64,000 nt of DNA from contig NZ_CP150667.1 in assembly GCF_038024065.1 (NCBI RefSeq), positions 2,053,501 to 2,117,500 of the forward strand, in the 5' to 3' direction. A program made the position numbers and the translations under genes. The notes beneath the pieces were generated by a model, which did no database searches, was not told where the DNA came from, and worked only from the letters and a program-made list of their open reading frames with translations. Shown here piece by piece: positions 1 to 64,000 of this stretch (its first letter is position 1; each line of letters begins with the position of its first letter). This DNA comes from Polaribacter sejongensis (lineage in GTDB: Bacteria; Bacteroidota; Bacteroidia; Flavobacteriales; Flavobacteriaceae).

Positions 1-555
1 ATCTTTTTCCAACCATAACTCATGGTTTTCAAAATTAGTATATTCATAATGACCAATAACGTAATCAATTTCGTATTTATTTTTTAAATAAGTAACAAGC
101 TTAATATTCGCTTCTAATTGTTTTTCGGTTAAAGGTTTTGATGCCGTGCCTCCAACATTTTCTATACCAATAGCACAATGATTTAAACCAATTACATGCC
201 TTGCCATAACGTTTTCTGGCATTAGCCTATAAATAGTTCCATCTAAATCAACTAAAAACTGAGAAGAAACATTTAATTGGCTAGCTGTATTAATTTTTGT
301 TCTGTGGTCCCCTATTTTGGTATTTACAAATGCACCAAAAGATTTTTCTAATGTTGGTATTGCTGTCCAATGGATCACAACCATTTTAGGTTCAATTGTT
401 GGGGAATCTTGAACAATCCCATAATGAGATTCCATGTACTCTAAAGTTAACTGCTCTCTTAACTCTCCAAACTCAATTGGCTTGTCTATAATTTTAAGAT
501 CATCTTTACAAGAAACAACACTAATAAACAGTAATAAAAGGTATATTTTTTTCAT
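1..555 (-). CDS. N-acetylmuramoyl-L-alanine amidase family lipoprotein (3' end outside window)
   Basis: Reading leftwards from the ATG at 555, an open frame of 185 codons runs off the window edge, so the C-terminus is missing. The N-terminus is a lipoprotein signal (about 14 residues ending LFISVVSC). The body looks like an Amidase_2/PGRP domain: MVVIHWTA supplies the first zinc histidine, followed by GDHRTK, SSQFLVDLDGTIYRLM, RHVIGLNHCAIGIENVGG and VIGHYEYT. Such enzymes cut the bond between MurNAc and L-Ala in cell-wall fragments; a periplasmic lipoprotein fits that. It starts 6 bp after the PLP enzyme stop and so is probably the third gene of the recycling operon starting at 2606. The last zinc ligand should lie beyond the edge. 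Confidence 0.85.
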   Translation of the reverse strand, partial: MKKIYLLLLFISVVSCKDDLKIIDKPIEFGELREQLTLEYMESHYGIVQDSPTIEPKMVVIHWTAIPTLEKSFGAFVNTKIGDHRTKINTASQLNVSSQFLVDLDGTIYRLMPENVMARHVIGLNHCAIGIENVGGTASKPLTEKQLEANIKLVTYLKNKYEIDYVIGHYEYTNFENHELWLEKD

Positions 556-561
556 TGCTAA

Positions 562-1593
562 TTATTTTACTTTAATATTAATTGAGTTAATTAAAAAATC
601 TAATTGCGCTTTCGTATGATTTGCATTGATAACAATTCTATTAAACTTTTTTGTGCTTGTAGCATAATAAAAAGAGGTTATTAAAATATTTTTATCCAAT
701 AGAATTTGTTCTATTTTTTCATCAGAATGAAAGAAAACAGGATAAGAGTTATCAATAGTAACGGCAGTATTATCTTTTAATTGATGATACACATACTCCA
801 TGTTACTTTTCAGTTTTACCAATTGCTTTTTATAAATTTCTTGTGCATTTATAAAAACCTCCAAAAAAGCAGGACTCATACCTGCGCAACCAATAAAAAG
901 ATTGTCTTTTTTGATAAGATTGATAAAACTTAAATCTCCTGCAATTATACCTCCATTAACTCCAAAAGATTTTCCTAAAGAAGAACTAATAATCACTTTT
1001 ATATTTTTTCTTTTTGGTACAAGTTCTGAAATTCCGTTTCCATTCTTGCCTAAAACCCCTAAACTATGAGATTCATCAATCACCAAATAAATAGTATTAG
1101 AAATATCAATTTCATCTAAAAAACCGAAAGAAAACGGTGTTGTTTCAAATGCTGCAATTCCGTCTAAAACAATGCTTATTTTTTTATTTTTTATTGATTT
1201 TAAAGATGAGTGTAATTCTGAATCACTAAAAACAGACAACGCATTTTCTGGCAAAATTGCCGGATGCGTTTTTGGCATAAAATAAAAAGCATCTACAAAC
1301 GTCCCTAATGTTTTTATAGCAAATTGACCTGCTAAAGTACCTGATGAAACTGTTACAGCAGCTTCTGTTTGTAAAAAATTAGCCAAGTAAGTTTCACCTC
1401 TTTCATAAACAGCTAATTTTATATTTGCACTTCTAGAGCTTCCGTAAGAAACTCCCCACTTCTGAATAGCTTTAAAAAGTAATTCTTGAAACTCAGGTAA
1501 AGCAGCAGCTCCTAAATAAGAAGTGCCACTAAAATACAAGTATTCTTTTCCGTTTAAAAAAGCTGTTGTAGTTGGTACTTTTTCTAATTGCAT
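562..1593 (-). CDS. PLP-dependent alpha-oxoamine synthase-like enzyme (AONS/KBL family)
   Basis: A 343-residue fold-type I PLP enzyme. Family marks are SGTSYLGAA near residue 25, YGSSRSAN near 52, DESHSLGVLG (the PLP-binding Asp and His) near 175, and SSSLGKSFG with the Schiff-base lysine near 210. These match the 8-amino-7-oxononanoate synthase / 2-amino-3-ketobutyrate CoA ligase family, which condenses an amino acid with an acyl-CoA. It is shorter than the usual 385-400 residues, mainly at the N-terminus. It lies 2 bp after the dipeptide epimerase stop and 6 bp before the amidase, so it is probably co-transcribed with murein recycling genes rather than biotin genes. The substrate is unknown; calling it BioF would overreach. 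Confidence 0.8.
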   Translation of the reverse strand: MQLEKVPTTTAFLNGKEYLYFSGTSYLGAAALPEFQELLFKAIQKWGVSYGSSRSANIKLAVYERGETYLANFLQTEAAVTVSSGTLAGQFAIKTLGTFVDAFYFMPKTHPAILPENALSVFSDSELHSSLKSIKNKKISIVLDGIAAFETTPFSFGFLDEIDISNTIYLVIDESHSLGVLGKNGNGISELVPKRKNIKVIISSSLGKSFGVNGGIIAGDLSFINLIKKDNLFIGCAGMSPAFLEVFINAQEIYKKQLVKLKSNMEYVYHQLKDNTAVTIDNSYPVFFHSDEKIEQILLDKNILITSFYYATSTKKFNRIVINANHTKAQLDFLINSINIKVK

Positions 1594-1595
1594 AT

Positions 1596-2606
1596 TTATA
1601 ACAATGAAGCTCCAGTTCCATTTTCATCAGCATAAGAAATTACACCATTATCTATGGTAACTCCATTAGCAATGTCTTTTTTCAATAGCAAACCACCATC
1701 CATATCTACATAATCTAAAAGCGGTAATAAATGTGCTATTGCAGAAATACCTACGGTAGACTCTGTCATACAACCAACCATTGTTTTTAAGCCTAATTCT
1801 TTGGCTTTTTCTAACATTCTTTTACCAGGCGTTACCCCACCACATTTTGTCAACTTTACGTTTACACCATGAAACAAACCAAAACATTTTTCTACATCAC
1901 TTTCTACAATACAGCTTTCATCTGCAATAATTGGTAAAGCAGAATTTTCGAATAATTTTTTAGCACCTTCAATATCATCCGCTTTTAAAGGTTGCTCTAA
2001 AAACTCTACACCTAATTCTTTTAATTTAAAAGAATTCTCTATTGCTTGATCTGCAGTCCAACCACAATTTGCATCAATTCTAAAAATTGCATCAGAATGT
2101 TTTCTTAATTCAGTTACTATTTCAATATCATTTTTAGTCCCTAATTTTATTTTATAAATTGGCCAAGGAAGTTCTTTCATCTTCGCTAACATTTTCTCTA
2201 CAGAATCGATACCAATGGTATAATCTGTCATTGGGTTTTTATCGGTATTAAAACCCCAAACATCATATAGTTTTTTTCCTTGTTTACGCGCATTTAAGTC
2301 ATTAAAAGCAATATCTAAAGCACATAATGCAAACATATTTTTAGCAAATAAAGGTTGTAACTTTTGCCAAAAATCAGCAGGTTCTTCTCCCGACAAAGAC
2401 TTAATAAAAGGTAAGTTTTGCTGAATAGTAGCCATCATGTTTTCGACAGTAATATTATAATAAGGATTTGAAGTTGCTTCTCCAAAACCAGAAAATCCAT
2501 CTGAAATTAACTCTACAACTAAACTTGGCTGAAAGTCATGAGACTCTCTAGAGATTGTAAAAGTGTGTTTTAATTGAAGATTATAAGAATGCAGTTTTAT
2601 TTCCAT
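1596..2606 (-). CDS. L-Ala-D/L-Glu (dipeptide) epimerase, enolase superfamily
   Basis: A 336-residue muconate-lactonizing-type enolase-superfamily protein. The catalytic KxK motif is YKIKLG (K152, K154); metal ligands are D178 in FRIDAN, E204 in FLEQP and D229 in IADES; a second catalytic lysine lies in VKLTKCGG near 251-254. This pattern is that of L-Ala-D/L-Glu epimerases, which convert the murein dipeptide L-Ala-D-Glu to L-Ala-L-Glu so it can be hydrolysed and reused. It appears to be the first gene of a three-gene minus-strand operon, with only 2 bp before the next gene, and it is divergent from the AhpD-like gene across a 69-bp gap. Exact dipeptide specificity cannot be read from the sequence. 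Confidence 0.88.
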   Translation of the reverse strand: MEIKLHSYNLQLKHTFTISRESHDFQPSLVVELISDGFSGFGEATSNPYYNITVENMMATIQQNLPFIKSLSGEEPADFWQKLQPLFAKNMFALCALDIAFNDLNARKQGKKLYDVWGFNTDKNPMTDYTIGIDSVEKMLAKMKELPWPIYKIKLGTKNDIEIVTELRKHSDAIFRIDANCGWTADQAIENSFKLKELGVEFLEQPLKADDIEGAKKLFENSALPIIADESCIVESDVEKCFGLFHGVNVKLTKCGGVTPGKRMLEKAKELGLKTMVGCMTESTVGISAIAHLLPLLDYVDMDGGLLLKKDIANGVTIDNGVISYADENGTGASLL

Positions 2607-2675
2607 TTTTTTACAGTTATATTTATCGTAAAGTTATAAAAATAGAATTCCATAAATAAATTTAAAATCATAAAT

Positions 2676-3266
2676 ATGCCATTAGTAACCCCATTATCTT
2701 CAGAACACGATATAGAAACAAAAGAATTAGCACTATTCTTTAATGAGACCTTAGGTTTTTGCCCAAATTCTGTTTTAACAATGCAGCGCAGACCCGCAAT
2801 TTCTAAAGCTTTCATCAACTTAAATAAGGCTGTTATGGCAAATGAAGGCAGGGTAACATCTGCATTAAAAAGAATGATTGCTTGGGTTTCTAGTAATGCT
2901 ACCGGTTGTAGATATTGCCAAGCGCACGCCATTAGAGCTGCAGAACGTTACGGAGCAGAACAAGAGCAATTAGATAATATTTGGGAATACAAAACACACC
3001 CTGCTTTTTCTGATGCTGAACGCGCTGCATTAGATTTTTCTTTAGCTGCTTCTATGGTGCCAAATGCAGTGGATGCAAAAATTAAAAATGAATTATATAA
3101 GTATTGGGATGAAGGTGAAATTGTAGAAATGTTAGGTGTTATTTCCCTTTTTGGATACTTAAATCGTTGGAATGATTCTATGGGAACAACTTTAGAAAAA
3201 GATGCTATTGATAGCGGAGATCAATATTTAGGAAAACATGGTTTTGAAGTTGGTAAACATCAATAA
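2676..3266 (+). CDS. AhpD-like / carboxymuconolactone decarboxylase family protein
   Basis: A 196-residue all-helical protein with the CxxCxxH signature of AhpD-type peroxidase-related proteins: C78, C81 and H84 in GCRYCQAHA. AhpD relatives use the cysteine pair for thiol-based peroxide reduction or as an electron donor; many family members have no known substrate. The protein has no signal peptide and should be cytosolic. It stands alone, divergent from the epimerase operon, and is followed on the opposite strand by a probable small RNA. An unsupported open frame on the other strand (2597-2932) is its shadow. Confidence 0.85.
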   Translation: MPLVTPLSSEHDIETKELALFFNETLGFCPNSVLTMQRRPAISKAFINLNKAVMANEGRVTSALKRMIAWVSSNATGCRYCQAHAIRAAERYGAEQEQLDNIWEYKTHPAFSDAERAALDFSLAASMVPNAVDAKIKNELYKYWDEGEIVEMLGVISLFGYLNRWNDSMGTTLEKDAIDSGDQYLGKHGFEVGKHQ

Positions 3267-3287
3267 AAAGCAGTACATTTATTTTTC

Positions 3288-3370
3288 AAAAAAAAAAAAG
3301 AACTCCTCACTATAAAAGTGAGGAGATTCAAAATAAATTATTAAGGTCCCCCAACCTTTTCAAATTTAGT
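3288..3370 (-). ncRNA. Probable small RNA with G-rich loop hairpin and own terminator
   Basis: On the minus strand a TACTTTTG box (3381-3374) matches the Bacteroidota -7 element and predicts a start near 3369-3370. About 10 nt further on is a hairpin AAGGT-TGGGGG-ACCTT (3358-3343), then an AU-rich linker, then an 8-bp stem (3325-3303) followed by a 12-U tract (3299-3288), which is a textbook intrinsic terminator in this orientation only. The predicted RNA is about 80 nt, with no open frame of note. No convincing -33 TTG is present. I do not recognise the family; a terminator of a longer minus-strand transcript is the alternative. Confidence 0.5.
3303..3325 (-). terminator. Intrinsic terminator of the small RNA
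   Basis: Perfect 8-bp stem CTCCTCAC/GTGAGGAG with a 7-nt loop. The poly-T tract lies downstream only when read leftwards (poly-A at 3288-3299 on the plus strand), so it stops minus-strand transcription, not the AhpD-like gene. Confidence 0.75.
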
Positions 3371-3411
3371 ACACAAAAGTAAAGAAAACATTAGTTTTAA
3401 AATTGTGTATT

Positions 3412-3439
3412 TCACAAAAAATAAATGTTTTTTTTGTGA
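3412..3439. promoter_or_regulatory. Inverted repeat, possible operator of the HTH gene
   Basis: TCACAAAAAA (3412-3421) and TTTTTTGTGA (3430-3439) form 10-bp arms around an 8-bp spacer. The repeat lies 28 bp before the HTH gene start and upstream of the divergent small-RNA promoter, so it could control either. The operator role is inference. Confidence 0.35.
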
Positions 3440-3466
3440 TTTTTAAGTACGAAAAAAAAGGCCTAA

Positions 3467-4477
3467 ATGAAAAGTTCAGAAGAAGAATTATTTAATTACA
3501 TTAAACAGAAACTCCCTAAAAACGTTTCTTTTATAGATAAAATAGCAGAGGTTTTAGATTTAAGTTATGATGCTGCATATAGAAGAGTTAATAGAAAAAC
3601 AGCATTAAATTTAGCTGAAACTTTAAAACTCGCAAATCATTACAATATAGATTTAAACACCTTATTATTATCCACCAATAATAGTAAAAGGATTATTGTA
3701 GAGAAAACTCATCATTTAATTGAAGATGATTATTTACAAACTTTTTTAGATAAATCATCTAATGAAATTGAAAAATTACAGGAATCGGGAGAAGCATTAT
3801 TAATAAACTCTCTTAAAGACTACCCTCTATATCATGCGGGCAGTGGTTTTTTTTCTATGTTTAGAATATTTGCTTTAATTAATATATCTACTAAAGATTC
3901 TAATATTAAAAAAATGCCTTTTTCGGGATTTACGCCCTCTTCTGAAATTTTAAAAAAACACAAGACTTTTTTAAAAGGATACAATAAAATATCATTAACA
4001 GAAATATGGAGTGATTCTACGATAGATAATATTTTAAATCAAATTCAATATTTTTTTGACATAGGTCTTACCACAAAACCAGAGTCAATAATGATTGCTG
4101 ATAGTTTGGTAGAATCTTTAAAGGTAATTGAAGAACAAGCAAAAAATCAAAAAAGAAACCATAGTGAAAGTAGTTACCAATTATACCACAACAATTTAGT
4201 TCCACTTTTAAATACGGTAATTATGAAATCTGAAACCCAAAAAAAGATTTTTGTGCCCTATACTAATTTAAGTTATTTTAGAATAAGTGATGAAAATACA
4301 ACAAACCAGATTGAACAACATTTTAAAACGCAAATAGAGTTTTCTAACAACCTTTCTGGTGATGCCTCTGTAGAAAGACAAAAGTTTTTTAATACTTTAT
4401 ATCAAAAGATTGAAAATCGAAAAACAAGACTTTCTCTTTCATTTTCTCCTAATGATGTTTTGAACCCTATTTTCTAA
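3467..4477 (+). CDS. HTH-domain protein, probable transcriptional regulator
   Basis: A 336-residue protein. The first 70 residues look like a helix-turn-helix (DLSYDAAYRRVNRKTALNLAE), with conserved Flavobacteria-type spacing; the remaining 260 residues are mixed charged and hydrophobic helices with no motif that I recognise and no membrane segment. Stand-alone regulators of this architecture are frequent in Flavobacteriaceae, but their targets are unknown. An inverted repeat lies just upstream and a probable small RNA is encoded divergently. The last 39 bp overlap the 3' end of the convergent uracil-DNA glycosylase gene. Confidence 0.7.
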   Translation: MKSSEEELFNYIKQKLPKNVSFIDKIAEVLDLSYDAAYRRVNRKTALNLAETLKLANHYNIDLNTLLLSTNNSKRIIVEKTHHLIEDDYLQTFLDKSSNEIEKLQESGEALLINSLKDYPLYHAGSGFFSMFRIFALINISTKDSNIKKMPFSGFTPSSEILKKHKTFLKGYNKISLTEIWSDSTIDNILNQIQYFFDIGLTTKPESIMIADSLVESLKVIEEQAKNQKRNHSESSYQLYHNNLVPLLNTVIMKSETQKKIFVPYTNLSYFRISDENTTNQIEQHFKTQIEFSNNLSGDASVERQKFFNTLYQKIENRKTRLSLSFSPNDVLNPIF

Positions 4478-5017
4478 TTCCGGAATTACATTTTTCTCAA
4501 ACCAAGGATTTTTAGTCAACCAAAACCGATTTCTGGGAGACGGATGTGGCAATGTAAAATATTTAGGCAAATACTCCGGATAATTATCTACCGTTTCTGT
4601 GAGAGTACGTTTCGCTTTATCTTTTAAATAATAATTCTGAGCGTACATTCCAATTAGAATAATCAGTTCTAAACTTGGCATTAACTCAAATATTTGTTGA
4701 TGCCATTGAGGAGCACATTCTTTTCTAGGCGGTTTGTCTCCACTTTTTCCTTTTCCTGGATAACAAAAACCCATCGGTACAATAGCAAAGTTTTCTACAT
4801 TGTAAAACTCTTCACTTGAAACATTTAACCATTTTCGTAATTGTTTCCCGCTTGCATCATCCCAAGGAATTCCAGATTTATGAACCTTTGTTCCTGGAGC
4901 TTGACCAATAATTACAATTTTAGATTTTTTATGACCTGTAACTACGGGGTTTGCTCCCAAATCTAAATGCGGTTCGCAAATAGTGCATTTTTTTATTTCT
5001 GATAAAAGGCTTTGCAT
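4439..5017 (-). CDS. Uracil-DNA glycosylase family protein
   Basis: A 192-residue member of the uracil-DNA glycosylase superfamily (family 4/5-like, COG1573). The N-terminus carries a cysteine pair (CTICEPH), then motif 1 VIIGQAPGTK near residue 35, a middle SLELIILIGMYAQ strand, and the C-terminal motif LPHPSPRN near 155-162, which inserts into the minor groove. Such enzymes remove deaminated cytosine from DNA. Whether it binds a 4Fe-4S cluster is uncertain because I see only one clear cysteine pair. The 3' end overlaps the convergent HTH gene by 39 bp. Confidence 0.8.
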   Translation of the reverse strand: MQSLLSEIKKCTICEPHLDLGANPVVTGHKKSKIVIIGQAPGTKVHKSGIPWDDASGKQLRKWLNVSSEEFYNVENFAIVPMGFCYPGKGKSGDKPPRKECAPQWHQQIFELMPSLELIILIGMYAQNYYLKDKAKRTLTETVDNYPEYLPKYFTLPHPSPRNRFWLTKNPWFEKNVIPELENRVQNIIRRK

Positions 5018-5080
5018 TTTATAAAAATAGTCAAAATTATCTTTCTAAATGAGTAATAAGATTTCTCAATCGTTGAAAAA

Positions 5081-5342
5081 CTCATTTCGAAATGACAAAT
5101 TCGAATGTCATTCTGAATAATAAAGAAAGAGCAATCTAAACCGTAATAATATGAGGTTTCTCATTAGTTTATTTTGAGCCGAGTTGAAAGATCAAAAAAA
5201 CTCATGTCTAAATGAAAAAACGAATGTCGTTCCGAATGACGAAGGAAGAGGAATCTAAACAGTAACAATACTATGAGATTTCTCATTAGTTTATCTTGAG
5301 CGGAGTCGAAAGGCGAAAAGCTCATTTCGAAATGACAATCGA
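5081..5342. repeat. 120-bp intergenic tandem repeat, about 2.2 units
   Basis: The word CTCAT followed by TTCGAAATGA-like sequence recurs at 5081, 5201 and 5321, an exact 120-bp period. Units share GAATGTC, AATCTAAAC, a TTTCTCATTAGTTTAT block and a TTGAGC(C/G)GAGT(T/C)GAAAG block; they differ by substitutions and single-base shifts. The third unit is truncated after about 22 bp. TCATTTCGAAATGA inside it is a perfect 14-bp palindrome. Related single pieces lie at 5060-5097, 7759-7796 and 29219-29258. No gene lies in 5018-5356. Confidence 0.85.
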
Positions 5343-5356
5343 ACTCTAAAAAAATC

Positions 5357-5698
5357 TTACTTTAACTCTAAAGCTTCTTTTTCAAAAGACAAACCTTCAA
5401 AACCAGACTTCATAAAATTTCTGATATTTTGGTGAGAGTCTCCATTTTCATCTTCTAAAACATTTTTATAGTGTTCTCCAAAACAAAATAAAGCTTCTTC
5501 TTTTGTCATTTTTTGAATTTTAGCAAATGCAAATAACTTACATGAACCAGAATTCTCTCCTGCTTTGTTTTTGATATCTCCGTTTGTAAAAGATGTTGGA
5601 GTAAAATTGTAATTGTCCTCAATTACTTGCATCGTATCTGCAAATAAGATTGAAGTTGGATTTGCTTTTAGTTTTGTTTTAAACTCTTGTATTATCAT
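5357..5698 (-). CDS. HopJ-like family protein
   Basis: A 113-residue cytosolic protein resembling the HopJ type III effector family (start FADTMQVIEDNYNFTPTSFTNG; middle NKAGENSGSCKLFAFA; then FGEHYKNVL and HQNIRNFMKSGFEGL). The family name is historical: close relatives are spread across free-living marine bacteria with no type III secretion, so a housekeeping role is more likely than an effector role. No motif gives the reaction. It may be transcribed with the upstream aldo/keto reductase gene, which ends 50 bp before its start. Confidence 0.8.
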   Translation of the reverse strand: MIIQEFKTKLKANPTSILFADTMQVIEDNYNFTPTSFTNGDIKNKAGENSGSCKLFAFAKIQKMTKEEALFCFGEHYKNVLEDENGDSHQNIRNFMKSGFEGLSFEKEALELK

Positions 5699-5748
5699 AT
5701 CTAAAGATTGTAAAATGTTTAATTCTATTTAGGTTTGTTCTAACTATT

Positions 5749-6735
5749 TTACCATAAATCTTGCACTTCTGCTTTAATATATTTATCGTAAATACTTTTT
5801 GTTTGCGCTAATTGGGTATCCGAAATCGGACTTATACTACTTGTATTTAAGTTAGAAACTAATTGCTCTACGCTAGAAGCTCCAGGAATTACACAACTTA
5901 TTTCATTAAAAGACAAAATCCATTGTAATGCTTTATGCACAAGACTTTCGTCTTCATTAAAAATTGTTTTTAACTCTTCTACAGCCTGTAAACCTAAATT
6001 ATAATCTATACCAGAAAACGTTTCTCCTTTATCAAAGGCAGCTCCGTCACGGTTAAAGAATCTATGATCTTCTTTGTTAAACGTTGTTGTTTTAGTGAAT
6101 TTCCCTGTTAACAAACCACTAGCCAATGGAACACGAGCTATAAGTCCAACATTTTTTTTCTTTGCTTCTTCAAAAAATATTTCACTCGGTTTTTGACGAA
6201 ACATATTAAAGACAAGTTGAACAGTACTTACTCCTTCAAATTCTATTGCTTTTAAAGCTTCCTCAACTTTCTCTACACTTACTCCGTAATTTCTAATTTT
6301 ACCTTCTGTAGTTAAATCATCAAATAAACCAAAAATTTCTGGACGACTGTATACTTCTGTTGGAGGACAATGTAATTGAATTAAATCAATTCTATCAACG
6401 CCTAAATTAGATAAACTATCTTCCACAAATTTTCTTAAAGCAGCAGTTGTGTATGATGCATTTACATGAGGATTTAATTGACGACCACATTTTGTAGCAA
6501 TAAATACTTCTTCAGAACTTGCACGTACAATTTCACCGACCACTTTTTCACTTAATCTATCACTATAAACATCTGCAGTATCAATAAAATTAATTCCATT
6601 ATCAATGGCTGTATTAATAATTTTTTCTGCATTCGAGAAACTAAAGTCACTTCCCCATTTTCCACCAACTTGCCAGGTTCCTAAACTTATTTCTGAGATG
6701 TTTAAGTTCGTTTTTCCTAATTTCCTGTAATTCAT
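5749..6735 (-). CDS. Aldo/keto reductase
   Basis: A 328-residue TIM-barrel NAD(P)H oxidoreductase. It has the family marks GTWQVGGKWG, FIDTADVYSDRLSEKVVG (catalytic Asp and Tyr), VFIATKCG (catalytic Lys), DLIQLHCP (catalytic His), and IPGASSVEQL in the cofactor-binding C-terminal part. It resembles the YghZ/Tas-like group that reduces sugar or small aldehydes; the physiological substrate cannot be told from the sequence. No signal peptide, so cytosolic. It precedes the HopJ-like gene on the same strand. Confidence 0.88.
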   Translation of the reverse strand: MNYRKLGKTNLNISEISLGTWQVGGKWGSDFSFSNAEKIINTAIDNGINFIDTADVYSDRLSEKVVGEIVRASSEEVFIATKCGRQLNPHVNASYTTAALRKFVEDSLSNLGVDRIDLIQLHCPPTEVYSRPEIFGLFDDLTTEGKIRNYGVSVEKVEEALKAIEFEGVSTVQLVFNMFRQKPSEIFFEEAKKKNVGLIARVPLASGLLTGKFTKTTTFNKEDHRFFNRDGAAFDKGETFSGIDYNLGLQAVEELKTIFNEDESLVHKALQWILSFNEISCVIPGASSVEQLVSNLNTSSISPISDTQLAQTKSIYDKYIKAEVQDLW

Positions 6736-6934
6736 TCTTATTATATTTTTTGATAATTATACCTGTAAAAGTGTTTGTCGTAAAATTATAGAAATTCTTA
6801 ATTTTTTACAGTATTTCTGTGAAATTATTTTCTATTGGACTTACTTTTAGTTTTGTTTTGAGTTGTTGGATGGTCACTTATTTTTTTTAATTCGTCAAAC
6901 ATAAACAACAAAAAAAGACAACTTTTATTATTTT

Positions 6935-6958
6935 AATGTAAAGTATTGTTTACATTTG
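6935..6958 (+). promoter_or_regulatory. Promoter -7 box overlapped by a palindromic operator
   Basis: AATGTAAA (6935-6942) and TTTACATT (6949-6956) are perfect 8-bp arms around 6 bp. The right arm overlaps TACATTTG (6951-6958), a perfect TAnnTTTG -7 element, which puts the start near 6963, only about 14 nt before the first ATG. A repressor bound here would block transcription; the XRE protein encoded downstream is the obvious candidate, by inference. Confidence 0.65.
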
Positions 6959-6976
6959 TATAAAAATAATAGCATT

Positions 6977-7387
6977 ATGAAAATTAAAATGTTACCCAAT
7001 TGGTGTAAAAAGTTAGGATTATTAATATTTACTGTTGGTTTTATAATTTCTGGCTATAAGGATTTTATGATGGGATTTACTGGAGCACTAGATGCCACAA
7101 AATTTAATTATTTTGAAAACTTATTTTCCAATTCAGTTATTCACCTATTAGAGATTGGCTCAATTCTAGGTATGGTTATATATTTAATGTCTAGGGAAAA
7201 AATAGAAGATGATTATATCAATAAATTACGACTAGAATCATTTCAATTAACGTCTTTCATTGGATTAGCAATAACTATAATTTCTTATTCAATTTCAGAA
7301 GAGATAAAGTTAACCTTAGATTATTTTATTATTCTTTTTCTTTGGTTTTATCTCATAATTTTCGCACTTAAAAAACGTATTTACTAA
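6977..7387 (+). CDS. Small four-helix membrane protein paired with XRE regulator
   Basis: A 136-residue protein from the ATG at 6977. An in-frame TTG at 6956 lies inside the -7 promoter box and is unlikely to be used. Four hydrophobic segments are visible near residues 12-27, 52-68, 90-105 and 113-130, with short charged loops. I do not recognise a functional family. The stop abuts the XRE gene start with no spacing, so both are surely one transcript. Pairs of an integral membrane protein and a very short XRE regulator are common in bacteria, usually of unknown function. The pair stands alone between aldo/keto reductase and rsmI. Confidence 0.75.
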   Translation: MKIKMLPNWCKKLGLLIFTVGFIISGYKDFMMGFTGALDATKFNYFENLFSNSVIHLLEIGSILGMVIYLMSREKIEDDYINKLRLESFQLTSFIGLAITIISYSISEEIKLTLDYFIILFLWFYLIIFALKKRIY

Positions 7388-7585
7388 ATGAAAAACTTAA
7401 TAAAAGTAGAGCGTGCAAGACATAATTTAACTCAAGCTGATTTAGCAAAAAAGGTTGATGTTTCTAGACAAACTATTTATGCAATAGAAAATAATAAATT
7501 TAATCCGTCTGTAACTTTAGCAATTAAAATGGCGCGTCTTTTTGAGGTAACTGTAGAGTATTTGTTTGATATTGAAGAAGATTAA
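7388..7585 (+). CDS. Small XRE-family helix-turn-helix regulator
   Basis: A 65-residue protein made only of a Cro/C1-type HTH: VERARHNLTQADLAKKVDVSRQTIYAIENNKFNPS, then a third to fifth helix ending in an acidic tail. This is the compact YgzD-like group. It is probably a repressor of its own two-gene operon, acting on the 8-bp-arm palindrome at 6935-6956 that covers the promoter; this is inference from position and symmetry. It follows the membrane-protein stop codon directly. Confidence 0.88.
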   Translation: MKNLIKVERARHNLTQADLAKKVDVSRQTIYAIENNKFNPSVTLAIKMARLFEVTVEYLFDIEED

Positions 7586-7616
7586 TTTCTTTTTTATTTA
7601 AACAATAATAAAAACC

Positions 7617-7631
7617 TCAGCCTTTGGCTGA
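7617..7631 (-). terminator. Short hairpin with T-rich tail on the minus strand
   Basis: TCAGCC-TTT-GGCTGA stem, followed leftwards by GGTTTTTATTATT on the minus strand. It could end rsmI readthrough; the plus-strand side has only a weak T-rich stretch, so termination of the XRE operon is less certain. Confidence 0.4.
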
Positions 7632-7758
7632 TAATTTAATAAAATGATAAAGCTTATTTTACTTTTCATTATTTGGTTTCTAGAAATAATTTGGTTGATT
7701 CTTTAGAAATAGGTACACCCTTTTAGGATAAAGGTAATATTACAAAAATGAATCTATA

Positions 7759-7796
7759 GATTTCTCAATCGTTAAAAAACTCATTTCGAAATGACA
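7759..7796. repeat. Dispersed repeat piece (TTTCTCAATCG...TCATTTCGAAATGACA)
   Basis: Nearly identical to 5060-5097 (one or two differences over 38 bp) and similar to 29219-29258. Contains the palindrome TCATTTCGAAATGA. Lies in the gap between the XRE gene and rsmI. Confidence 0.75.
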
Positions 7797-7837
7797 TTTT
7801 TGATTTCAATAAAAAATGGATAAATGTTGTTCAAAGA

Positions 7838-7864
7838 CCTCACAGGTTTTAAAAACCTGTGAGG
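7838..7864. repeat. 27-bp perfect palindrome, terminator-like
   Basis: CCTCACAGGTTTT and AAAACCTGTGAGG pair perfectly around one base. It lies 20 bp past the rsmI stop and may act as its terminator, though no poly-T follows on either side. Palindromes of this CCTCACAGG type recur between genes in Flavobacteria (from memory). Confidence 0.55.
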
Positions 7865-7883
7865 CCTGAGGTAAGTAAAATAT

Positions 7884-8555
7884 CTACTTCTTCCCTTCTA
7901 CAATAACCACAATTTCACCTTTTGGTGGTTTTGCAGTATAATGTGCTAAAACTTCAGTTGCAGTTCCTCTAATCGTTTCTTCGAACATTTTTGTTAATTC
8001 TCTACTTACAGAAACCTGTCTGTCAGCACCAAAATACTCTACAAAATGCCCTAACGTTTTTACTAATTTATGTGGAGATTCGTAAAAAATCATGGTTCTT
8101 GTTTCTTCTGCCAATAGTAAAAAACGTGTTAGTCTTCCTTTTTTTACTGGTAAAAAACCTTCGAACACAAACTTGTCATTTGGCAAACCAGAATTTACTA
8201 AAGCGGGTACAAAAGCAGTTGCTCCAGGTAAACAATCCACCTCTATATTATTTTCTACACAAGCTCTGGTTAGTAAGAAACCAGGATCTGAAATTGCAGG
8301 TGTTCCGGCATCTGATATTAAGGCACAAGTTTCTCCGTTTTGTATTCTTTGTACAACTCCTTTTAAAGACTTGTGCTCGTTATGCATGTGGTGACTGTGC
8401 ATTTGTGTAGCAATCTCAAAGTGTTTTAAAAGTTTACCACTTGTACGTGTATCTTCTGCTAAAATAAAATCTACTTCTTTTAGAATTCTTATTGCTCTAA
8501 AAGTCATGTCTTCTAAATTACCTATTGGAGTAGGCACTAAATATAATTTGCTCAT
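7884..8555 (-). CDS. rsmI: 16S rRNA (cytidine1402-2'-O)-methyltransferase
   Basis: A 223-residue tetrapyrrole-methylase-fold enzyme that 2'-O-methylates C1402 of 16S rRNA using S-adenosylmethionine. Diagnostic stretches are LYLVPTPIGNLEDMTFRA at the N-terminus, LAEDTRTS, ALISDAGTPAISDPG, CLPGATAFVPAL and FYESPHKL. The open frame extends to an ATG at 8576, but the start at 8555 (MSKLYLVPTPIG) matches the family N-terminus, and the upstream bases are a GTTTCAA-rich stretch. It is a single-gene unit here; the palindrome at 7838-7864 probably marks its end. Confidence 0.93.
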   Translation of the reverse strand: MSKLYLVPTPIGNLEDMTFRAIRILKEVDFILAEDTRTSGKLLKHFEIATQMHSHHMHNEHKSLKGVVQRIQNGETCALISDAGTPAISDPGFLLTRACVENNIEVDCLPGATAFVPALVNSGLPNDKFVFEGFLPVKKGRLTRFLLLAEETRTMIFYESPHKLVKTLGHFVEYFGADRQVSVSRELTKMFEETIRGTATEVLAHYTAKPPKGEIVVIVEGKK

Positions 8556-8712
8556 TGTTTCGGTTTCAAGTTTCAAATTTAAGGTTTCAAATTGGACTCA
8601 AAAACAAATAGTTGAATTTAAATAGACTTTTACAGAAATAGTGGCACTTACATAAGTTGTCTCTTTTTTAGAAAGTGATTTAAACGACAAAAACATAAAC
8701 TATTTATTACTC

Positions 8713-9912
8713 TTATTTTAATTCTATCAACTCTAGTATTTGATAATCTAACTTATCAAAAATGTTTATGTTTTCACGAATTACCTTAGCGTAAACACCT
8801 GGTTTGTCTATAATCATCCAATATTTAAGTTTTGCTTCTCCGTAAAAACCTTCCACAACTTTACATTTAAATTCTCCTGCAAACACTTTTATCGTTTCTG
8901 TGGCTATTACTCTAAACGGGCCTAGATCTTCTTGAGGAAAAAAATCATTTTTCATATTTAATAGACCTCCTTTAAAACTTTCAGTATCTTTTAGAGTGTC
9001 CTTTTCGGTAATGATTAAATTATCTAAGGTGATACTTTTTCTTTCTTTATTAATAGTGATTTTAGACAGTAAAATATCTTCTTTAAAACTTTTTGTGCTT
9101 GGTATTAACATACTTCGTTTATACTTTAAATAGTTTACATGTTCTAATTTGACTAATAAAGAATCAAAATCTGACCAAGGAGAACTTTCGTTTGATCTTG
9201 CTGGAAAATTATTAATATTAAAAGTTAAACGTTCTAAACTAGTGGATGAAATATCTTTTGCAGCAATTTTTTCTTTTTTAGCTGTGATTTCTTTTCCGCT
9301 TTTATTTAGTATAAATGTATTTTCTGATTGTTCTTTTAGAAAACTTTTCCCCCTTAACAATTTAGATTCGCCTATAAAAGTGATTGCTTTTTCTTTAGAG
9401 TTGTACATCCAAGTACCATTTATTGTTGATTTTAATTTTCCTATTGAAGAAATTGTAGAAAATGAAAAAGTATCTGGTAGTTCCATTTTTAGCAATTGAG
9501 TATCCTCAAAATCATTTACTATGGTCCATGTTCCGATGAATTTAGACTCTGCATTTTCTTTAGCAATCTCATTAAAATTCAACTTTAAATAGGTTGTACT
9601 TATGCCCTCTTTTTCTAATACAAGCTCTTTGTTGGTACTGCTTACAATTTTACTGATGCCATTAAAATCTACCTCAACATTAGATCTCATTTTAATTTCA
9701 TTCCTTTTACTATTGTAACGCCAAATTGCAACCAATTTACCTTTCATCAATGTTTTTCCGCCTTTTGCAAACTCTATAATCTTAAATGGATGTTCCGTAT
9801 TGTTAGCTGATTCTACTTTGGTTATAAGCCAGCTGCCAACAAGATTCGGATTTTGTGCCTTTATAGAAAAACTACACAGAATAATTATAAGTGTGATGAC
9901 TAATTTTTTCAT
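8713..9912 (-). CDS. Secreted protein with two lipocalin-like repeats
   Basis: A 399-residue protein with a Sec signal peptide (about 19 residues ending SIKA-Q). Two similar segments follow: near residues 24-75 (LVGSWLITKVE...IWRYNSKRNEIKM) and 122-180 (FIGTWTIVNDFED...TWMYNSKEKAITF), both with the G-(S/T)-W and W-x-YNSK pattern of small lipocalin-like domains found in Bacteroidota secreted proteins. The C-terminal 170 residues have no motif that I recognise. There is no obvious type IX sorting tail. It lies alone; its function is unknown. Confidence 0.7.
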   Translation of the reverse strand: MKKLVITLIIILCSFSIKAQNPNLVGSWLITKVESANNTEHPFKIIEFAKGGKTLMKGKLVAIWRYNSKRNEIKMRSNVEVDFNGISKIVSSTNKELVLEKEGISTTYLKLNFNEIAKENAESKFIGTWTIVNDFEDTQLLKMELPDTFSFSTISSIGKLKSTINGTWMYNSKEKAITFIGESKLLRGKSFLKEQSENTFILNKSGKEITAKKEKIAAKDISSTSLERLTFNINNFPARSNESSPWSDFDSLLVKLEHVNYLKYKRSMLIPSTKSFKEDILLSKITINKERKSITLDNLIITEKDTLKDTESFKGGLLNMKNDFFPQEDLGPFRVIATETIKVFAGEFKCKVVEGFYGEAKLKYWMIIDKPGVYAKVIRENINIFDKLDYQILELIELK

Positions 9913-10484
9913 GAGATGCTATTTTAAAAGATTATACTTTCTATATGACTAATACAGACCTTCTAATGCATATTTGTAATCTCAATAAATAGGAAACATT
10001 TATTTTAGTCTGAACTTTTCATTTTTCCAATTCCTTAAGATAACATTTTTTCGTCATACTGCCACATCATTTTAAACTTAAATACTCATTATCAATATTT
10101 TAAATTTAATTTCATAATTTTAGATTAAGTTGCTTTACACGTAATATTGTCCTTTTTAAAATTCTTATTTCATAAAAAAAATTGATACGTGTAATAGCTT
10201 TATCTATAAAAAAAGGCACCAATACGTTACATAAATAAAGAGCATTAGACGGATTTTGCGTTACCGATTGCAGTACTTCGACTACGCTCAGTATAAAATA
10301 ATGTTTGAGCTCTTTTTTATTCTTTTTCGGAATAAAAAAAGCGAGTGCGGAAAGCGGGATATTTCTCTTTAGAAATGAACGCCCAAAAAACTCATATTCA
10401 ATAGAAAATGATTATTTTTACAGCTTCAATTAATGAGACTTCTGCCTTTTAGAAAATGGCAGATAAGAATATAAAAATAAAGAA
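9913..10484. other. 572-bp intergenic region before aspS
   Basis: No supported gene. It contains a 9-bp inverted repeat TTACACGTA (10135-10143) / TACGTGTAA (10186-10194), a dispersed-repeat word ACTTCGACTACGCTCAGT near 10269-10286 that is the same type as the TCGA/GAGCGGAGT block in the 120-bp repeat, and an AT-rich hairpin around 10311-10332. The segment 10345-10395 looks like decayed repeat sequence. No clear TAnnTTTG promoter for aspS was found. Confidence 0.5.
10441..10463 (+). promoter_or_regulatory. Leader hairpin just upstream of aspS
   Basis: TCTGCC (10441-10446) pairs with GGCAGA (10458-10463), ending 21 nt before the aspS ATG. A T-rich/A-rich interior could extend the stem. A role in aspS expression is possible but is inferred only from position. 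Confidence 0.3.
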
Positions 10485-12239
10485 ATGTATAGAAGTCATT
10501 CTTGTGGCGAGTTAAGAGCATCGCATATAAATACAGAGGTAACCTTAGCAGGTTGGGTACAAAAAAGCCGTGATAAAGGGTTTATGGTTTGGGTAGATTT
10601 ACGTGATAGATACGGAATTACGCAACTTATTTTTGATGAAGAGCGTACGCCAAAAGAAATGATTGAAAAAGCAAAGTCTTTAGGTAGAGAGTTTGTAATA
10701 CAAGTTACTGGTACTGTTATTGAGCGTGAAGCTAAGAATTCTAAAATGGATACGGGTGCTGTAGAAGTGTTGGTTTCTAAGTTAGAAATTTTAAACGCAT
10801 CTGTTACGCCTCCTTTTACAATTGAAGATAAAACGGACGGTGGTGAAGATATTAGAATGAAATACAGATATTTAGATATCCGTAGAAATCCGGTAAAAGA
10901 CAGTTTAATTTTCCGTCATAAAGTGGCAATGGAAGTTAGAAAGTATTTATCTGATGCTGAATTTATTGAAGTTGAAACACCTTATTTAATAAAATCTACG
11001 CCAGAAGGCGCAAGAGATTTTGTGGTTCCTTCTCGTATGAATGAAGGTCAATTTTATGCGTTACCTCAATCTCCACAAACCTTTAAACAACTGTTGATGG
11101 TTGGTGGAATGGATAAATATTTTCAGATTGTAAAATGCTTTAGAGATGAAGATTTACGTGCAGACAGACAGCCAGAATTTACACAGATTGACTGTGAAAT
11201 GGCATTTGTGGAGCAAGAAGATATTTTAAATATTTTTGAAGGATTAACGCGTCACTTACTAAAGGAAGTAAATAATGTTGAGGTGGAGAAATTCCCGAGA
11301 ATGTTATATGACGATGCAATGAAATTGTATGGAAACGACAAACCAGATATCCGTTTTGGAATGGAATTTGGCGAGTTAAACGCAGTTACACAACATAAAG
11401 ATTTTGGTGTTTTTAATAGCGCAGAATTGGTAGTTGGTATTGCTGTACCTGGAGGAAATGCATATACAAGAAAAGAAATAGACAATATTATTAAGTGGGT
11501 AAAACGTCCGCAAGTTGGTGCTTTAGGAATGATTTATGCGCGTGTAAACGAAGATGGATCTTTTAAATCTTCTGTAGATAAATTCTACGATCAAGAAGAT
11601 TTAGCAAAATGGGCAGAAATTACGGGTGCAAAACCTGGTGATTTAGTGTGTGTTTTATCTGGTGAAACAAATAAAGTTAGAGCACAATTATCTGCTTTAC
11701 GTATGGAATTAGCAGAACGTTTAGGCTTAAGAGATCCTAAAGTATTTGCTCCGCTTTGGGTAATAGATTTTCCTTTATTAGAATTAGATGAAGAAACTGG
11801 GCATTACCATGCAATGCATCACCCGTTTACTTCTCCAAAACCTGGGCAAATGGAACTGTTAGACACAGATCCTGGAGCAGTGAAAGCTAATGCGTACGAT
11901 TTGGTTTTAAACGGAAACGAAATTGGTGGTGGTTCTATTAGAATTCACGACAAGCAAATGCAAGCAACTATGTTAAAACATTTAGGTTTTTCTGAAGAAG
12001 ATGCTAGAGCGCAGTTTGGTTTCTTAATGGATGCTTTTGAATACGGAGCGCCTCCTCACGGTGGATTGGCTTTTGGATTGGATAGATTGGTTGCTATTTT
12101 AGGCGGACAAGAAACAATTCGTGATTTTATTGCATTCCCTAAAAATAATTCTGGTAGAGATGTTATGATTGATGCGCCTGCATTTATTGATGATGATCAA
12201 CTAAAAGAATTAAGCTTGAAATTAAACATTCAAAAATAA
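10485..12239 (+). CDS. aspS: Aspartyl-tRNA synthetase
   Basis: A 584-residue class II synthetase, the normal length for the bacterial type with a GAD insertion. The order is an N-terminal OB-fold anticodon domain (residues 1-105), then motif 1 ([15 protein letters not shown]), motif 2 ([18 protein letters not shown]), the GAD domain (about 290-410) and motif 3 ([13 protein letters not shown]). It charges tRNA-Asp; two tRNA-Asp genes lie at 58730 and 58957. It is followed by a strong terminator at 12248-12272. Confidence 0.97.
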
Positions 12240-12247
12240 ATAATTTA

Positions 12248-12272
12248 AATCCCGCTTTTGCGGGATTTTTTA
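12248..12272 (+). terminator. Intrinsic terminator after aspS
   Basis: AATCCCGC-TTTT-GCGGGATT, an 8-bp GC-rich stem followed by a T run, 9 bp past the aspS stop and 13 bp before the next gene. Confidence 0.9.
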
Positions 12273-12284
12273 ATCCTTTCCGCT

Positions 12285-12992
12285 ATGAAAAGACTAATTA
12301 TATTCTTACTCCTTTTTACTTCTATCGCTTCTTTTTCTCAAGAAATTACAGGTGATGAATTGTTAGAAAAATCAATTCAATTTCATGATCCGAACGGAAA
12401 TTGGGATACCTTTAATGGAACACTTTTTGTTACCATGGAAATTCCTGAAAAATCGAGTAGAAAAAGTAAAATAGGCATTAATTTACCCAAAGAATATTTT
12501 TCTGTAAAAGCAACTAGAGACACAATTACTACAGAATACACTGTAGACAAAGGCATTTCTAGTTTTACTTTTAATGGTGATAACAATCTGTCTGAAGCAA
12601 TTAAAAAGAAATTTAATTTAAATGCTGAACGTGCCAAAATGTATAAAAATTATTATACGTATTTGTTCGGTTTACCGATGAAGTTAAAGGATGAAGGTAC
12701 AATTATTGATCAAAAAGTAGCAAAGAAAACATTTAAAGGAAAAGAATATTTGGTTTTAAAAGCAACGTATTCTAAAGAAGTTGGCAAGGATACTTGGTAC
12801 TTTTATTTTGATCCAAGCACGTATGCGATGGAAGTGTATCAGTTTTTTAAAGAGAAAAAAGATAGTGGCGAATACATTTTACTTTCTGGTTTAGAAACAA
12901 TCAACAATATTAAAATGCCCAAAAATAGAGCTTGGTATTATAATAAAGATGATGGTTATTTAGGAACCGATATTTTATCATCACAAAAATAA
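12285..12992 (+). CDS. Secreted DUF6503-like protein
   Basis: A 235-residue protein from the ATG at 12285; the frame opens earlier at a TTG inside the aspS terminator, which is not credible. Residues 1-20 are a signal peptide ending SIASFS-Q. The rest (ELLEKSIQFHDPNGNWDTF, YTVDKGISSFTF, FKGKEYLVLKATY, WYFYFDPSTYAMEVYQFF) resembles the DUF6503 / outer-membrane lipoprotein-sorting-like beta-sheet fold found in many Bacteroidota. It should be periplasmic or surface-exposed. The function is not established. Spacing of 42 bp to the next gene allows, but does not prove, co-transcription. Confidence 0.75.
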   Translation: MKRLIIFLLLFTSIASFSQEITGDELLEKSIQFHDPNGNWDTFNGTLFVTMEIPEKSSRKSKIGINLPKEYFSVKATRDTITTEYTVDKGISSFTFNGDNNLSEAIKKKFNLNAERAKMYKNYYTYLFGLPMKLKDEGTIIDQKVAKKTFKGKEYLVLKATYSKEVGKDTWYFYFDPSTYAMEVYQFFKEKKDSGEYILLSGLETINNIKMPKNRAWYYNKDDGYLGTDILSSQK

Positions 12993-13034
12993 AGACTACG
13001 CAACACTTAACTTTATTCTAATTCTAGAAAAAAT

Positions 13035-15524
13035 ATGTTCTTAAGTATGGAAATAGTACTACTCCTTTTTATCGTTATTTATCTACTAATTACAAACAAA
13101 AAAATTAGTTCTAAATTGAAAGATTTACAAACTTCTGTTTTTCAATTAGATGATAAATTACAACACCTACAGCAAAAATCTACTTTTAAACAAGAAGAGA
13201 AGGAAGAGGTTATAAAAACTAAAAGTGAACCTGTTTCTAAAAAAGAACCGGAACCTTTAGAAAAAACAATAGTTATAGCAAAAGAGGAACCTATTATTTT
13301 TGTTTCTGAAATACCAGAAGTAGTAAAACCTATTTTAAATACTGATGCTAAAATTGCGCCAATAGTTGTTGATAAAAAATTAAATACAAAAGAAGAGAAA
13401 AAGAAAGAAAAAGCGATTCCTAAAAAATCTTGGATAGCCGCTTTTAAAGAAAAAAACCCAGATTTAGAGAAGTTTATTGGAGAAAACTTAATTAACAAAA
13501 TAGGAGTTTTAATTCTTGTTTTAGGAATTAGTTTCTTTGTAAAGTTTGCTATTGATAAAGATTGGATTAACGAACCTGCAAGAGTAGGAATTGGTGTTTT
13601 ATGTGGATCTTTAATTATGATGATTGCACATAAATTAAAGAAAAATTATGCTTCCTTTAGTTCTGTTTTAGTAGCCGGAGCAATTAGTGTTTTTTATCTT
13701 ACTATTTATATTGCTTTCCATGAATACCAATTATTTAGTCAGACCGTTGCTTTTTGTATTATGGCAGTAATTACGGCTTTTAGTGCCTTAGTTTCCGTTT
13801 CTTATAACAGACAAGAATTAGCAATCTTATCTTTAATTGGTGGTTTTGCAGCTCCTTTTATGCTAAGTACTGGAGAAGGAAATTATGTGGTGTTATTTAG
13901 TTATATCGGTATTTTAAATTTAGGTATTCTTGCTATTTCTTATTTTAAAAAGTGGAAAATAGCAACCATTGTAGATTTTGCTTTTACTATTATTTTATTT
14001 GGTAGTTGGTGTTTATTAAATATCAATAAAGATAATTTTGAACATAATGGCGCTTTAACTTTTGCTACCATTTTTTACTTTATTTTTAGTCTTACTATTG
14101 TTTTAAATAACTTAAAAAATAAAGGTGTATTTTCTAAAATTGAATATTTTATTTTAATAGCAAATACATTTATTTTCTTCGGAATTGGAATGTTAATTCT
14201 TAAAGATTTAGAGTCTAACTTCACAGGATTATTTACGTTATTATTGGCAGTTTACAATGTAGCTTATGCAACTATTTTGTATAAGAAATTCGGTTTAGAC
14301 AAAAACGCCATTTATATTCTAATTGGTTTGGCACTAACATTTGTTACGTTAACCATTCCTATTCAGTTTAACGGAAACCAGATTACTCTTTTCTGGGCTG
14401 CAGAAGTAGTTTTATTATTTTGGTTATCTAAAAAATCTAAAATTGAATCTTTTAAATTTGGTGCAATTATAGTACAAGTTTTATCTATTATTAGTTTGCT
14501 GCTAGATTGGGAATTGTACGCGTATTCAGAAGAATTATCGGTAGTTTTTAATCCGTTATTTATAGCTGGTTTTGTAGTTAGTGTCTCTCTATTTTTAACC
14601 TATTGGTTATTAAAAAAAGAAGGAAATATGGTTACTAAATATTTCACTTTAAAGATAAACGTTTACAAGAAAATTGTATTTATTGCTTTTGTTTTAGTTG
14701 CGTATTTTACAGGTGCTTTAGAAATTGATTATCAGGCTCATCAATTTTTAGAAAACACTGCATCTGCATTATCTTTTCCTGTTGCATATCATTTTGTATT
14801 TGTGGCACTCTTACTATTTTTTACAGAAAAATTAAAGCAGAAAAACATAGAAAAAGCAATCTTATTAATCAGTTGCATTTCAATTTTCGTTTATATAGGT
14901 AACTTCTACAAGCTACCAACAGATGAAGTTGCAGAAAACCTTGCCCTTTCTATACATAGCAATTATGCTTTCTATTTGCATTATATAATTTTAGCATGTC
15001 TTATTTATTTTGGAGTTCAATTATTTAAAAAGACAACTACTTTATTTAACATAAAACCGAAACAAAGTAAATGGCTGCCTTGGGTATTTGTATTTGCTAT
15101 TGTGTACACATTAAGTAATGAAGTGATGGTACATGGAGTTCATTTTTCTGATAATTCATCAATTATTACTGAGTTAAATGCACAAACAAATGATTACTCA
15201 AAATACGATATTATAGATAACAAAATAGATGCAGTACAAGACCAAATAATTAAAATTGGGTATCCTATTTTATGGGGAATTTTCTCCTTTATATTCTTAA
15301 TTATCGGAATTAAGAAACAGTGGAAAAACTTAAGAATTATTGCACTTTCTTTATTAGGAATAACCATTATAAAACTATTTGCGTACGATATTAAAAATGC
15401 TTCTGAAACAGGAAAAATAGTCGCCTTTATATTATTAGGTGTTTTAATCTTGATTATTTCGTTTGTGTATCAGAAAATTAAAAAATTAGTAAATGACAAA
15501 ACTCAAGAAGATGAAGAGATATAG
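13035..15524 (+). CDS. DUF2339 polytopic membrane protein
   Basis: An 829-residue protein with an N-terminal hydrophobic anchor (residues 4-20), a coiled-coil stretch (24-50), a long Lys/Glu/Pro-rich linker (50-135), then more than 20 hydrophobic helices to the C-terminus. The entry to the membrane domain, KFIGENLINKIGVLILVLGISFFVKFAIDKDWI, and GARV-type GVLCGS fit DUF2339. Its role is not known; the family is thought to be an inner-membrane protein. The 3' end overlaps the DUF3999-like gene start by 14 bp. DUF2339 and DUF3999 genes are often neighbours in proteobacteria too, which suggests a joint function. Confidence 0.85.
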   Translation: MFLSMEIVLLLFIVIYLLITNKKISSKLKDLQTSVFQLDDKLQHLQQKSTFKQEEKEEVIKTKSEPVSKKEPEPLEKTIVIAKEEPIIFVSEIPEVVKPILNTDAKIAPIVVDKKLNTKEEKKKEKAIPKKSWIAAFKEKNPDLEKFIGENLINKIGVLILVLGISFFVKFAIDKDWINEPARVGIGVLCGSLIMMIAHKLKKNYASFSSVLVAGAISVFYLTIYIAFHEYQLFSQTVAFCIMAVITAFSALVSVSYNRQELAILSLIGGFAAPFMLSTGEGNYVVLFSYIGILNLGILAISYFKKWKIATIVDFAFTIILFGSWCLLNINKDNFEHNGALTFATIFYFIFSLTIVLNNLKNKGVFSKIEYFILIANTFIFFGIGMLILKDLESNFTGLFTLLLAVYNVAYATILYKKFGLDKNAIYILIGLALTFVTLTIPIQFNGNQITLFWAAEVVLLFWLSKKSKIESFKFGAIIVQVLSIISLLLDWELYAYSEELSVVFNPLFIAGFVVSVSLFLTYWLLKKEGNMVTKYFTLKINVYKKIVFIAFVLVAYFTGALEIDYQAHQFLENTASALSFPVAYHFVFVALLLFFTEKLKQKNIEKAILLISCISIFVYIGNFYKLPTDEVAENLALSIHSNYAFYLHYIILACLIYFGVQLFKKTTTLFNIKPKQSKWLPWVFVFAIVYTLSNEVMVHGVHFSDNSSIITELNAQTNDYSKYDIIDNKIDAVQDQIIKIGYPILWGIFSFIFLIIGIKKQWKNLRIIALSLLGITIIKLFAYDIKNASETGKIVAFILLGVLILIISFVYQKIKKLVNDKTQEDEEI

Positions 15525-16737
15525 CTTTTTAATCGTTTTTTTTATCGGACTAACTTGTTTTAGTCAGAATTATAAAGGCTCTTTAAACAGTGTTGAAAAA
15601 GACGGTTTACATAAAATAATGTTGACTCCAGAAATAAGGTCTGCAAGTAAAAATAATTTTAATTTTATTAGAATAAAAGATAGCGCAAACAAAGAAGTGC
15701 CTTATGTTTTAAAATATCATTCAGATCAATTATTTTCTACTTTTTCACCTATCAAAATTTTATCAAACGAAAGAATTAAAGATTCTATTACTGCTGTTAT
15801 TCTAGAAAATAAAACGAACGAAAAATTAACAAACCTTATTCTTCAGGTTGCGAATACAGATATTTCTAAAACATATCATCTTTATGGAAGCAATGACGCC
15901 AAAACATGGTTTGGAATTACATCTAACAACAGTCTATACTTTAAGAACGTTGCCAATAAATCATCCCTAGAAAAAAGGATAGACTTCCCAACAACAACGT
16001 ATCAGTTCTTAAAAATAGCCTTTAACGATAAAAATTCTTTACCAATAAACATTTTGGGTGTTGGTAAATACATCAACAACTATTTTTCTGAAGCACCAAT
16101 TACACTTACAGATTATAGTCAGAAAATTACACTTTTAAAAGACAGAAAGGTTACACAGATTAAATTTACAGCTAACAAATCTCATGAAATTAATAGTATT
16201 TCATTTGATATTAACACCGCTTTTTATCAACGTAATGCAAAACTAATTATAAATAAAGAACGTAAAATAAAGAAAAGAGTAGAAATTGATCAACAAGTAA
16301 TTTCTAACTTTCAGTTAAGTTCTAAAACAGAAAACACCTTTTTCTTAAATAATTTAAATGAAAAAGAATTTATTATAGAAATCGAAAATAAAGATAACCC
16401 TAGTCTAGAAATTACGAATATTACCTTATTACAAAAGCCTGTTTATATTATATCTGACTTAAAAAAGAAGGAACAATATCAACTAATAATAGATACTACC
16501 TTCTCTAAACCTTTTTATGACTTAGGTAATTTTATATCAGAAAAAACATCAATTATAGAAGAAGAAGTATCCGTAAATAATTTTATTAAAACCAAAGCAA
16601 CACCTGTAATTATAAAAGAGAAACCTTTTTGGGAAACGGCTTTTTTTATGTGGGTTTGTATTATTTTTGTAGGCGTTTTAATAACCTACTTTGCGATGGA
16701 CTTATTAAAGGATGTAAAGCATCAAGAAAAAAACTAA
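15511..16737 (+). CDS. DUF3999-like membrane-anchored protein
   Basis: A 408-residue protein starting at the ATG at 15511 (an earlier ATG at 15493 adds MTKLKK before the signal peptide). It has a signal peptide ending TCFS-Q, a long beta-rich extracytoplasmic part with discoidin-like stretches (LYGSNDAKTWFGI, TYQFLKIAFNDKNSLPINI), and a single C-terminal membrane helix (about 380-400). This order matches DUF3999. It overlaps the DUF2339 gene, so translation is probably coupled, and the two proteins may form an envelope complex. No enzymatic motif is visible. Confidence 0.75.
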   Translation: MKRYSFLIVFFIGLTCFSQNYKGSLNSVEKDGLHKIMLTPEIRSASKNNFNFIRIKDSANKEVPYVLKYHSDQLFSTFSPIKILSNERIKDSITAVILENKTNEKLTNLILQVANTDISKTYHLYGSNDAKTWFGITSNNSLYFKNVANKSSLEKRIDFPTTTYQFLKIAFNDKNSLPINILGVGKYINNYFSEAPITLTDYSQKITLLKDRKVTQIKFTANKSHEINSISFDINTAFYQRNAKLIINKERKIKKRVEIDQQVISNFQLSSKTENTFFLNNLNEKEFIIEIENKDNPSLEITNITLLQKPVYIISDLKKKEQYQLIIDTTFSKPFYDLGNFISEKTSIIEEEVSVNNFIKTKATPVIIKEKPFWETAFFMWVCIIFVGVLITYFAMDLLKDVKHQEKN

Positions 16738-16767
16738 TTTATAAATAATTTTTTATCGATAAAACAA

Positions 16768-18552
16768 GTGCCAACAACAAAAAACATTTACAGAAAAATA
16801 TTAATTTGGAGATATAAATACATCTCTGAAAAGCAATTCATATACATACTTAGCATCCTTGTTGGTTTTTTAGCAGGTTTTGGAGCTGTTATTTTAAAAA
16901 ATTTAACACACTTTTTTCAGCATCTTTTAGAAGGAAATCTGGTAAGAGATTATCACCATGCTTTTTACTTTCTTTTTCCGATTATTGGTTTAACAATTGT
17001 ATATTTTATCATAAAATATGTGATTAGAAACAAGGTAAGTCACGGTATTCCTTCTACGCTATATGCTATTTCCAAAAGAAAAGGAATTATGAAGCGTTAC
17101 CAAATGTTTGGTTCTATTTTAACAGCGCCAATTACCGTTGGTTTTGGTGGTTCTGTTGGACTAGAGGGACCAACTGTTGCAACAGGTGCAGCAATTAGCT
17201 CTAATGTTGCCAGGTTGTTTCATTTAAATCAGACTTCAAGAACCTTATTAATTGGTTGTGCATCTGCCGCTGCGCTTTCAGCCATATTTAAAGCACCAAT
17301 TGCCGCTATTATTTTTGCCATAGAAGTATTTAGCTTAGACTTAACAATTGCCTCTATGATGCCTTTACTTTTAGCGTCATTATCTGCAATTATAACCTCT
17401 CGTTTCTTTTTTGGTTCTGATGTTTTACTTCCGTTTGAAATAACGGATGTTTTTACAATTGGCAACATTCCTTATTACTTAATTTTAGCAACAGCAACAG
17501 GCTTAGCTTCTATTTACTTTACCGAGGTTTATGATAGAATTCAGAAACTTTTTGACAAAATAGACTCTCCAGTAAAACGTTTATTAGTTGGTGGAATTGG
17601 TTTAGGAGTATTAATTTTTTTTATTCCGCCTTTATATGGTGAGGGTTTTGAGGTTATTAATAATTTAATTGCAGGAAACCCACAAGAAGCTTTAAAAAAC
17701 AACTTTATGAACTTAGATTTAACTAATGTTTGGGTTGTTATTATCTTATTATTTGGCTTAGTTTTATTTAAAGTGATTGCAAGTGCCTTAACTTTTGGCG
17801 CAGGTGGAGTTGGTGGTATTTTTGCACCTACTTTATTTATGGGAAGTCTTTTAGGAAATTGTGTTTCTAAAATAATTAATACTACTGGTTTATCTAATGT
17901 TTCTGAAAGTAATTTTACTTTGGTAGGAATGGCTGGCTTAATGGCAGGGGTGCTACATGCTCCTTTAACTGCTATCTTTTTAATTGCGGAATTAACTGGA
18001 GGCTATGAACTTTTTATTCCGTTAATGCTAACCGCTACAATTTCTTACCTAATAGCTAAATATGTACATCCATATTCTGTGTACGCAATGCAGTTAGGTA
18101 GAAAAGGAGAATTAATTACACATAACAAAGACCATGCTGTCTTAACTTTAATGGATATTAATAGAGTTATTGAAAATAATTTTGTTCCTGTTTATTCAGA
18201 TATGGATTTAGAAAGTATGGTTAAACAAGCAGTTGTAAAATCTAACAGAAATATTTTCCCTGTAATTAATAAGAAAAATAATAAACTAACAGGTATTATT
18301 TTACTAGACGATTTAAGACCTATTATGTTTGATCAAACCTTATATAAAACCATTTTTGCTAGAGATATTATGCAGCATCCTCCAGAAATAATTATCATAG
18401 GTCTAGATAAAATGACAGATATTATGAGGAAGTTTAAAGAAAGTGGTGCTTGGAACTTACCAGTTGTTAAAGAAGGAAAATATATTGGTTTTATCTCTAA
18501 ATCAAAATTATTAACGGCTTACAGAAATAAACTAATAGAAGTTACGTCATAA
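16768..18552 (+). CDS. CLC-family chloride channel/transporter with CBS domains
   Basis: A 594-residue protein. Signature selectivity motifs are GFGGSVGLEGP near residue 130 and FGAGGVGGIFAPT near 345; many hydrophobic helices span about 20-440, and a CBS pair fills about 450-590. Proteins with a Glu in the gate motif (SVGLEGP) are usually Cl-/H+ exchangers, but channel or exchange activity cannot be decided here. The start is GTG at 16768, since no in-frame ATG precedes the first helix. It follows DUF3999 by 30 bp and precedes the small membrane protein by 14 bp. Confidence 0.9.
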   Translation: MPTTKNIYRKILIWRYKYISEKQFIYILSILVGFLAGFGAVILKNLTHFFQHLLEGNLVRDYHHAFYFLFPIIGLTIVYFIIKYVIRNKVSHGIPSTLYAISKRKGIMKRYQMFGSILTAPITVGFGGSVGLEGPTVATGAAISSNVARLFHLNQTSRTLLIGCASAAALSAIFKAPIAAIIFAIEVFSLDLTIASMMPLLLASLSAIITSRFFFGSDVLLPFEITDVFTIGNIPYYLILATATGLASIYFTEVYDRIQKLFDKIDSPVKRLLVGGIGLGVLIFFIPPLYGEGFEVINNLIAGNPQEALKNNFMNLDLTNVWVVIILLFGLVLFKVIASALTFGAGGVGGIFAPTLFMGSLLGNCVSKIINTTGLSNVSESNFTLVGMAGLMAGVLHAPLTAIFLIAELTGGYELFIPLMLTATISYLIAKYVHPYSVYAMQLGRKGELITHNKDHAVLTLMDINRVIENNFVPVYSDMDLESMVKQAVVKSNRNIFPVINKKNNKLTGIILLDDLRPIMFDQTLYKTIFARDIMQHPPEIIIIGLDKMTDIMRKFKESGAWNLPVVKEGKYIGFISKSKLLTAYRNKLIEVTS

Positions 18553-18566
18553 AACTATAGAAGAAA

Positions 18567-19190
18567 ATGAGGCAAAATAGTTTTTCAACAAATATGAGAA
18601 CAAAATCTAACAAAGAGTTAGCAACCATTCTCACTGAAAAAGATAAATATACAGAAGAAGCTTTGCAAGCTGTTACCTGGGAACTAGAGGATAGAAACAT
18701 ATTAGAAAAACCTACCATTGTTATAGAGGATACGCCTACAGAAAGCACCGCATCTGAGTCTCCTATTCCTAAAGAAAAAATAGAAAGTAATAAGAGTCCT
18801 TTTGAAGAATTAGAAGTACCTGTTTTATATTCTAAAAATGCAATCCTCGGTTTTACCATTTTCTTTTCCACCATATTTGGTGCTGTTTTACTAATGCAAA
18901 ACTTAAAACAGATGAACAAGCCCAAAGTAAGAAATCAAGTTCTTATTTTTGGATTGGTATATACTCTTTGCTCTACGATACTTTTAAATTATCTACCCAA
19001 ATCTATTTTCACAACTTTAATATTGAATGTTATAGGTTACGCTGTGTTGACAGAATATTTCTGGAATACCCATTTAGGAAAATATTTAGTTCATCAGAAT
19101 AAACAAATATGGAAAATATTAGGTATTTCTATGCTAATTGTATTTGCTCTTATTTTCCTACTTTTTTTAACTCAAAATTTAGAACAATAG
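18567..19190 (+). CDS. Small membrane protein of unknown function
   Basis: A 207-residue protein. The N-terminal third is polar and helical (KSNKELATILTEKDKYTEEALQAVTWELEDRN), then an acidic Pro/Ser-rich linker (about 50-85), then four hydrophobic segments in about 92-200. The start could also be the ATG at 18594. The N-terminal pattern, repeated ELx(7)Y(x)2EA, is common in Flavobacteria membrane proteins of unknown role. It is 14 bp from the CLC gene and 35 bp before glycerate kinase, so probably in the same transcript. No function is proposed. Confidence 0.65.
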   Translation: MRQNSFSTNMRTKSNKELATILTEKDKYTEEALQAVTWELEDRNILEKPTIVIEDTPTESTASESPIPKEKIESNKSPFEELEVPVLYSKNAILGFTIFFSTIFGAVLLMQNLKQMNKPKVRNQVLIFGLVYTLCSTILLNYLPKSIFTTLILNVIGYAVLTEYFWNTHLGKYLVHQNKQIWKILGISMLIVFALIFLLFLTQNLEQ

Positions 19191-19225
19191 CTTTCTTTCT
19201 GTTTAAATAAATTAAAAGAAGGGAA

Positions 19226-20350
19226 ATGAAAATAGTACTAGCTCCAGATAAATTTAAAAACTCTTTAACAGGGTTAGAGTTTTGCACTATTGTTGAAAAA
19301 GGAATTTTAGAAGAATTCCCGAATACAGAAATTCTTAAATTACCACTAGCAGATGGTGGTGATGGTACTATTGAAATTGTAGAATACTACCTAAAAGGAC
19401 GTACCATAAATGTAAAAGTGAATAACCCTTTTTTTGAAACTATAAATGCAACTTACATTTATTCAGAAAAAACAAAAACAGCTTTTATTGAAATGGCAGA
19501 AGCTTCTGGCCTTAAACTTTTAAAACCAGCACAATTCGATTGTAAAAATGCCACTACCTTAGGTACAGGAGAAATGATTGTTGAAGCGATTAATAAGGGT
19601 GCTAAAACTATTATTATAGGTATTGGAGGCAGTGCAACCAACGATTGCGGTATAGGAATGGCAACGGCTTTGGGTTATCAGTTTTTAGATGAAAATAATA
19701 AAAAAGTAAAACCTATTGGCGCAAATTTATCGAATATAAAATCGATAGATGTTACTAATGTTCATCCTAAATTAAGCGCTGTAGATTTTAAAATAGCTTG
19801 CGATGTTACCAACCCATTATACGGAAAAAATGGTGCAGCCTATGTTTATGGTTCACAAAAAGGAGCCTCGAAAGACGAAATTATAATGTTAGATAAAGGC
19901 TTACAAGATTTTCCTGAAATTCTAAATGCTATTTTCACAATCGATGTTCAGTCTGTAAAAGGTGCTGGTGCTGCAGGTGGAATGGGAATTGCTAGTAAAT
20001 TATTCTTAAACGGAACTTTAGAACCTGGTATTCAATTGATAAAAAATATCGCAAATTTTGATGCTCAAATTGAAGGTGCAGATTGGATTATTACTGGTGA
20101 AGGAAAACTAGACACACAAACTATGTCTGGCAAAACAATTCAAGGCGTGTTGACTTCCGCAGTAGCCAAAAAAATAAAAGTTGCTGCTTTTTGTGGCGCT
20201 ATAGATTTAGACGGAAAACAACCAGAAGATTTTGGAATTCAATATACCGATGCTGTTATAAATTACGCGAAGGACTTAGAAGATTCTATGAAAAATAGTG
20301 CAAAATACCTAAATTTATTATCAAGAAAATTCGCACTAAAAAAAAATTAA
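19226..20350 (+). CDS. Glycerate kinase (GarK/GlxK family)
   Basis: A 374-residue kinase of the glycerate kinase type 1 family. The N-terminal APDKFKNSLTG, the LADGGDGT motif near residue 45, GIGGSATNDCGIGMATALG near 128-147, GAGAAGGMG near 250 and ITGEGKLDTQT near 285 are all present. It phosphorylates D-glycerate (2- or 3-phosphate product depends on subgroup) at the end of glyoxylate or serine-linked pathways. No pathway partners are next to it. The stop is 4 bp before the 3' end of a convergent gene. Confidence 0.92.
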   Translation: MKIVLAPDKFKNSLTGLEFCTIVEKGILEEFPNTEILKLPLADGGDGTIEIVEYYLKGRTINVKVNNPFFETINATYIYSEKTKTAFIEMAEASGLKLLKPAQFDCKNATTLGTGEMIVEAINKGAKTIIIGIGGSATNDCGIGMATALGYQFLDENNKKVKPIGANLSNIKSIDVTNVHPKLSAVDFKIACDVTNPLYGKNGAAYVYGSQKGASKDEIIMLDKGLQDFPEILNAIFTIDVQSVKGAGAAGGMGIASKLFLNGTLEPGIQLIKNIANFDAQIEGADWIITGEGKLDTQTMSGKTIQGVLTSAVAKKIKVAAFCGAIDLDGKQPEDFGIQYTDAVINYAKDLEDSMKNSAKYLNLLSRKFALKKN

Positions 20351-20354
20351 AACA

Positions 20355-20888
20355 CTAGTTCCAAGGCTCTTCATTAGGCTCTAATTGCTTCTGACTTGGC
20401 ATAATACTTTTATAGTCTTGCTCAGTTGCTTCTATTTTTAAACAAGAAAATAATAAGAAACAAACGGCTAAATCATTTTTATCTAAAAGCTGTAATTTAA
20501 TACTGTCTTTAAAATCATTATCAGAAAAAGACTCATCAATTTCTGCAATCTTTTCTCCGTTTTTTAGAATCGATATTTTCTTTTTAAAATGGATATTCGT
20601 TTCATAAGTAACCTCATCAACATCTATAGAAAAGATGGTTTTTCTATTATTCTGAGAAATTAATTCGGTTAAAACGTCCTGACTATTTTTTATGGTAAAT
20701 ACCATTTTCCATTTCCAAAATTGAAATTGTTTGGTAATCTTATAAATTATTTTATCGTCTGAATTAAAAACCTCAGAACCAAACTTCCCAAAATCCATAA
20801 ACCACTTAGATGTGTATAATTTTTCTTCGGATGAAAAAAGATCTAAAGTATTATTAAAGTGTTTTATTTTATATAAATGAGTGTTCAT
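20355..20888 (-). CDS. Hypothetical cytosolic protein
   Basis: A 177-residue protein with no signal peptide or membrane segment. Alternating polar/hydrophobic stretches (YKITKQFQFWKWKMVFTIKN, TIFSIDVDEVTYET, KKKISILKNGEKIAEIDE) suggest mostly beta structure; a LURP-one/tubby-like fold is a guess that a structure prediction could test. It starts 4 bp after the GDPD lipoprotein stop, so the two are likely co-transcribed. I do not recognise a family. Confidence 0.6.
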   Translation of the reverse strand: MNTHLYKIKHFNNTLDLFSSEEKLYTSKWFMDFGKFGSEVFNSDDKIIYKITKQFQFWKWKMVFTIKNSQDVLTELISQNNRKTIFSIDVDEVTYETNIHFKKKISILKNGEKIAEIDESFSDNDFKDSIKLQLLDKNDLAVCFLLFSCLKIEATEQDYKSIMPSQKQLEPNEEPWN

Positions 20889-20892
20889 TGAA

Positions 20893-21870
20893 TTACTTTT
20901 CTTTTAAAAAATTGACTACCAAATCTGGAAAATCTGTAAAAGCACCATCAATATTTGCTTCTATTAAGAGTGTTTCCATCATCTGGTCAAAGGTAGTGAA
21001 CTCATCTAAAGAATCGGCTCTAAAAGTATAAGGATGCACTTTTAAACCCAATTTATGCGCATCGGAAACTAATGTGGTAAACTGCCACTTCTCTCCTACT
21101 TTTTTATCTAATATTTGCTTGTACCAAGGACCTATTCCGTCTGCATACGTTGCAAAATGTGTCAATTGTTTTGCTTCTTCTTCAAATTCTATTAATTGCA
21201 CCAAAAATAAGTCAGATTTTAATGCTACACGAATTCTCTCTAGCTCTGCTGCATCAAAACATTGTAAAATGCAATTATCCTTTTTTGTTTTGTAACCGTA
21301 ATCAGCAAGTATCTCTAAAACAATTTCGGTTATCTTTCTTCCTTCTTTTTGATGAAAAGCTGGTTCTTTAATTTCTGGATAAATTCCGATATTCTTTCCA
21401 GTAGCTTTATTTAAACCTTGTATCAGTTCTATTTCTTCTTCAAAAGAATGCAGTTTAAAATTCCCTTTTCCCTTCGGGTAACGGTTTGGGTAAAACTGTT
21501 CGCCTGTTTCATGATTAAAACGCTCCGTTACCTTTAGCGTTTGCAATTCATCAAAAGTAAAATCTATCACATAAAATCGATTGTCTTTTCTTTTTCTATC
21601 AGCAAATTTTACAGCAACATCCGTTACATCATCTAAATAAATATCATGAATTACAATAGGTACATTGTCTTTACTCAACACCAAATCTTGCTCAATAAAA
21701 TGAGGATTCATAGCATACGCCATCGCTTTGGCTTCCATAGTATGTTCTGGCAAATAACCAGAAGCACCTCTGTGAGCAATCACTATTTTAGTATCCATAT
21801 TCGTTTCTTTTTTAGGTGAATTGCAAGAAAAAAGTAGCAAACCAATCAAAAATAATGAAATTGAGTTCAT
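20893..21870 (-). CDS. Glycerophosphodiester phosphodiesterase lipoprotein
   Basis: A 325-residue protein from the ATG at 21870 (six extra residues are possible upstream). The lipoprotein signal ends LLLFSC. The GDPD catalytic parts are visible: IAHRGASGYLPEHTMEA (two catalytic residues, metal Glu), EQDLVLSKDNVPIVIHD, then IYPEIKEP and AFTDFPDLV at the end. It hydrolyses glycerophosphodiesters to glycerol-3-phosphate and an alcohol, here on the periplasmic or surface side. The gene is divergent from the small membrane protein at 21919. Confidence 0.9.
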   Translation of the reverse strand: MNSISLFLIGLLLFSCNSPKKETNMDTKIVIAHRGASGYLPEHTMEAKAMAYAMNPHFIEQDLVLSKDNVPIVIHDIYLDDVTDVAVKFADRKRKDNRFYVIDFTFDELQTLKVTERFNHETGEQFYPNRYPKGKGNFKLHSFEEEIELIQGLNKATGKNIGIYPEIKEPAFHQKEGRKITEIVLEILADYGYKTKKDNCILQCFDAAELERIRVALKSDLFLVQLIEFEEEAKQLTHFATYADGIGPWYKQILDKKVGEKWQFTTLVSDAHKLGLKVHPYTFRADSLDEFTTFDQMMETLLIEANIDGAFTDFPDLVVNFLKEK

Positions 21871-21906
21871 TTCTATAAAATATATCAATTAAAGATATAA
21901 CTTTTG

Positions 21907-21914
21907 TAATTTTG
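21907..21914 (+). promoter_or_regulatory. -7 element for the small membrane protein gene
   Basis: TAATTTTG matches TAnnTTTG. The ATG follows at 21919, only 5 nt later, so the transcript would be leaderless or nearly so. No -33 TTG found at the expected distance. Confidence 0.45.
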
Positions 21915-21918
21915 CAAT

Positions 21919-22158
21919 ATGAAGTTAATGTTAAAAATAATGTTTGTCATCTTTTTAATTTGGATGGCAGTTGGAATGTACCTTATAAATATAGGTCACG
22001 AAAAAGCACAAATTGTAATGGGCTTAGGTGTCTTTTACTTTTCTTTTCTATTTATGCCTTTCTTTATTTACTACAGATACAGAGATGGAAAATACAAGAA
22101 GTATATTTTAAATGATGAAAAATTAAAGGCCGCTTTTAAAGGTTTTGGAAAGGATTAA
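21919..22158 (+). CDS. Small two-helix membrane protein
   Basis: A 79-residue protein with two hydrophobic segments (about residues 4-23 and 33-54), then a basic tail (YYRYRDGKYKKYILNDEKLKAAFKGF). The KKYILND motif recurs in short flavobacterial membrane proteins of unknown role. It has its own -7 box just upstream and is divergent from the GDPD gene. Another open frame in this stretch (21912-22115) is a shadow. No function is proposed. Confidence 0.65.
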   Translation: MKLMLKIMFVIFLIWMAVGMYLINIGHEKAQIVMGLGVFYFSFLFMPFFIYYRYRDGKYKKYILNDEKLKAAFKGFGKD

Positions 22159-22233
22159 TTAGTTCTCCTTTTAATAATTTTACCGTATACCAAAATGAAT
22201 GCGTTAAAAAAACAAGAACGCATCAGTTTTCAC

Positions 22234-22301
22234 ACGAGCGAGACGTTTGCGTTAGCGAAAACGGAACAAAACATAAACGCTAGTGCGAGCGTCTCGCTCG
22301 T
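22234..22301. repeat. Hairpin repeat with 12-bp arms
   Basis: ACGAGCGAGACG (22234-22245) and CGTCTCGCTCGT (22290-22301) are perfect complements around 44 bp; the interior also has imperfect GCG/CGC pairing near GTTAGCG and CGCTAG. It is more GC-rich than its surroundings and looks like a mobile REP-type element. A 65-codon open frame at 22195-22392 runs across it and is unlikely to be a gene. Confidence 0.6.
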
Positions 22302-22375
22302 TCCACAACAAGTGAATTTCAAAAAAATAGTATCAGAGTTTACAAGGCCAAAGGACTATATCTATCAAATTTCTA

Positions 22376-23353
22376 TTAATCTTCCTTTTTAAAATACAAA
22401 TACACAGGAAAATGGTCTGAAAAACCTCCTTGATACCAAGGACCAATATACGTTCTAAACGGACTTCCTTTTAATTTTCCTTTAAATATTTTAAGCCATT
22501 TCTTATTAAAAACTTCCGCATGCTTAAAATAGATTTGACCTTCTTTTTTATCTAAAAAGTTCTTGGTAATAATTATCTGATCAAATAAATTCCATTTACC
22601 TTCATAGGTTAAAGAACCAATAGCATTTCTATCCAATATCTTTTCCATCGGATTGTAAAAATCATCCGTCACTAAATATTCTTTAATAGATTTACTGGTT
22701 GGATCATCGTTAAAATCACCCATAATCAAAATTTTTGCATTATAATTTTTAGCTTGTATTCCTGCTATAATTACTCTTGCTAATTTTGCTGCATCAATTC
22801 TTTTTGGTTCAGACTCTTCTATTCCCTCTCTTCTAGAGGGCCAATGATTTACCAAAACATGGACTAATTCTCCTTTTAAATTCCCAGAAACCACTAAAAT
22901 ATCTCTTGTATAATCTCTCTTTCCTTCATCTCCTTCTAAATACAACGGAAAATGTTCTGAGTCTATCAATTCGAATACTTCTTTATTGTATAAAAGTGCT
23001 ACATCAATCCCTCTATCATCCGGAGAATCATAATGTACAAAACCATAATGATGCTTTTTTAAATCTTTAGAATTCACCAAATCTCTTACAACTTTTGCAT
23101 TTTCTACCTCTACCAAACCAACAAGTGCAGGTACATCATAAGATCTTTCTTTACCTAATTGAGAAATTACAGAACCTAGTTTTTTAATCTTGTCTCTGTA
23201 ACGTTTATTATTCCAATGATTTTTTCCATTGGCTGTAAAATCATCATCAAAAGTTTTTGGATCATCTACTGTATCAAATAAATTTTCTACGTTGTAAAAA
23301 CCAACAGTAAAAATATCTTTACTCCTTTTAGATGATAAAAAAAATGATTGCAT
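22376..23353 (-). CDS. Endonuclease/exonuclease/phosphatase family protein
   Basis: A 325-residue EEP-fold protein, with FYNVENLFDT near residue 18, LVGLVEVEN near 83, NHWPSRREG near 165, ILIMGDFNDDP near 210 and the C-terminal SDHFPVY. These are the metal-binding and catalytic blocks of the DNase I-like superfamily, so it is a metal-dependent phosphodiesterase. No signal peptide; the substrate (nucleic acid or phospholipid) is not decided by sequence. It is a single-gene unit. Confidence 0.85.
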   Translation of the reverse strand: MQSFFLSSKRSKDIFTVGFYNVENLFDTVDDPKTFDDDFTANGKNHWNNKRYRDKIKKLGSVISQLGKERSYDVPALVGLVEVENAKVVRDLVNSKDLKKHHYGFVHYDSPDDRGIDVALLYNKEVFELIDSEHFPLYLEGDEGKRDYTRDILVVSGNLKGELVHVLVNHWPSRREGIEESEPKRIDAAKLARVIIAGIQAKNYNAKILIMGDFNDDPTSKSIKEYLVTDDFYNPMEKILDRNAIGSLTYEGKWNLFDQIIITKNFLDKKEGQIYFKHAEVFNKKWLKIFKGKLKGSPFRTYIGPWYQGGFSDHFPVYLYFKKED

Positions 23354-23464
23354 GTATACTTAATTTTTGTGAAACGTAAAAATAGACAAATAAACTTTTG
23401 GTACTCGTAACTTAAATTATATGTTTTGTTAACATTAACGTATTCTAAATTACGTTTTTCTAAT

Positions 23465-23592
23465 ATAAGTTTGCAGTGATTAAAATAAGCGTGAATATTA
23501 AACCTTTAAAAACCACTGCTATAAGAAGAAAAAGTATTGAATTTGAATTTGAATTAATTATTAAAATCCTTAATTTTATTGAGGATTTTTTT
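23465..23592 (+). other. Orphan -7 box and terminator: possible short transcript
   Basis: A TAAGTTTG box (23465-23472) is followed about 90 nt later by a hairpin AAAATCCTTAA / TTGAGGATTTT (one wobble pair) with a 7-T tail near 23585-23592. The unit would give about a 110-nt RNA before hflX. No convincing protein frame: a 52-codon open frame starting GTG at 23477 runs through the hairpin. Either a small RNA or an hflX leader attenuator. Confidence 0.35.
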
Positions 23593-23616
23593 ATGCATTT
23601 ACAAATCAAATCTTTG

Positions 23617-23624
23617 TATTTTTG
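23617..23624 (+). promoter_or_regulatory. -7 element for hflX
   Basis: TATTTTTG matches TAnnTTTG; the ATG chosen for hflX is 7 nt later at 23631, implying a leaderless or very short leader. No -33 TTG at the usual distance. Confidence 0.45.
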
Positions 23625-23630
23625 TTGTCT

Positions 23631-24842
23631 ATGATAGACGAACGCGAAGTAATATCGGAAAAAGCTGTTTTAATTGGAATTATATCTCAGAAACAAGATG
23701 AAACTCAATCTACAGAATACTTAGATGAATTAGAGTTTTTAACGCTTACTGCAGGTGGAGTTGCCGTAAAACGTTTTGTCCAAAAGATGGAAAAACCAAA
23801 TCCTAAAACTTTTTTAGGTGTTGGTAAATTAGAAGAAGTTAGAGATTATATTGAATCGAATCATATTGGAACTGCCATTTTTGATGATGAATTATCTCCT
23901 GCTCAAATACGTAATATTGAAAAGGTTTTAGATTGTAAAATCTTAGATAGAACCAACTTAATCTTAGATATTTTTGCACAAAGAGCACAAACAAGCTCTG
24001 CAAAAACACAAGTAGAATTGGCTCAATGTCAATACTTATTACCACGTTTAACAAGATTATGGACACACCTTGACAAGCAAAAGGGTGGTATTGGTATGCG
24101 TGGACCTGGAGAAACAGAAATAGAAACAGATAGACGTATAATTAGAGATAAGATTTTTCTTTTAAAGCAAAAATTAAAAACCATTGACAAACAAATGGGT
24201 GTGCAACGTAAAAACCGTGGAAAAATGGTTAGAGTTGCTTTAGTTGGTTACACAAATGTTGGTAAATCTACCTTAATGAATGTAATTAGTAAGAGTGATG
24301 TATTTGCAGAAAACAAATTATTTGCAACTTTAGATACTACTGTTAGAAAAGTGGTTATTAAGAACATTCCATTTTTATTAACAGATACTGTTGGTTTTAT
24401 TAGAAAACTACCTACACAATTGGTAGAATCTTTTAAATCTACGTTAGATGAAGTTAGAGAAGCAGATTTATTATTACATGTAGTAGATATTTCTCATCCA
24501 AATTTCGAAGATCATATTGCTTCTGTAAATTCTGTTTTAGCAGATATAAAATGTGCAGACAAACCTTCTGTTATGGTCTTTAATAAGATTGATGCATATT
24601 CTCATGAAACTATTGATGAAGATGATATTGTAACAGAAAAAGGTAAAGAGCATTATACATTACAAGATTGGAAAAAAACTTGGATGAATGATTATGATGT
24701 AGATTCTATTTTTATATCCGCTTTAAACAAAGATAATTTAGAAGACTTTAAAGAGAAAACCTACGAAGAAGTGAAGAAAATTCATATTCAACGTTTTCCT
24801 TATAACGATTTCTTATATTATGAATATAAAGAAGAAGAGTAA
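23631..24842 (+). CDS. hflX: GTPase HflX
   Basis: A 403-residue GTPase from the ATG at 23631; the TTG at 23622 lies in the promoter box. The N-terminal half carries the HflX domain (GVGKLEEVRDYI near residue 65, RTNLILDIFAQRAQTSSAKTQVELAQ near 109, GMRGPGETEIETDRR near 152). The G domain follows: Walker A GYTNVGKST near 205, LFATLDTT, DTVGFIRKLP near 250 and NKID near 320. HflX binds the 50S ribosomal subunit and splits stalled ribosomes under stress. It is followed by the VIT-family gene after 34 bp. Confidence 0.95.
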   Translation: MIDEREVISEKAVLIGIISQKQDETQSTEYLDELEFLTLTAGGVAVKRFVQKMEKPNPKTFLGVGKLEEVRDYIESNHIGTAIFDDELSPAQIRNIEKVLDCKILDRTNLILDIFAQRAQTSSAKTQVELAQCQYLLPRLTRLWTHLDKQKGGIGMRGPGETEIETDRRIIRDKIFLLKQKLKTIDKQMGVQRKNRGKMVRVALVGYTNVGKSTLMNVISKSDVFAENKLFATLDTTVRKVVIKNIPFLLTDTVGFIRKLPTQLVESFKSTLDEVREADLLLHVVDISHPNFEDHIASVNSVLADIKCADKPSVMVFNKIDAYSHETIDEDDIVTEKGKEHYTLQDWKKTWMNDYDVDSIFISALNKDNLEDFKEKTYEEVKKIHIQRFPYNDFLYYEYKEEE

Positions 24843-24876
24843 ATAATTATGATTTGATAAAATAAACTTCATTGAG

Positions 24877-25590
24877 ATGAACAAAAGCTCCACAGAATTA
24901 GTCGACCATTTAGAGAAACACTATATACATAGAAGTAATTGGTTAAGGGCAGCTGTTTTAGGAGCAAATGATGGAATTTTATCTACCGCAAGTTTGGCTA
25001 TTGGTGTTGCTGCTGCTAGTGATTTAAGAGAACCTGTAATTCTAGCAACTTTAGCTGGTTTGGTTGCAGGCGCTTTATCTATGGCAGCAGGAGAATATGT
25101 TTCTGTAAGTTCTCAAACAGATATTGAATATGCAGACATTGAAAGAGAAAAAGTAGAATTAGAAGAAATGCCAGAACTTGAGTTACAAATGTTGGCAAGA
25201 ATCTACGAAAAGAGAGGACTTAAAAAAGAAACAGCATTAATTGTTGCTGAAGAATTGACAGAAAATGATGCGTTAGCAGCACATATTAGAGATGAATTAG
25301 GTATTAATGAAATTAGTCAGGCAAATCCTATTCAAGCTGCAGTAGCATCCGGAGCGGCTTTTACAATTGGTGGCCTACTTCCTTTTTTGGTAACTCTTTT
25401 TCTGCCTTTAGAAAATTTAGAATACTACATTTACGCTTCTTCCATACTTTTTCTAATGACTTTAGGGGCATTAGCGGCTAAAGCAGGCGGTTCTAATATT
25501 AAAAAAGCAGTTTTAAGAATCACTTTTTGGGGTACAGCTGCTATGGGATTAACAGCCTTAGCTGGCTATTTATTTAATGTAAATATCTAA
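24877..25590 (+). CDS. VIT1/CCC1-family metal transporter
   Basis: A 237-residue membrane protein of the VIT/CCC1 family. The first helix begins with RAAVLGANDGILSTASLAIGV, then LVAGALSMAAGEYVSVSSQTD; a cytosolic helical part (about residues 80-145, rich in EREKVELEEMPELELQ) is the metal-gathering domain, and three C-terminal helices follow. Family members move Fe2+ or Mn2+ across the membrane. The gene is convergent with the CNNM/CBS gene, 34 bp apart, and lies behind hflX. Confidence 0.9.
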   Translation: MNKSSTELVDHLEKHYIHRSNWLRAAVLGANDGILSTASLAIGVAAASDLREPVILATLAGLVAGALSMAAGEYVSVSSQTDIEYADIEREKVELEEMPELELQMLARIYEKRGLKKETALIVAEELTENDALAAHIRDELGINEISQANPIQAAVASGAAFTIGGLLPFLVTLFLPLENLEYYIYASSILFLMTLGALAAKAGGSNIKKAVLRITFWGTAAMGLTALAGYLFNVNI

Positions 25591-25624
25591 AAAGGACTCG
25601 TGTTATAAACTTTGTAAGTAAAAG

Positions 25625-26740
25625 TTATTCCTCCTTTTTATCATCATTTATTCCCATTTTTTTTATTCGGTTTTTCCAAGAATTTTTAGCATGAGCTTGT
25701 AAGTCTGCAACAGAGTCACTTTCATCCATTATCTCTAAACCTAATAAAGTTTCTATTACATCTTCTTGAGAAACAAGTCCGCTTACAGAACCATATTCAT
25801 CTACAACCAACGCAATATGTTCTTTCTGTCGAATCAGTTTGTCAAATAAATCTGCAATCGATAAATCCCTGTCTGTAATTATAATATTTCTTTTTATAGA
25901 AGCTAAGGTCTCTGCTCCTTTTCCACTAATTATTGCTTCAAATAAATTATCCTTTAGAACATATCCTGTAATTTCATCTGGATTTTCAGCAAAAACAGGA
26001 ATTCTAGAATAACGTAATTTTTTATGCTCATTATAAAAAGTTTCTATCGTTTGGCTTTCATCTGCTATTTCTAAAACAGATCTAGGTGTCATTACATCAT
26101 TTACTTTAATCCCTTTAAAACCTAATAAGTTTCTAATAACCTTACCTTCGTTTTCATGAAAAACCCCATCTTTTTCAGCTATTTCTGTCATTACTAAAAA
26201 GCCTTCTCTACTTAAAACACTGCCATGTCCTTTGCCTCCAATTAATTTTGTAGTTAATTGTAAAACCCAAATAAAACCTGTCCATTTTAAAGGAAAAATC
26301 ATAATATTTAAAGCCTTGGTAGTAAAATTAGCTAACTGTCTCCAATAAGTGGCTCCAATTGTTTTAGGGATAATTTCTGATGCAACTAAAATTAAAATAG
26401 TCATTATTGTAGATACAACACCCACCATAACATCTTCTGTTAATTTAATACCCAAAATAGTTTTAGTAGAAGTACCATACATTTCTGCATAGGCAACTTT
26501 TGCTTGTACACCAACTAAAATAGCCCCTACAGTATGTGCAACTGTATTAATTGTTAAGATTGCTATTAAGGGTTTGTCTACATCTTTCTTTAACGCCTCT
26601 AACTGTATTGCATACTCTAACCCTTCTTTCTTTTTTAGGTTGATAAAAGTTGGTGTAATACTAAGTAAAACTGCCTCTAGAATAGAACACAAAAATGAAA
26701 AGAAAACAGAAACGGTAGCGAAAATTATTAATAATGTCAT
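25625..26740 (-). CDS. CNNM-type (CorC/hemolysin) membrane protein with CBS pair
   Basis: A 371-residue protein from the ATG at 26740 (a longer form begins at 26746). Residues 1-180 are a DUF21/CNNM transmembrane domain (AILTINTVAHTVGAILVG, VASEIIPKTIGATYW). A CBS pair follows: VNDVMTPRSVLEIADESQTI near 215 and DEYGSVSGLVSQEDVIETLLG near 315. Family members take part in Mg2+/Co2+ homeostasis; the CorC_HlyC C-terminal domain is missing, so it ends soon after the CBS pair. Confidence 0.85.
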   Translation of the reverse strand: MTLLIIFATVSVFFSFLCSILEAVLLSITPTFINLKKKEGLEYAIQLEALKKDVDKPLIAILTINTVAHTVGAILVGVQAKVAYAEMYGTSTKTILGIKLTEDVMVGVVSTIMTILILVASEIIPKTIGATYWRQLANFTTKALNIMIFPLKWTGFIWVLQLTTKLIGGKGHGSVLSREGFLVMTEIAEKDGVFHENEGKVIRNLLGFKGIKVNDVMTPRSVLEIADESQTIETFYNEHKKLRYSRIPVFAENPDEITGYVLKDNLFEAIISGKGAETLASIKRNIIITDRDLSIADLFDKLIRQKEHIALVVDEYGSVSGLVSQEDVIETLLGLEIMDESDSVADLQAHAKNSWKNRIKKMGINDDKKEE

Positions 26741-26778
26741 CAACAAAGGTTTAGAATGTAAAAGTAAGGAAAATAAAA

Positions 26779-26806
26779 AACCTCAAGAATTTCTTCTTGA
26801 GGTTTA
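26779..26806 (-). terminator. Terminator after the first DUF3078 gene
   Basis: AAACCTCAAGAA-TTTC-TTCTTGAGGTTT, a perfect 12-bp stem. Leftwards it is followed by TTTTTATTTT, as expected for the minus-strand gene ending at 26830. Confidence 0.85.
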
Positions 26807-26829
26807 AATAAAATATTATTTGATATTAC

Positions 26830-27753
26830 TTAAAAAGCATAACTCAAACCTAGTAAATAGTAAGATTGTAATTTGTTATCTATATTGTCAAAAGTAGCTG
26901 TAGGAACAACAGCATTATCTAAAGCATTGTTTAAAGCTTCTTGTTTATTTTGACGTAAACCTAACTCAAAACCAACTCCAATTCCTTTCCAAATTGTATA
27001 AGCAAAAGAGTTTGTAAATGTCCAGTTAGATAAATCTGATGTATCATAGCTTTGAAACATAGATAAATTAGACTTTACACTTAGTTTACCATATTTCTGT
27101 GTGTAATCTGCTACAACTTTAGCACCTAAAGAAGATTCGAAAACTGTATCTCCACTACTAAAAACAAAATTGTAGTTTCCTGGATGTATAACAACCACTA
27201 AATTATTTGTTGGTGTCCAAGTAGTACCAATACCTAAATCTAAATACCCTGGGTCGTTAAAATTATCTATAATTGTGGTTCTATATTCTGCTAAACCAGA
27301 AAGTGCCCATTTTTTATTTAATCTCTTACCATATAAAGAGCTAATTGTAAATACATCTGTAGTAGCTTCAAAATCTTCATCTCCAGGAACTCCTTCTTCA
27401 TCTAGTTTTACCCAACCTAAATTAACCGCAGCAGAGTTTCTCCAGAAAAAATCTTCTTTAATTAAATTAGCAAAACCATTTACTGTAATACCTATATTAC
27501 CAGCAGTTGCTGTAGGTGCAGTTCTAGAATACCAGTTATTAAAACCAGAAAAACTACCTCCAATTGTACCAAAAGCACCTTTTCTCCATCCTGGAAGTGC
27601 ATCAATTTTTGATTGTAATGCTTTTACCTCTCCTTGTAATTTAGCAATTTCTGCTTTTTTAGGAGCTTGTTCTTTTTTTAATTCTTCAGCTGTTTGTCCA
27701 TTAATGGATAAACTAGTTAATACCAATAAAAATAAAATTGATAACTTCTTCAT
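26830..27753 (-). CDS. DUF3078 outer-membrane protein
   Basis: A 307-residue protein. Signal peptide to about residue 19 (TSLSINGQ), then a heptad-like helical stretch (about 22-53, EELKKEQAPKKAEIAKLQGEVKALQSKIDAL), then a beta-rich domain with aromatic-ending strands to the C-terminal YAF. DUF3078 proteins are predicted outer-membrane beta barrels of unknown role in Bacteroidota. Unlike its neighbour it has the N-terminal coiled helix. A well-formed promoter (27782-27810) lies immediately upstream, so it can be expressed apart from the sufE cluster. Confidence 0.85.
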   Translation of the reverse strand: MKKLSILFLLVLTSLSINGQTAEELKKEQAPKKAEIAKLQGEVKALQSKIDALPGWRKGAFGTIGGSFSGFNNWYSRTAPTATAGNIGITVNGFANLIKEDFFWRNSAAVNLGWVKLDEEGVPGDEDFEATTDVFTISSLYGKRLNKKWALSGLAEYRTTIIDNFNDPGYLDLGIGTTWTPTNNLVVVIHPGNYNFVFSSGDTVFESSLGAKVVADYTQKYGKLSVKSNLSMFQSYDTSDLSNWTFTNSFAYTIWKGIGVGFELGLRQNKQEALNNALDNAVVPTATFDNIDNKLQSYYLLGLSYAF

Positions 27754-27781
27754 CTTTTTGTTTTTTTAAAATTTGAGTGTG

Positions 27782-27810
27782 CAAAAATACACTTTTTCTT
27801 ATTTAGACAA
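27782..27810 (-). promoter_or_regulatory. Bacteroidota-type promoter of the DUF3078 gene
   Basis: On the minus strand TTG (27810-27808), 18 nt, then TATTTTTG (27789-27782): a full -33/-7 match. Start predicted near 27777, giving a leader of about 24 nt. Confidence 0.7.
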
Positions 27811-27818
27811 TAAAAATA

Positions 27819-28682
27819 TTAATAAGTCACTTTTTGGTGGAAATTATAATTTAAACCTAAACCAAACATTTCTCTAAACTGAACACTACTAGAAGCATTG
27901 TCATCAATTACTGTTTGAAAAGTCATTTGCATTTTTATAGACTTATTTACCTTAAAACTAATATTTGTTTGGTAATCAACATCCACATTACCAACATCAT
28001 TCAAATAATCTGAATACATGGTTAAAATATTTTCCATTTCAATATTATCCATCAAAGTAAATTTATAAAGTCCAGATAAGTTAAAACCTAAACTAAACGC
28101 GGTATTACTATCTTCATCAACACCAAATTCACCTGAAAAATCATCATTTACAAAAGTATATCTTGCGGTTGATGGCGCTATATTTATATTTAATCTATCT
28201 GATCTCTTCCATAACATACCAGGACCAAAAGTTAAATATGCAGGTGAAAAAAAGTCTGAAACAACCAACTTAGGTTCATTGGTATAATTATAGCCTTTTG
28301 AATATTGTGATTTTAAATTACCTAGAAACGAAAAAAACCAATAATTAGATGTTTTGTACCCAAATAAACTATTTAACTCAAAACGATCAATTGTTTTACG
28401 ATGCCCTTTTTCACTAAAATGACTAATACCATAGCCTGTTATCATTCTAGTATCCCAGTTTACATTGTCTTTTTTGTAATTAAAATTATAATCTACCGTT
28501 AAATTTCCTGCAACTGTATTTTCTCCTCCAGAAGACCAATTAGAAAAGGAAGATTGATTAAAAACAAAACTAAATTTACCGTTAATTTTCCATTTAGGAA
28601 TGGGTAAAGTATCTTTCTTCTTTTTTTGTGCATAAAAAGAAGTAGAAAAAAGAACGAGTAAAAGAAGTAATAATCTTCTCAT
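27819..28682 (-). CDS. DUF3078 outer-membrane protein (second copy)
   Basis: A 287-residue protein with a signal peptide (about residues 1-18, ending SFYA-Q) and a beta-strand domain: GKFSFVFNQSSFSNWSSGGENT, YNFNYKKDNVNW, NSLFGYKTSNYWFFSFLGNL and a final FGLGLNYNFHQK. This is the DUF3078 pattern. The gene starts 6 bp after the DUF2480 stop, so it belongs to the sufE-MIP18-DUF2480 transcript. A role in the outer membrane is assumed from fold; its link with Fe-S assembly is not explained. Confidence 0.85.
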   Translation of the reverse strand: MRRLLLLLLVLFSTSFYAQKKKKDTLPIPKWKINGKFSFVFNQSSFSNWSSGGENTVAGNLTVDYNFNYKKDNVNWDTRMITGYGISHFSEKGHRKTIDRFELNSLFGYKTSNYWFFSFLGNLKSQYSKGYNYTNEPKLVVSDFFSPAYLTFGPGMLWKRSDRLNINIAPSTARYTFVNDDFSGEFGVDEDSNTAFSLGFNLSGLYKFTLMDNIEMENILTMYSDYLNDVGNVDVDYQTNISFKVNKSIKMQMTFQTVIDDNASSSVQFREMFGLGLNYNFHQKVTY

Positions 28683-28688
28683 TGTAAA

Positions 28689-29198
28689 TTATTTTTTAAT
28701 TTTATATAAAGGCACTGTCGAGCAAGCTTCTCCAAACATAATAGACCTTGCTACAGGTTGTAATTTTTCTATTAAAAAAACATAAGCGGAATTAGGGATT
28801 GGCTTATTTGCACACCCTTTTATGATAACTGGTGCATTAATAAATTCCTTAAGATCTAAAAAACCAATTAATTCTTGATAAAGAACTGTTTCTAACAACT
28901 CTAAATCTCCAATCACCACTTTATTTGCAAACGGAATTAATTCTGACGCCACTAACATAAAAGCCCAAGAAGGAATTATTGCATCTACAGAACAAGAAAT
29001 AGCTACAAAACTATTTTTGTATTGAGACCAATCGTGGTTTTGTACCGATTCTCTAAAGTCTTTTTCTTTTAAGATTAACTCTTGAAACAACCAATCTTTA
29101 ACATCAAATACCACTCTTTTTCCTTCTGGATAGATTTCTTCTAAATCAAAGGTTTTAAGTTTACTATTTGTAACCCTATTTATAATTTCTTCTTGCAT
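28689..29198 (-). CDS. DUF2480 family protein
   Basis: A 169-residue protein from the ATG at 29198 (a 185-residue form from 29246 would translate through the dispersed repeat). Residues include KLKTFDLEEIYPEG, RVVFDVKDWLFQELILKEKDFR, IPSWAFMLVASEL and CANKPIPNSAYVFL, matching DUF2480. The family has a conserved cysteine pattern but no known reaction. It is placed in a conserved flavobacterial cluster behind sufE and a MIP18-like gene, suggesting a role in or near Fe-S cluster maintenance. Confidence 0.82.
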   Translation of the reverse strand: MQEEIINRVTNSKLKTFDLEEIYPEGKRVVFDVKDWLFQELILKEKDFRESVQNHDWSQYKNSFVAISCSVDAIIPSWAFMLVASELIPFANKVVIGDLELLETVLYQELIGFLDLKEFINAPVIIKGCANKPIPNSAYVFLIEKLQPVARSIMFGEACSTVPLYKIKK

Positions 29199-29218
29199 TA
29201 TTAAAGTTTCAAAGTTGA

Positions 29219-29258
29219 AATTTCTCAATCGCTTAAAAAAGCTCATTTAGAAATGACA
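29219..29258. repeat. Dispersed repeat piece (third copy)
   Basis: TTTCTCAATCGCTTAAAAAAGCTCATTTAGAAATGACA is a variant of 5060-5097 and 7759-7796 with a few changes; here the palindrome is broken (TTTAGAAATGA). It lies between the MIP18-like and DUF2480 genes. Confidence 0.65.
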
Positions 29259-29297
29259 TTGGTTGTTTTATTCAGAAAACTGTTAGTGAGAACTATT

Positions 29298-29618
29298 TTA
29301 TAGCATTCCCAGTTCTAGTTTTGCTTCTTCACTCATCATATCTTGTGTCCAAGTAGGATCAAAAGTAATTTCTACTTCACAGCTTTTAATTTCCTCTAAA
29401 GTTTTTACTTTATCTTCAATCTCAACTGGCAAACTTTCTGCTACCGGACAATTAGGTGAGGTTAATGTCATTAATATTTTTGCATTATTATCTTCAGATA
29501 CAAAAACGTCATAAATTAAACCTAATTCGTAAATATCTACCGGAATTTCTGGATCATAAATTGTTTTTAAAACATTTACAATTTTATCTCCTATTACTTC
29601 TAACTCTTTATCTGTCAT
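29298..29618 (-). CDS. MIP18/DUF59-family Fe-S assembly protein (SufT-like)
   Basis: A 106-residue protein of the MIP18 (DUF59/PaaD-like) family. It has VNVLKTIYDPEIPVDIYELGLIYDV and MTLTSPNCPVAESLPVEIEDKV with a conserved cysteine, then FDPTWTQDMMSEEAKLELGML. Relatives (SufT, PaaD) help to mature iron-sulphur proteins. It follows sufE by 39 bp and precedes DUF2480. No partner SUF genes (sufB, sufC, sufD, sufS) are in the window. Confidence 0.88.
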   Translation of the reverse strand: MTDKELEVIGDKIVNVLKTIYDPEIPVDIYELGLIYDVFVSEDNNAKILMTLTSPNCPVAESLPVEIEDKVKTLEEIKSCEVEITFDPTWTQDMMSEEAKLELGML

Positions 29619-29657
29619 TATATTTCATTTAACAATTAGTTTTCACCAATTGTATTT

Positions 29658-30083
29658 TTAATTTCCTAATTTAGTTTGTTGTGCAATGGCATACATTTTT
29701 ATGTACTTAACCATAGAAACTAAACCATTTGCTCTTGTTGGTGATAAATGTTCTTTTAAACCGATTTCATCAATAAAATCTGTAGAAGCCCCTAAAATAT
29801 CTACCGGTTTTTGGTTTGAATATACCCTCAATAACAATGCCACAATACCCTTGGTTAATATAGCATCACTATCCGCAGAAAATTTAATAATATCTCCCTC
29901 TAATTCAGAATATAACCAAACTTTAGACTGGCAACCTTTTATTAAATTTTCATCTAATTTATTCGCATCCTCAATAATTGGTAACGATTTACCTAACTCT
30001 ATAATGTACTCATAGCGCTCCATCCAATCATCAAACATAGAAAACTCATCAATAATTTCTTCTTGTATTTCTTTGATAGTCAT
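29658..30083 (-). CDS. sufE: Cysteine desulfuration protein SufE
   Basis: A 141-residue SufE homologue. C51 in LIKGCQSKVWL matches the sulfur-accepting cysteine (Cys51 in E. coli SufE). It receives persulfide from the cysteine desulfurase SufS and passes it to the SufBCD scaffold. It is the first gene of a cluster followed by a MIP18 protein, DUF2480 and DUF3078. A -7 box on the minus strand (30137-30130) lies upstream and faces the PfkB gene promoter. Confidence 0.93.
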   Translation of the reverse strand: MTIKEIQEEIIDEFSMFDDWMERYEYIIELGKSLPIIEDANKLDENLIKGCQSKVWLYSELEGDIIKFSADSDAILTKGIVALLLRVYSNQKPVDILGASTDFIDEIGLKEHLSPTRANGLVSMVKYIKMYAIAQQTKLGN

Positions 30084-30101
30084 TTTTAAAACTTATTTTT
30101 G
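30073..30101 (+). promoter_or_regulatory. Promoter of the PfkB kinase gene
   Basis: TTG (30073-30075), 18 nt, TATTTTTG (30094-30101): full -33/-7 match. The -33 is inside the sufE coding region. Predicted start near 30106, leaving a leader of about 50 nt with the palindrome GCATTTTATAAAATGC (30115-30130). Confidence 0.65.
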
Positions 30102-30129
30102 CACTTTTTAAAAAGCATTTTATAAAATG

Positions 30130-30137
30130 CAAAATTA
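30130..30137 (-). promoter_or_regulatory. -7 element for sufE
   Basis: TAATTTTG read on the minus strand; start predicted near 30125. This start and the plus-strand start near 30106 overlap by about 20 bp across the palindrome at 30115-30130, so the two 5' leaders are complementary there. Confidence 0.5.
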
Positions 30138-30154
30138 CGTATAAAATCTAAGAA

Positions 30155-31081
30155 ATGAGTAAATTATTAGCAGTTGGTACAGTAGCTTTTGATGCAATTG
30201 AAACCCCTTTTGGGAAAACTGACAAAATATTAGGTGGATCTGGAACCTATGTAGGTCTAGCTGCAAGTCAATTTGGAGTAAAAACAGGCGTTGTTTCTGT
30301 AGTTGGTGGAGATTTTTCTGAATCTTACTTAGAAATGATGAATTCTAAAGGTATTAATACTGATGGAATTGAGGTTGACAAAAAAGGTAAAACTTTTTTC
30401 TGGAGTGGTAAATATCATAATGATATGAACTCTAGAGATACTTTAATTACAGAATTAAATGTATTAGAAACTTTTACACCAGTTGTACCAGAAAACTTTA
30501 AAGATGCAGGTATTGTAATGTTAGGGAATTTACACCCGTTAACACAAGCATCTGTATTAGATCAAATGACAGAAAGACCAAAACTAGTAGTTTTAGATAC
30601 TATGAATTTTTGGATGGACATTGCTTTAGATGATTTACATACTGTTTTAAAACGTGTAGATGTAGTAACTATTAATGATGAAGAAGCGCGTCAATTATCT
30701 GGAGAATATTCTTTAGTAAATGCAGCTAAAAAGATTCATGAAATGGGACCTAAATATGTCGTAATCAAAAAAGGAGAACATGGTGCTTTATTATTTAATG
30801 AAGGAGATATGTTTTATGCGCCTGCATTACCTTTAGCAGAAGTTTTTGACCCTACAGGAGCTGGAGATACATTTGCTGGTGGTTTTTGTGGTTATTTAGC
30901 TAAAACAGAAGACATTTCTTTTAACAACATGAAAAATGCAATTATCTACGGTTCTAACCTTGCCTCTTTTTGTGTAGAAAAGTTTGGTACAGAGCGCATG
31001 GAAACACTTACAACGGAAGAAGTTAAAAAGCGATTACAAGCTTTTAAAGAATTAACACAGTTTGATATAAAAATATCTTAA
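30155..31081 (+). CDS. PfkB-family sugar/nucleoside kinase
   Basis: A 308-residue ribokinase-superfamily kinase. Marks: ILGGSGTYVGLAASQFG near residue 25, GDFSESYL, VVTINDEEARQL near 170, and the C-terminal PfkB signature DPTGAGDTFAGGF near 230, with the catalytic aspartate. It phosphorylates a sugar or nucleoside; substrate not decided. It is followed by a strong terminator and then by a PurF-like gene. Close pairing of the two in Flavobacteria (from memory) suggests a purine or ribose-linked role, which is inference. Confidence 0.88.
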   Translation: MSKLLAVGTVAFDAIETPFGKTDKILGGSGTYVGLAASQFGVKTGVVSVVGGDFSESYLEMMNSKGINTDGIEVDKKGKTFFWSGKYHNDMNSRDTLITELNVLETFTPVVPENFKDAGIVMLGNLHPLTQASVLDQMTERPKLVVLDTMNFWMDIALDDLHTVLKRVDVVTINDEEARQLSGEYSLVNAAKKIHEMGPKYVVIKKGEHGALLFNEGDMFYAPALPLAEVFDPTGAGDTFAGGFCGYLAKTEDISFNNMKNAIIYGSNLASFCVEKFGTERMETLTTEEVKKRLQAFKELTQFDIKIS

Positions 31082-31085
31082 TTTT

Positions 31086-31117
31086 AATCCGCGGTTTTTG
31101 CTGCGGATTTTTTTTTT
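31086..31117 (+). terminator. Terminator after the PfkB gene
   Basis: AATCCGC-GG...GCGGATT stem with an inner wobble/GC extension and a tail of 10 T. Confidence 0.85.
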
Positions 31118-31148
31118 CAACAACACAACAAAAAAACTATAAAGACCA

Positions 31149-33047
31149 ATGAGCGATGCTATTAAACATGAATGTGGAATTGCACTTGTTAGATTAAAGA
31201 AACCGTTACAGTTTTATAAAGACAAATACGGTTCTGCTTTTTACGGAATTAATAAAATGTATTTATTAATGGAAAAACAGCACAATCGTGGACAAGATGG
31301 TGCAGGTTTTGCTAGCGTAAAATTTAATGTAGAACCAGGTACAAGATATATTAGTAGAGTACGTTCTAATCAATCGCAGCCAATACAAGATGTTTTTGCT
31401 CAAATTAATGAACGTTTAAATAAAGTTTTAGAACAAAATCCAGACAAAAAAGACGACGTTGCTTGGCAAGAAGAAAACATGCCTTATGTTGGAAACTTAT
31501 TTTTAGGGCACGTACGTTATGGTACATTTGGTAAAAATAGTATAGAAAGTGTACACCCTTTTTTACGTCAAAGTAACTGGAAACATAAAAACTTAATAGT
31601 TGCTGGTAACTTTAACATGACTAATTCTAACCAAATACTTGAAGAATTAATTGAGTTAGGGCAGCACCCTAAAGAATTTACAGATACGGTAACTGTAATG
31701 GAAAAAATTGGTCATTTTTTAGAAGATGAAGTTGGCAAATTATACCAAGAAGCAAAGAAAAAAGGATTTAATAAAAGAGATGCTTCACCTTACATCGAAG
31801 AAAATTTAAAACTTAAAAAAGTATTAAAAAGATCTTCTAGAAACTGGGATGGTGGTTATGCTATGGCAGGTTTAGTTGGTCATGGAGATGCTTTTGTTTT
31901 AAGAGATCCAAACGGAATTAGACCTACTTATTTTTATGAAGATGAAGAAGTTGTAGTTGTCGCTTCAGAAAGACCAGTTATTCAAACTGTTTTTAATGTA
32001 AAGATAGAAGACGTTCAAGAATTAGAAAGAGGACATGCTTTAATTATTAAGAAAAGTGGCGTAACTTCAATTAAGAAAATTATAGAGCCTAGAGAAAAAT
32101 TATCTTGTTCTTTTGAACGTATCTATTTTTCTAGAGGAAGTGATGCTTCTATTTATAAAGAACGAAAAGACTTAGGAAAAATAGTATTCCCAAAGATTTT
32201 AGAATCTATTAATAGCGATATTTCTAACACCGTATTTTCTTTTATACCAAACACAGCAGAAACTTCTTTCTACGGAATGGTAGAAGCTGCTGAAGATTTA
32301 TTAAACCAACAAAAAACAGCTAAAATTTTAGCTGGTGGAACAAAATTATCAGCACAAAAGGTTACAGAAATTTTATCTGAAAGACCTCGTTTTGAAAAAA
32401 TAGCCATTAAAGATGCAAAATTAAGAACTTTTATTGCAGATGATAGCAGTAGAGATGATTTGGTAGAGCATGTTTATGACATTACATATGGTGTTGTAAA
32501 ACCTACTGATAACCTAGTTATCATTGATGATAGTATTGTTCGTGGAACAACTTTAAAGAAAAGTATTATTAGAATTTTAGATCGATTAAGTCCTAAAAAG
32601 ATAGTAGTAGTTTCTTCTGCTCCACAAATTCGTTACCCAGATTGTTACGGAATTGACATGGCAAAAATTGATGGTTTTATTGCTTTTAATGCTGCTCTAG
32701 AATTATTAAAAGACACCAATCAATATCATATTGTAGAAGAGGTTTATAAAAAATCTAAAGCTCAACAAGGTGCTAATGATGAAGATGTTGTAAATTATGT
32801 AAAAGAAATTTACAAACCTTTTTCAGCAGAAGAAATATCAAAGAAAATAGCAGAAATGCTAAAAACAAAAGATATTAAAGCAGAAGTGGAAGTGATTTAT
32901 CAATCTATAGAAGGTTTGCATAAAGCATGTCCAGATAATTTAGGAGATTGGTATTTTACAGGAAACTACCCAACTCCCGGAGGAATGAGAGTTGTAAACC
33001 AAGCCTTCATTAATTTCTATGAAGGAAATGATAAAAGAGCGTATTAA
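31149..33047 (+). CDS. Amidophosphoribosyltransferase-like protein (PurF family)
   Basis: A 632-residue glutamine PRPP amidotransferase relative, longer than the usual 470-510. The N-terminal nucleophile candidate is C9 (KHECGIALV), then NRGQDGAG, GHVRYGTFG, GGYAMAGLVG, RDPNGIRPTYF and the PRPP motif VIIDDSIVRGTT near residue 460, and SAPQIRYPDCYGIDMA. Some family positions differ: AGNFNMTN where AHNGNLTN-type is usual, and YFSRGSD where ARPDS-type is usual. Its reaction may be the first purine step or a related one; a canonical PurF probably lies elsewhere. Terminators flank it on both sides. Confidence 0.8.
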   Translation: MSDAIKHECGIALVRLKKPLQFYKDKYGSAFYGINKMYLLMEKQHNRGQDGAGFASVKFNVEPGTRYISRVRSNQSQPIQDVFAQINERLNKVLEQNPDKKDDVAWQEENMPYVGNLFLGHVRYGTFGKNSIESVHPFLRQSNWKHKNLIVAGNFNMTNSNQILEELIELGQHPKEFTDTVTVMEKIGHFLEDEVGKLYQEAKKKGFNKRDASPYIEENLKLKKVLKRSSRNWDGGYAMAGLVGHGDAFVLRDPNGIRPTYFYEDEEVVVVASERPVIQTVFNVKIEDVQELERGHALIIKKSGVTSIKKIIEPREKLSCSFERIYFSRGSDASIYKERKDLGKIVFPKILESINSDISNTVFSFIPNTAETSFYGMVEAAEDLLNQQKTAKILAGGTKLSAQKVTEILSERPRFEKIAIKDAKLRTFIADDSSRDDLVEHVYDITYGVVKPTDNLVIIDDSIVRGTTLKKSIIRILDRLSPKKIVVVSSAPQIRYPDCYGIDMAKIDGFIAFNAALELLKDTNQYHIVEEVYKKSKAQQGANDEDVVNYVKEIYKPFSAEEISKKIAEMLKTKDIKAEVEVIYQSIEGLHKACPDNLGDWYFTGNYPTPGGMRVVNQAFINFYEGNDKRAY

Positions 33048-33099
33048 GCATTACCAAAAATATTTTTTATAGTTAATTTCTATAACAAAAGCTAACATT

Positions 33100-33138
33100 A
33101 CTCATCTACAAAAATAAATTGTAGATGAGTTTTTTTTT
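33100..33138 (+). terminator. Terminator after the PurF-like gene
   Basis: ACTCATCTACAA / TTGTAGATGAGT, a perfect 12-bp stem with a 7-nt loop, followed by a T run. The rest of the gap (33139-33362) holds no feature that I can support. Confidence 0.9.
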
Positions 33139-33362
33139 ACTGTAAAAAGAAACGTCAACTATTAAATACACTACTTTAATAGAACTTATTTTAATGAATT
33201 CTTCAGATTAAACAACCAAAGGTACTTCTACCCTATGCTATTTACCCAATCTACTTATTAAGAAGCTCTCTTTATTGATTTCCTCCTTTCCCTTTAACAT
33301 ATATTTAAGACTCAATACTTCAGCGTTTTCTTAATTTCGAAACCAATTCAAATAATACTTTA

Positions 33363-35852
33363 ATGATGACAAAAAGATTACTTACTAAATTACTTTTAGT
33401 TGCTTTTGTTTTTGGTTTTACAACTCAAACAGAAGCCCAATTTTGGAAGAAGAAAAAGGATGAAACTCCTAAGCAAACTCCAAAAAAGAAACCCGAAAAA
33501 GGAGACATTCAGCCTTACGGAAAAGTGGTTACCAAAGACCATAAAACAGACGAAGGTCTATTTAAAGTTCACACAAAAGGTAATTCTTATCTTTTTGAAA
33601 TACCAGATTCTCTTTTAACAAGAGAAATGTTAATGGTTACAAGAATTGCAAAAACTGCAACCGGAATTGGTTTTGGTGGTGGAAAAACAAACACACAAGT
33701 GTTACGTTGGGAAAGAAAGAACAAACAAATTCTATTAAGAATTGTTTCTCATGATATTGTTGCAGATACTATCTTACCAGTTCATAAAGCCGTTGTAAAC
33801 TCTAACTTAGAGCCTATTCTATTTTCTTTTCCTATAAAAGCAATTAGTAAAGACTCTACAGCAACTGTTATAGATGCTACTTCTTTATTTTCTACAGATA
33901 TAAAACCTTTAGGTTTTCCTGGTTTTTATAGAAAAGCGTACGGTGTAACAAGAATGGACAAGGACCGTTCTTATATAGAAAGAGTTAGTAGTTACCCTAA
34001 AAACATAGAAACAAGACATGTAAAAACATATTTTGCAAGTAAAGCACCTTCTAATAGCTCTTTGGGTTCTATTACTTTAGAAATGAGTAACTCAATGGTT
34101 TTACTACCTAAAGTACCAATGAAACGTCGTTATTTTGATGAACGTGTAGGATGGTTTACTAGAGGTCAAGTAGATTATGGTTTAGATGCTCAAAAAAGTA
34201 AAACAGTTAAATATTTAGATAGATATCGTTTAGAAGTAAAAGATGAAGATATCGAAAAATTTAAAAGAGGAGAATTAGTAGAACCTAAAAAACAAATTGT
34301 TTACTACGTAGATAGGGCAACTCCAGAAGAATGGGTTCCTTATATTATACAAGGTGTAAATGATTGGCAAGTTGCTTTTGAAGCAGCAGGTTTTAAAAAC
34401 GCTATTATTGGTAAAAGAGCACCAACCAAAGAAGAAGACCCAGAATACAGTCCAGAAGATGTACGTTATTCTGTAATTAGATATTTAGCATCTCCTATTC
34501 CTAATGCAAACGGACCTCACGTAAGTGATCCAAGATCTGGAGAAATCTTAGAATCTGATATTAATTGGTATCATAATGTAATGTCTTTATTACACAACTG
34601 GTTCTTTATTCAAACTGCGGCAATCAACCCAGACGCAAGAAGTAATAATTTTAAGACTGAAACTATGGGTGAATTAATCAAATTTGTGTCTTCTCACGAG
34701 TTAGGGCACACGTTAGGTTTACCTCATAATATGGGAAGTTCTAATGCATATCCTGTAGATTCTTTACGTTCTGCTTCATTTACAAAAAAATACGGAACAG
34801 CACCTTCTATTATGGATTATGCTCGTTTTAATTATGTGGCACAACCAGAAGATAAAGGTGTTGCCTTAATGCCAAATATTGGTGTGTATGATAAATATGC
34901 AATCTCTTGGGGATACAGACCTATTTTAGATACAGAGGCTAAAGATGAAAAGCCTATTTTAGATTCTTGGATCTTAAAACATGCTGGAGACCCAATGTAT
35001 AGATTCGGACATCAGCAAGCAGGTGGTGTTGTAGATCCTAGTTCTCAAACAGAAGATTTAGGAGACAATGCAATGAAAGCTTCTATGTATGGAATTAAAA
35101 ATTTACAAAGAATTTTACCAAGATTAGAAGAATGGACTTCTGATAAAGGTGAAAATTATGATAATTTATCTACGATGTACGGACAAGTATTAGGTCAGTT
35201 TAATAGATATATGGGGCATGTAACTGCAAATGTTGGGGGTGTATATGAAAACTATAAAACTACAGACCAAGAAGGTGCTGTTTATACTTATGTAGACAAA
35301 GCAACTCAAAAAGAAGCTTTACAATTTGTAATTGATGAGTTGTTTAAAACTCCTACATGGATGTTAGATCAAAACATCTTTAGCAAAACCGAATTTTCTG
35401 GTTCTGTAGAAAGAGTACGTGGTTTACAAGCATCAACTTTAAACAATATGTTAAACGCTGGTAGAATGGCTCGTATGATCGAAAACGAAACTTCTAATGG
35501 AACAAAAGCATATTCATTAATTAGTATGATGAGCGATTTAAGAAAAGGTGTTTGGAGTGAAATCTACACTGGTAAATCTATTGATACTTACAGAAGAAAT
35601 TTACAAAGAGCTTATTTAGATAGATTAGATTATCTTTTAAACAAAGCATCAGACCAAAGAGGTGTAAACAGTGGCTATAGAAAAAGTACTGCTATTAACA
35701 TCAATCAATCTGATGTAAAATCTGTAGCAAGAGGAGAGTTGAAACGTTTACAACGTGATGTAAAATCTGCTTCTAACAGAGGAAACACTTTAACACGTTA
35801 CCACTTACAAGATGTTGTAGATAGAATTGATACTATTTTAGATCCTAAGTAA
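33363..35852 (+). CDS. Secreted zinc metalloprotease (DUF5117/DUF4953 type)
   Basis: An 829-residue protein with a signal peptide (about residues 1-25, TTQTEAQ) and a Lys/Pro-rich segment after it. The zinc site HELGHTLGLPHNMGSS near residue 445 is the HExxHxxGxxH metzincin form. The order DUF5118-DUF5117-metalloprotease matches a Bacteroidota zinc-dependent protease family; other blocks are RYSVIRYLASPIPNANGPHVSDPRSGEI and a Met-turn region SIMDYARFNYVAQPED. It should be exported to the periplasm or beyond. Substrate unknown. A terminator follows at 35877. Confidence 0.88.
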   Translation: MMTKRLLTKLLLVAFVFGFTTQTEAQFWKKKKDETPKQTPKKKPEKGDIQPYGKVVTKDHKTDEGLFKVHTKGNSYLFEIPDSLLTREMLMVTRIAKTATGIGFGGGKTNTQVLRWERKNKQILLRIVSHDIVADTILPVHKAVVNSNLEPILFSFPIKAISKDSTATVIDATSLFSTDIKPLGFPGFYRKAYGVTRMDKDRSYIERVSSYPKNIETRHVKTYFASKAPSNSSLGSITLEMSNSMVLLPKVPMKRRYFDERVGWFTRGQVDYGLDAQKSKTVKYLDRYRLEVKDEDIEKFKRGELVEPKKQIVYYVDRATPEEWVPYIIQGVNDWQVAFEAAGFKNAIIGKRAPTKEEDPEYSPEDVRYSVIRYLASPIPNANGPHVSDPRSGEILESDINWYHNVMSLLHNWFFIQTAAINPDARSNNFKTETMGELIKFVSSHELGHTLGLPHNMGSSNAYPVDSLRSASFTKKYGTAPSIMDYARFNYVAQPEDKGVALMPNIGVYDKYAISWGYRPILDTEAKDEKPILDSWILKHAGDPMYRFGHQQAGGVVDPSSQTEDLGDNAMKASMYGIKNLQRILPRLEEWTSDKGENYDNLSTMYGQVLGQFNRYMGHVTANVGGVYENYKTTDQEGAVYTYVDKATQKEALQFVIDELFKTPTWMLDQNIFSKTEFSGSVERVRGLQASTLNNMLNAGRMARMIENETSNGTKAYSLISMMSDLRKGVWSEIYTGKSIDTYRRNLQRAYLDRLDYLLNKASDQRGVNSGYRKSTAININQSDVKSVARGELKRLQRDVKSASNRGNTLTRYHLQDVVDRIDTILDPK

Positions 35853-35876
35853 TATAAACATTTTTTATACATATTT

Positions 35877-35910
35877 AAAACCTCATCTTATTAATTGATG
35901 AGGTTTTTTT
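35877..35910 (+). terminator. Terminator after the metalloprotease
   Basis: AAAACCTCATC-TTATTAATT-GATGAGGTTTT, an 11-bp stem ending in a T run. Confidence 0.9.
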
Positions 35911-36359
35911 GTACCAAATTTCGTTATCTTCAGATATATCGAATAAAAAGTCTCCATATCAATAAAGTTAGCTATAATATAAATTACGAACGTAAAAATG
36001 GACATTATAATAATTATAACAGCAAATGGAATACAAATCTAAAGTTTAGTGGCCTTAAAAGAGAGTTTAACAAAAACGATAGGATCAATATATTTTTGTC
36101 CGCAATTGCCATAATAAAGTTTCGCCTAATTATTAAAAATATCTAACTTTAAAACTACATTGTATTAAGAGTTCAACTGCTCAACTGAAAATTATTGAAC
36201 AATTCTTCTTGGTATTTATTTTGTTCCTTGAGCCCTATAAGACACAATACATATGATTCATTGCTAGTTAGAGCCTAATTGAAAACTCATTCGAAATTCC
36301 ATCTGGCTCGTTTTAGTTTACTAATTTAGTTAATAAAACAAGTAACGAAACCTTAACTA
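35911..36359. other. Intergenic region, no supported gene
   Basis: Between the metalloprotease terminator and the alpha/beta hydrolase 3' end. An 83-codon open frame (35895-36146) starts within the terminator stem and has a composition unlike neighbours (Asn/Tyr/Lys/Ile run), so it is rejected. A weak relative of the dispersed repeat (GAAAACTCATTCGAAATTCC) is seen at 36281-36300. Confidence 0.5.
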
Positions 36360-37133
36360 TTACTTCAAAAACTCAGAAACTTCAGTGTAAAAATCCTTCG
36401 GATTTTCAGCATGCAGCCAATGCCCTGCATTTTTAATTTCTATAATTTTAGAATTCGGAAAATGTGCTTCAATAATTGGTTCTTCGTCTTGTGTAATATA
36501 GTCCGATTTTGATCCTTTTAAAAACAACGTTTCTTTTTCGAAAACTGTAAACGAAGGCAAAGCTTCTCCCACAGCAGGATTATTATCTGTTAAAGACTCT
36601 AAATTAAATCGAAATGCCAATTGCCCTTTTTCTTTCCAATAGACGTTTTTCAACAGAAACTGACGCACACCAAAATCTGGAATTAAAGCTGACAATTTTT
36701 TATCAACCAAAGTTCTGGTATTCTCTACAGAAAAATCAATAGAATTTAATCCAGCTAAAATTGCATTATGATGCGGTTGATACATTCTTGGAGAAATATC
36801 AACAACAATTAATTTATCAACCAAATCCGGATACGTTACCGCAAACAACATCGCGGTTTTGCCGCCCATAGAATGCCCAATAATATGTACTGACTCTAGC
36901 TGATAATGCTGAATATAAGCATGTAAATCTTCTACTAAAACCTCATAATTAAATTCATCTTCATGAAAGCTACGTCCGTGATTTCTTTGGTCTATTAAAT
37001 GGACTTGGTAATCTTCAGCAAACTGATTTCCAATTGTTTTCCAGTTATCAGACATTCCAAAATAACCATGTAAAATTAACAATGGTTTTCCTTCCCCTTT
37101 TATGGTTGAATGTAATATTGGATTGTTAGACAT
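36360..37133 (-). CDS. Alpha/beta-fold hydrolase (YbfF-like esterase)
   Basis: A 257-residue hydrolase. LLILHGYFGMSDNW (oxyanion region, HGYFG) is near residue 17, DQRNHGRS near 49, the nucleophile elbow GHSMGG near 92, VVDISPRMY near 115, and the C-terminal AGHWLHAENP has the catalytic histidine near 241. This resembles YbfF-type esterases and hydrolyses a short acyl ester; substrate unknown. The gene stands behind pdxJ on the same strand, 120 bp apart, across the repeat-like sequence at 37153-37252. Confidence 0.88.
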   Translation of the reverse strand: MSNNPILHSTIKGEGKPLLILHGYFGMSDNWKTIGNQFAEDYQVHLIDQRNHGRSFHEDEFNYEVLVEDLHAYIQHYQLESVHIIGHSMGGKTAMLFAVTYPDLVDKLIVVDISPRMYQPHHNAILAGLNSIDFSVENTRTLVDKKLSALIPDFGVRQFLLKNVYWKEKGQLAFRFNLESLTDNNPAVGEALPSFTVFEKETLFLKGSKSDYITQDEEPIIEAHFPNSKIIEIKNAGHWLHAENPKDFYTEVSEFLK

Positions 37134-37152
37134 ACTTTATTTTTTATAATTA

Positions 37153-37252
37153 TTACACGGAGATTCGCAGAGAAATCTCAGAGTTTCACAGAATTTTTCT
37201 AAAAACTGCGACTGCAACTAAAAACTGATTACTGAGACTGAATACTGTAAAC
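37153..37252. repeat. Decayed intergenic repeat sequence
   Basis: Two phrases typical of scattered flavobacterial intergenic sequence: CACGGAGATTCGCAGAGA at 37156-37173 and several ACTG words (CTGCGACTGCAACTAAAAACTG then ATTACTGAGACTGAATACTG) to the pdxJ stop. No gene signal. Confidence 0.4.
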
Positions 37253-37966
37253 TTATTTCAAACGATGTAAATACATATTTACAACATTCTCTAAACCTAA
37301 GTACAAACTCTCTGCAATAAGCGCGTGCCCAATAGAAACTTCTGCCAAATTAGGAATATTTTCTTTAAAGAATTTAATATTATCTAAGCTTAAATCGTGC
37401 CCAGCATTAATACCTAAACCTAATTTATGAGCTAAAACAGCAGCTTCCGTATAAGGTTTTATAGCTTCTTTATTTCCTAAATCATATTGCGTTGCAAAAT
37501 CTTCTGTGTACAATTCTATTCTATCCGCGCCTGTTTTTGCAGCAGCTTCAATCAACTTAGCATCTGTATCAATAAAAATTGAAGTTCTAATTCCGTTTTG
37601 TTGAAACTCTCTAATTACTTCTTGTAAAAAAGATTGATGTGTAATGGTATCCCAACCTGCATTAGAAGTAATTGCATCTAAAGCATCTGGTACCAAAGTA
37701 ACCTGCGTTGGTTTTATTTCTAAGACCAAATCCATAAAAGATTTTATAGGGTTTCCTTCAATATTATATTCGGTAGTAACAATATTTTTTAAATCTCTTG
37801 CATCTTGATAACGAATATGTCTTTCGTCTGGTCTTGGGTGAATTGTTATTCCCTGAGCACCAAACTCTTCTATATCACTGGCTACTTTTAACAAATTAGG
37901 GACATTTCCTCCACGAGAATTTCTTAAAGTTGCTATTTTATTAATATTTACACTTAACTTTGTCAT
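37253..37966 (-). CDS. pdxJ: Pyridoxine 5'-phosphate synthase
   Basis: A 237-residue PdxJ homologue, normal length. It has [20 protein letters not shown] at the N-terminus, then [45 protein letters not shown] and EVSIGHALI. It joins 1-deoxy-D-xylulose 5-phosphate with 3-amino-2-oxopropyl phosphate in the last step of vitamin B6 synthesis. It is divergent from the CBS gene at 38027. The -7 box TATATTTG on the minus strand (37991-37984) is 18 bp from its start. Confidence 0.95.
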
Positions 37967-37983
37967 TGTCTAAAATTAGGCTG

Positions 37984-37991
37984 CAAATATA
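37984..37991 (-). promoter_or_regulatory. -7 element of pdxJ
   Basis: TATATTTG on the minus strand matches TAnnTTTG; predicted start near 37979. No TTG at the expected -33 position. Confidence 0.5.
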
Positions 37992-38026
37992 ATTTATTAA
38001 ATCATTTTATCCTATATTCGTAAAGC

Positions 38027-38686
38027 ATGAATATGAACGACTATTTATTAGATCAAATAAAACCACTTCGCTTAAAAGACACTGTTAAAAGTGCTCAAAA
38101 AGTGTTAAGAAACAATCATATAACACATTTTCCTATTATTGAAAATAATAAATTATTAGGTTCTTTTGCTGAAGATGATATACAAACCATAGAAAATAAT
38201 AACGAAGAGTTAGTTGAACATGCACATTTATTAAATTCTTTTTTTGCTGATGAAAAAGCAACTCTTTTAGAACTTTTAAAGATTTTTGCAGACAATGACA
38301 CCAACATTATACCTGTTTTAAATGAAGCCAAAGATTATATTGGTTATTTTGATTTGCGTGATGTTTTAGATGTTTTTTCTACAAGTCCGTTTATGGTTGA
38401 AGAAAGTGAGACTTTAATTATAGAGAAATTAAGGAACGACTACTCTATGAGTCAGGTTGTACAAATTATAGAAGCTAGTGGAGGTCAATTATTAGGCTTG
38501 TATATTTCCGAAAAGAATTTAGATAATGTACAAGTTACCATCAAAGTAATATCTGAAGAAATAAATGAAATTATGCAAACTTTTAGAAGGTATGATTATA
38601 AAATTATATCTATGCATGAAAATGACATTTATTTAGAAGATTTAAAAAGTAGGTCTGAATATTTACAGAAATATTTAGATATGTAA
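38027..38686 (+). CDS. CBS-pair protein with C-terminal ACT-like domain
   Basis: A 219-residue soluble protein. Two CBS motifs are visible (IKPLRLKDTVKSAQKVLRNNHITHFPII, residues 11-38, and AKDYIGYFDLRDVLDVF, about 103-119). The last 85 residues (YSMSQVVQIIEASGGQLLGLYI ... IISMHENDIYLEDLKSRSEYL) look like an ACT-type regulatory domain. No enzyme domain is attached. It heads the envelope cluster nadK-DUF6089-uppS-bamA, 39 bp before nadK, and is divergent from pdxJ. It may sense a nucleotide or metabolite; this is inference. Confidence 0.8.
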   Translation: MNMNDYLLDQIKPLRLKDTVKSAQKVLRNNHITHFPIIENNKLLGSFAEDDIQTIENNNEELVEHAHLLNSFFADEKATLLELLKIFADNDTNIIPVLNEAKDYIGYFDLRDVLDVFSTSPFMVEESETLIIEKLRNDYSMSQVVQIIEASGGQLLGLYISEKNLDNVQVTIKVISEEINEIMQTFRRYDYKIISMHENDIYLEDLKSRSEYLQKYLDM

Positions 38687-38725
38687 ACCTATAAGAATAC
38701 ATTTACAAAAAAATAAAAAAACGTA

Positions 38726-39625
38726 TTGAAAAAAGCAGCAATTTACGGTCAATCATACGCGATTACATCAGAAAAAGAAGTTAAAACATTAATACACGTT
38801 TTACAAAAAAATAAGATTGATTTTTATATTGAACATAAGTTTTACAATCTTTTAATAGAACACGAAGTATTAGAAGACTCCTACAAATCATTCGATAATT
38901 TTAATGACTTAGACAATAGTTTTGATATTATGCTTACACTTGGTGGAGACGGTACATTTTTACGTTCTGCAACCCATATTAGAGATTTAGACATTCCTAT
39001 TTTAGGTATAAATACAGGTAGATTAGGTTTTTTAGCCATCGTTGCCAAAGATGTTATAGAAGAAAGTATAAATCTGGTTTTAAAAGGCGAATACACCATA
39101 CAAGAAAGAACCCTTTTATCTGTGAAGACAGAACCTAAAACAAAAGATTTTGAAGAGTTAAATTTTGCTTTAAATGAAGTAACTGTTGCCAAAAAGAATA
39201 CTACTTCTATGATTGGGGTAAAAACCTATTTAAATGGAGAGTATCTTACCAATTATTGGGCAGACGGCTTAATTATATCTACACCAACAGGTTCTACAGG
39301 CTATTCATTAAGTTGTAACGGACCTGTAATATTACCAGATTCTAAAAACATTGTTATTACACCTATTGCACCGCATAACTTAAATGCAAGACCTATAGTA
39401 ATCTCCGATGAAACTAAAGTAGAACTAGAAGTAGATTCTAGAGAAAAAAGCTACTTAGTATCTTTAGATTCTAGAGTTACCACGGTAGCCAATCACACAA
39501 AAATTTTAATAGAAAAAACAGATTTCACCATTAAAAGTATCTTACCTAAAAACCAATCTTTTTTAAAGACATTAAGAAGTAAACTTTTGTGGGGAGAAGA
39601 CATTAGAAACAAAACAAATGTTTAA
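38726..39625 (+). CDS. nadK: NAD kinase
   Basis: A 299-residue ATP-NAD kinase. LGGDGTFLRS near residue 73 holds the GGDGT motif, with NTGRLGFLA next, NEVTVAK near 150 and TPTGSTGYSLSCNGP near 188 (nucleotide-binding). It phosphorylates NAD to NADP. The start is TTG at 38726 because no in-frame ATG precedes the conserved AIYGQSY N-terminus. It sits 39 bp after the CBS gene and before an internal promoter for DUF6089. Confidence 0.94.
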   Translation: MKKAAIYGQSYAITSEKEVKTLIHVLQKNKIDFYIEHKFYNLLIEHEVLEDSYKSFDNFNDLDNSFDIMLTLGGDGTFLRSATHIRDLDIPILGINTGRLGFLAIVAKDVIEESINLVLKGEYTIQERTLLSVKTEPKTKDFEELNFALNEVTVAKKNTTSMIGVKTYLNGEYLTNYWADGLIISTPTGSTGYSLSCNGPVILPDSKNIVITPIAPHNLNARPIVISDETKVELEVDSREKSYLVSLDSRVTTVANHTKILIEKTDFTIKSILPKNQSFLKTLRSKLLWGEDIRNKTNV

Positions 39626-39707
39626 CGGAGTACTTACAATATTTCTTTAAAAATGTTGTTATTCAAAAAAGACTATATATTAACTTTATAAAGCAATTTG
39701 AAATTTC

Positions 39708-39715
39708 TATATTTG
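39708..39715 (+). promoter_or_regulatory. -7 element before the DUF6089 gene
   Basis: TATATTTG matches TAnnTTTG; predicted start near 39720, about 10 nt before the ATG. No -33 TTG at the expected spacing. Confidence 0.45.
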
Positions 39716-39729
39716 CCCACTATTTTATA

Positions 39730-40428
39730 ATGAAAAAAAGAATATTATTTTTTGTATTTGTAAGTTTTACCTCCATTTTCATGGGGCAACTTCATGAGGT
39801 AGGCCTTACTATTGGAGGTACTAACTATGTTGGTGACATTGGTAAAAACTACTACTTTTACCCGAATGAACTCGCTGGTGGCATTACATACAAGTATAAT
39901 TGGAATCCTAGAATTGCTTTAAGAGCAACTTACAGCCTTCTACCTATTTCAGGAAATGATGCAGATGCAGACACGGGGTATAGAAGAGATCGATTAGACG
40001 CTAGTGGAAAAACATACAATTTTTCTAACAATATAAATGAATTAGCTGTTGGTATCGAATATAATTTCTATGAGTATGATTTATCATCTTATGATAAAAC
40101 TTGGACTCCTTACCTAATCTTAGAATTGGCTGTTTTTAATCATACAAACGTAAGTTCATACTTACCAACAGGAGGAATAGAAAAATTAGGAAAGAAAACG
40201 TCTTTGGCTATTCCTTTCGGTTTTGGTTATAAGTCTAAATTATATGGTACTTTAGCTTTTGCAATTGAAGCAAAATTTAGATATACTTTGGAAGATGATT
40301 TAGATTACCTTTCTAACGATACACCAAATGTAAATTTAGACGGCACAGGTAATGACTGGTATATGTTTACTGGGGTTTCTTTAATCTACACATTTGGTAG
40401 ACCTGCTTGTTATACAAACGGATTATAA
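39730..40428 (+). CDS. DUF6089 outer-membrane barrel protein
   Basis: A 232-residue protein. Signal peptide ending SIFMG-Q (about residue 20). The rest is a small beta-barrel style pattern: HEVGLTIGGTNYVGDIG, NELAGGITYKYNWNPRIALRATYS, NINELAVGIEYNFYEYD and a final WYMFTGVSLIYTFG. This matches DUF6089, found beside uppS and bamA in Flavobacteria. It is predicted to be in the outer membrane; its job is unknown. It starts 6 bp before uppS, so it is co-transcribed with it. Confidence 0.85.
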   Translation: MKKRILFFVFVSFTSIFMGQLHEVGLTIGGTNYVGDIGKNYYFYPNELAGGITYKYNWNPRIALRATYSLLPISGNDADADTGYRRDRLDASGKTYNFSNNINELAVGIEYNFYEYDLSSYDKTWTPYLILELAVFNHTNVSSYLPTGGIEKLGKKTSLAIPFGFGYKSKLYGTLAFAIEAKFRYTLEDDLDYLSNDTPNVNLDGTGNDWYMFTGVSLIYTFGRPACYTNGL

Positions 40429-40434
40429 AAAACT

Positions 40435-41178
40435 ATGGATAAAAAATTACTAATCGACCTACAAAGAACACCAAAACATGTTGCCATTATAATGGATGGT
40501 AATGGCCGTTGGGCTAAAGGTAAAGGAATGAATAGAATTTTCGGCCATAGAAACGCCTTAACCGCTGTTAGAGAGTCTGTTAGTGCAGCTTCTCAAGTAA
40601 ACATAGAGGCAATTACTTTATACGCTTTTTCTACAGAAAACTGGAACCGCCCTAAATTAGAAGTTGATGCTTTAATGAGTTTATTAATTAATTCTTTAAA
40701 AAAGGAATTACCTGGCTTCATGAAAAATGGCGTAAAAGTAAACGCAATTGGAGCTATAGAAAGCTTACCAAAAAAAGCACAAAAAGTATTAGGAGATGTA
40801 ATTTCTCAAACAAAAGACAACACAGATATTGTATTAACCTTTGCTCTTAGCTATGGTTCTAGAGAAGAAATTGTTAATACTATTAAAAACATATCCAAAA
40901 AAGTTGTTAATAATGAGATAAATATCGAAGAAATTGATGAAAATACTATAAATAACCATTTATATACGTTTAATTTGCCCGACGTAGACTTAATGATTAG
41001 AACTAGTGGAGAACAACGCATTAGTAATTTCTTATTATGGCAAATGGCATATGCCGAATTATATTTTACAGATATACTTTGGCCAGACTTTAGAGAAGAG
41101 CATTTTTACGATGCAATCATAGATTATCAGAATAGAGAACGAAGATTTGGAAAAACAAGCGAACAAATTACAGAATAA
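40435..41178 (+). CDS. uppS: Isoprenyl transferase (undecaprenyl-diphosphate synthase type)
   Basis: A 247-residue cis-prenyltransferase. IIMDGNGRWAKGKG near residue 19 has the catalytic Asp and diphosphate-binding Arg; GHRNALTAVRE, YAFSTENWNRP and the C-terminal MIRTSGEQRISNFLLWQMAYAELYF complete the family pattern. It makes the C55 carrier for cell-wall and O-antigen synthesis. It lies between DUF6089 (6 bp gap) and bamA (7 bp gap), linking lipid carrier and outer-membrane assembly genes in one operon. Confidence 0.96.
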   Translation: MDKKLLIDLQRTPKHVAIIMDGNGRWAKGKGMNRIFGHRNALTAVRESVSAASQVNIEAITLYAFSTENWNRPKLEVDALMSLLINSLKKELPGFMKNGVKVNAIGAIESLPKKAQKVLGDVISQTKDNTDIVLTFALSYGSREEIVNTIKNISKKVVNNEINIEEIDENTINNHLYTFNLPDVDLMIRTSGEQRISNFLLWQMAYAELYFTDILWPDFREEHFYDAIIDYQNRERRFGKTSEQITE

Positions 41179-41185
41179 ATTTTTT

Positions 41186-43717
41186 ATGAAATTACTTTCT
41201 GCATCAATAATGTTAACAGCATTATTTTTTACTTTTAGTGCTAAGGCACAAACTGAAATAGATAGTTTATCGACAGTAAAAATAGACACTACCTCTATAA
41301 AAGATACATCCTTTGAAAAAGGGAAAGAATACACGCTAGGGGGCATAAGTGTAACCGGTTTAAAAAAGTTTAGTGAAGAAACTGTTAGGGTTTTTACAGG
41401 CTTAAGAAATGGGCAACCTATTAAATTACCCGGAGACAAACTTACAAGTGCCATTAAAAAGCTATACGAAAGTAAGCAGTTTAGTAATGTAGATGTTTAC
41501 CTAGCAAGATTAGATGGTAGCACAGTTTACCTACAATTTGATGTCTTAGAATTACCTCAGTTAAACAATATAACAATTGCAGGTATTAAAAAAGGAAAAG
41601 CAAAAGAACTTAAAAAAGATGCTGAATTAAAAAAAGGAGCAATGGTTACTGATAACCTTATTGTTACTACTAAAAATTACTTCACAAAAAAATATACAGA
41701 TAAAGGTTTCCTAAAAACAAAAGTTAATTTAGATGTTAAAAAAGATACATCAGATATTAACATTGTTAACATGGCTATTTTTATTGATAAAGGCAAAAAA
41801 ATTAAAATTAAAGACATTAATTTTGTAGGAAATAAAGCGCTTTCTGATAAGAAACTTAAAAAAGCGATGAAAAACACCAAAGAAAAACTTCTTGGTCGTT
41901 TTTGGAAAGGATCTAAATATATAGAAGAAGACTTTCAGGAAGATTTAGAAAGTATTTTAGATAAATATAGTAGATTAGGATACAGAGATGCACGTATTCT
42001 TAGTGATAAAATTAGTTGGAATGATGACAACACCATCGATATTGATTTAGAATTAGAAGAAGGAAGACAATATAGATTTGCAGAAATTTTATTTGTTGGT
42101 AATAAAGAATACACTGCAGAACAACTTCAATTATATTTAAAAATTGAAAAAGGAGACGTATATAATGGTGCTGTTTTAGAAGAGCGAGTTAAAGGTGATG
42201 GTAGTCCAACATCTCAAGATATTTCTACTTTATACCAAGATAACGGTTTTTTATTCTCTTCTGTGAATGCTGTAGAAACTAAAGTTAAAAATGATTCTAT
42301 TACAGTAGAGATTAGAATTAGAGAAGATGAAAAAGCTCGTATTAAAAAAGTAACTGTTTCTGGTAACGACAAAACGAATGACCATGTTTTATTTAGAGAA
42401 CTACGCGTAAAACCGGGAGACTTATTTAGTAGAAGTGCTATTATTAGATCTATTAGAGAAATTGGTCAATTAGGTTTCTTTGACTCTAATGTTTCGCCAG
42501 ATGTAATACCAGATTATCAAAATAAAACAGCAGATATAGACTTTTCTGTTGTAGAAAAAGGTGGTAGTCAAATAGAATTACAAGGTGGTTATGGTGGTGG
42601 TTCTTTTATAGGAACTTTAGGTTTATCATTCAACAACTTTTCTATAAGAAACATTTTTAACAAGGAGGCTTACAAGCCTTTACCAATGGGAGATGGTCAA
42701 ACACTATCTTTAAGATTACAAACGAGTAGAACATACAATACATATAGTTTTTCTTTTACAGAACCATGGTTAGGTGGTAAAAAACCAAAATCATTATCTT
42801 TTTCTGTATATTCTTCTAATCAATATCAATTAGATTATACTACTTATGATGTAGATAAAAGTAAAAGCTTAGGTATTATTGGAGCTTCTGTAGGATTAGG
42901 ACAGCGTTTAAAATGGCCAGATGATTTTTTCCAATTATCACAATCTATCAGTTACCAAGCTTTAAAATCTAACAACTATAACTTTGGTTTAGCAGGTTTA
43001 AACTTAAACAATGGTACTTTAAACAACCTTTCTTACAATATTTCTTTATCAAGAAACTCTGCAGGACCAAGTTTAATATTCCCTACATACGGATCTGAGT
43101 TTACGGTTGGAGCAAAAGCAACATTCCCTTATTCTTTATTGAATAATAAAGATTATAATGACAGTAGTTTAGATGCTGTAGACAAATACAAATGGTTAGA
43201 GTACTATAAATTAAATTTTAAAGGAAAATGGTACACTGCATTTACAGACAAATTGGTATTAATGACCAATGCAGAAGCAGGTTATTTAGGTTCTTATAAT
43301 AGTGATTTAGGAGCAACACCTGTAGAGCGTTATTTTGTTGGTGGAGATGGTATTGCTGCTTACCAATTAGATGGTAGAGAGACAGTAGGTTTAAGAGGAT
43401 ATGAAAACAGTGGACTTTCATCTAACTATGGTGGAACCATTTATAATAAATTTCAATTAGAATTACGTTATTCAATTACAGATGCACCTTCTGCATCTAT
43501 TTATACACTTGGGTTCTTAGAAGCTGGTAATTCTTATGATGATTTCGATGAGTTTAACCCATTTGATTTAAAACGTTCAGCTGGTGTTGGGGTAAGAATA
43601 TTTATGCCTGCATTTGGTTTATTAGGAATTGATTTTGCACATGGATTTGATCCATTACCTTTACAGAGTGAAAAATCTGGTTGGCAAACACACTTTATAA
43701 TTGGAAAACAATTCTAA
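41186..43717 (+). CDS. bamA: Outer membrane assembly factor BamA
   Basis: An 843-residue Omp85 protein from the ATG at 41186; the frame opens earlier at a TTG inside uppS. Signal peptide to about residue 22 (FSAKA-Q). Five POTRA-like repeats (ISVTGLKKFSEETV; FSNVDVYLARLDGSTVYLQFDV; IKDINFVGNKALSDKKLK; RFAEILFVGNKEYT; IKKVTVSGNDKTNDHVL) fill about 35-430; a 16-strand beta barrel follows to the terminal FIIGKQF. The VGLRGYEN motif in the barrel is the L6 type VRGF-like loop. It folds barrels into the outer membrane. Chaperone OmpH genes follow. Confidence 0.95.
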   Translation: MKLLSASIMLTALFFTFSAKAQTEIDSLSTVKIDTTSIKDTSFEKGKEYTLGGISVTGLKKFSEETVRVFTGLRNGQPIKLPGDKLTSAIKKLYESKQFSNVDVYLARLDGSTVYLQFDVLELPQLNNITIAGIKKGKAKELKKDAELKKGAMVTDNLIVTTKNYFTKKYTDKGFLKTKVNLDVKKDTSDINIVNMAIFIDKGKKIKIKDINFVGNKALSDKKLKKAMKNTKEKLLGRFWKGSKYIEEDFQEDLESILDKYSRLGYRDARILSDKISWNDDNTIDIDLELEEGRQYRFAEILFVGNKEYTAEQLQLYLKIEKGDVYNGAVLEERVKGDGSPTSQDISTLYQDNGFLFSSVNAVETKVKNDSITVEIRIREDEKARIKKVTVSGNDKTNDHVLFRELRVKPGDLFSRSAIIRSIREIGQLGFFDSNVSPDVIPDYQNKTADIDFSVVEKGGSQIELQGGYGGGSFIGTLGLSFNNFSIRNIFNKEAYKPLPMGDGQTLSLRLQTSRTYNTYSFSFTEPWLGGKKPKSLSFSVYSSNQYQLDYTTYDVDKSKSLGIIGASVGLGQRLKWPDDFFQLSQSISYQALKSNNYNFGLAGLNLNNGTLNNLSYNISLSRNSAGPSLIFPTYGSEFTVGAKATFPYSLLNNKDYNDSSLDAVDKYKWLEYYKLNFKGKWYTAFTDKLVLMTNAEAGYLGSYNSDLGATPVERYFVGGDGIAAYQLDGRETVGLRGYENSGLSSNYGGTIYNKFQLELRYSITDAPSASIYTLGFLEAGNSYDDFDEFNPFDLKRSAGVGVRIFMPAFGLLGIDFAHGFDPLPLQSEKSGWQTHFIIGKQF

Positions 43718-43781
43718 AAAAACTGCAGCATTGTAAAGGAAAAGTTTTTTTGGCACGGTTTTTTCTAAATACATAATACAA

Positions 43782-44561
43782 ATGAAAAAAATATTTTTAG
43801 TAATCGTTCTTTTACTTAGTGTTACTTTTTCTTGGTCTCAAAGGGGTCAATCAATTGCCTATATAGATATGGAGTATATTCTAGAAAATGTTCCAGAATA
43901 TCTAGATGCGCAAAACACGTTGGATGCTAAAGTTGCAAAATGGAGAAAAAAACTAGATGAACAAGCTAGACATATAGAAATCTTAAAAACAGACTTAGCA
44001 AATGAAAAAGCAATTCTAACAAAAGATTTAATTGAAGAGAAAGAAGAAGAAATTAGTTTAAAACAAGTAGAATTAAGAAGACTTGAATCTTTGTACTTTG
44101 GACCAAATGGAGATATGTTTTCTGTAAGAAAACAATTGGTTAAGCCAATTCAAGATCAAGTTTACAATGCAATACAAAGTATTTCTTTAAGAAAAAATTA
44201 TGACTTTGTTTTTGATAAATCTACTGACTTGGTGATGCTATATTCAAATAAAAAATACGATATTAGCGACCTTGTTTTAGCAACTATAGATCGTAGCAGA
44301 TTAATTGCTGAAAAAGGAAAACAAAGAGAAGAGAGAAACCTAGCTCCTAAAAACGAGTTAACAGATAGACAAAAAGAAGCTCTCGCAAAAAAAGAACAAG
44401 CACAAGCAAAGAGAATTGCTGATGTTGAAGCAAAAAAGAAGTTAATCGCAGAAAAAAGAGAAAAACTTTTAAAAGAGCGAGAAGAAAAGAGAGAATTGTT
44501 AAGAGCTAAGAAAGAAGCTTTAAGAAAGAAAAAAGAAGAACAAAAAGAAGAACAAGAATAA
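43782..44561 (+). CDS. OmpH/Skp-family chaperone with long charged tail
   Basis: A 259-residue protein. Signal peptide to about residue 20 (TFSWS-Q), then the Skp pattern SIAYIDMEYILENVPEY, a long coiled coil (about 45-100), and FVFDKSTDLVMLYSNKKYDISDLV. The last 85 residues (about 175-259) are a Lys/Glu/Arg-rich helix. Skp proteins carry unfolded barrels across the periplasm. The charged tail is longer than in ordinary OmpH and is absent from the next gene. It follows bamA by 64 bp. Confidence 0.88.
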   Translation: MKKIFLVIVLLLSVTFSWSQRGQSIAYIDMEYILENVPEYLDAQNTLDAKVAKWRKKLDEQARHIEILKTDLANEKAILTKDLIEEKEEEISLKQVELRRLESLYFGPNGDMFSVRKQLVKPIQDQVYNAIQSISLRKNYDFVFDKSTDLVMLYSNKKYDISDLVLATIDRSRLIAEKGKQREERNLAPKNELTDRQKEALAKKEQAQAKRIADVEAKKKLIAEKREKLLKEREEKRELLRAKKEALRKKKEEQKEEQE

Positions 44562-44580
44562 TAATTAAATTAAAACAAGA

Positions 44581-45087
44581 ATGAAAAATTTAAAATCGTT
44601 ACTATTAATCGCTGTATTTACTTTAGGACTAGCAGGTGTTGCAAATGCACAAAAAATAGGTCATATAGACTTTGAAAAATTAGTTGCTGAAATGCCTCAG
44701 ACTAAAACTCTAAAATTAGATATGGAGAAGCTTGGTAAAACGTACCAAGATGAGATTACAGGAATGGAAAAGAAAATTGAAGCTACTAGACAAAAGTATG
44801 TTGCAGAGTCTAAAGGACAAACCAACGAAACTAATGATACAAGAGCTCAAGAATTACAACAAGAAGCTGCAAAAATTGAGCAAGCAAGAAGATTTGCTTA
44901 CCAAGATATGCAGAAAAAACAAAATGAAGGTTTACAACCAATCATAGAAAAAGCACAAACTGCTATCGATGCTGTAGCTGCTTCTAAAGGTGTAGTATAT
45001 GTTTTAGATGCTTCTGTTGGTAAAGGTTTATTAGTTAAAAAAGGTGAAGACTTATTTAACGACGTAAAAGCTAAATTAGGTTTTTAA
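44581..45087 (+). CDS. OmpH/Skp-family periplasmic chaperone
   Basis: A 168-residue standard Skp-type protein with a signal peptide ending GVANA-Q, IGHIDFEKLVAEMPQ, a central coiled coil (about residues 45-115) and the C-terminal YVLDASVGKGLLV. It is the second of two OmpH genes in a row, 19 bp after the first, and is followed by a terminator. It probably holds unfolded outer-membrane proteins for BamA. Confidence 0.92.
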   Translation: MKNLKSLLLIAVFTLGLAGVANAQKIGHIDFEKLVAEMPQTKTLKLDMEKLGKTYQDEITGMEKKIEATRQKYVAESKGQTNETNDTRAQELQQEAAKIEQARRFAYQDMQKKQNEGLQPIIEKAQTAIDAVAASKGVVYVLDASVGKGLLVKKGEDLFNDVKAKLGF

Positions 45088-45111
45088 TAAATCTACTTAA
45101 TATTACAAATT

Positions 45112-45142
45112 AAAACCTACTGAAATTCAGTAGGTTTTTTTA
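45112..45142 (+). terminator. Terminator of the bamA-ompH operon
   Basis: AAAACCTACTG-AAATT-CAGTAGGTTTT, an 11-bp stem then a T run; 25 bp past the OmpH stop and 13 bp before murI. Confidence 0.88.
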
Positions 45143-45154
45143 TTTTTACAGAAC

Positions 45155-45952
45155 ATGGTAAAACCTAATAAATTTCCTATTGGCATATTCGACTCTGGTG
45201 TAGGCGGCACTTCCATTTGGAAAGAAATTAACGCACTTTTACCACAAGAGAATACTATTTATTTATCAGATAGTAAAAACGCTCCTTATGGCGATAAAAG
45301 CAAACAAGAGATTATTGATTTATCGATTAAAAACACCGAGTTTTTACTAAAACAAAATTGTAAAATTATAATTGTAGCCTGTAACACTGCAACTACAAAC
45401 GCCATAAAAGTTTTAAGAGAAAAATACGATATTCCATTTATAGGAATAGAGCCAGCTATTAAAACTGCTGCTTTGCAAACAAAAACCAATACCATTGGCA
45501 TACTTGCTACAAAAGGGACTTTAAATAGTGAGTTGTTTGAGCAAACATCACATTCCATCAACCAAAAAATTATACGCAAAGAAATAATAGGAACTGGTTT
45601 AGTAGAGCTTATAGAAGATGGTAAACTGCACTCTAAGGAGATGACAGCATTATTATCAGCCTATGTTAATCCTTTAATGGAAGAGAACGTAGATTGCTTA
45701 GTTTTAGGTTGCACACACTACCCTTACTTAATTCCACAAATAAGAAAATTGGTTGGAAATAAAATTCAAATTATAGATTCTGGTCAAGCCGTAGCAAGAC
45801 AAACCAAAAATATTTTAGAAAAACATTTACTAATAAATAAGAATAAAGAAAAAGGTGTACATCAATTTTTTATCAACAAAGAAAAAAATGTATTAGAAAT
45901 GTTAGTTTCTGATAAAAGCAATACAAGAATAGTTACTGAAAAAGATTTTTAG
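45155..45952 (+). CDS. murI: Glutamate racemase
   Basis: A 265-residue racemase. GIFDSGVGGTSIWKEI near residue 10 has the first conserved Asp; ACNTAT near 72 and GCTHYPYLIP near 184 supply the two catalytic cysteines. It makes D-glutamate for peptidoglycan. It follows the terminator of the bamA-ompH operon and is the last gene of the envelope cluster. Its stop overlaps the 3' end of the convergent porP gene by 4 bp. Confidence 0.95.
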   Translation: MVKPNKFPIGIFDSGVGGTSIWKEINALLPQENTIYLSDSKNAPYGDKSKQEIIDLSIKNTEFLLKQNCKIIIVACNTATTNAIKVLREKYDIPFIGIEPAIKTAALQTKTNTIGILATKGTLNSELFEQTSHSINQKIIRKEIIGTGLVELIEDGKLHSKEMTALLSAYVNPLMEENVDCLVLGCTHYPYLIPQIRKLVGNKIQIIDSGQAVARQTKNILEKHLLINKNKEKGVHQFFINKEKNVLEMLVSDKSNTRIVTEKDF

Positions 45953-46935
45953 AAACCGATAAATGAATTATTAATATTAGGCATACTACGCCAATTTTTA
46001 TCTTGCGTCCATAAGTTAATCCCTAAAGTTAATTGATGAAATCCTGTTTTTGTTAAAACTACATCTCCTATTTGGTTTGTATAGGTATAAGAAAACATAA
46101 CGTTTTTATAGTTTAAACCAACTATTGGAGATACAAATTGGGAGTTCTCAACAGCATCGGCATCAAAACTTCTTCTATAAGACAAAGCTAACCATAATTG
46201 ATAGTTGTTAAGCGTTTTATATCCTTTTAAATTAAAATCTGCAATTTTCTGTCCTGTATTTTCCTTTACTTGAAGCATAAAGGAAGGTTCTAATTGAAAA
46301 TAATAATTTTCATCATAATAATATCCAGCAGAAAAAACATAATTCCTTAAATTTAAAGGTTCTGAAACATTTAAATTATTTTTAGCTGTTAATAATAAAT
46401 TCTTTACTGTAAAATAAGATGAAAAACCTCCTCTATGGTAAGCAGCACTAAAATCTGAATTATAATAACTACTAGTTTCTATTGTTTGACTGATAGATGG
46501 ATCTCCAGTAAAACTACTTTGATCGGATTGATTTTGAACAAATGTAAAAGACAACCCGAAAGATAATTGCTCAAAATAATTACCATTATCATTTAAAGGT
46601 AAATGATACGCATACGTACCTTGAATTCCTTTTTGAGAGTGATATCCATTTTTATCATTAAACAAAACTACACCAAAAGCTGCATTTGTTTCAGCGCCAA
46701 ATCTAGAATGGAAACTTATAGTTTGCAAAGCAGGTGCATCTGGTATACCAGACCATTGCTGTCTTGCTGTAAAACGTAATTTACTAGAATTACCAATACC
46801 TGCAGCAGATGGGTGCACCAAATACACGTTATCAGATAAATAATCTTGATAAATCGGTAATGTTTCTTGTGCGTAATTTTTTAAAGAAAAAAACAAAACA
46901 CATAGTAAACAATATTTTACGTAATTTAATTTCAT
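45949..46935 (-). CDS. PorP/SprF-family type IX secretion membrane protein
   Basis: A 328-residue protein from the ATG at 46935 (a longer frame from 46989 would put 18 residues before the signal peptide). Signal peptide to about residue 22 (LKNYA-Q), then PIYQDYLSDNVYLVHPSAAGIGNSSKLRFTARQQW, the typical PorP/SprF opening, and barrel strands with TISFHSRFGAETNAAFGVVLF and a final GINLW. This family makes outer-membrane barrels used in type IX secretion and gliding. In many genomes it sits beside a large surface protein; none is here. Confidence 0.88.
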   Translation of the reverse strand: MKLNYVKYCLLCVLFFSLKNYAQETLPIYQDYLSDNVYLVHPSAAGIGNSSKLRFTARQQWSGIPDAPALQTISFHSRFGAETNAAFGVVLFNDKNGYHSQKGIQGTYAYHLPLNDNGNYFEQLSFGLSFTFVQNQSDQSSFTGDPSISQTIETSSYYNSDFSAAYHRGGFSSYFTVKNLLLTAKNNLNVSEPLNLRNYVFSAGYYYDENYYFQLEPSFMLQVKENTGQKIADFNLKGYKTLNNYQLWLALSYRRSFDADAVENSQFVSPIVGLNYKNVMFSYTYTNQIGDVVLTKTGFHQLTLGINLWTQDKNWRSMPNINNSFIGF

Positions 46936-46959
46936 TAAAGAAAAAGTATTATAAGATAT

Positions 46960-46967
46960 CAAATATA
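46960..46967 (-). promoter_or_regulatory. -7 element of porP
   Basis: TATATTTG on the minus strand; start predicted near 46955, about 20 nt before the ATG at 46935. A TTG lies 26 nt upstream, farther than usual. Confidence 0.45.
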
Positions 46968-47090
46968 TTCTTTTTCTTATAGAAAACACTTTTCAAGTTA
47001 AAAATTTTGTACAATTAGTTGTATACATTTCATCTAACAGGCTAAATATATGATTAATACAGAAAATTTAAAGAGAAAGAATAAAAACAG

Positions 47091-47789
47091 TTAATGACAA
47101 ATTTCATTCGCATTAATAACATCTATAACCGGAGCAGGAGAAACATAAGGAATTCCAAGACCTAGTCCTCTTAAAACAAATAAAACCCCAATAAATACAA
47201 CCACAACGGGTATTGCTTTTTGAATTTTTTTTCTAAGAGTACCTTTGGTAAAGTTGCCCAGGTAAACGACAGAAGTCATTAAAGGAATAGTACCCAAACC
47301 AAATAAAAACATGTATAAACTTCCTGAAAAAGCATTTGTAGTAGCTAAAGCTCCAAAAACAGCCATATAGACCAAACCACAAGGTAAAAATCCATTTAAA
47401 AAACCGATGGTAAAAAAAGTGTCATTTCTCTTCTTTTTCAACTCTTTGCCTAATGCATTCTTTACTTTAAAAATAACTTTATTGATGCCCTTAGAAAAAT
47501 TTATTTTTGAAAAAAATCTAGGAAAAATCACCATCAAAATCATACTGACACCAACAATTATAGATAGTTGCTGTTGAAATCCGAAGAAATAAAACCCCTT
47601 ACCTAAAAACCCAAATAATAAACCGATAAGACTATAACTAAATAACCGACCAAAATGATAGCTTAAAATTTGGAGAAAACCTTTAGTTTTATTTTGTCTA
47701 TCAATTGGCAACATAAAGGCAATAGGTCCGCACATACCAACACAGTGGAAACTACCTAATAACCCAAATAATATTGCCGATAAAAACAT
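47091..47789 (-). CDS. TauE/SafE-type membrane protein of the cbb3 cluster
   Basis: A 232-residue protein with six hydrophobic segments. The first, LLGSFHCVGMCGPIAFML, has the HCxGMCGP motif of UreH/DsbD-like sulfite exporter-type proteins that appear in cytochrome oxidase clusters and may handle copper or thiols. It is the last gene of the oxidase operon; its ATG overlaps the ccoH stop by one base. Its assembly role is inferred from position. Confidence 0.82.
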   Translation of the reverse strand: MFLSAILFGLLGSFHCVGMCGPIAFMLPIDRQNKTKGFLQILSYHFGRLFSYSLIGLLFGFLGKGFYFFGFQQQLSIIVGVSMILMVIFPRFFSKINFSKGINKVIFKVKNALGKELKKKRNDTFFTIGFLNGFLPCGLVYMAVFGALATTNAFSGSLYMFLFGLGTIPLMTSVVYLGNFTKGTLRKKIQKAIPVVVVFIGVLFVLRGLGLGIPYVSPAPVIDVINANEICH

Positions 47790-48235
47790 TAATACTGTAT
47801 TTCTCTTTTAATTAAGTATTCTTTATCCTTATATTTGAAGGCTAAATTAATGTTCCAACGACCATCTAATAAACGTTTCTCAGGCACGAGCAAATATGTA
47901 TTAGAGATTGAAATAGGTATTTCAAAATCTAATTGTTTATTAGACGGTCTATATAGGAACACTTTTCCTGTAATTTCATTTGGAGATAACTCTTTAGGAA
48001 ATTCTATTTTTAAACCTTCTACTGTTCTTTGAATAGTTACTTTATCTTTATACTTGGCGCCATTTTGCTCTGCATTAATTTCACCTTGAAAATGTACTTC
48101 TTGTTGATAATAATTTTCTGTAACTAAATCGTAACTATAAGATTTATCTGTACTCATAGTAATAACCATGTATAAAATAAAACTCATAAAAGCGACTATT
48201 GCAATAGTAATTCCTGTTCCCCAATTAAATTTCAT
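47789..48235 (-). CDS. ccoH: FixH/CcoH-family protein
   Basis: A 148-residue protein with a single N-terminal membrane helix (about residues 6-26) and a beta-rich periplasmic part (YSYDLVTENYYQQEVHFQGEINAEQNGA ... GRWNINLAFKYKDKEYLIKREI), the FixH pattern. CcoH helps to assemble cbb3 oxidase. It starts 8 bp after ccoG and overlaps the TauE/SafE gene start by one base. Confidence 0.85.
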   Translation of the reverse strand: MKFNWGTGITIAIVAFMSFILYMVITMSTDKSYSYDLVTENYYQQEVHFQGEINAEQNGAKYKDKVTIQRTVEGLKIEFPKELSPNEITGKVFLYRPSNKQLDFEIPISISNTYLLVPEKRLLDGRWNINLAFKYKDKEYLIKREIQY

Positions 48236-48243
48236 AATGTTGT

Positions 48244-49665
48244 TTATTTGTAACTTCTAGGTCCTAAAAAGTTGGTTATGGTAGTTTCAATTAATTCGTC
48301 GCCACTATAAACACCTATTTCTAACTTAATTTTATCTTTTTTTAATGCTGATGAATTTATTTCTATAAATAAAGTTCCTTCGGCTAAACCTTGTTTAGGA
48401 ATACTAAAATCTTGATTGGTTACTAATTTTATAGTTCCTTTTTGAGACATTAGTTTATAGCTAACGTCATTTATATCTTTGGTTGTTTTATTTATCACCT
48501 TAAAAGTATACACATTACTAATAATGTTATTTTCTTTATGTTGATACAATTGCCCTGGTAACCTTAAAATAGTTGCTTCAACATCATTTCTTAAAAACAA
48601 CATTCCTATTAAAACTCCTACTAAAATAAATAAGACTGCAGAATACCCTTTAATTCTTGCATTTAGTTTAAAAGGTTTCTTCTTCTCGATATTTTCTTCG
48701 CTTTCGTATCGTATTAATCCTTTTGGTAAACCAACACTTTCCATCATGTGATCACATTCATCAATACAAGCAGTACAATTTACACACTCTAATTGTGTAC
48801 CGTTTCTAATATCTATCCCGGTAGGGCAAACAACAACACATTGTTTACAATCTATACAATCTCCTTTACCAATAGCCTCTCTATCTTCGTTTTTCTTAAA
48901 CTTAGATCTTCCTGCCTCTCGTTCACCTCGTTTATGATCGTATGCTACGTTAATGGTTTTGTTATCTAATAAAACTCCTTGCAGTCTACCATACGGACAA
49001 GCAATAATACAAACCTGCTCTCTAAACCATGCAAAAATAAAATAGAAAACACACGTAAATATAATTAATGAAATTAGCGTACTTGTATTGTCTAAAGGAC
49101 TGCCAGTTATGTAAGTTATTAATGTGTCACCACCAATTAAATATGCTAGAAACACATTGGCAATCAGAAAAGAAATAACAAAGAAAATAAACCATTTTAA
49201 AAGTCTTTTTCTAATTTTATCAGCGTTCCAAGCTTGTTTATCTAAACGTATTTGCTTTCCTCTATCTCCATCAATCCAGTATTCTACTTTTCTAAAAACC
49301 ATTTCTAAAAAAATGGTTTGCGGACAAATCCATCCACAGAAAATACGACCAAAAATAACTGTAAATAGAATGATAAACACAACACCTACAATCATTGAAA
49401 TTACCAATAAGTAAAAGTCTTGTGGCCAAAAAGGAAATCCAAAAATATTAAATTTACGTTCTATAACATTAAAGAGCAAAAACTGATTCCCATTAATCTT
49501 TATAAAAGGAGCTGCTAAAAGAAATGCTAATAAAAAGTAACTTACGTAAGACCTGTATTTATAAAATTTTCCACTAGGCTTTTTAGGAAAAACCCAAGAA
49601 CGGTTACCAGATTTATCAATCGTACCAATACTATCTCTAAATTGTTCGTTTTTAGGAGTTTCCAT
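48244..49665 (-). CDS. ccoG: Cytochrome c oxidase accessory protein CcoG (FixG)
   Basis: A 473-residue membrane iron-sulphur protein. Five or so helices are interleaved with GRIFCGWICPQTIF near residue 110, CIIACPYGRLQG near 220, and the two 4Fe-4S cysteine runs CIDCKQCVVVCPTGID near 272 and CVNCTACIDECDHM near 292. The last 110 residues form an Ig-like periplasmic domain. CcoG takes part in copper reduction for oxidase assembly. It follows ccoP in the operon. Confidence 0.94.
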   Translation of the reverse strand: METPKNEQFRDSIGTIDKSGNRSWVFPKKPSGKFYKYRSYVSYFLLAFLLAAPFIKINGNQFLLFNVIERKFNIFGFPFWPQDFYLLVISMIVGVVFIILFTVIFGRIFCGWICPQTIFLEMVFRKVEYWIDGDRGKQIRLDKQAWNADKIRKRLLKWFIFFVISFLIANVFLAYLIGGDTLITYITGSPLDNTSTLISLIIFTCVFYFIFAWFREQVCIIACPYGRLQGVLLDNKTINVAYDHKRGEREAGRSKFKKNEDREAIGKGDCIDCKQCVVVCPTGIDIRNGTQLECVNCTACIDECDHMMESVGLPKGLIRYESEENIEKKKPFKLNARIKGYSAVLFILVGVLIGMLFLRNDVEATILRLPGQLYQHKENNIISNVYTFKVINKTTKDINDVSYKLMSQKGTIKLVTNQDFSIPKQGLAEGTLFIEINSSALKKDKIKLEIGVYSGDELIETTITNFLGPRSYK

Positions 49666-49693
49666 AAATCTACTAATTAACTTGTATTATCAG

Positions 49694-50611
49694 TTATTCT
49701 ACTTCTGTTTCTACAGGAGCTTCCTCTTCAGTTGAAGTTACCGTTACACCTTCTGCAACCCATTTATCTCCTTCAGGAGCTTTAGCATTTGCAGGTGTGG
49801 TACCTTGTAAAGAAATTACATAACTCGCAACTTTAGCAATATCATCTGCTTTTAAAGTTTTATTCCAAGCTATCATCCCTTTACCATCTCTACCTCCATT
49901 GGAAATAGTACTAAAAACATTTTTAATACCACCACCTAAAATCCAGAATTCATCTGTTAAGTTTGGTCCAATAGCTCCACCACCATCTGCAATATGACAA
50001 GATGCACAGTTCAATTTAAAAACGGCTTTACCTCTACCTAAATCTTTAGCATCGGTTAATAAAGTTACATTTTCTGCAGTTATAAAATCTGTTGCTGGTG
50101 CTGTAGATTTATATTCTTTTAAAGCAGCTTTCGCTTCTGCAACCGCTTTATCATATTCTACAATTTGATTATCGCCATCTAAGACTTCAAATCTTACTAA
50201 ATACACAATTGCAAAAACAATAGAAGCATAAAACATATACACCCACCAAGGAGGTAACGTATTGTCTAACTCTTGAATTCCATCATAGTTATGTTCTAAA
50301 ATTATTTCTTGCTCGTTATCAATATCTTTAGACTTTGTCCATGATTGTAATAGCTTTTTAATCCAAGCATTACTTTCTTCAGGAACAATACCTAATTTTT
50401 CATTTTTTAATTCTGTTGCTTTAGCAATGGCAATTACATTTACCATTTCCTTTAGTACAACAACTAAAACGAAACCAATAAGAGCGATCCAAACTAAAGG
50501 ATTCTCATAAATATCAAATGGGTTTTCGTACACCATAAACGACTTTGCAAGCGCTAAAAATGTAACAATGACAAAGATTATATAGATTGTAGATTGAAAA
50601 TATTTTTTCAT
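49694..50611 (-). CDS. ccoP: cbb3 oxidase subunit CcoP with a single c-type heme
   Basis: A 305-residue subunit. Residues 8-28 and 38-62 are membrane helices; the canonical FixP start, LPPWWVYMFYASIVFAIVYLV, comes only at about 119-139, so the protein has an N-terminal extension. One heme motif, CASCH (C202, C205, H206), is seen in a single cytochrome c domain; classical CcoP has two. The C-terminal tail is Thr/Glu-rich. It passes electrons to the CcoNO core. Neighbours are ccoQ (upstream) and ccoG. Confidence 0.9.
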   Translation of the reverse strand: MKKYFQSTIYIIFVIVTFLALAKSFMVYENPFDIYENPLVWIALIGFVLVVVLKEMVNVIAIAKATELKNEKLGIVPEESNAWIKKLLQSWTKSKDIDNEQEIILEHNYDGIQELDNTLPPWWVYMFYASIVFAIVYLVRFEVLDGDNQIVEYDKAVAEAKAALKEYKSTAPATDFITAENVTLLTDAKDLGRGKAVFKLNCASCHIADGGGAIGPNLTDEFWILGGGIKNVFSTISNGGRDGKGMIAWNKTLKADDIAKVASYVISLQGTTPANAKAPEGDKWVAEGVTVTSTEEEAPVETEVE

Positions 50612-50622
50612 TTTTTTTCGTT

Positions 50623-50790
50623 TTAGTTCTCTAATGGTAAATTACTTACCTTATTTATATATTCTTTTTTCGCTGTAAATACCCACAAGAATAAGGCAAC
50701 AAAAAAAGTAAAAAATATGATTAATGATATTAAAGGATAAATTTCGATTCCTAAAATACTCTCCATGTGACCTTTTACAAATTTTAACAT
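50623..50790 (-). CDS. ccoQ: CcoQ-like small membrane subunit of cbb3 oxidase
   Basis: A 55-residue protein read by eye in the gap between ccoNO and ccoP. It has a single hydrophobic helix (about residues 20-38, PLISLIIFFTFFVALFLWVF) followed by TAKKEYINKV, the FixQ/CcoQ pattern. The frame starts ATG at 50790, 4 bp after the ccoNO stop, and ends TAA 11 bp before the ccoP start, so it is surely part of the operon. CcoQ stabilises CcoP in the complex. Confidence 0.85.
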   Translation of the reverse strand: MLKFVKGHMESILGIEIYPLISLIIFFTFFVALFLWVFTAKKEYINKVSNLPLEN

Positions 50791-50794
50791 CGTC

Positions 50795-52990
50795 TTAGTT
50801 TTTAGTTATTTGTTGTTCGTCTTTTACTTTTATATCAGTACCTAAACGTTGTATGTAAGCTATTACTGCAACAATCTCTCTGTTTCTCATTTCAATGAAA
50901 GCCTCACCATTTTCTTCTGCATACTTTTTATCTGCTTCATAATTTTTTGCAAAATCTGGATCTGCATATAAGTTTTGCTCAATCTTAGTTCCTTGGTCTA
51001 ACATATGCTGTTGTGCATTTGCTATTTCATCTTCTGAATAAGGAACACCTAAAGTAACCATCACCTCCATTTTAGATTCAGTATTAGATTTATCTAATTC
51101 ATCTGTAATTAACCATTTATAAGAAGGCATAATAGAACCTGGAGAAGTACTTTGTGGATCATACATATGGTTTAAGTGCCAACTATCTGAATATTTAGCT
51201 CCAATTCTATGTAAATCTGGTCCTGTACGTTTAGATCCCCATAAAAATGGATGATCATATACATACTCACCTCCTTTAGAATATTCACCATAACGCTCTA
51301 CCTCACTTCTAAAAGGTCTTATCATTTGAGAGTGACAACCAACACACCCTTCTCTAATATAAAGATCTCGTCCTTCTAACTCTAATGGAGTATAAGGTTT
51401 TACACTACTAATTGTAGGAATATTAGATTTCACTAATAGGGTAGGAATAATTTGAACTGCTCCTCCAATTAAAATAGCAATCGTTGCAAAAATTGTTAAT
51501 TTAATAGGTTTTCTTTCAATCCAAGTATGCCATCCTTCTCCTTTAGTTCTGTGTTTAGGCACAACTGTTAAAGCAGCTGCTTCTGCTAACTCATCTTCTA
51601 CTTTGCTACCAGATCTTACTGTTAAAATAATATTGTATAGCATTACAAATGCACCAAGAATAAATAAACTTCCTCCAATTGCACGCATCCAGTACATTGG
51701 TATAATTTCACTAACAGTTTCTAAGAAGTTACCGTATGTTAAAGATCCATCTGGGTTAAATTGTTTCCACATAGAAGCCTGTACAAAACCTGCTACATAC
51801 ATTGGTAACGTGTATAATATAATACCTAAAGTACCAATCCAGAAATGCACGTTTGCTAAGGCAACTGAATATAATTTTGTTTTAAACATTCTTGGTACCA
51901 TCCAGTATAACATACCAAAAGTAAAGAATCCGTTCCAAGCTAATGCACCAACGTGAACGTGGGCAATAATCCAATCACTGTAATGTGCAATTGCATTTAC
52001 ATTTTTTAAAGATAACATTGGTCCTTCAAACGTTGCCATACCATAACCGGTAATTGCAACAACCATAAATTTTAAAACAGGGTCTGTTCTTACTTTATCC
52101 CAAGCTCCTCTTAAAGTTAATAAACCGTTTATCATACCACCCCAAGAAGGTGCTAATAACATTATAGAAAATGCAACTCCTAAATTCTGAGCCCATTCTG
52201 GTAATGAAGTATATAATAAATGGTGAGGTCCTGCCCAGATATAAATAAATATTAAAGACCAAAAGTGTACAATAGACAATCTATAAGAATATACTGGTCT
52301 GTTTGCTGCTTTTGGCACAAAATAATACATCAATCCTAAAAACGGTGTTGTTAAGAAAAACGCTACAGCATTATGCCCGTACCACCATTGAACTAAAGCA
52401 TCTTGCACTCCTGCATACACAGAATATGATTTTAAAAAGGTAACCGGTAATGCCAAACTATTAAAGATATGTAACACAGCAACTGTTACAAATGTTGCTA
52501 GATAAAACCAAATAGCTACATATAAGTGACGTTGTCTTCTTTGTAAGATCGTCCAGATCATGTTTACACCAAACGCAACCCACACCAATGCAATAGCAAT
52601 ATCTATTGGCCATTCTAACTCTGCATATTCTTTAGATGAAGTATATCCTAAAGGCAATGTTATGGCTGCCGCAACTATAATTGCTTGCCAACCCCAGAAG
52701 TTAAAATTACTTAAAAAATTACTAGCCATTCTTGCTTTTAGTAAACGCTGAAGCGAATAATAAACACCTGCATAAATAGCGTTACCTACAAAGGCAAAAA
52801 TTACGGCATTTGTATGTAATGGTCTTAAACGGCCAAAACTTAACCATGAAATCCCTTCTGTAAGCCCAGGGAACAAAAACATAAAAGCGAGTAAAAGTCC
52901 CACTGTAAACCCTACTATTCCCCACAACAGGGTAGCATAGATAAATTTCTTTACGATTTTATTATCGTAATAAAATTGCTGCATTTCCAT
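50795..52990 (-). CDS. ccoN: cbb3 oxidase subunits I and II fused (CcoN-CcoO)
   Basis: A 731-residue fusion. The first 480 residues are the heme-copper oxidase core with about 12 helices; marks are RPLHTNAVIFAFVGNAI, WWYGHNAVAFFLTTPFLG (copper/heme histidines) and HYSDWIIAHVHVGALAWNG. From about 510 a CcoO part follows, with EGCVGCHSQMIRPF (heme motif C549, C552, H553) and RTGPDLHRIGAKYSDSWHLNHM. In other bacteria these are separate. It reduces O2 to water at low oxygen. An alternative ATG lies 6 bp downstream. Confidence 0.95.
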   Translation of the reverse strand: MEMQQFYYDNKIVKKFIYATLLWGIVGFTVGLLLAFMFLFPGLTEGISWLSFGRLRPLHTNAVIFAFVGNAIYAGVYYSLQRLLKARMASNFLSNFNFWGWQAIIVAAAITLPLGYTSSKEYAELEWPIDIAIALVWVAFGVNMIWTILQRRQRHLYVAIWFYLATFVTVAVLHIFNSLALPVTFLKSYSVYAGVQDALVQWWYGHNAVAFFLTTPFLGLMYYFVPKAANRPVYSYRLSIVHFWSLIFIYIWAGPHHLLYTSLPEWAQNLGVAFSIMLLAPSWGGMINGLLTLRGAWDKVRTDPVLKFMVVAITGYGMATFEGPMLSLKNVNAIAHYSDWIIAHVHVGALAWNGFFTFGMLYWMVPRMFKTKLYSVALANVHFWIGTLGIILYTLPMYVAGFVQASMWKQFNPDGSLTYGNFLETVSEIIPMYWMRAIGGSLFILGAFVMLYNIILTVRSGSKVEDELAEAAALTVVPKHRTKGEGWHTWIERKPIKLTIFATIAILIGGAVQIIPTLLVKSNIPTISSVKPYTPLELEGRDLYIREGCVGCHSQMIRPFRSEVERYGEYSKGGEYVYDHPFLWGSKRTGPDLHRIGAKYSDSWHLNHMYDPQSTSPGSIMPSYKWLITDELDKSNTESKMEVMVTLGVPYSEDEIANAQQHMLDQGTKIEQNLYADPDFAKNYEADKKYAEENGEAFIEMRNREIVAVIAYIQRLGTDIKVKDEQQITKN

Positions 52991-53000
52991 AATTTAATGT

Positions 53001-53177
53001 TTAGTCTTTAGTTGATTTTTCTTTTTTATCTTTTACTAATTCATCATCAAACAGCATACGAACAGATGGTGTATAAGAATCGTCAAATTGTCCAGTTTTT
53101 ACTGAATAAATAAATGCGATAAAAAATAAGATTGCTACTAGTATACTAATAGTTAGTAGTAGGTATATTACGCTCAT
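53001..53177 (-). CDS. ccoS: cbb3 oxidase assembly protein CcoS
   Basis: A 58-residue protein from the ATG at 53177 (the longer frame from 53237 begins inside the operator). MSVIYLLLTISILVAILFFIAFIYSV is a single helix, then FDDSYTPSVRMLFDDE, the CcoS pattern. It is needed to insert cofactors into cbb3 oxidase. Unusually for this position it is the first gene of the operon, 10 bp before ccoNO. Confidence 0.85.
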   Translation of the reverse strand: MSVIYLLLTISILVAILFFIAFIYSVKTGQFDDSYTPSVRMLFDDELVKDKKEKSTKD

Positions 53178-53200
53178 ATCTTGCCTGATAATTGATTTGT

Positions 53201-53248
53201 CAAAAATAGTATTGGTCCGTTTCTTAAAACATGACAAATATCATGTTT
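53201..53248 (-). promoter_or_regulatory. FNR-type operator and promoter of the cco operon
   Basis: AAACATGA (53227-53234), 6 bp, TCATGTTT (53241-53248): perfect 8-bp arms with the TGA-N6-TCA core of CRP/FNR sites. On the minus strand a -7 box TATTTTTG follows (53208-53201), start near 53196. The dyad centre is then about 41.5 bp upstream of the start, the class II activator position, and it replaces the -33 TTG, which is absent. Confidence 0.75.
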
Positions 53249-53269
53249 AGTAAATATCTTAATTTTTTG

Positions 53270-54640
53270 TTAAATAGTCATAGAAAACAACTGTGTTTTT
53301 GGCTTATTTTTTAAAAGATGTAAATCAAATGCCATACAAATGTTTCGTACATAAGGTCTTGCCTCTTCTGGTATTGACAAAGATTTAGATTTTATATCAA
53401 TTTTAACCAATCCGTCCTGCTCCATTTCACCTAACAATGCTAAATGTTCTTCAATATTATTGATGTTCATTGTTTTGTCTTCCCACGAAGTGGAAAAATG
53501 ACACATAATATTTAAAATATGTTTTCTAATAATAATATCTTCTTCAGATAATAAATGTCCTTTAAAAATAGGAATCTCTCCCTTATTTACAATTTTCTGA
53601 TATTCTTTTACCGTCTTTACATTCTGTGCAAATGCATACCAAGAATCGGAAATTGCAGACATTCCTAAACCAATCATTAGCTTTGTTTTATTGGCAGTAT
53701 AGCCCATAAAATTCCTGTGCAATGTTTTGTTGATGGTGGCTTTATACAAACTATCGGTCTTTAATGCAAAATGATCCATACCAATTTCTACATACCCTAA
53801 CTCTGCAAAAAGTTCTTTACCTATTTCATACAACGCTCTTTTTTCATCATCTTTTGGCAAATCATCTTCATTAAAACCTCTTTGCCCAACACCTTTTACC
53901 CAGGGTACGTGTGCATAACTGTAAAATGAAATTCTGTCTGGTTGTAATTCTTTTGTTTTATTGATGCTATAAATGACGTTTTCTTTGGTTTGATGTGGTA
54001 ACCCGAAAATTAAATCGTGACTTACAGAAGTGTATCCAATTTCTCGAGACCATCTGGTCACTTGTTCTACAGCTTCAAAAGGTTGAACTCTATGAATTGC
54101 TTTTTGTACTTTTTCATTATAATCCTGTACACCAAAACTTACTCTTGTATAGCCTTCATTAAACAAGGTTTGCAATTGTTCTTTGGTAGTATTATTAGGA
54201 TGTCCTTCGAAACTAAACTCTGCTTCTGGATGTTTTTTTGCAATTTCGAAAATGCCATCCATTAAATATTTTAGATTTTCTTTTGAGAAAAAAGTTGGAG
54301 TTCCGCCACCTAAATGTAATTCTTTTACAACAGGTACTTCATCTACCAAAGCAACATATAATTTCCATTCTTTTAAAACAGTATCTATATACTCATCTTC
54401 TACTTCATGACGTTTTGTAATGTGTTTATGACACGCACAAAACGTACACAAACTCTCGCAAAAAGGTAAATGAATGTAAATACTTATTCCTTCGGATGCG
54501 TTACTTTCTTTAAAAGAAGTTTGAAAAGATTGTATCCAATCTTGTTTGTCTATTCCTGCTTTGTTCCAATAAGGCACCGTTGGATAACTGGTATATCTTG
54601 GTCCTGGAATGTTATATTTTTGTATTAGTGATTTTTTCAT
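53270..54640 (-). CDS. hemN: Oxygen-independent coproporphyrinogen III oxidase
   Basis: A 456-residue radical SAM enzyme. HLPFCESLCTFCACHK near residue 60 holds the CxxxCxxC cluster ligands; ELHLGGGTPTF near 105, GVQDYNEKVQKAIHR near 170 and YSYAHVPWVKG near 245 are family blocks. It decarboxylates coproporphyrinogen III in heme synthesis without oxygen, which suits the low-oxygen operon it is in. It starts 11 bp after deoD and ends before the FNR-type operator of the cco operon. Confidence 0.95.
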   Translation of the reverse strand: MKKSLIQKYNIPGPRYTSYPTVPYWNKAGIDKQDWIQSFQTSFKESNASEGISIYIHLPFCESLCTFCACHKHITKRHEVEDEYIDTVLKEWKLYVALVDEVPVVKELHLGGGTPTFFSKENLKYLMDGIFEIAKKHPEAEFSFEGHPNNTTKEQLQTLFNEGYTRVSFGVQDYNEKVQKAIHRVQPFEAVEQVTRWSREIGYTSVSHDLIFGLPHQTKENVIYSINKTKELQPDRISFYSYAHVPWVKGVGQRGFNEDDLPKDDEKRALYEIGKELFAELGYVEIGMDHFALKTDSLYKATINKTLHRNFMGYTANKTKLMIGLGMSAISDSWYAFAQNVKTVKEYQKIVNKGEIPIFKGHLLSEEDIIIRKHILNIMCHFSTSWEDKTMNINNIEEHLALLGEMEQDGLVKIDIKSKSLSIPEEARPYVRNICMAFDLHLLKNKPKTQLFSMTI

Positions 54641-54651
54641 TTTAAATATTT

Positions 54652-55350
54652 TTAAGCAAGCTCTAAAGCAATTTCTATCATTTCCTTAAACGTTTGTTCT
54701 CTCTCCTCTGCGGTAGTTCTTTCATTGGTTACCAAACTATCTGATATTGTTAAAATAGACAATGCGTTTACATTGTGTTTTGCTGCTACCGTGTATAAAC
54801 CCGCAGTTTCCATTTCTACACATAAAACACCATACTCTGCCCATTTTTTATAACTTTCAAATTCATCTGCATAAAATTCATCTGAACTTAAAACTCCTCC
54901 AGCATTTACAGTTATATTTTTTTCTTTTGCAACCTCTATTGCTTTCTGAAATAATTTAAAACTTGCGGTTGGCGCATAATCTGCTCCGTTAAAACGGATG
55001 GTATTTAAACCCGAATTAGTAGAAGCTGACATTGCCAAAACAATATCTCTTATTTTTACATCTTTCTGATAAGAGCCTGCAGAACCTACTCTAATCAAAT
55101 TTTTAACACCGTATTCTGTAATTAATTCTGTACAATAAATTAAGGTTGATGGAATTCCCATTCCTGTTCCTTGCACAGATACCTTTTTATCATTATAAGT
55201 ACCCGTAAAACCCAACATACCTCTCACATCATTGTATTGCTTAACATCTTTTAAAAAAGTATCTGCAATCCATTTGGCTCTCATAGGATCTCCTGGCAAC
55301 AAAACTGTTTCTGCTATTTCTCCTTTTTTTGCTTCGATATGAACACTCAT
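54652..55350 (-). CDS. deoD: Purine-nucleoside phosphorylase (DeoD type)
   Basis: A 232-residue hexameric-type [16 protein letters not shown] near residue 18, [15 protein letters not shown] near 63, [11 protein letters not shown] near 84 (phosphate site), EMETAGLY near 178 and the catalytic aspartate region [13 protein letters not shown] near 195 are present. It splits purine nucleosides with phosphate into base and ribose 1-phosphate. It is 2 bp after the copper ATPase gene and 11 bp before hemN, an unusual place for a nucleoside salvage gene. Confidence 0.94.
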
Positions 55351-55352
55351 AA

Positions 55353-57728
55353 TTATTTTATTTTATTTCCGATTAAATTGGTAGAAATTGTTGTAAAAAC
55401 CACAATACTTATAGAACTTAAAGGCATTAAAATTGCTGCCATTACAGGTATTAATTGTCCCGTTACAGCAAAATACAATCCTATTACATTATAACAAAGA
55501 GACAGTATAAAACTGTATTTTATAACTTTAATCGCTTTTTTAGAAGCCAATATATAGGCTCCTATTTTATTAAATTTTGATGCATCTAAAATACCATCAC
55601 AAGCAGGAGAAAACACATTAATATTTTCTGATAACGCAATACCAACATCACTTTTTGCCAAAGCTCCAGCATCATTTAAACCATCTCCAATCATCATTAC
55701 TTTTTGATGTTTTTGCTGAAGATCTGCTACTACTTCTAATTTATCTTCTGGTTTTTGATTGAATAACAAATTGGTGCCTTTTGGTAAATTTTCTTCTAGA
55801 TAAACTCTTTCACCTTCATTATCTCCCGAAACAACCGATAAATCATATTCTTTTTTTAAAGATTCGAATAAAGACTTTACACCTTCTCTGTAAGAATTTT
55901 TGAATGTAAACTTTCCTTTATAAATCTCATTAAAACTAACATATACAGAAGTATCTAAAGCTGATATATCTTCATTATTTTTCACAAAAGAAGAAGAACC
56001 TAACTTTAATTTTACGTCTTTACAGCTTACCTCTATTCCTTTACCTACAATTTCTTTAAAATTGGAAATTGCAAGAACTTCTACTTCTTCTAAACTCTCA
56101 TACAATGTTCTACTTAATGGATGGTTAGAGGCTCTTAAAGCACTTTTTAAAACACTTTTTTCTTGATGATTTAATTGAACACCATCATAAGAAATCGTAT
56201 TTTCTTTATGTGTGGTTAACGTACCTGTTTTATCAAAAATAATAGAATCTATAGCTGCCAGTTGTTCTACAACCGTTGCATTTTTTAAATAGAATTTTTC
56301 TCTACCAAAAATACGTAGCATATTTCCTAAAGTAAATGGTGCTGCTAAAGCAATTGCACAAGGACATGCTATAATTAAAACTGCAGTAAACACATTTAAT
56401 GCTTTGCTTGCATCATAAAACAACCAAAAACTAGTAGACAAGAAAGCAACGAGTAAAACTAGTATTGTAAAATTCTTACTAATTGTATCTGTAATGGTTT
56501 TAAAAGGTGATTTATTATCTTTATTAAACACATCATTGCTCCATAATTGCGTTAAATAACTTTGAGAAACAGAAGCTAAAACCTCCATTTCTATCACTCC
56601 TGAAAGTTGCTTACCTCCAGCAAATAACTTGTCTCCAGATTTTTTAGAAACTGGTTCCGCTTCTCCGGTAACAAAACTATAATCGATATCTGCAGTTCCG
56701 TTGATAAGAATACCATCCGTAGGAATTAATTCTTGGTTTCTAATAAGCAATCTATCTCCTTTTTCAATATCATAAATAGCCACATTTTCTTCTTTTCCTT
56801 TAGAAGTTATACGCGTAACTGCAATAGGAAAATAAGATTTATAATCTCGTTCAAAAGACAGGAAGTTGTATGTTTTCTGCTGAAAAAACTTCCCTAATAA
56901 AAGGAAAAAAACCAACCCAGTTAAACTGTCGAAAAAACCAGTTCCTAAATCGAAAATAATTTCTACAGTACTCCTTATAAATAAAACTAAAATACCCAGC
57001 GCAATAGGAACATCAATATTTAAAATTTTAGATCGCAACCCTTTAAAAGCAGAAACAAAATAACCTTGTCCTGCATAAAAAACAACCGGTAAAGAAAAAG
57101 CAAACATTAACCACCTAAAGAGCGTTTTATATTTCTCTATCCAAAAACCATCTACTTCAAAATACTCTGGAAAAGAAAGAAACATAACGTTTCCGAATGC
57201 AAAACCCGCAATCCCTAATTTATAAATTAGACTTCTGTCTACAGCTTTTTTGCCGCCTTCATAATCATCTAAACTAATGTAAGGTTCATAACCAATAGAG
57301 CTTATTAAAAGAACAATTTCTTTTAAAGTGGTTTTTTCAGAATTAAAAGTAACCCTTACTTGTTTCTTCGGAAAATCTACTTGAGACGAAGATATTTTAT
57401 CATTTAATTTGTGTAAGTTTTCTAATATCCAAATGCAAGAGCTGCAATGAATATGAGGTATATAAAGGGTTGCAATCTGCGTATTTCCATCATTAAAATC
57501 TAATAATTTCTCCGCTATTTCTGTCGTATCTAGAAAATCATATTTTCCTTGAATTTCAGATGGGATTGCTCCTGGATTGTCTTGAAAATTGTAATAACAA
57601 GTTAAATCGTTTTCAGAAAAAATTTCATAAACAGTTTTACAACCATTGCAACAGAAACTCTTTTCATCGAACTTTATTAAATTATCATCACAAGAATCAC
57701 CACAGTGATAACATTGTGTAGATTTCAT
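55353..57728 (-). CDS. ccoI: Copper P-type ATPase of the cbb3 oxidase (CcoI/FixI type)
   Basis: A 791-residue P1B-ATPase. The N-terminal part has CYHCGDSC and [10 protein letters not shown] (residues 6-35), a zinc-ribbon-like region, then an HMA-like domain with HCSSCIW (C95, C98). Later come the translocation motif [10 protein letters not shown] near 455, the phosphorylation site DKTGTLT near 495 and GDGLNDAG near 690. These are marks of FixI/CcoI, which supplies copper for cbb3 oxidase. It is the first gene of ccoI-deoD-hemN, divergent from the FNR-type gene. Confidence 0.92.
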
Positions 57729-57748
57729 ATTTACTCTTTTGCCTTTTG

Positions 57749-57809
57749 CAAATTTACGATAAGAATCATGTTTTAGAACATGATATATATCACATTTTTA
57801 ATATCTTTG
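57749..57809. promoter_or_regulatory. Divergent promoter region with FNR-type operator(s)
   Basis: AACATGA (57777-57783), 6 bp, TCACATT (57790-57796) carries the same TGA-N6-TCA dyad (core TGATATATATCA, 57781-57792). Another perfect palindrome, ATCATGTT-TTAG-AACATGAT (57765-57784), shares its right arm. Leftwards a -7 box TAAATTTG (57756-57749) gives a ccoI start near 57744, with the dyad centre about 42.5 bp upstream. Rightwards TATCTTTG (57802-57809) gives an fnr start near 57814, so the same dyad would lie about 27 bp upstream and could repress. Confidence 0.7.
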
Positions 57810-57832
57810 ACTCTCAAATATCATTAGTCATT

Positions 57833-58519
57833 ATGAGTAAATGCGAGCAATGTATTATTCGTCAATTTAATTCCTTACAACACTTAACTAAAGAAGAGTT
57901 GGTTAAGATTTCTAACTGTAAAACAACTAAAGTTATAAAAAAAGGTGAGGCTATTTTTGAGGAAGGCGAGCGATTAAAAGGTGTTTTTTGTATTAAGGAT
58001 GGTGTTTGCAAGGTTTCTAAAATGAGTGAAAATGGTAGAAATCAAATTATTAGCTTGGTTACCAAAGGTGATTTATTAGGAGAAAGAAGTTTAATATCCG
58101 ACGAAGCATCTAATCTTAAGGCAGTTGCCTTAAATGACATGCAAGTCTGTTTTATTCCTAAAGAAGAAATTTTAAAGGATCTATCTAAAAACCCAAACTT
58201 TACCATGAATGTGCTTAAAGATATGGCACAAACCTTAAAGCAAGCTGATAATGTTATTGTAGATATGGCTCAAAAGACCGTGAAGCAACGTTTAGCCGAA
58301 ACACTTCTAAATCTACATAAAAAATTTGGTACAAACAGAGAAGACACAATAGACATTCACCTTTCTAGAGAAGACATTGCTAATATTATAGGAACAGCCA
58401 CAGAGTCTGCAATCCGCTTACTTTCTGAGTTAAAAAAGAAGAATATTATTGAGTTTAAAGGAAAGGATATTTCAATATTAAATAGTGTTGAATTAGACAA
58501 AATTGCTCAAGGATTCTAA
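57833..58519 (+). CDS. FNR/CRP-family regulator (oxygen-sensor candidate)
   Basis: A 228-residue protein from the ATG at 57833 (the frame from 57746 starts within the operator). A cyclic-nucleotide-type beta roll (about residues 20-125), a dimer helix, and a C-terminal HTH (EDIANIIGTATESAIRLLSEL) are seen. CEQC (C4, C7) matches C20/C23 of E. coli FNR and C106 in QVCFIPKE matches C122, but the third ligand position is Asn13; other cysteines are C29, C53 and C59. Glu and Arg of the recognition helix are kept. It likely controls the two cco operons; this is inference. Confidence 0.88.
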   Translation: MSKCEQCIIRQFNSLQHLTKEELVKISNCKTTKVIKKGEAIFEEGERLKGVFCIKDGVCKVSKMSENGRNQIISLVTKGDLLGERSLISDEASNLKAVALNDMQVCFIPKEEILKDLSKNPNFTMNVLKDMAQTLKQADNVIVDMAQKTVKQRLAETLLNLHKKFGTNREDTIDIHLSREDIANIIGTATESAIRLLSELKKKNIIEFKGKDISILNSVELDKIAQGF

Positions 58520-58547
58520 AACAAAAATACTTTATTATCATATTTTA

Positions 58548-58579
58548 AAAAAGTGCATTTAACAATGCGCCTTTTTTCG
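58548..58579 (+). terminator. Terminator after the FNR-type gene
   Basis: AAAGTGCAT ... ATGCGCCTTTTTT stem with one mismatch and one wobble, followed by a T run. Confidence 0.6.
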
Positions 58580-58699
58580 TTTTTACAGCAAGCTGATGGA
58601 ATGAGAATAAATAATCTACACAGTGAGTCAACATTACCTCAATAACTGTTAAAAACACTGCAAACAAACTATAGCAATACAGAAACTTATAAGCACAAA

Positions 58700-58727
58700 A
58701 AAAGCACCTCATAAATGAAGTGCTTTT
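58700..58727 (-). terminator. Terminator of the first tRNA-Asp
   Basis: AAAAGCAC ... GTGCTTTT stem with one mismatch near the loop, then a T run leftwards on the minus strand (58703-58697). It starts 2 bp past the tRNA. Confidence 0.75.
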
Positions 58728-58729
58728 CG

Positions 58730-58803
58730 CGGTCTGGACGGGACTCGAACCCGCGACCCCCTGCGTGACAGGCAGGTATTCTAACCAGCTGAACTACCAG
58801 ACC
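58730..58803 (-). tRNA. tRNA-Asp (GTC)
   Basis: A 74-nt gene including the discriminator base G. The acceptor stem GGTCTGG pairs with CCAGACC; D arm TTCAGCTGG; anticodon loop CTGTCAC (anticodon GTC); T arm GGGTTCGAGTCCC. The 3' CCA is not encoded. A near-identical copy lies 227 bp to the right. Confidence 0.97.
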
Positions 58804-58820
58804 GTTGCTTTAAGCGATTG

Positions 58821-58850
58821 CAAATATACAATGTATTTTTACATACGCAA
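58821..58850 (-). promoter_or_regulatory. Promoter of the first tRNA-Asp
   Basis: Minus strand: TTG (58850-58848), 19 nt, TATATTTG (58828-58821); start predicted near 58816, about 13 nt before the tRNA. Full match to the Bacteroidota promoter. Confidence 0.85.
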
Positions 58851-58926
58851 CAAAAAAATGAAAGAATTTAAAAATAATTTCATTTTATATAATTTTGATG
58901 CTTTTCAACTAAAATTTAGACACAAA

Positions 58927-58954
58927 AAAAGCACCTCATAAATGAAGTGCTTTT
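58927..58954 (-). terminator. Terminator of the second tRNA-Asp
   Basis: Same hairpin as at 58700-58727, in the second duplicated copy. Confidence 0.75.
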
Positions 58955-58956
58955 CG

Positions 58957-59030
58957 CGGTCTGGACGGGACTCGAACCCGCGACCCCCTGCGTGACAGGC
59001 AGGTATTCTAACCAGCTGAACTACCAGACC
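58957..59030 (-). tRNA. tRNA-Asp (GTC), second copy
   Basis: Sequence identical to the copy at 58730-58803 (74 nt, anticodon GTC, no encoded CCA). It has its own promoter and terminator. Confidence 0.97.
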
Positions 59031-59047
59031 GTTGCTTTAAGCGGTTG

Positions 59048-59077
59048 CAAATATACAATGTATTTCTAGATACACAA
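59048..59077 (-). promoter_or_regulatory. Promoter of the second tRNA-Asp
   Basis: Minus strand: TTG (59077-59075), 19 nt, TATATTTG (59055-59048). The -7 box is in the duplication, while the TTG lies just beyond its edge, yet the spacing is the same as in the first copy. Confidence 0.85.
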
Positions 59078-59096
59078 GCATAAAATTAAAAAAAGT

Positions 59097-60011
59097 TTAT
59101 ATTTTTTTTCTACTAATTAAATATGCCGTTAAAATTTCATTGTATCCTTTACGTATATCTACAGGGATGTAATCAATTTTATATTGTAAACATTTATTTT
59201 TCAATTCTTTAAAATAATCACCAACTAACGCAGTGTACTTTTCTCTAATGTTTTCTGCGTATATATTAATTTCTTCTCCGGTTTCAACATCCACAAACTT
59301 TTTAGGATTATTGTCAAAATTGAAGTTAAATTCTGTTTCTCCATCATACGTATGAAACAAAACAACCTCATGTTTATTAAATTTAAGATGTTTTAAAGCT
59401 TCAAAAAGTGTTTCATTATCTTTATTTGGTTGAAACATGTCTGTAAAAACAAAAATTAATGAACGCCTGTGTATTTTCTCTGCAATTTCATGCAAGTATT
59501 TATAGGTCTCTGTAGAAGACTTAGATTCTGAAACCAATAATTGCTCTAATTGATGCAACAACATCTTTCTGTGTCGCTCGCTCCCCTTTTCCGGAGCATA
59601 ATATTCATAACTATCGCCATAAATGCTTAAACCAACTGCATCTCTTTGTCTTTTTAGTATTTCCATTAATGATGCCGAGGCAACTGCAGAAAATCCAACT
59701 TTGTTTAAATTATCTACCGTTTGCTTTTTTACCATAGGATAATGCATGGATGCAGAATTGTCTATAATAATATGACACCTTAAATTGGTTTCTTCTTCAT
59801 ATTTTTTAGTGTACAACTTCTCTGTCTTTGCAAACAGTTTCCAATCTATATGACGCGTACTTTCTCCTTTATTATATAATTTATGCTCAGAAAATTCAAC
59901 AGAAAATCCATGAAACGGACTTTTATGAATTCCCGTAATAAAACCTTCTACCACTTGTTTAGCAAGTAAGTCTAGGTTTTTAATGTCTGATTTCACTTCA
60001 GATAAATTCAT
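59097..60011 (-). CDS. DUF58 domain protein
   Basis: A 304-residue cytosolic protein. GFSVEFSEHKLYNKGESTRHIDWKLFAKTEKLYTKKYEEET is the DUF58 core (about residues 35-78), followed by a VWA-like strand IIIDNSASMHYP with a metal-site motif near 86, and LIFVFTDMFQP near 172. Such genes usually sit with MoxR ATPases and VWA proteins in envelope or aerotolerance clusters; here the neighbour is an M1 peptidase, 1 bp upstream. The role is unknown. Confidence 0.85.
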   Translation of the reverse strand: MNLSEVKSDIKNLDLLAKQVVEGFITGIHKSPFHGFSVEFSEHKLYNKGESTRHIDWKLFAKTEKLYTKKYEEETNLRCHIIIDNSASMHYPMVKKQTVDNLNKVGFSAVASASLMEILKRQRDAVGLSIYGDSYEYYAPEKGSERHRKMLLHQLEQLLVSESKSSTETYKYLHEIAEKIHRRSLIFVFTDMFQPNKDNETLFEALKHLKFNKHEVVLFHTYDGETEFNFNFDNNPKKFVDVETGEEINIYAENIREKYTALVGDYFKELKNKCLQYKIDYIPVDIRKGYNEILTAYLISRKKI

Positions 60012-60012
60012 A

Positions 60013-62574
60013 TTATTTTTTAATATTTTGAGCTCTGGTTAAATTATCTGTAGTTTGTAATAACTTCTTTAATAAGATAGCATTGTAATCTGGATGTTCC
60101 TCTAAAAATGGATCTAACACAACTTTTGCTTCTTTAGAAGAATATTGACCAATGGAACTAGCTAACCATCCTTTAGGAAAAAAGATATCACCTGTTAATT
60201 GCACTTCTTCTAATGTTTCTAAAACCGATTTTAAATGTTTTGTTGCTTCTTTTTGTCTTAACGGATGATGAATATTCTTTAAGCCTGCTTCTACCCAAGA
60301 CTCGTTTTCTCTATTTTCTTTTTCTAAAAGTGATGTCATAAAAGCATCTCTTACTTGTACATCTGCAGATAACGAAGGTAACAGCCATTTAAAACGATCT
60401 AATCTATCGTTGTTAGATATTCTAGTTTGCTGTTCTTGTAAAATCCCTATTGCTTTTGCATGTTCTAAAACAGCTAATGTCATTGCCAAAGAACTAAAGT
60501 CGCTTTCATTTAAAAATAAGTTATTAATCTCCTTATCTTTATTCCAAATTTTATATAAAGTTTCTTTTCCTCTTTCAGAAATAGCTACCGATTGATACAA
60601 GCCAAACAGCGTTCTTTTTATATTTTTTGACACATTACTTTCTAACAATCCTAAAACCTCTTTTTCTACTTTTTGCTGCACCTCATTTTGCTCCTCTTCT
60701 GTTAAAAATGACCAAAATATTGTTTGAATTCTCCCTGACAAATAATTGGTAATCAACTCATTTTTTTCAACTTTAATTGCTGAAGTATACACTTGAAAGG
60801 TTTCTAACGGAGTAACCTCTCCTATCAACATATTTTCATATAAATTAATGTATTGAGACCCTCTAGAAACTTCATCATTTAGATGCTGATAAGTATCAAC
60901 TTCTTTCTTGTAAATAGGAAAAACACCATAACCAAACCCGTTTGTATTGTACAAAACTTGTCCGGGTTTAAAATCTTTTGTTGCTGATGTAATATCAAAA
61001 GATTTCCCCATATTCTTAAGGTTGATAATTTTCTCATACCCTCTTTTATCAATCAATTTAATTTTAAAAGATTGTGTCCAAACTTTATTAGAACCATCTT
61101 CTGCTTTTTGATGAATTATAAATTTACTGACGTTTCCTTTATCATTCAATTCTATTTCTTCATAAAAAACAGGTCTTCCAGATGAATTCACCCAAACATC
61201 AGACCAATTTTTTATATTTCCTGGCGACTTGTTATCTAAAATAGCAACCAACTCATTCCAATCTGCATTAGAATTCTGATACTTTTTTATGTATTCTTGA
61301 ACTCCCTCTTTAAAAGCCTCCTCTCCTAATAAAGCTTCTAACTGACGCATCATAATTGGCGCTTTGTTGTAAATAATTCTTCCGTATAAAGAACCTGCAT
61401 CTTTTAAGTTTCCTAAATACTGTCGAATGGCGTTTGTTCCTTTTGTTCTATCTTCAGAATAGGCATTTGGATAATGCGTCATCATAAAATTAAGTTCGTG
61501 ATTTACTTCCGGAAAAACAGGATTCATAATTTTATCTGCCATAAAATTAGCAAACACCTCTTTCATCCAAACATCATTAAACCATCGCATGGTTACCAAA
61601 TCTCCAAACCACATGTGCGAGGTTTCATGTGCAATTAACTTTGCTCTGCTTATTTTTTGCTTTTGAGTGGCATTCTTATCTAAAAACAAAGACGATTGTC
61701 TGTATTGTATAGCACCAACATGTTCCATTCCTCCATATTGAAAAGGCGGAATTGCAGCAAAATCCATTTTTTGAAATGGAAATTTAACCTGTGTAAATTC
61801 TTCTAAAAAATCGATCGATTTCTGATGAATTTGAAATACCTCATCTACACTTTCACTTATCTTTTCCGCGTCGTTTTCTCTGTATAAAAAACGCATATCA
61901 AATGCTCCAGGATTTTTAGTTGCTGATGTAAATTTACCTGTAACAAAAGAAAATAAATAAGTACTCATTAAATCTGACGTTGCAAAAGTATGTTCTGTAA
62001 AACCATCAAGCTCTACACTACTTTCTTCAAAACCACTAGCAAGAACTTGCCAATCTTTTGGAGCAGTAATTTTTAAATTGTACTTAGCTTTTATATCTGG
62101 CTGATCAAAACAAGGAAATAACGTACTTGCTCTATCCGGAACTAGTAAAGTATATAAAAATTCTTCATTTCTATTGAGTGATTTTTCTCCTGCTTCAAAT
62201 AATATTTCTATTGTATTTTCACCTAGACTTAATCGTTTTTTATCAATAATAACGTGTTCCTTCTGATGATTTATTTCGGATATTTCTCCGTTTACTTTTA
62301 TAGATTTCAACTTAGAAGCATCCTCGTTAAAATCTAAGTAAACATCATTTTCTAAATCAATAACGGTAAATTTAACTTCTAATATAGCAGCAATAGCCTT
62401 TTCTTTTTCCTTCGGAATTTTGAAATGTACATCATAAATAACGTCAGCAATTTGCTGTTTTCTGTATTTAGCTAATTCAAAAGAAATTCCTTTTTCTAGT
62501 TTTAATTGACTCTCTTGTTTATCACAAGAAATAAAAATGAGTAGGCAAACTATTAATGATAGATAAAATTTCAT
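60013..62574 (-). CDS. M1-family metallopeptidase lipoprotein (aminopeptidase N-like)
   Basis: An 853-residue protein. The lipoprotein signal is LIVCLLIFISC (cysteine near residue 16). The N-terminal beta domain leads to the substrate motif GGMEHVGAI near 295, where GAMEN is usual, and the zinc site HETSHMWFGD ... WMKEVF (HExxH with Glu 18 residues on) near 317-340. A helical C-terminal half follows. It removes N-terminal amino acids from peptides, probably at the periplasmic or outer surface. It is likely co-transcribed with the DUF58 gene. Confidence 0.92.
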   Translation of the reverse strand: MKFYLSLIVCLLIFISCDKQESQLKLEKGISFELAKYRKQQIADVIYDVHFKIPKEKEKAIAAILEVKFTVIDLENDVYLDFNEDASKLKSIKVNGEISEINHQKEHVIIDKKRLSLGENTIEILFEAGEKSLNRNEEFLYTLLVPDRASTLFPCFDQPDIKAKYNLKITAPKDWQVLASGFEESSVELDGFTEHTFATSDLMSTYLFSFVTGKFTSATKNPGAFDMRFLYRENDAEKISESVDEVFQIHQKSIDFLEEFTQVKFPFQKMDFAAIPPFQYGGMEHVGAIQYRQSSLFLDKNATQKQKISRAKLIAHETSHMWFGDLVTMRWFNDVWMKEVFANFMADKIMNPVFPEVNHELNFMMTHYPNAYSEDRTKGTNAIRQYLGNLKDAGSLYGRIIYNKAPIMMRQLEALLGEEAFKEGVQEYIKKYQNSNADWNELVAILDNKSPGNIKNWSDVWVNSSGRPVFYEEIELNDKGNVSKFIIHQKAEDGSNKVWTQSFKIKLIDKRGYEKIINLKNMGKSFDITSATKDFKPGQVLYNTNGFGYGVFPIYKKEVDTYQHLNDEVSRGSQYINLYENMLIGEVTPLETFQVYTSAIKVEKNELITNYLSGRIQTIFWSFLTEEEQNEVQQKVEKEVLGLLESNVSKNIKRTLFGLYQSVAISERGKETLYKIWNKDKEINNLFLNESDFSSLAMTLAVLEHAKAIGILQEQQTRISNNDRLDRFKWLLPSLSADVQVRDAFMTSLLEKENRENESWVEAGLKNIHHPLRQKEATKHLKSVLETLEEVQLTGDIFFPKGWLASSIGQYSSKEAKVVLDPFLEEHPDYNAILLKKLLQTTDNLTRAQNIKK

Positions 62575-62600
62575 GTAAAGAATTTAGATTTTAAAAATAA

Positions 62601-62630
62601 AAAAAGGTTTGACGTTAGCCAAACCTTTTT
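62601..62630 (-). terminator. Terminator between trxA and the M1 peptidase gene
   Basis: AAAAAGGTTTG / CAAACCTTTTT, an 11-bp stem with an 8-nt loop; works in either direction by base content, but both neighbours are on the minus strand, so it ends trxA. Confidence 0.8.
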
Positions 62631-62654
62631 AATATTATAAAAGATGAATACTAC

Positions 62655-62972
62655 TTATATAGCTGCATCGATTTTTCCTGTATACACATTTTTAGGAGCA
62701 ACACCTACTTGTTTGTCTACAACTTCTCCGTTCTTAAAGATTAAAACAGTTGGTATGTTACGTACTCCGTATTTTGCTGCAAATTCTTGGTTAGCATCAA
62801 CATCTACTTTACCAACTACGGCTTTTCCTTCATATTCAGTATGAATTTCATCAACAATTGGTCCTACCATTCTACATGGTCCACACCAAGCTGCCCAAAA
62901 ATCTACTAATACTGGTTTGTCAGATTTTAATACTAATTCGTCAAAGTTTGCGTCTGTAATTTCTAATGCCAT
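62655..62972 (-). CDS. trxA: Thioredoxin
   Basis: A 105-residue classical thioredoxin. The redox motif is WAAWCGPCRMVGP near residue 28-40, with KVDVDANQEFAAKYGVRNIPTVLIF near 55-80 (conserved cis-proline in NIPT). It reduces disulfides in cytosolic proteins. A -7 box TACTTTTG lies upstream. No neighbour is functionally linked. Confidence 0.96.
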   Translation of the reverse strand: MALEITDANFDELVLKSDKPVLVDFWAAWCGPCRMVGPIVDEIHTEYEGKAVVGKVDVDANQEFAAKYGVRNIPTVLIFKNGEVVDKQVGVAPKNVYTGKIDAAI

Positions 62973-63009
62973 TTTTATATTTTTAAATTATTATTTCAAT
63001 TTCGAACTA

Positions 63010-63017
63010 CAAAAGTA
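63010..63017 (-). promoter_or_regulatory. -7 element of trxA
   Basis: TACTTTTG read on the minus strand matches TAnnTTTG; predicted start near 63005, leader about 33 nt. No TTG at the expected -33 position. Confidence 0.5.
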
Positions 63018-63093
63018 ATCATTTTATTCACTTAGTAGTTTTCTTAAAAATTACTTTTTCCTATTTGTCTATAAATAGTTGTTATGCATATAA

Positions 63094-63148
63094 ATAGAGA
63101 ATCATCAAAAAAACACTGTTTTAAAGTAGTTTTCTGATGATTCTCTAT
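63094..63148. terminator. Long stem-loop after metF
   Basis: ATAGAGAATCATCA (63094-63107) and TGATGATTCTCTAT (63135-63148) form a perfect 14-bp stem; the loop can fold a little more (GAAAAC with GTTTTTTT). It lies 39 bp past the metF stop and probably ends its transcript, though no long T run follows. Confidence 0.55.
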
Positions 63149-63187
63149 AAATTTAATTACTAATTAAAGAAACTACACTTTATTATT

Positions 63188-64000
63188 TTAAAATAATTTA
63201 GATGCAATTGCATGTATATTATCACTTTTACCCATAGAATAATAGTGTAAAAATGGCACGCCTGCTTCTTTTAACTCCTTAGATTGCTGAATAGCAAACT
63301 CAATACCAACCTGTCTTACTGCTTTATTATCTTTACAACCTTCTACAGCATCAATTAAATCTTCTGGTAAATCAATTTTAAAAACTTGTGGTAAAACCTG
63401 TAAATGTCTTTTTACAGCAAGTGGTTTAATTCCTGGTATAATTGGCACTGTAATTCCTATTTCTCTAGCTTTTTTAACAAACTCGAAATATTTATTATTA
63501 TCAAAAAACATTTGCGTTACCACATAATCTGCACCTGCATCAACCTTTTGCTTTAAACGTTTTAAATCTGTATTTAAAGACGGAGATTCCATGTGTTTTT
63601 CCGGATATCCTGCAACACCCACGCAAAAATCATAATTATGCTCTACTTTAATATCATCATGTAAATATTTCCCTTTATTTAAATCAGATATTTGTTGTAC
63701 CAAATCGCTCGCAAAAGCATTACCTCCTTGGGTTGCTTTAAAATAAGATTCATCTTTTCTAGCATCTCCTCTTAGAGCAACCACGTTATCCAATCCTAAA
63801 TAATGGCAATCTACCAAAACGTACTCGGTTTCTTCTTTGGTAAAACCTCCACACAATAAATGCGGAATTGCATCTACCTGATATTTATGCATAATAGACG
63901 CACAAATACCTACCGTTCCTGGGCGCATTCTAGTAATTCTCTTGTCTAAAAGTCCATTTCCTTTATCTACATAAACATATTCTTCTCTAGAAGTTGTTAC
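63188..64000 (-). CDS. metF: Methylenetetrahydrofolate reductase (5' end outside window)
   Basis: The frame is open to the right edge, so the N-terminus is missing; the 270 residues seen cover the C-terminal part of the flavin TIM barrel. VTTSREEYVYVDKGNG and RMRPGTVGICA come first, then AIPHLLCGGF, LGLDNVVALRGDARKDE, DFCVGVAGYPEKH, DYVVTQMFFDN and IIPGIKPL. It reduces 5,10-methylene-THF to 5-methyl-THF for methionine synthesis. An internal ATG at 63928 is not the start, because conserved sequence continues upstream of it. Confidence 0.93.
   Translation of the reverse strand, partial: VTTSREEYVYVDKGNGLLDKRITRMRPGTVGICASIMHKYQVDAIPHLLCGGFTKEETEYVLVDCHYLGLDNVVALRGDARKDESYFKATQGGNAFASDLVQQISDLNKGKYLHDDIKVEHNYDFCVGVAGYPEKHMESPSLNTDLKRLKQKVDAGADYVVTQMFFDNNKYFEFVKKAREIGITVPIIPGIKPLAVKRHLQVLPQVFKIDLPEDLIDAVEGCKDNKAVRQVGIEFAIQQSKELKEAGVPFLHYYSMGKSDNIHAIASKLF

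Follow-up and report, generated by a model that had tools for sequence, protein, structure and literature searches.

A putative Crp/Fnr-type operator in class II position at the cbb3 oxidase operons of Polaribacter sejongensis

Bacteroidota are abundant in marine, soil and gut habitats, and the searchable literature says little about how they turn on respiration of high oxygen affinity. The question takes a concrete form in a 64,000-nt stretch of the genome of the marine Polaribacter sejongensis (GCF_038024065.1, NZ_CP150667.1, 2,053,501-2,117,500 of the forward strand; the window, whose numbering is used below), where two operons for cbb3 oxidase and its supply functions adjoin a gene for an FNR-like regulator. 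Do the two promoters share an operator, and which protein would read it?

Two cco promoters and their dyads

The first operon lies on the minus strand and begins with ccoS (58 aa, 53001..53177, start at 53177), followed by a ccoNO fusion encoding cbb3 oxidase subunits I/II (50795..52990), ccoQ (50623..50790; a sub-threshold FixQ match, 23.3 bits against a Pfam cut-off of 29), ccoP (49694..50611; likewise sub-threshold for TIGR00782, 112.5 bits against 179.95), ccoG (48244..49665), ccoH (FixH, 47789..48235) and, as the last gene, one for a DsbD_2-type membrane protein (47091..47789). The second, on the same strand, comprises ccoI (55353..57728), a heavy-metal (copper-type) P-ATPase gene named for its place, a deoD-like nucleoside phosphorylase gene (PNP_UDP_1, 54652..55350) and hemN (53270..54640), which encodes oxygen-independent coproporphyrinogen III oxidase. 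The regulator gene, here called fnr, is on the plus strand (57833..58519), and its 228-aa product combines a cNMP-binding domain with a Crp-type HTH whose helix reads TATESAIR.

The initial annotation had described a dyad and a -7 box at each promoter, and both pairs were recovered where it had put them, with the same spacings. The predicted ccoS operator, AACATGACAAATATCATGTT, is a perfect dyad (AACATGA-N6-TCATGTT, 53228..53247, centre 53237.5) with an extra A/T pair just outside, and its centre is 36.5 bp from the last base, a G, of the -7 box TATTTTTG (53201..53208, minus strand), which is of the TAnnTTTG type. The predicted ccoI operator, AACATGATATATATCACATT (AACATGA-N6-TCACATT, 57777..57796), carries two mismatches, and its centre at 57786.5 is 37.5 bp away from the final base of box TAAATTTG (57749..57756, minus strand); in relatives this box appears as NAnnTTTG, the first T being mostly absent.

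Comparison with relatives relied on 80 loci picked by their FNR gene, a choice by which the set cannot show how frequent cco genes without FNR are. The ccoS set consists of 71 of these loci and the window, nine without a ccoS match being left out, and the ccoI set of 78 and the window, after omission of two loci without a ccoI match (by eye, L031 has the dyad and L073 does not). TGAN6TCA is present in 72/72 ccoS promoters, and a TAnnTTTG box stands at 36.5 bp in 71 of them, the window included. The same distance recurs in 73 of the 79 ccoI promoters, so that the 37.5 bp of the window is, on this comparison, a quirk of this lineage.

In F. psychrophilum the -7 box is placed at -12 to -5, according to the available text of PMC9723704. 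This placement, together with an A found 5 nt past the box in 55/71 ccoS and 62/78 ccoI leaders, supports a start at that position, and the presumed starts in the window are the A at 53196 for ccoS and the A at 57744 for ccoI, both on the minus strand. With the box so placed, its distance to the dyad puts the site centre near -41.5, the class II position that had been proposed. A -33 TTG, sought 16-24 nt upstream of the box, occurs in two of 72 ccoS promoters and in none of the six ccoI promoters that could be scored by this test, and by eye neither window promoter has one, in agreement with the absence first described.

Class II promoters of E. coli FNR combine a Crp/Fnr dimer site near -41.5 with a weak upstream element and low-oxygen targets. 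The cco promoters are like them in all three respects and differ in the half-site, ATGAY in place of TTGAT, and in the Bacteroidota -7 box. The ccoS and ccoI dyads are best read as sites from which a Crp/Fnr factor with a TExxIR helix would act as class II activator of low-oxygen and nitrite-respiration genes. It might be supposed instead that the dyads repress, a protein near -41 blocking transcription in air, and the ccoI dyad does sit on the -33 region of fnr, a repressing position. However, three features fit activation: the -33 TTG is absent, the -7 box of ccoI is degenerate, and the site centre stays at -41.5 over many promoters. Phase conservation is not required of a repressor site, and repression is a very improbable account.

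The dyad-box unit in the genome, the genus and the class

The dyad alone is a poor guide. With up to three mismatches, the motif has nine matches in the window against 7.2 expected, and such loose matches were set aside as no better than chance. The exact form ACATGAN6TCATGT has a single copy in the whole genome (4.50 Mb), the one at ccoS; allowing one mismatch gives 14 places against seven for the reversed pattern, and AYATGAYN4RTCATRT alone gives two against one, both weak and likewise set aside. When the dyad is combined with the box at N20-25 (six spacings), the genome has 14 places and none for the reversed pattern, while 30 control spacings yield seven places, against six for the reversed pattern, and these seven are background. 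Ten genomes of the same genus contain 84 matches to the combined pattern against eight for its reverse, with the N22 gap in 61/84 and, after leaving out ccoS, ccoI and desaturase, in 51/67. Counted against the activator reading are six of the 84 matches that lie inside frames of at least 100 aa and five that have no frame downstream.

For the class as a whole, 60 of 67 other ccoN genomes were used (G012, G050, G065, G075, G086, G115 and G118 were left out), three of the 60 regions having no ccoS match and being read upstream of ccoN instead. The dyad precedes ccoS in 50 of the 60 (shuffled mean 2.8, maximum 8), and tandem dyads 22 bp apart are found in 35 (none in 300 shuffled rounds). Of the 50 dyad-bearing regions, 41 also keep the 36.5 bp distance, here to TTTG or TTTA; the ten regions without the dyad also weigh against the activator reading. 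Could the dyads be AT-rich palindromes that arose by chance and persist through recent shared ancestry? The three-mismatch count in the window is what such an origin would predict, but the dyad is conserved across the class despite a varying spacer middle, and one spacing is enriched 5' of unrelated genes. These conservation and spacing counts are taken to refute it, and its probability is negligible.

The initial annotation had proposed a genome search for the motif, and the combined unit was indeed found 5' of cbb3, cytochrome, heme and nitrite-respiration genes. Within the ten same-genus genomes it precedes ccoS in all ten, a desaturase gene in six, nirK in five and SQR in three; hemA, RIC, ResB, pta and cytochrome c are rarer targets, in one or two genomes each, and truncated-haemoglobin-like and NorC-like genes were added by eye. 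In F. psychrophilum, cbb3 and heme-pathway genes go up on oxygen limitation, as stated in the available text of PMC9723704.

The explanation we prefer, at a probability of roughly 0.8, is that a Crp/Fnr dimer centred at -41.5 activates the cbb3, copper-supply and heme genes at low oxygen, with the neighbouring FNR-like protein as prime candidate in this genome. A bound activator of this family would recruit RNA polymerase to TAnnTTTG promoters that lack the -33 TTG, in class II fashion, and low oxygen would jointly switch on ccoS-NO-Q-P-G-H, ccoI for copper supply and hemN for oxygen-independent heme synthesis. The same activator may also turn on nitrite reductase, other cytochromes, and stress and central-metabolism genes.

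The presence of nirK, RIC and the truncated-haemoglobin-like and NorC-like genes in this list could point to a factor that senses nitric oxide or redox state rather than oxygen (DNR- or HcpR-like); cbb3 would then be a single target alongside NO-related genes. A Bacteroidota precedent within the Crp/Fnr family is HcpR of Bacteroides and Porphyromonas, which, in the available parts of PMC1274295 and PMC6955866, senses NO and controls hcp; most of these genomes have the HcpR2 motif GTAACnnnnGTTAC, and P. gingivalis has other motifs. The HcpR2 motif, as given in the accessible text of PMC1274295, differs from the cco dyad; moreover, cbb3 is the most constant target, and the FNR-like protein retains CxxC and the C122 equivalent. 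NO or redox sensing is, on balance, an unlikely alternative to low-oxygen activation.

Two candidate readers

The textbook FNR operator is TTGATN4ATCAA. The form found here is ATGAYN4RTCAT, and the core TGAY-N4-RTCA is common to both, so the label of FNR-type operator in the initial annotation holds; regulation by the neighbouring FNR is only likely, given a receiver-CRP alternative, one relative with an eroded fnr (both below) and a missing cluster cysteine.

The fold of the FNR-like protein is plain from its sequence: PF00027 and PF13545 score above cut-off, giving the beta-roll and Crp-type HTH, and a search against solved structures returned 2gau first and then the FNR-type regulators 9qlt and 5cvr. 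The NCBIfam Fnr model gives it 111.5 bits, short of the cut-off of 228. Its recognition helix has kept both E and R found in E. coli FNR, with I for S212. Equivalents of E. coli C20, C23 and C122 are present in 81/81 aligned FNR-like proteins, and that of C29, the remaining one of the four E. coli cysteines, is missing, the position being N in 79 (the window protein among them), S in one and T in one. In the protein's own numbering, C29 and C53 are invariant over the 81 sequences. Of 22 further class members, 21 have the full set C4, C7, C53 and C106, and 16 of these 21 have an extra cysteine 8-10 residues after CxxC, which may serve in them as the customary third ligand, so that C53 as a ligand is a guess. 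The protein is probably an Fe-S oxygen sensor, with C4, C7 and C106 as probable ligands and perhaps C53 as well. A wide protein search gave 7475 matches, and of the 120 listed nearly every one with a name is from Polaribacter. The available text of PMC8510549 ascribes a MalR-like, carbon-sensing role to a Flavobacteriales CRP/FNR homologue; this counts against an oxygen-FNR reading of the cco sites, although it may concern a protein other than that of the window.

The second candidate is encoded elsewhere in the same genome, as a pair formed by a kinase with PAS, HisKA and HATPase domains and a receiver-CRP fusion (C1:2712372-2713418) whose recognition residues, ATExxIR, are those of the FNR-like protein; the Crp paralogues L276 and L277 were rejected as readers for their different recognition helices. 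Furthermore, a dyad-box unit precedes the UspA-like gene downstream of this pair. If the fusion, phosphorylated by the PAS kinase, were the real activator, FNR would be secondary or mainly self-regulating. By hand count, a gene of the fusion type lies within 12 kb of ccoN in 17/67 class genomes, and the dyad is kept in 19/19 fetched genomes whose only matches are long frames (350-493 aa), in 13/16 with short FNR-type frames only, in 14/19 with mixed frames and in 4/6 without a match at E 1e-25; across the class, then, the dyad does not require FNR. Within the genus, one genome (G007) has a mere remnant of fnr and carries the fusion, yet keeps both cco sites and ten pattern matches. On the other side, seven of the ten same-genus genomes have no match to the fusion at E 1e-40 and keep both FNR and the ccoS site, and the neighbour of ccoI in the sampled Flavobacteriaceae is FNR, these loci having been found by their FNR. 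The fusion as the real activator is a tentative alternative, clearly less probable than activation with FNR as prime candidate.

A reading in which both proteins have a part is compatible with these distributions. The pair can probably act on the same operators as FNR, and either sensor seems able to read the cco sites. More broadly, the cbb3 oxygen regulon of Bacteroidia may be defined by TGAY-N4-RTCA centred at -41.5, in many cases with a second copy at -63.5, and served by two interchangeable sensors, an altered-cysteine FNR and the PAS-kinase/receiver-CRP pair, which lineages would swap while the sites stay unchanged, with G007 as a natural swap; for this wider proposal the case is evenly balanced. 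It suggests that regulators of differing sensing chemistry can replace each other on fixed operators.

Both candidates have counterparts in other bacteria. In Proteobacteria, the Crp/Fnr proteins FixK2 and ANR activate cbb3 oxidase and assembly genes, as is proposed here in another phylum, with another sigma factor and operator, and with the tandem arrangement noted above. In the FixL-FixJ-FixK cascade a PAS kinase feeds a Crp-type activator of cbb3 genes, a scheme that the gene content predicts here as well, except that receiver and Crp part are fused in one protein. Searches of the open-access PMC literature turned up no printed account of the cco dyad-box operator. The gain is a defined operator with its precise position on an unusual phylum promoter, together with a target list and a pair of candidate sensors, and the oxygen response of Bacteroidota is thereby made directly testable.

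The ccoI-fnr intergenic region

As first described, the FNR-type gene begins beside the ccoI site (ATG at 57833), and fnr borders ccoI with a TGAN6TCA dyad between them in 79/79 regions, a set chosen by the FNR gene plus the window. The fnr -7 box, TATCTTTG (57802..57809, plus strand), lies with its G 22.5 bp away from the centre of the ccoI dyad, a distance shared by 42/79 gaps, with 23.5 bp in a further five. Because the ccoI site covers the -33 region of fnr, autoregulation by the FNR-like protein is probable as well. The ccoI dyad is overlapped by a perfect inverted repeat that the initial annotation does not mention, ATCATGTT-N4-AACATGAT (57765-57784); this repeat is confined to the window among the 79 regions and therefore probably incidental, and a functional reading of it was dropped. 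Finally, the leaders 3' of the -7 boxes are conserved.

Layout of the two cco promoters

In this Polaribacter genome (4.50 Mb), fnr (57833-58519, forward strand) and ccoI-deoD-hemN (57728-53270, reverse strand) are divergent units that meet at 57.7-57.8 kb, and a gap of 92 bp separates the latter from the cbb3 oxidase unit ccoS-NO-Q-P-G-H with its DsbD_2-type gene (53177-47091, reverse strand). Both cco units share a common head, in which a dyad (AACATGA-N6-TCATGTT for ccoS, 53228-53247; AACATGA-N6-TCACATT for ccoI, 57777-57796) is followed by about 20 bp, the -7 box TAnnTTTG, a leader, and the ATG. The initial annotation had described this putative FNR-type operator, and re-examination of the sequence found its coordinates and distances right (distances run from the dyad centre to the last base of the box, G). 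Among the matches listed in a protein search, the closest named FNR, 99% identical, belongs to an unclassified Polaribacter.

Wherever a Polaribacter or Tenacibaculum locus shows both ccoI and ccoS, the two are separated by hemN, alone or together with deoD (53270-55350 here); ccoI stands immediately before ccoS in most other sampled Flavobacteriaceae, with a few exceptions (e.g., loci L083 and L085). The leaders from -7 box to ATG look conserved, with the types AGGCAAAAGAGTAAAT or AGGTATAAATGAGCAAAT for ccoI (57729-57748) and TATCAGGCAAGAT or AACTTC...AGGT for ccoS (53178-53200). A perfect inverted repeat, ATCATGTT-TTAG-AACATGAT (57765-57784), overlaps the ccoI dyad and is absent from the other 78 fnr-ccoI regions.

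Excess of the dyad-box arrangement over chance

The loose motif is not above chance in the window; the exact dyad-box arrangement exceeds chance by three tests, in this genome, its relatives, and the class. When this genome was searched in the reverse direction, ATGAYN4RTCA with the box at N20-25 occurred in 14 places and the reversed pattern, which serves as chance control, in none; with the degenerate half in the other orientation, the counts were 9 and 0. Thirty other spacings, taken as a control, gave 7 places against 6 reversed, and two of these 7 use dyads already counted in the 14- and 9-place searches.

Among the relatives and the window, all 72 ccoS promoters have one dyad, with the box at 36.5 bp in 71. 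The dyad is likewise found in 79/79 fnr-ccoI gaps, where the TTTG of ccoI lies at 36.5 bp in 73, 35.5 bp in 2, 37.5 bp in 2 (including the window), and 29.5 bp in 1, with none in 1.

The class sample comprised 119 genomes, 68 of them with ccoN, and 60 upstream regions were analysed, two of which belong to the window's own family. The dyad occurs in 50 of the 60 (shuffled mean 2.8, maximum 8), and TTTG or TTTA lies 36.5 bp from the gene-proximal dyad in 41 of these 50, 35.5 bp in 2, and is lacking in 7. Two dyads exactly 22 bp apart precede ccoS in 35 of the 60 regions (loci L215-L274), an arrangement that shuffling produced 0 times in 300 rounds and that none of the ccoS upstream sequences showed in the 71 loci of relatives.

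Predicted position and downstream genes

In F. psychrophilum the box is reported to span -12 to -5 (PMC9723704); by the same numbering, the dyad centre would fall at -41.5, the class II position, and where dyads are in tandem the second would be at -63.5.

Ten same-genus genomes gave 84 pattern matches versus 8 reversed, and these matches are not independent because orthologous promoters recur. The gap is N22 in 61, N21 in 11, N23 in 10, and N24 and N25 in one each; after leaving out ccoS, ccoI, and the desaturase, N22 accounts for 51/67. In six genomes from other families of the order, N22 was found in 15/26 matches, and the reversed pattern in none. The initial annotation had proposed checking whether dyad matches precede heme, cytochrome, and low-oxygen genes; in the ten genomes, matches precede cbb3, cytochrome c, ResB, hemA, and nirK genes. 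Downstream of the pattern are ccoS in 10/10 genomes, a fatty acid desaturase, at N21, in 6 (e.g., locus L116:394-1482), nirK in 5, SQR in 3, and cytochrome c, ResB, pta, hemA, RIC, and an Rrf2 regulator in one or two. Family matches back these named genes; truncated-haemoglobin-like (3 genomes), UspA-like, nadA, pfkA, fumC, and NorC-like targets were assigned by eye, without a family call. Six of the 84 matches lie inside frames of at least 100 aa, and five have no downstream frame.

Two candidate readers

Crp/Fnr factors activate cbb3 genes at class II sites in Proteobacteria, a known kind of control. For Bacteroidota, a published account of such an operator was not found in the open-access literature; what is new is the motif itself, its constant position relative to the Bacteroidota promoter, the tandem at 22 bp, and the pair of candidate readers. 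For a CRP/FNR homologue from Flavobacteriales, PMC8510549 predicts a carbon-sensing role like that of MalR.

C4, C7, and C106 of the FNR-like protein occupy the positions of E. coli FNR C20, C23, and C122. The position of E. coli C29 is N in 79/81 FNR-like proteins, in all of which the protein's own C29 and C53 are invariant. Of 22 further class members, 21 have the full set C4, C7, C53, and C106, the exception (locus L288) missing C4, C7, and C53 together; an extra cysteine 8-10 residues after CxxC in 16 of these 21 counts against C53 as a ligand. E and R are retained in the recognition helix, TATESAIR, and altered residues near them may accompany the altered half-site, by analogy with the residue-base correlation described in PMC1274295. 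The ccoI-fnr dyad sits on the -33 region of fnr: the G that ends the fnr -7 box is 22.5 bp away from the dyad centre in 42/79 regions and 23.5 bp away in 5/79, and thus fnr may itself be repressed or tuned by the factor.

The second candidate, a receiver-CRP fusion of 349 aa with the helix ATETLIR, is encoded in the same genome directly behind a PAS histidine kinase (pair at L275:4870-7157). Dyad-box units flank both sides of this pair: one precedes a UspA-like gene downstream of the fusion, the other a 135-aa gene, with the box TAACTTTA at 36.5 bp (by hand). Class proteins at loci L220, L221, L224, L231, and L241 have the helix TE(S/T)TIR or TESVIR.

Seven of the ten same-genus genomes have FNR only, two have both, and one, G007 (one contig, 99% complete), the fusion only. 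Beside ccoI, G007 retains a short eroded fnr remnant (locus L298:7150-7300) resembling both fnr ends, and its ccoI and ccoS dyads are still at 36.5 bp. Taken with the FNR-only genomes, these intact sites suggest that one factor, whichever it is, seems to suffice for the sites to persist, even if slow decay of unused sites may account for their persistence in G007.

Within 12 kb of ccoN, an FNR-type gene was counted by hand in 10/67 genomes, a fusion-type gene in 17/67, and both in none, the types being judged by frame length (one frame, in genome G068, has 232 aa). The 60 class-wide regions were sorted by hand according to the regulator matches of each genome: the dyad was present in 19/19 with long frames only (tandem in 14), 13/16 with short FNR-type frames only (7), 14/19 with mixed frames (11), and 4/6 without a match at E 1e-25 (3). 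The tandem form therefore occurs with either regulator type, and FNR is not needed for the dyad.
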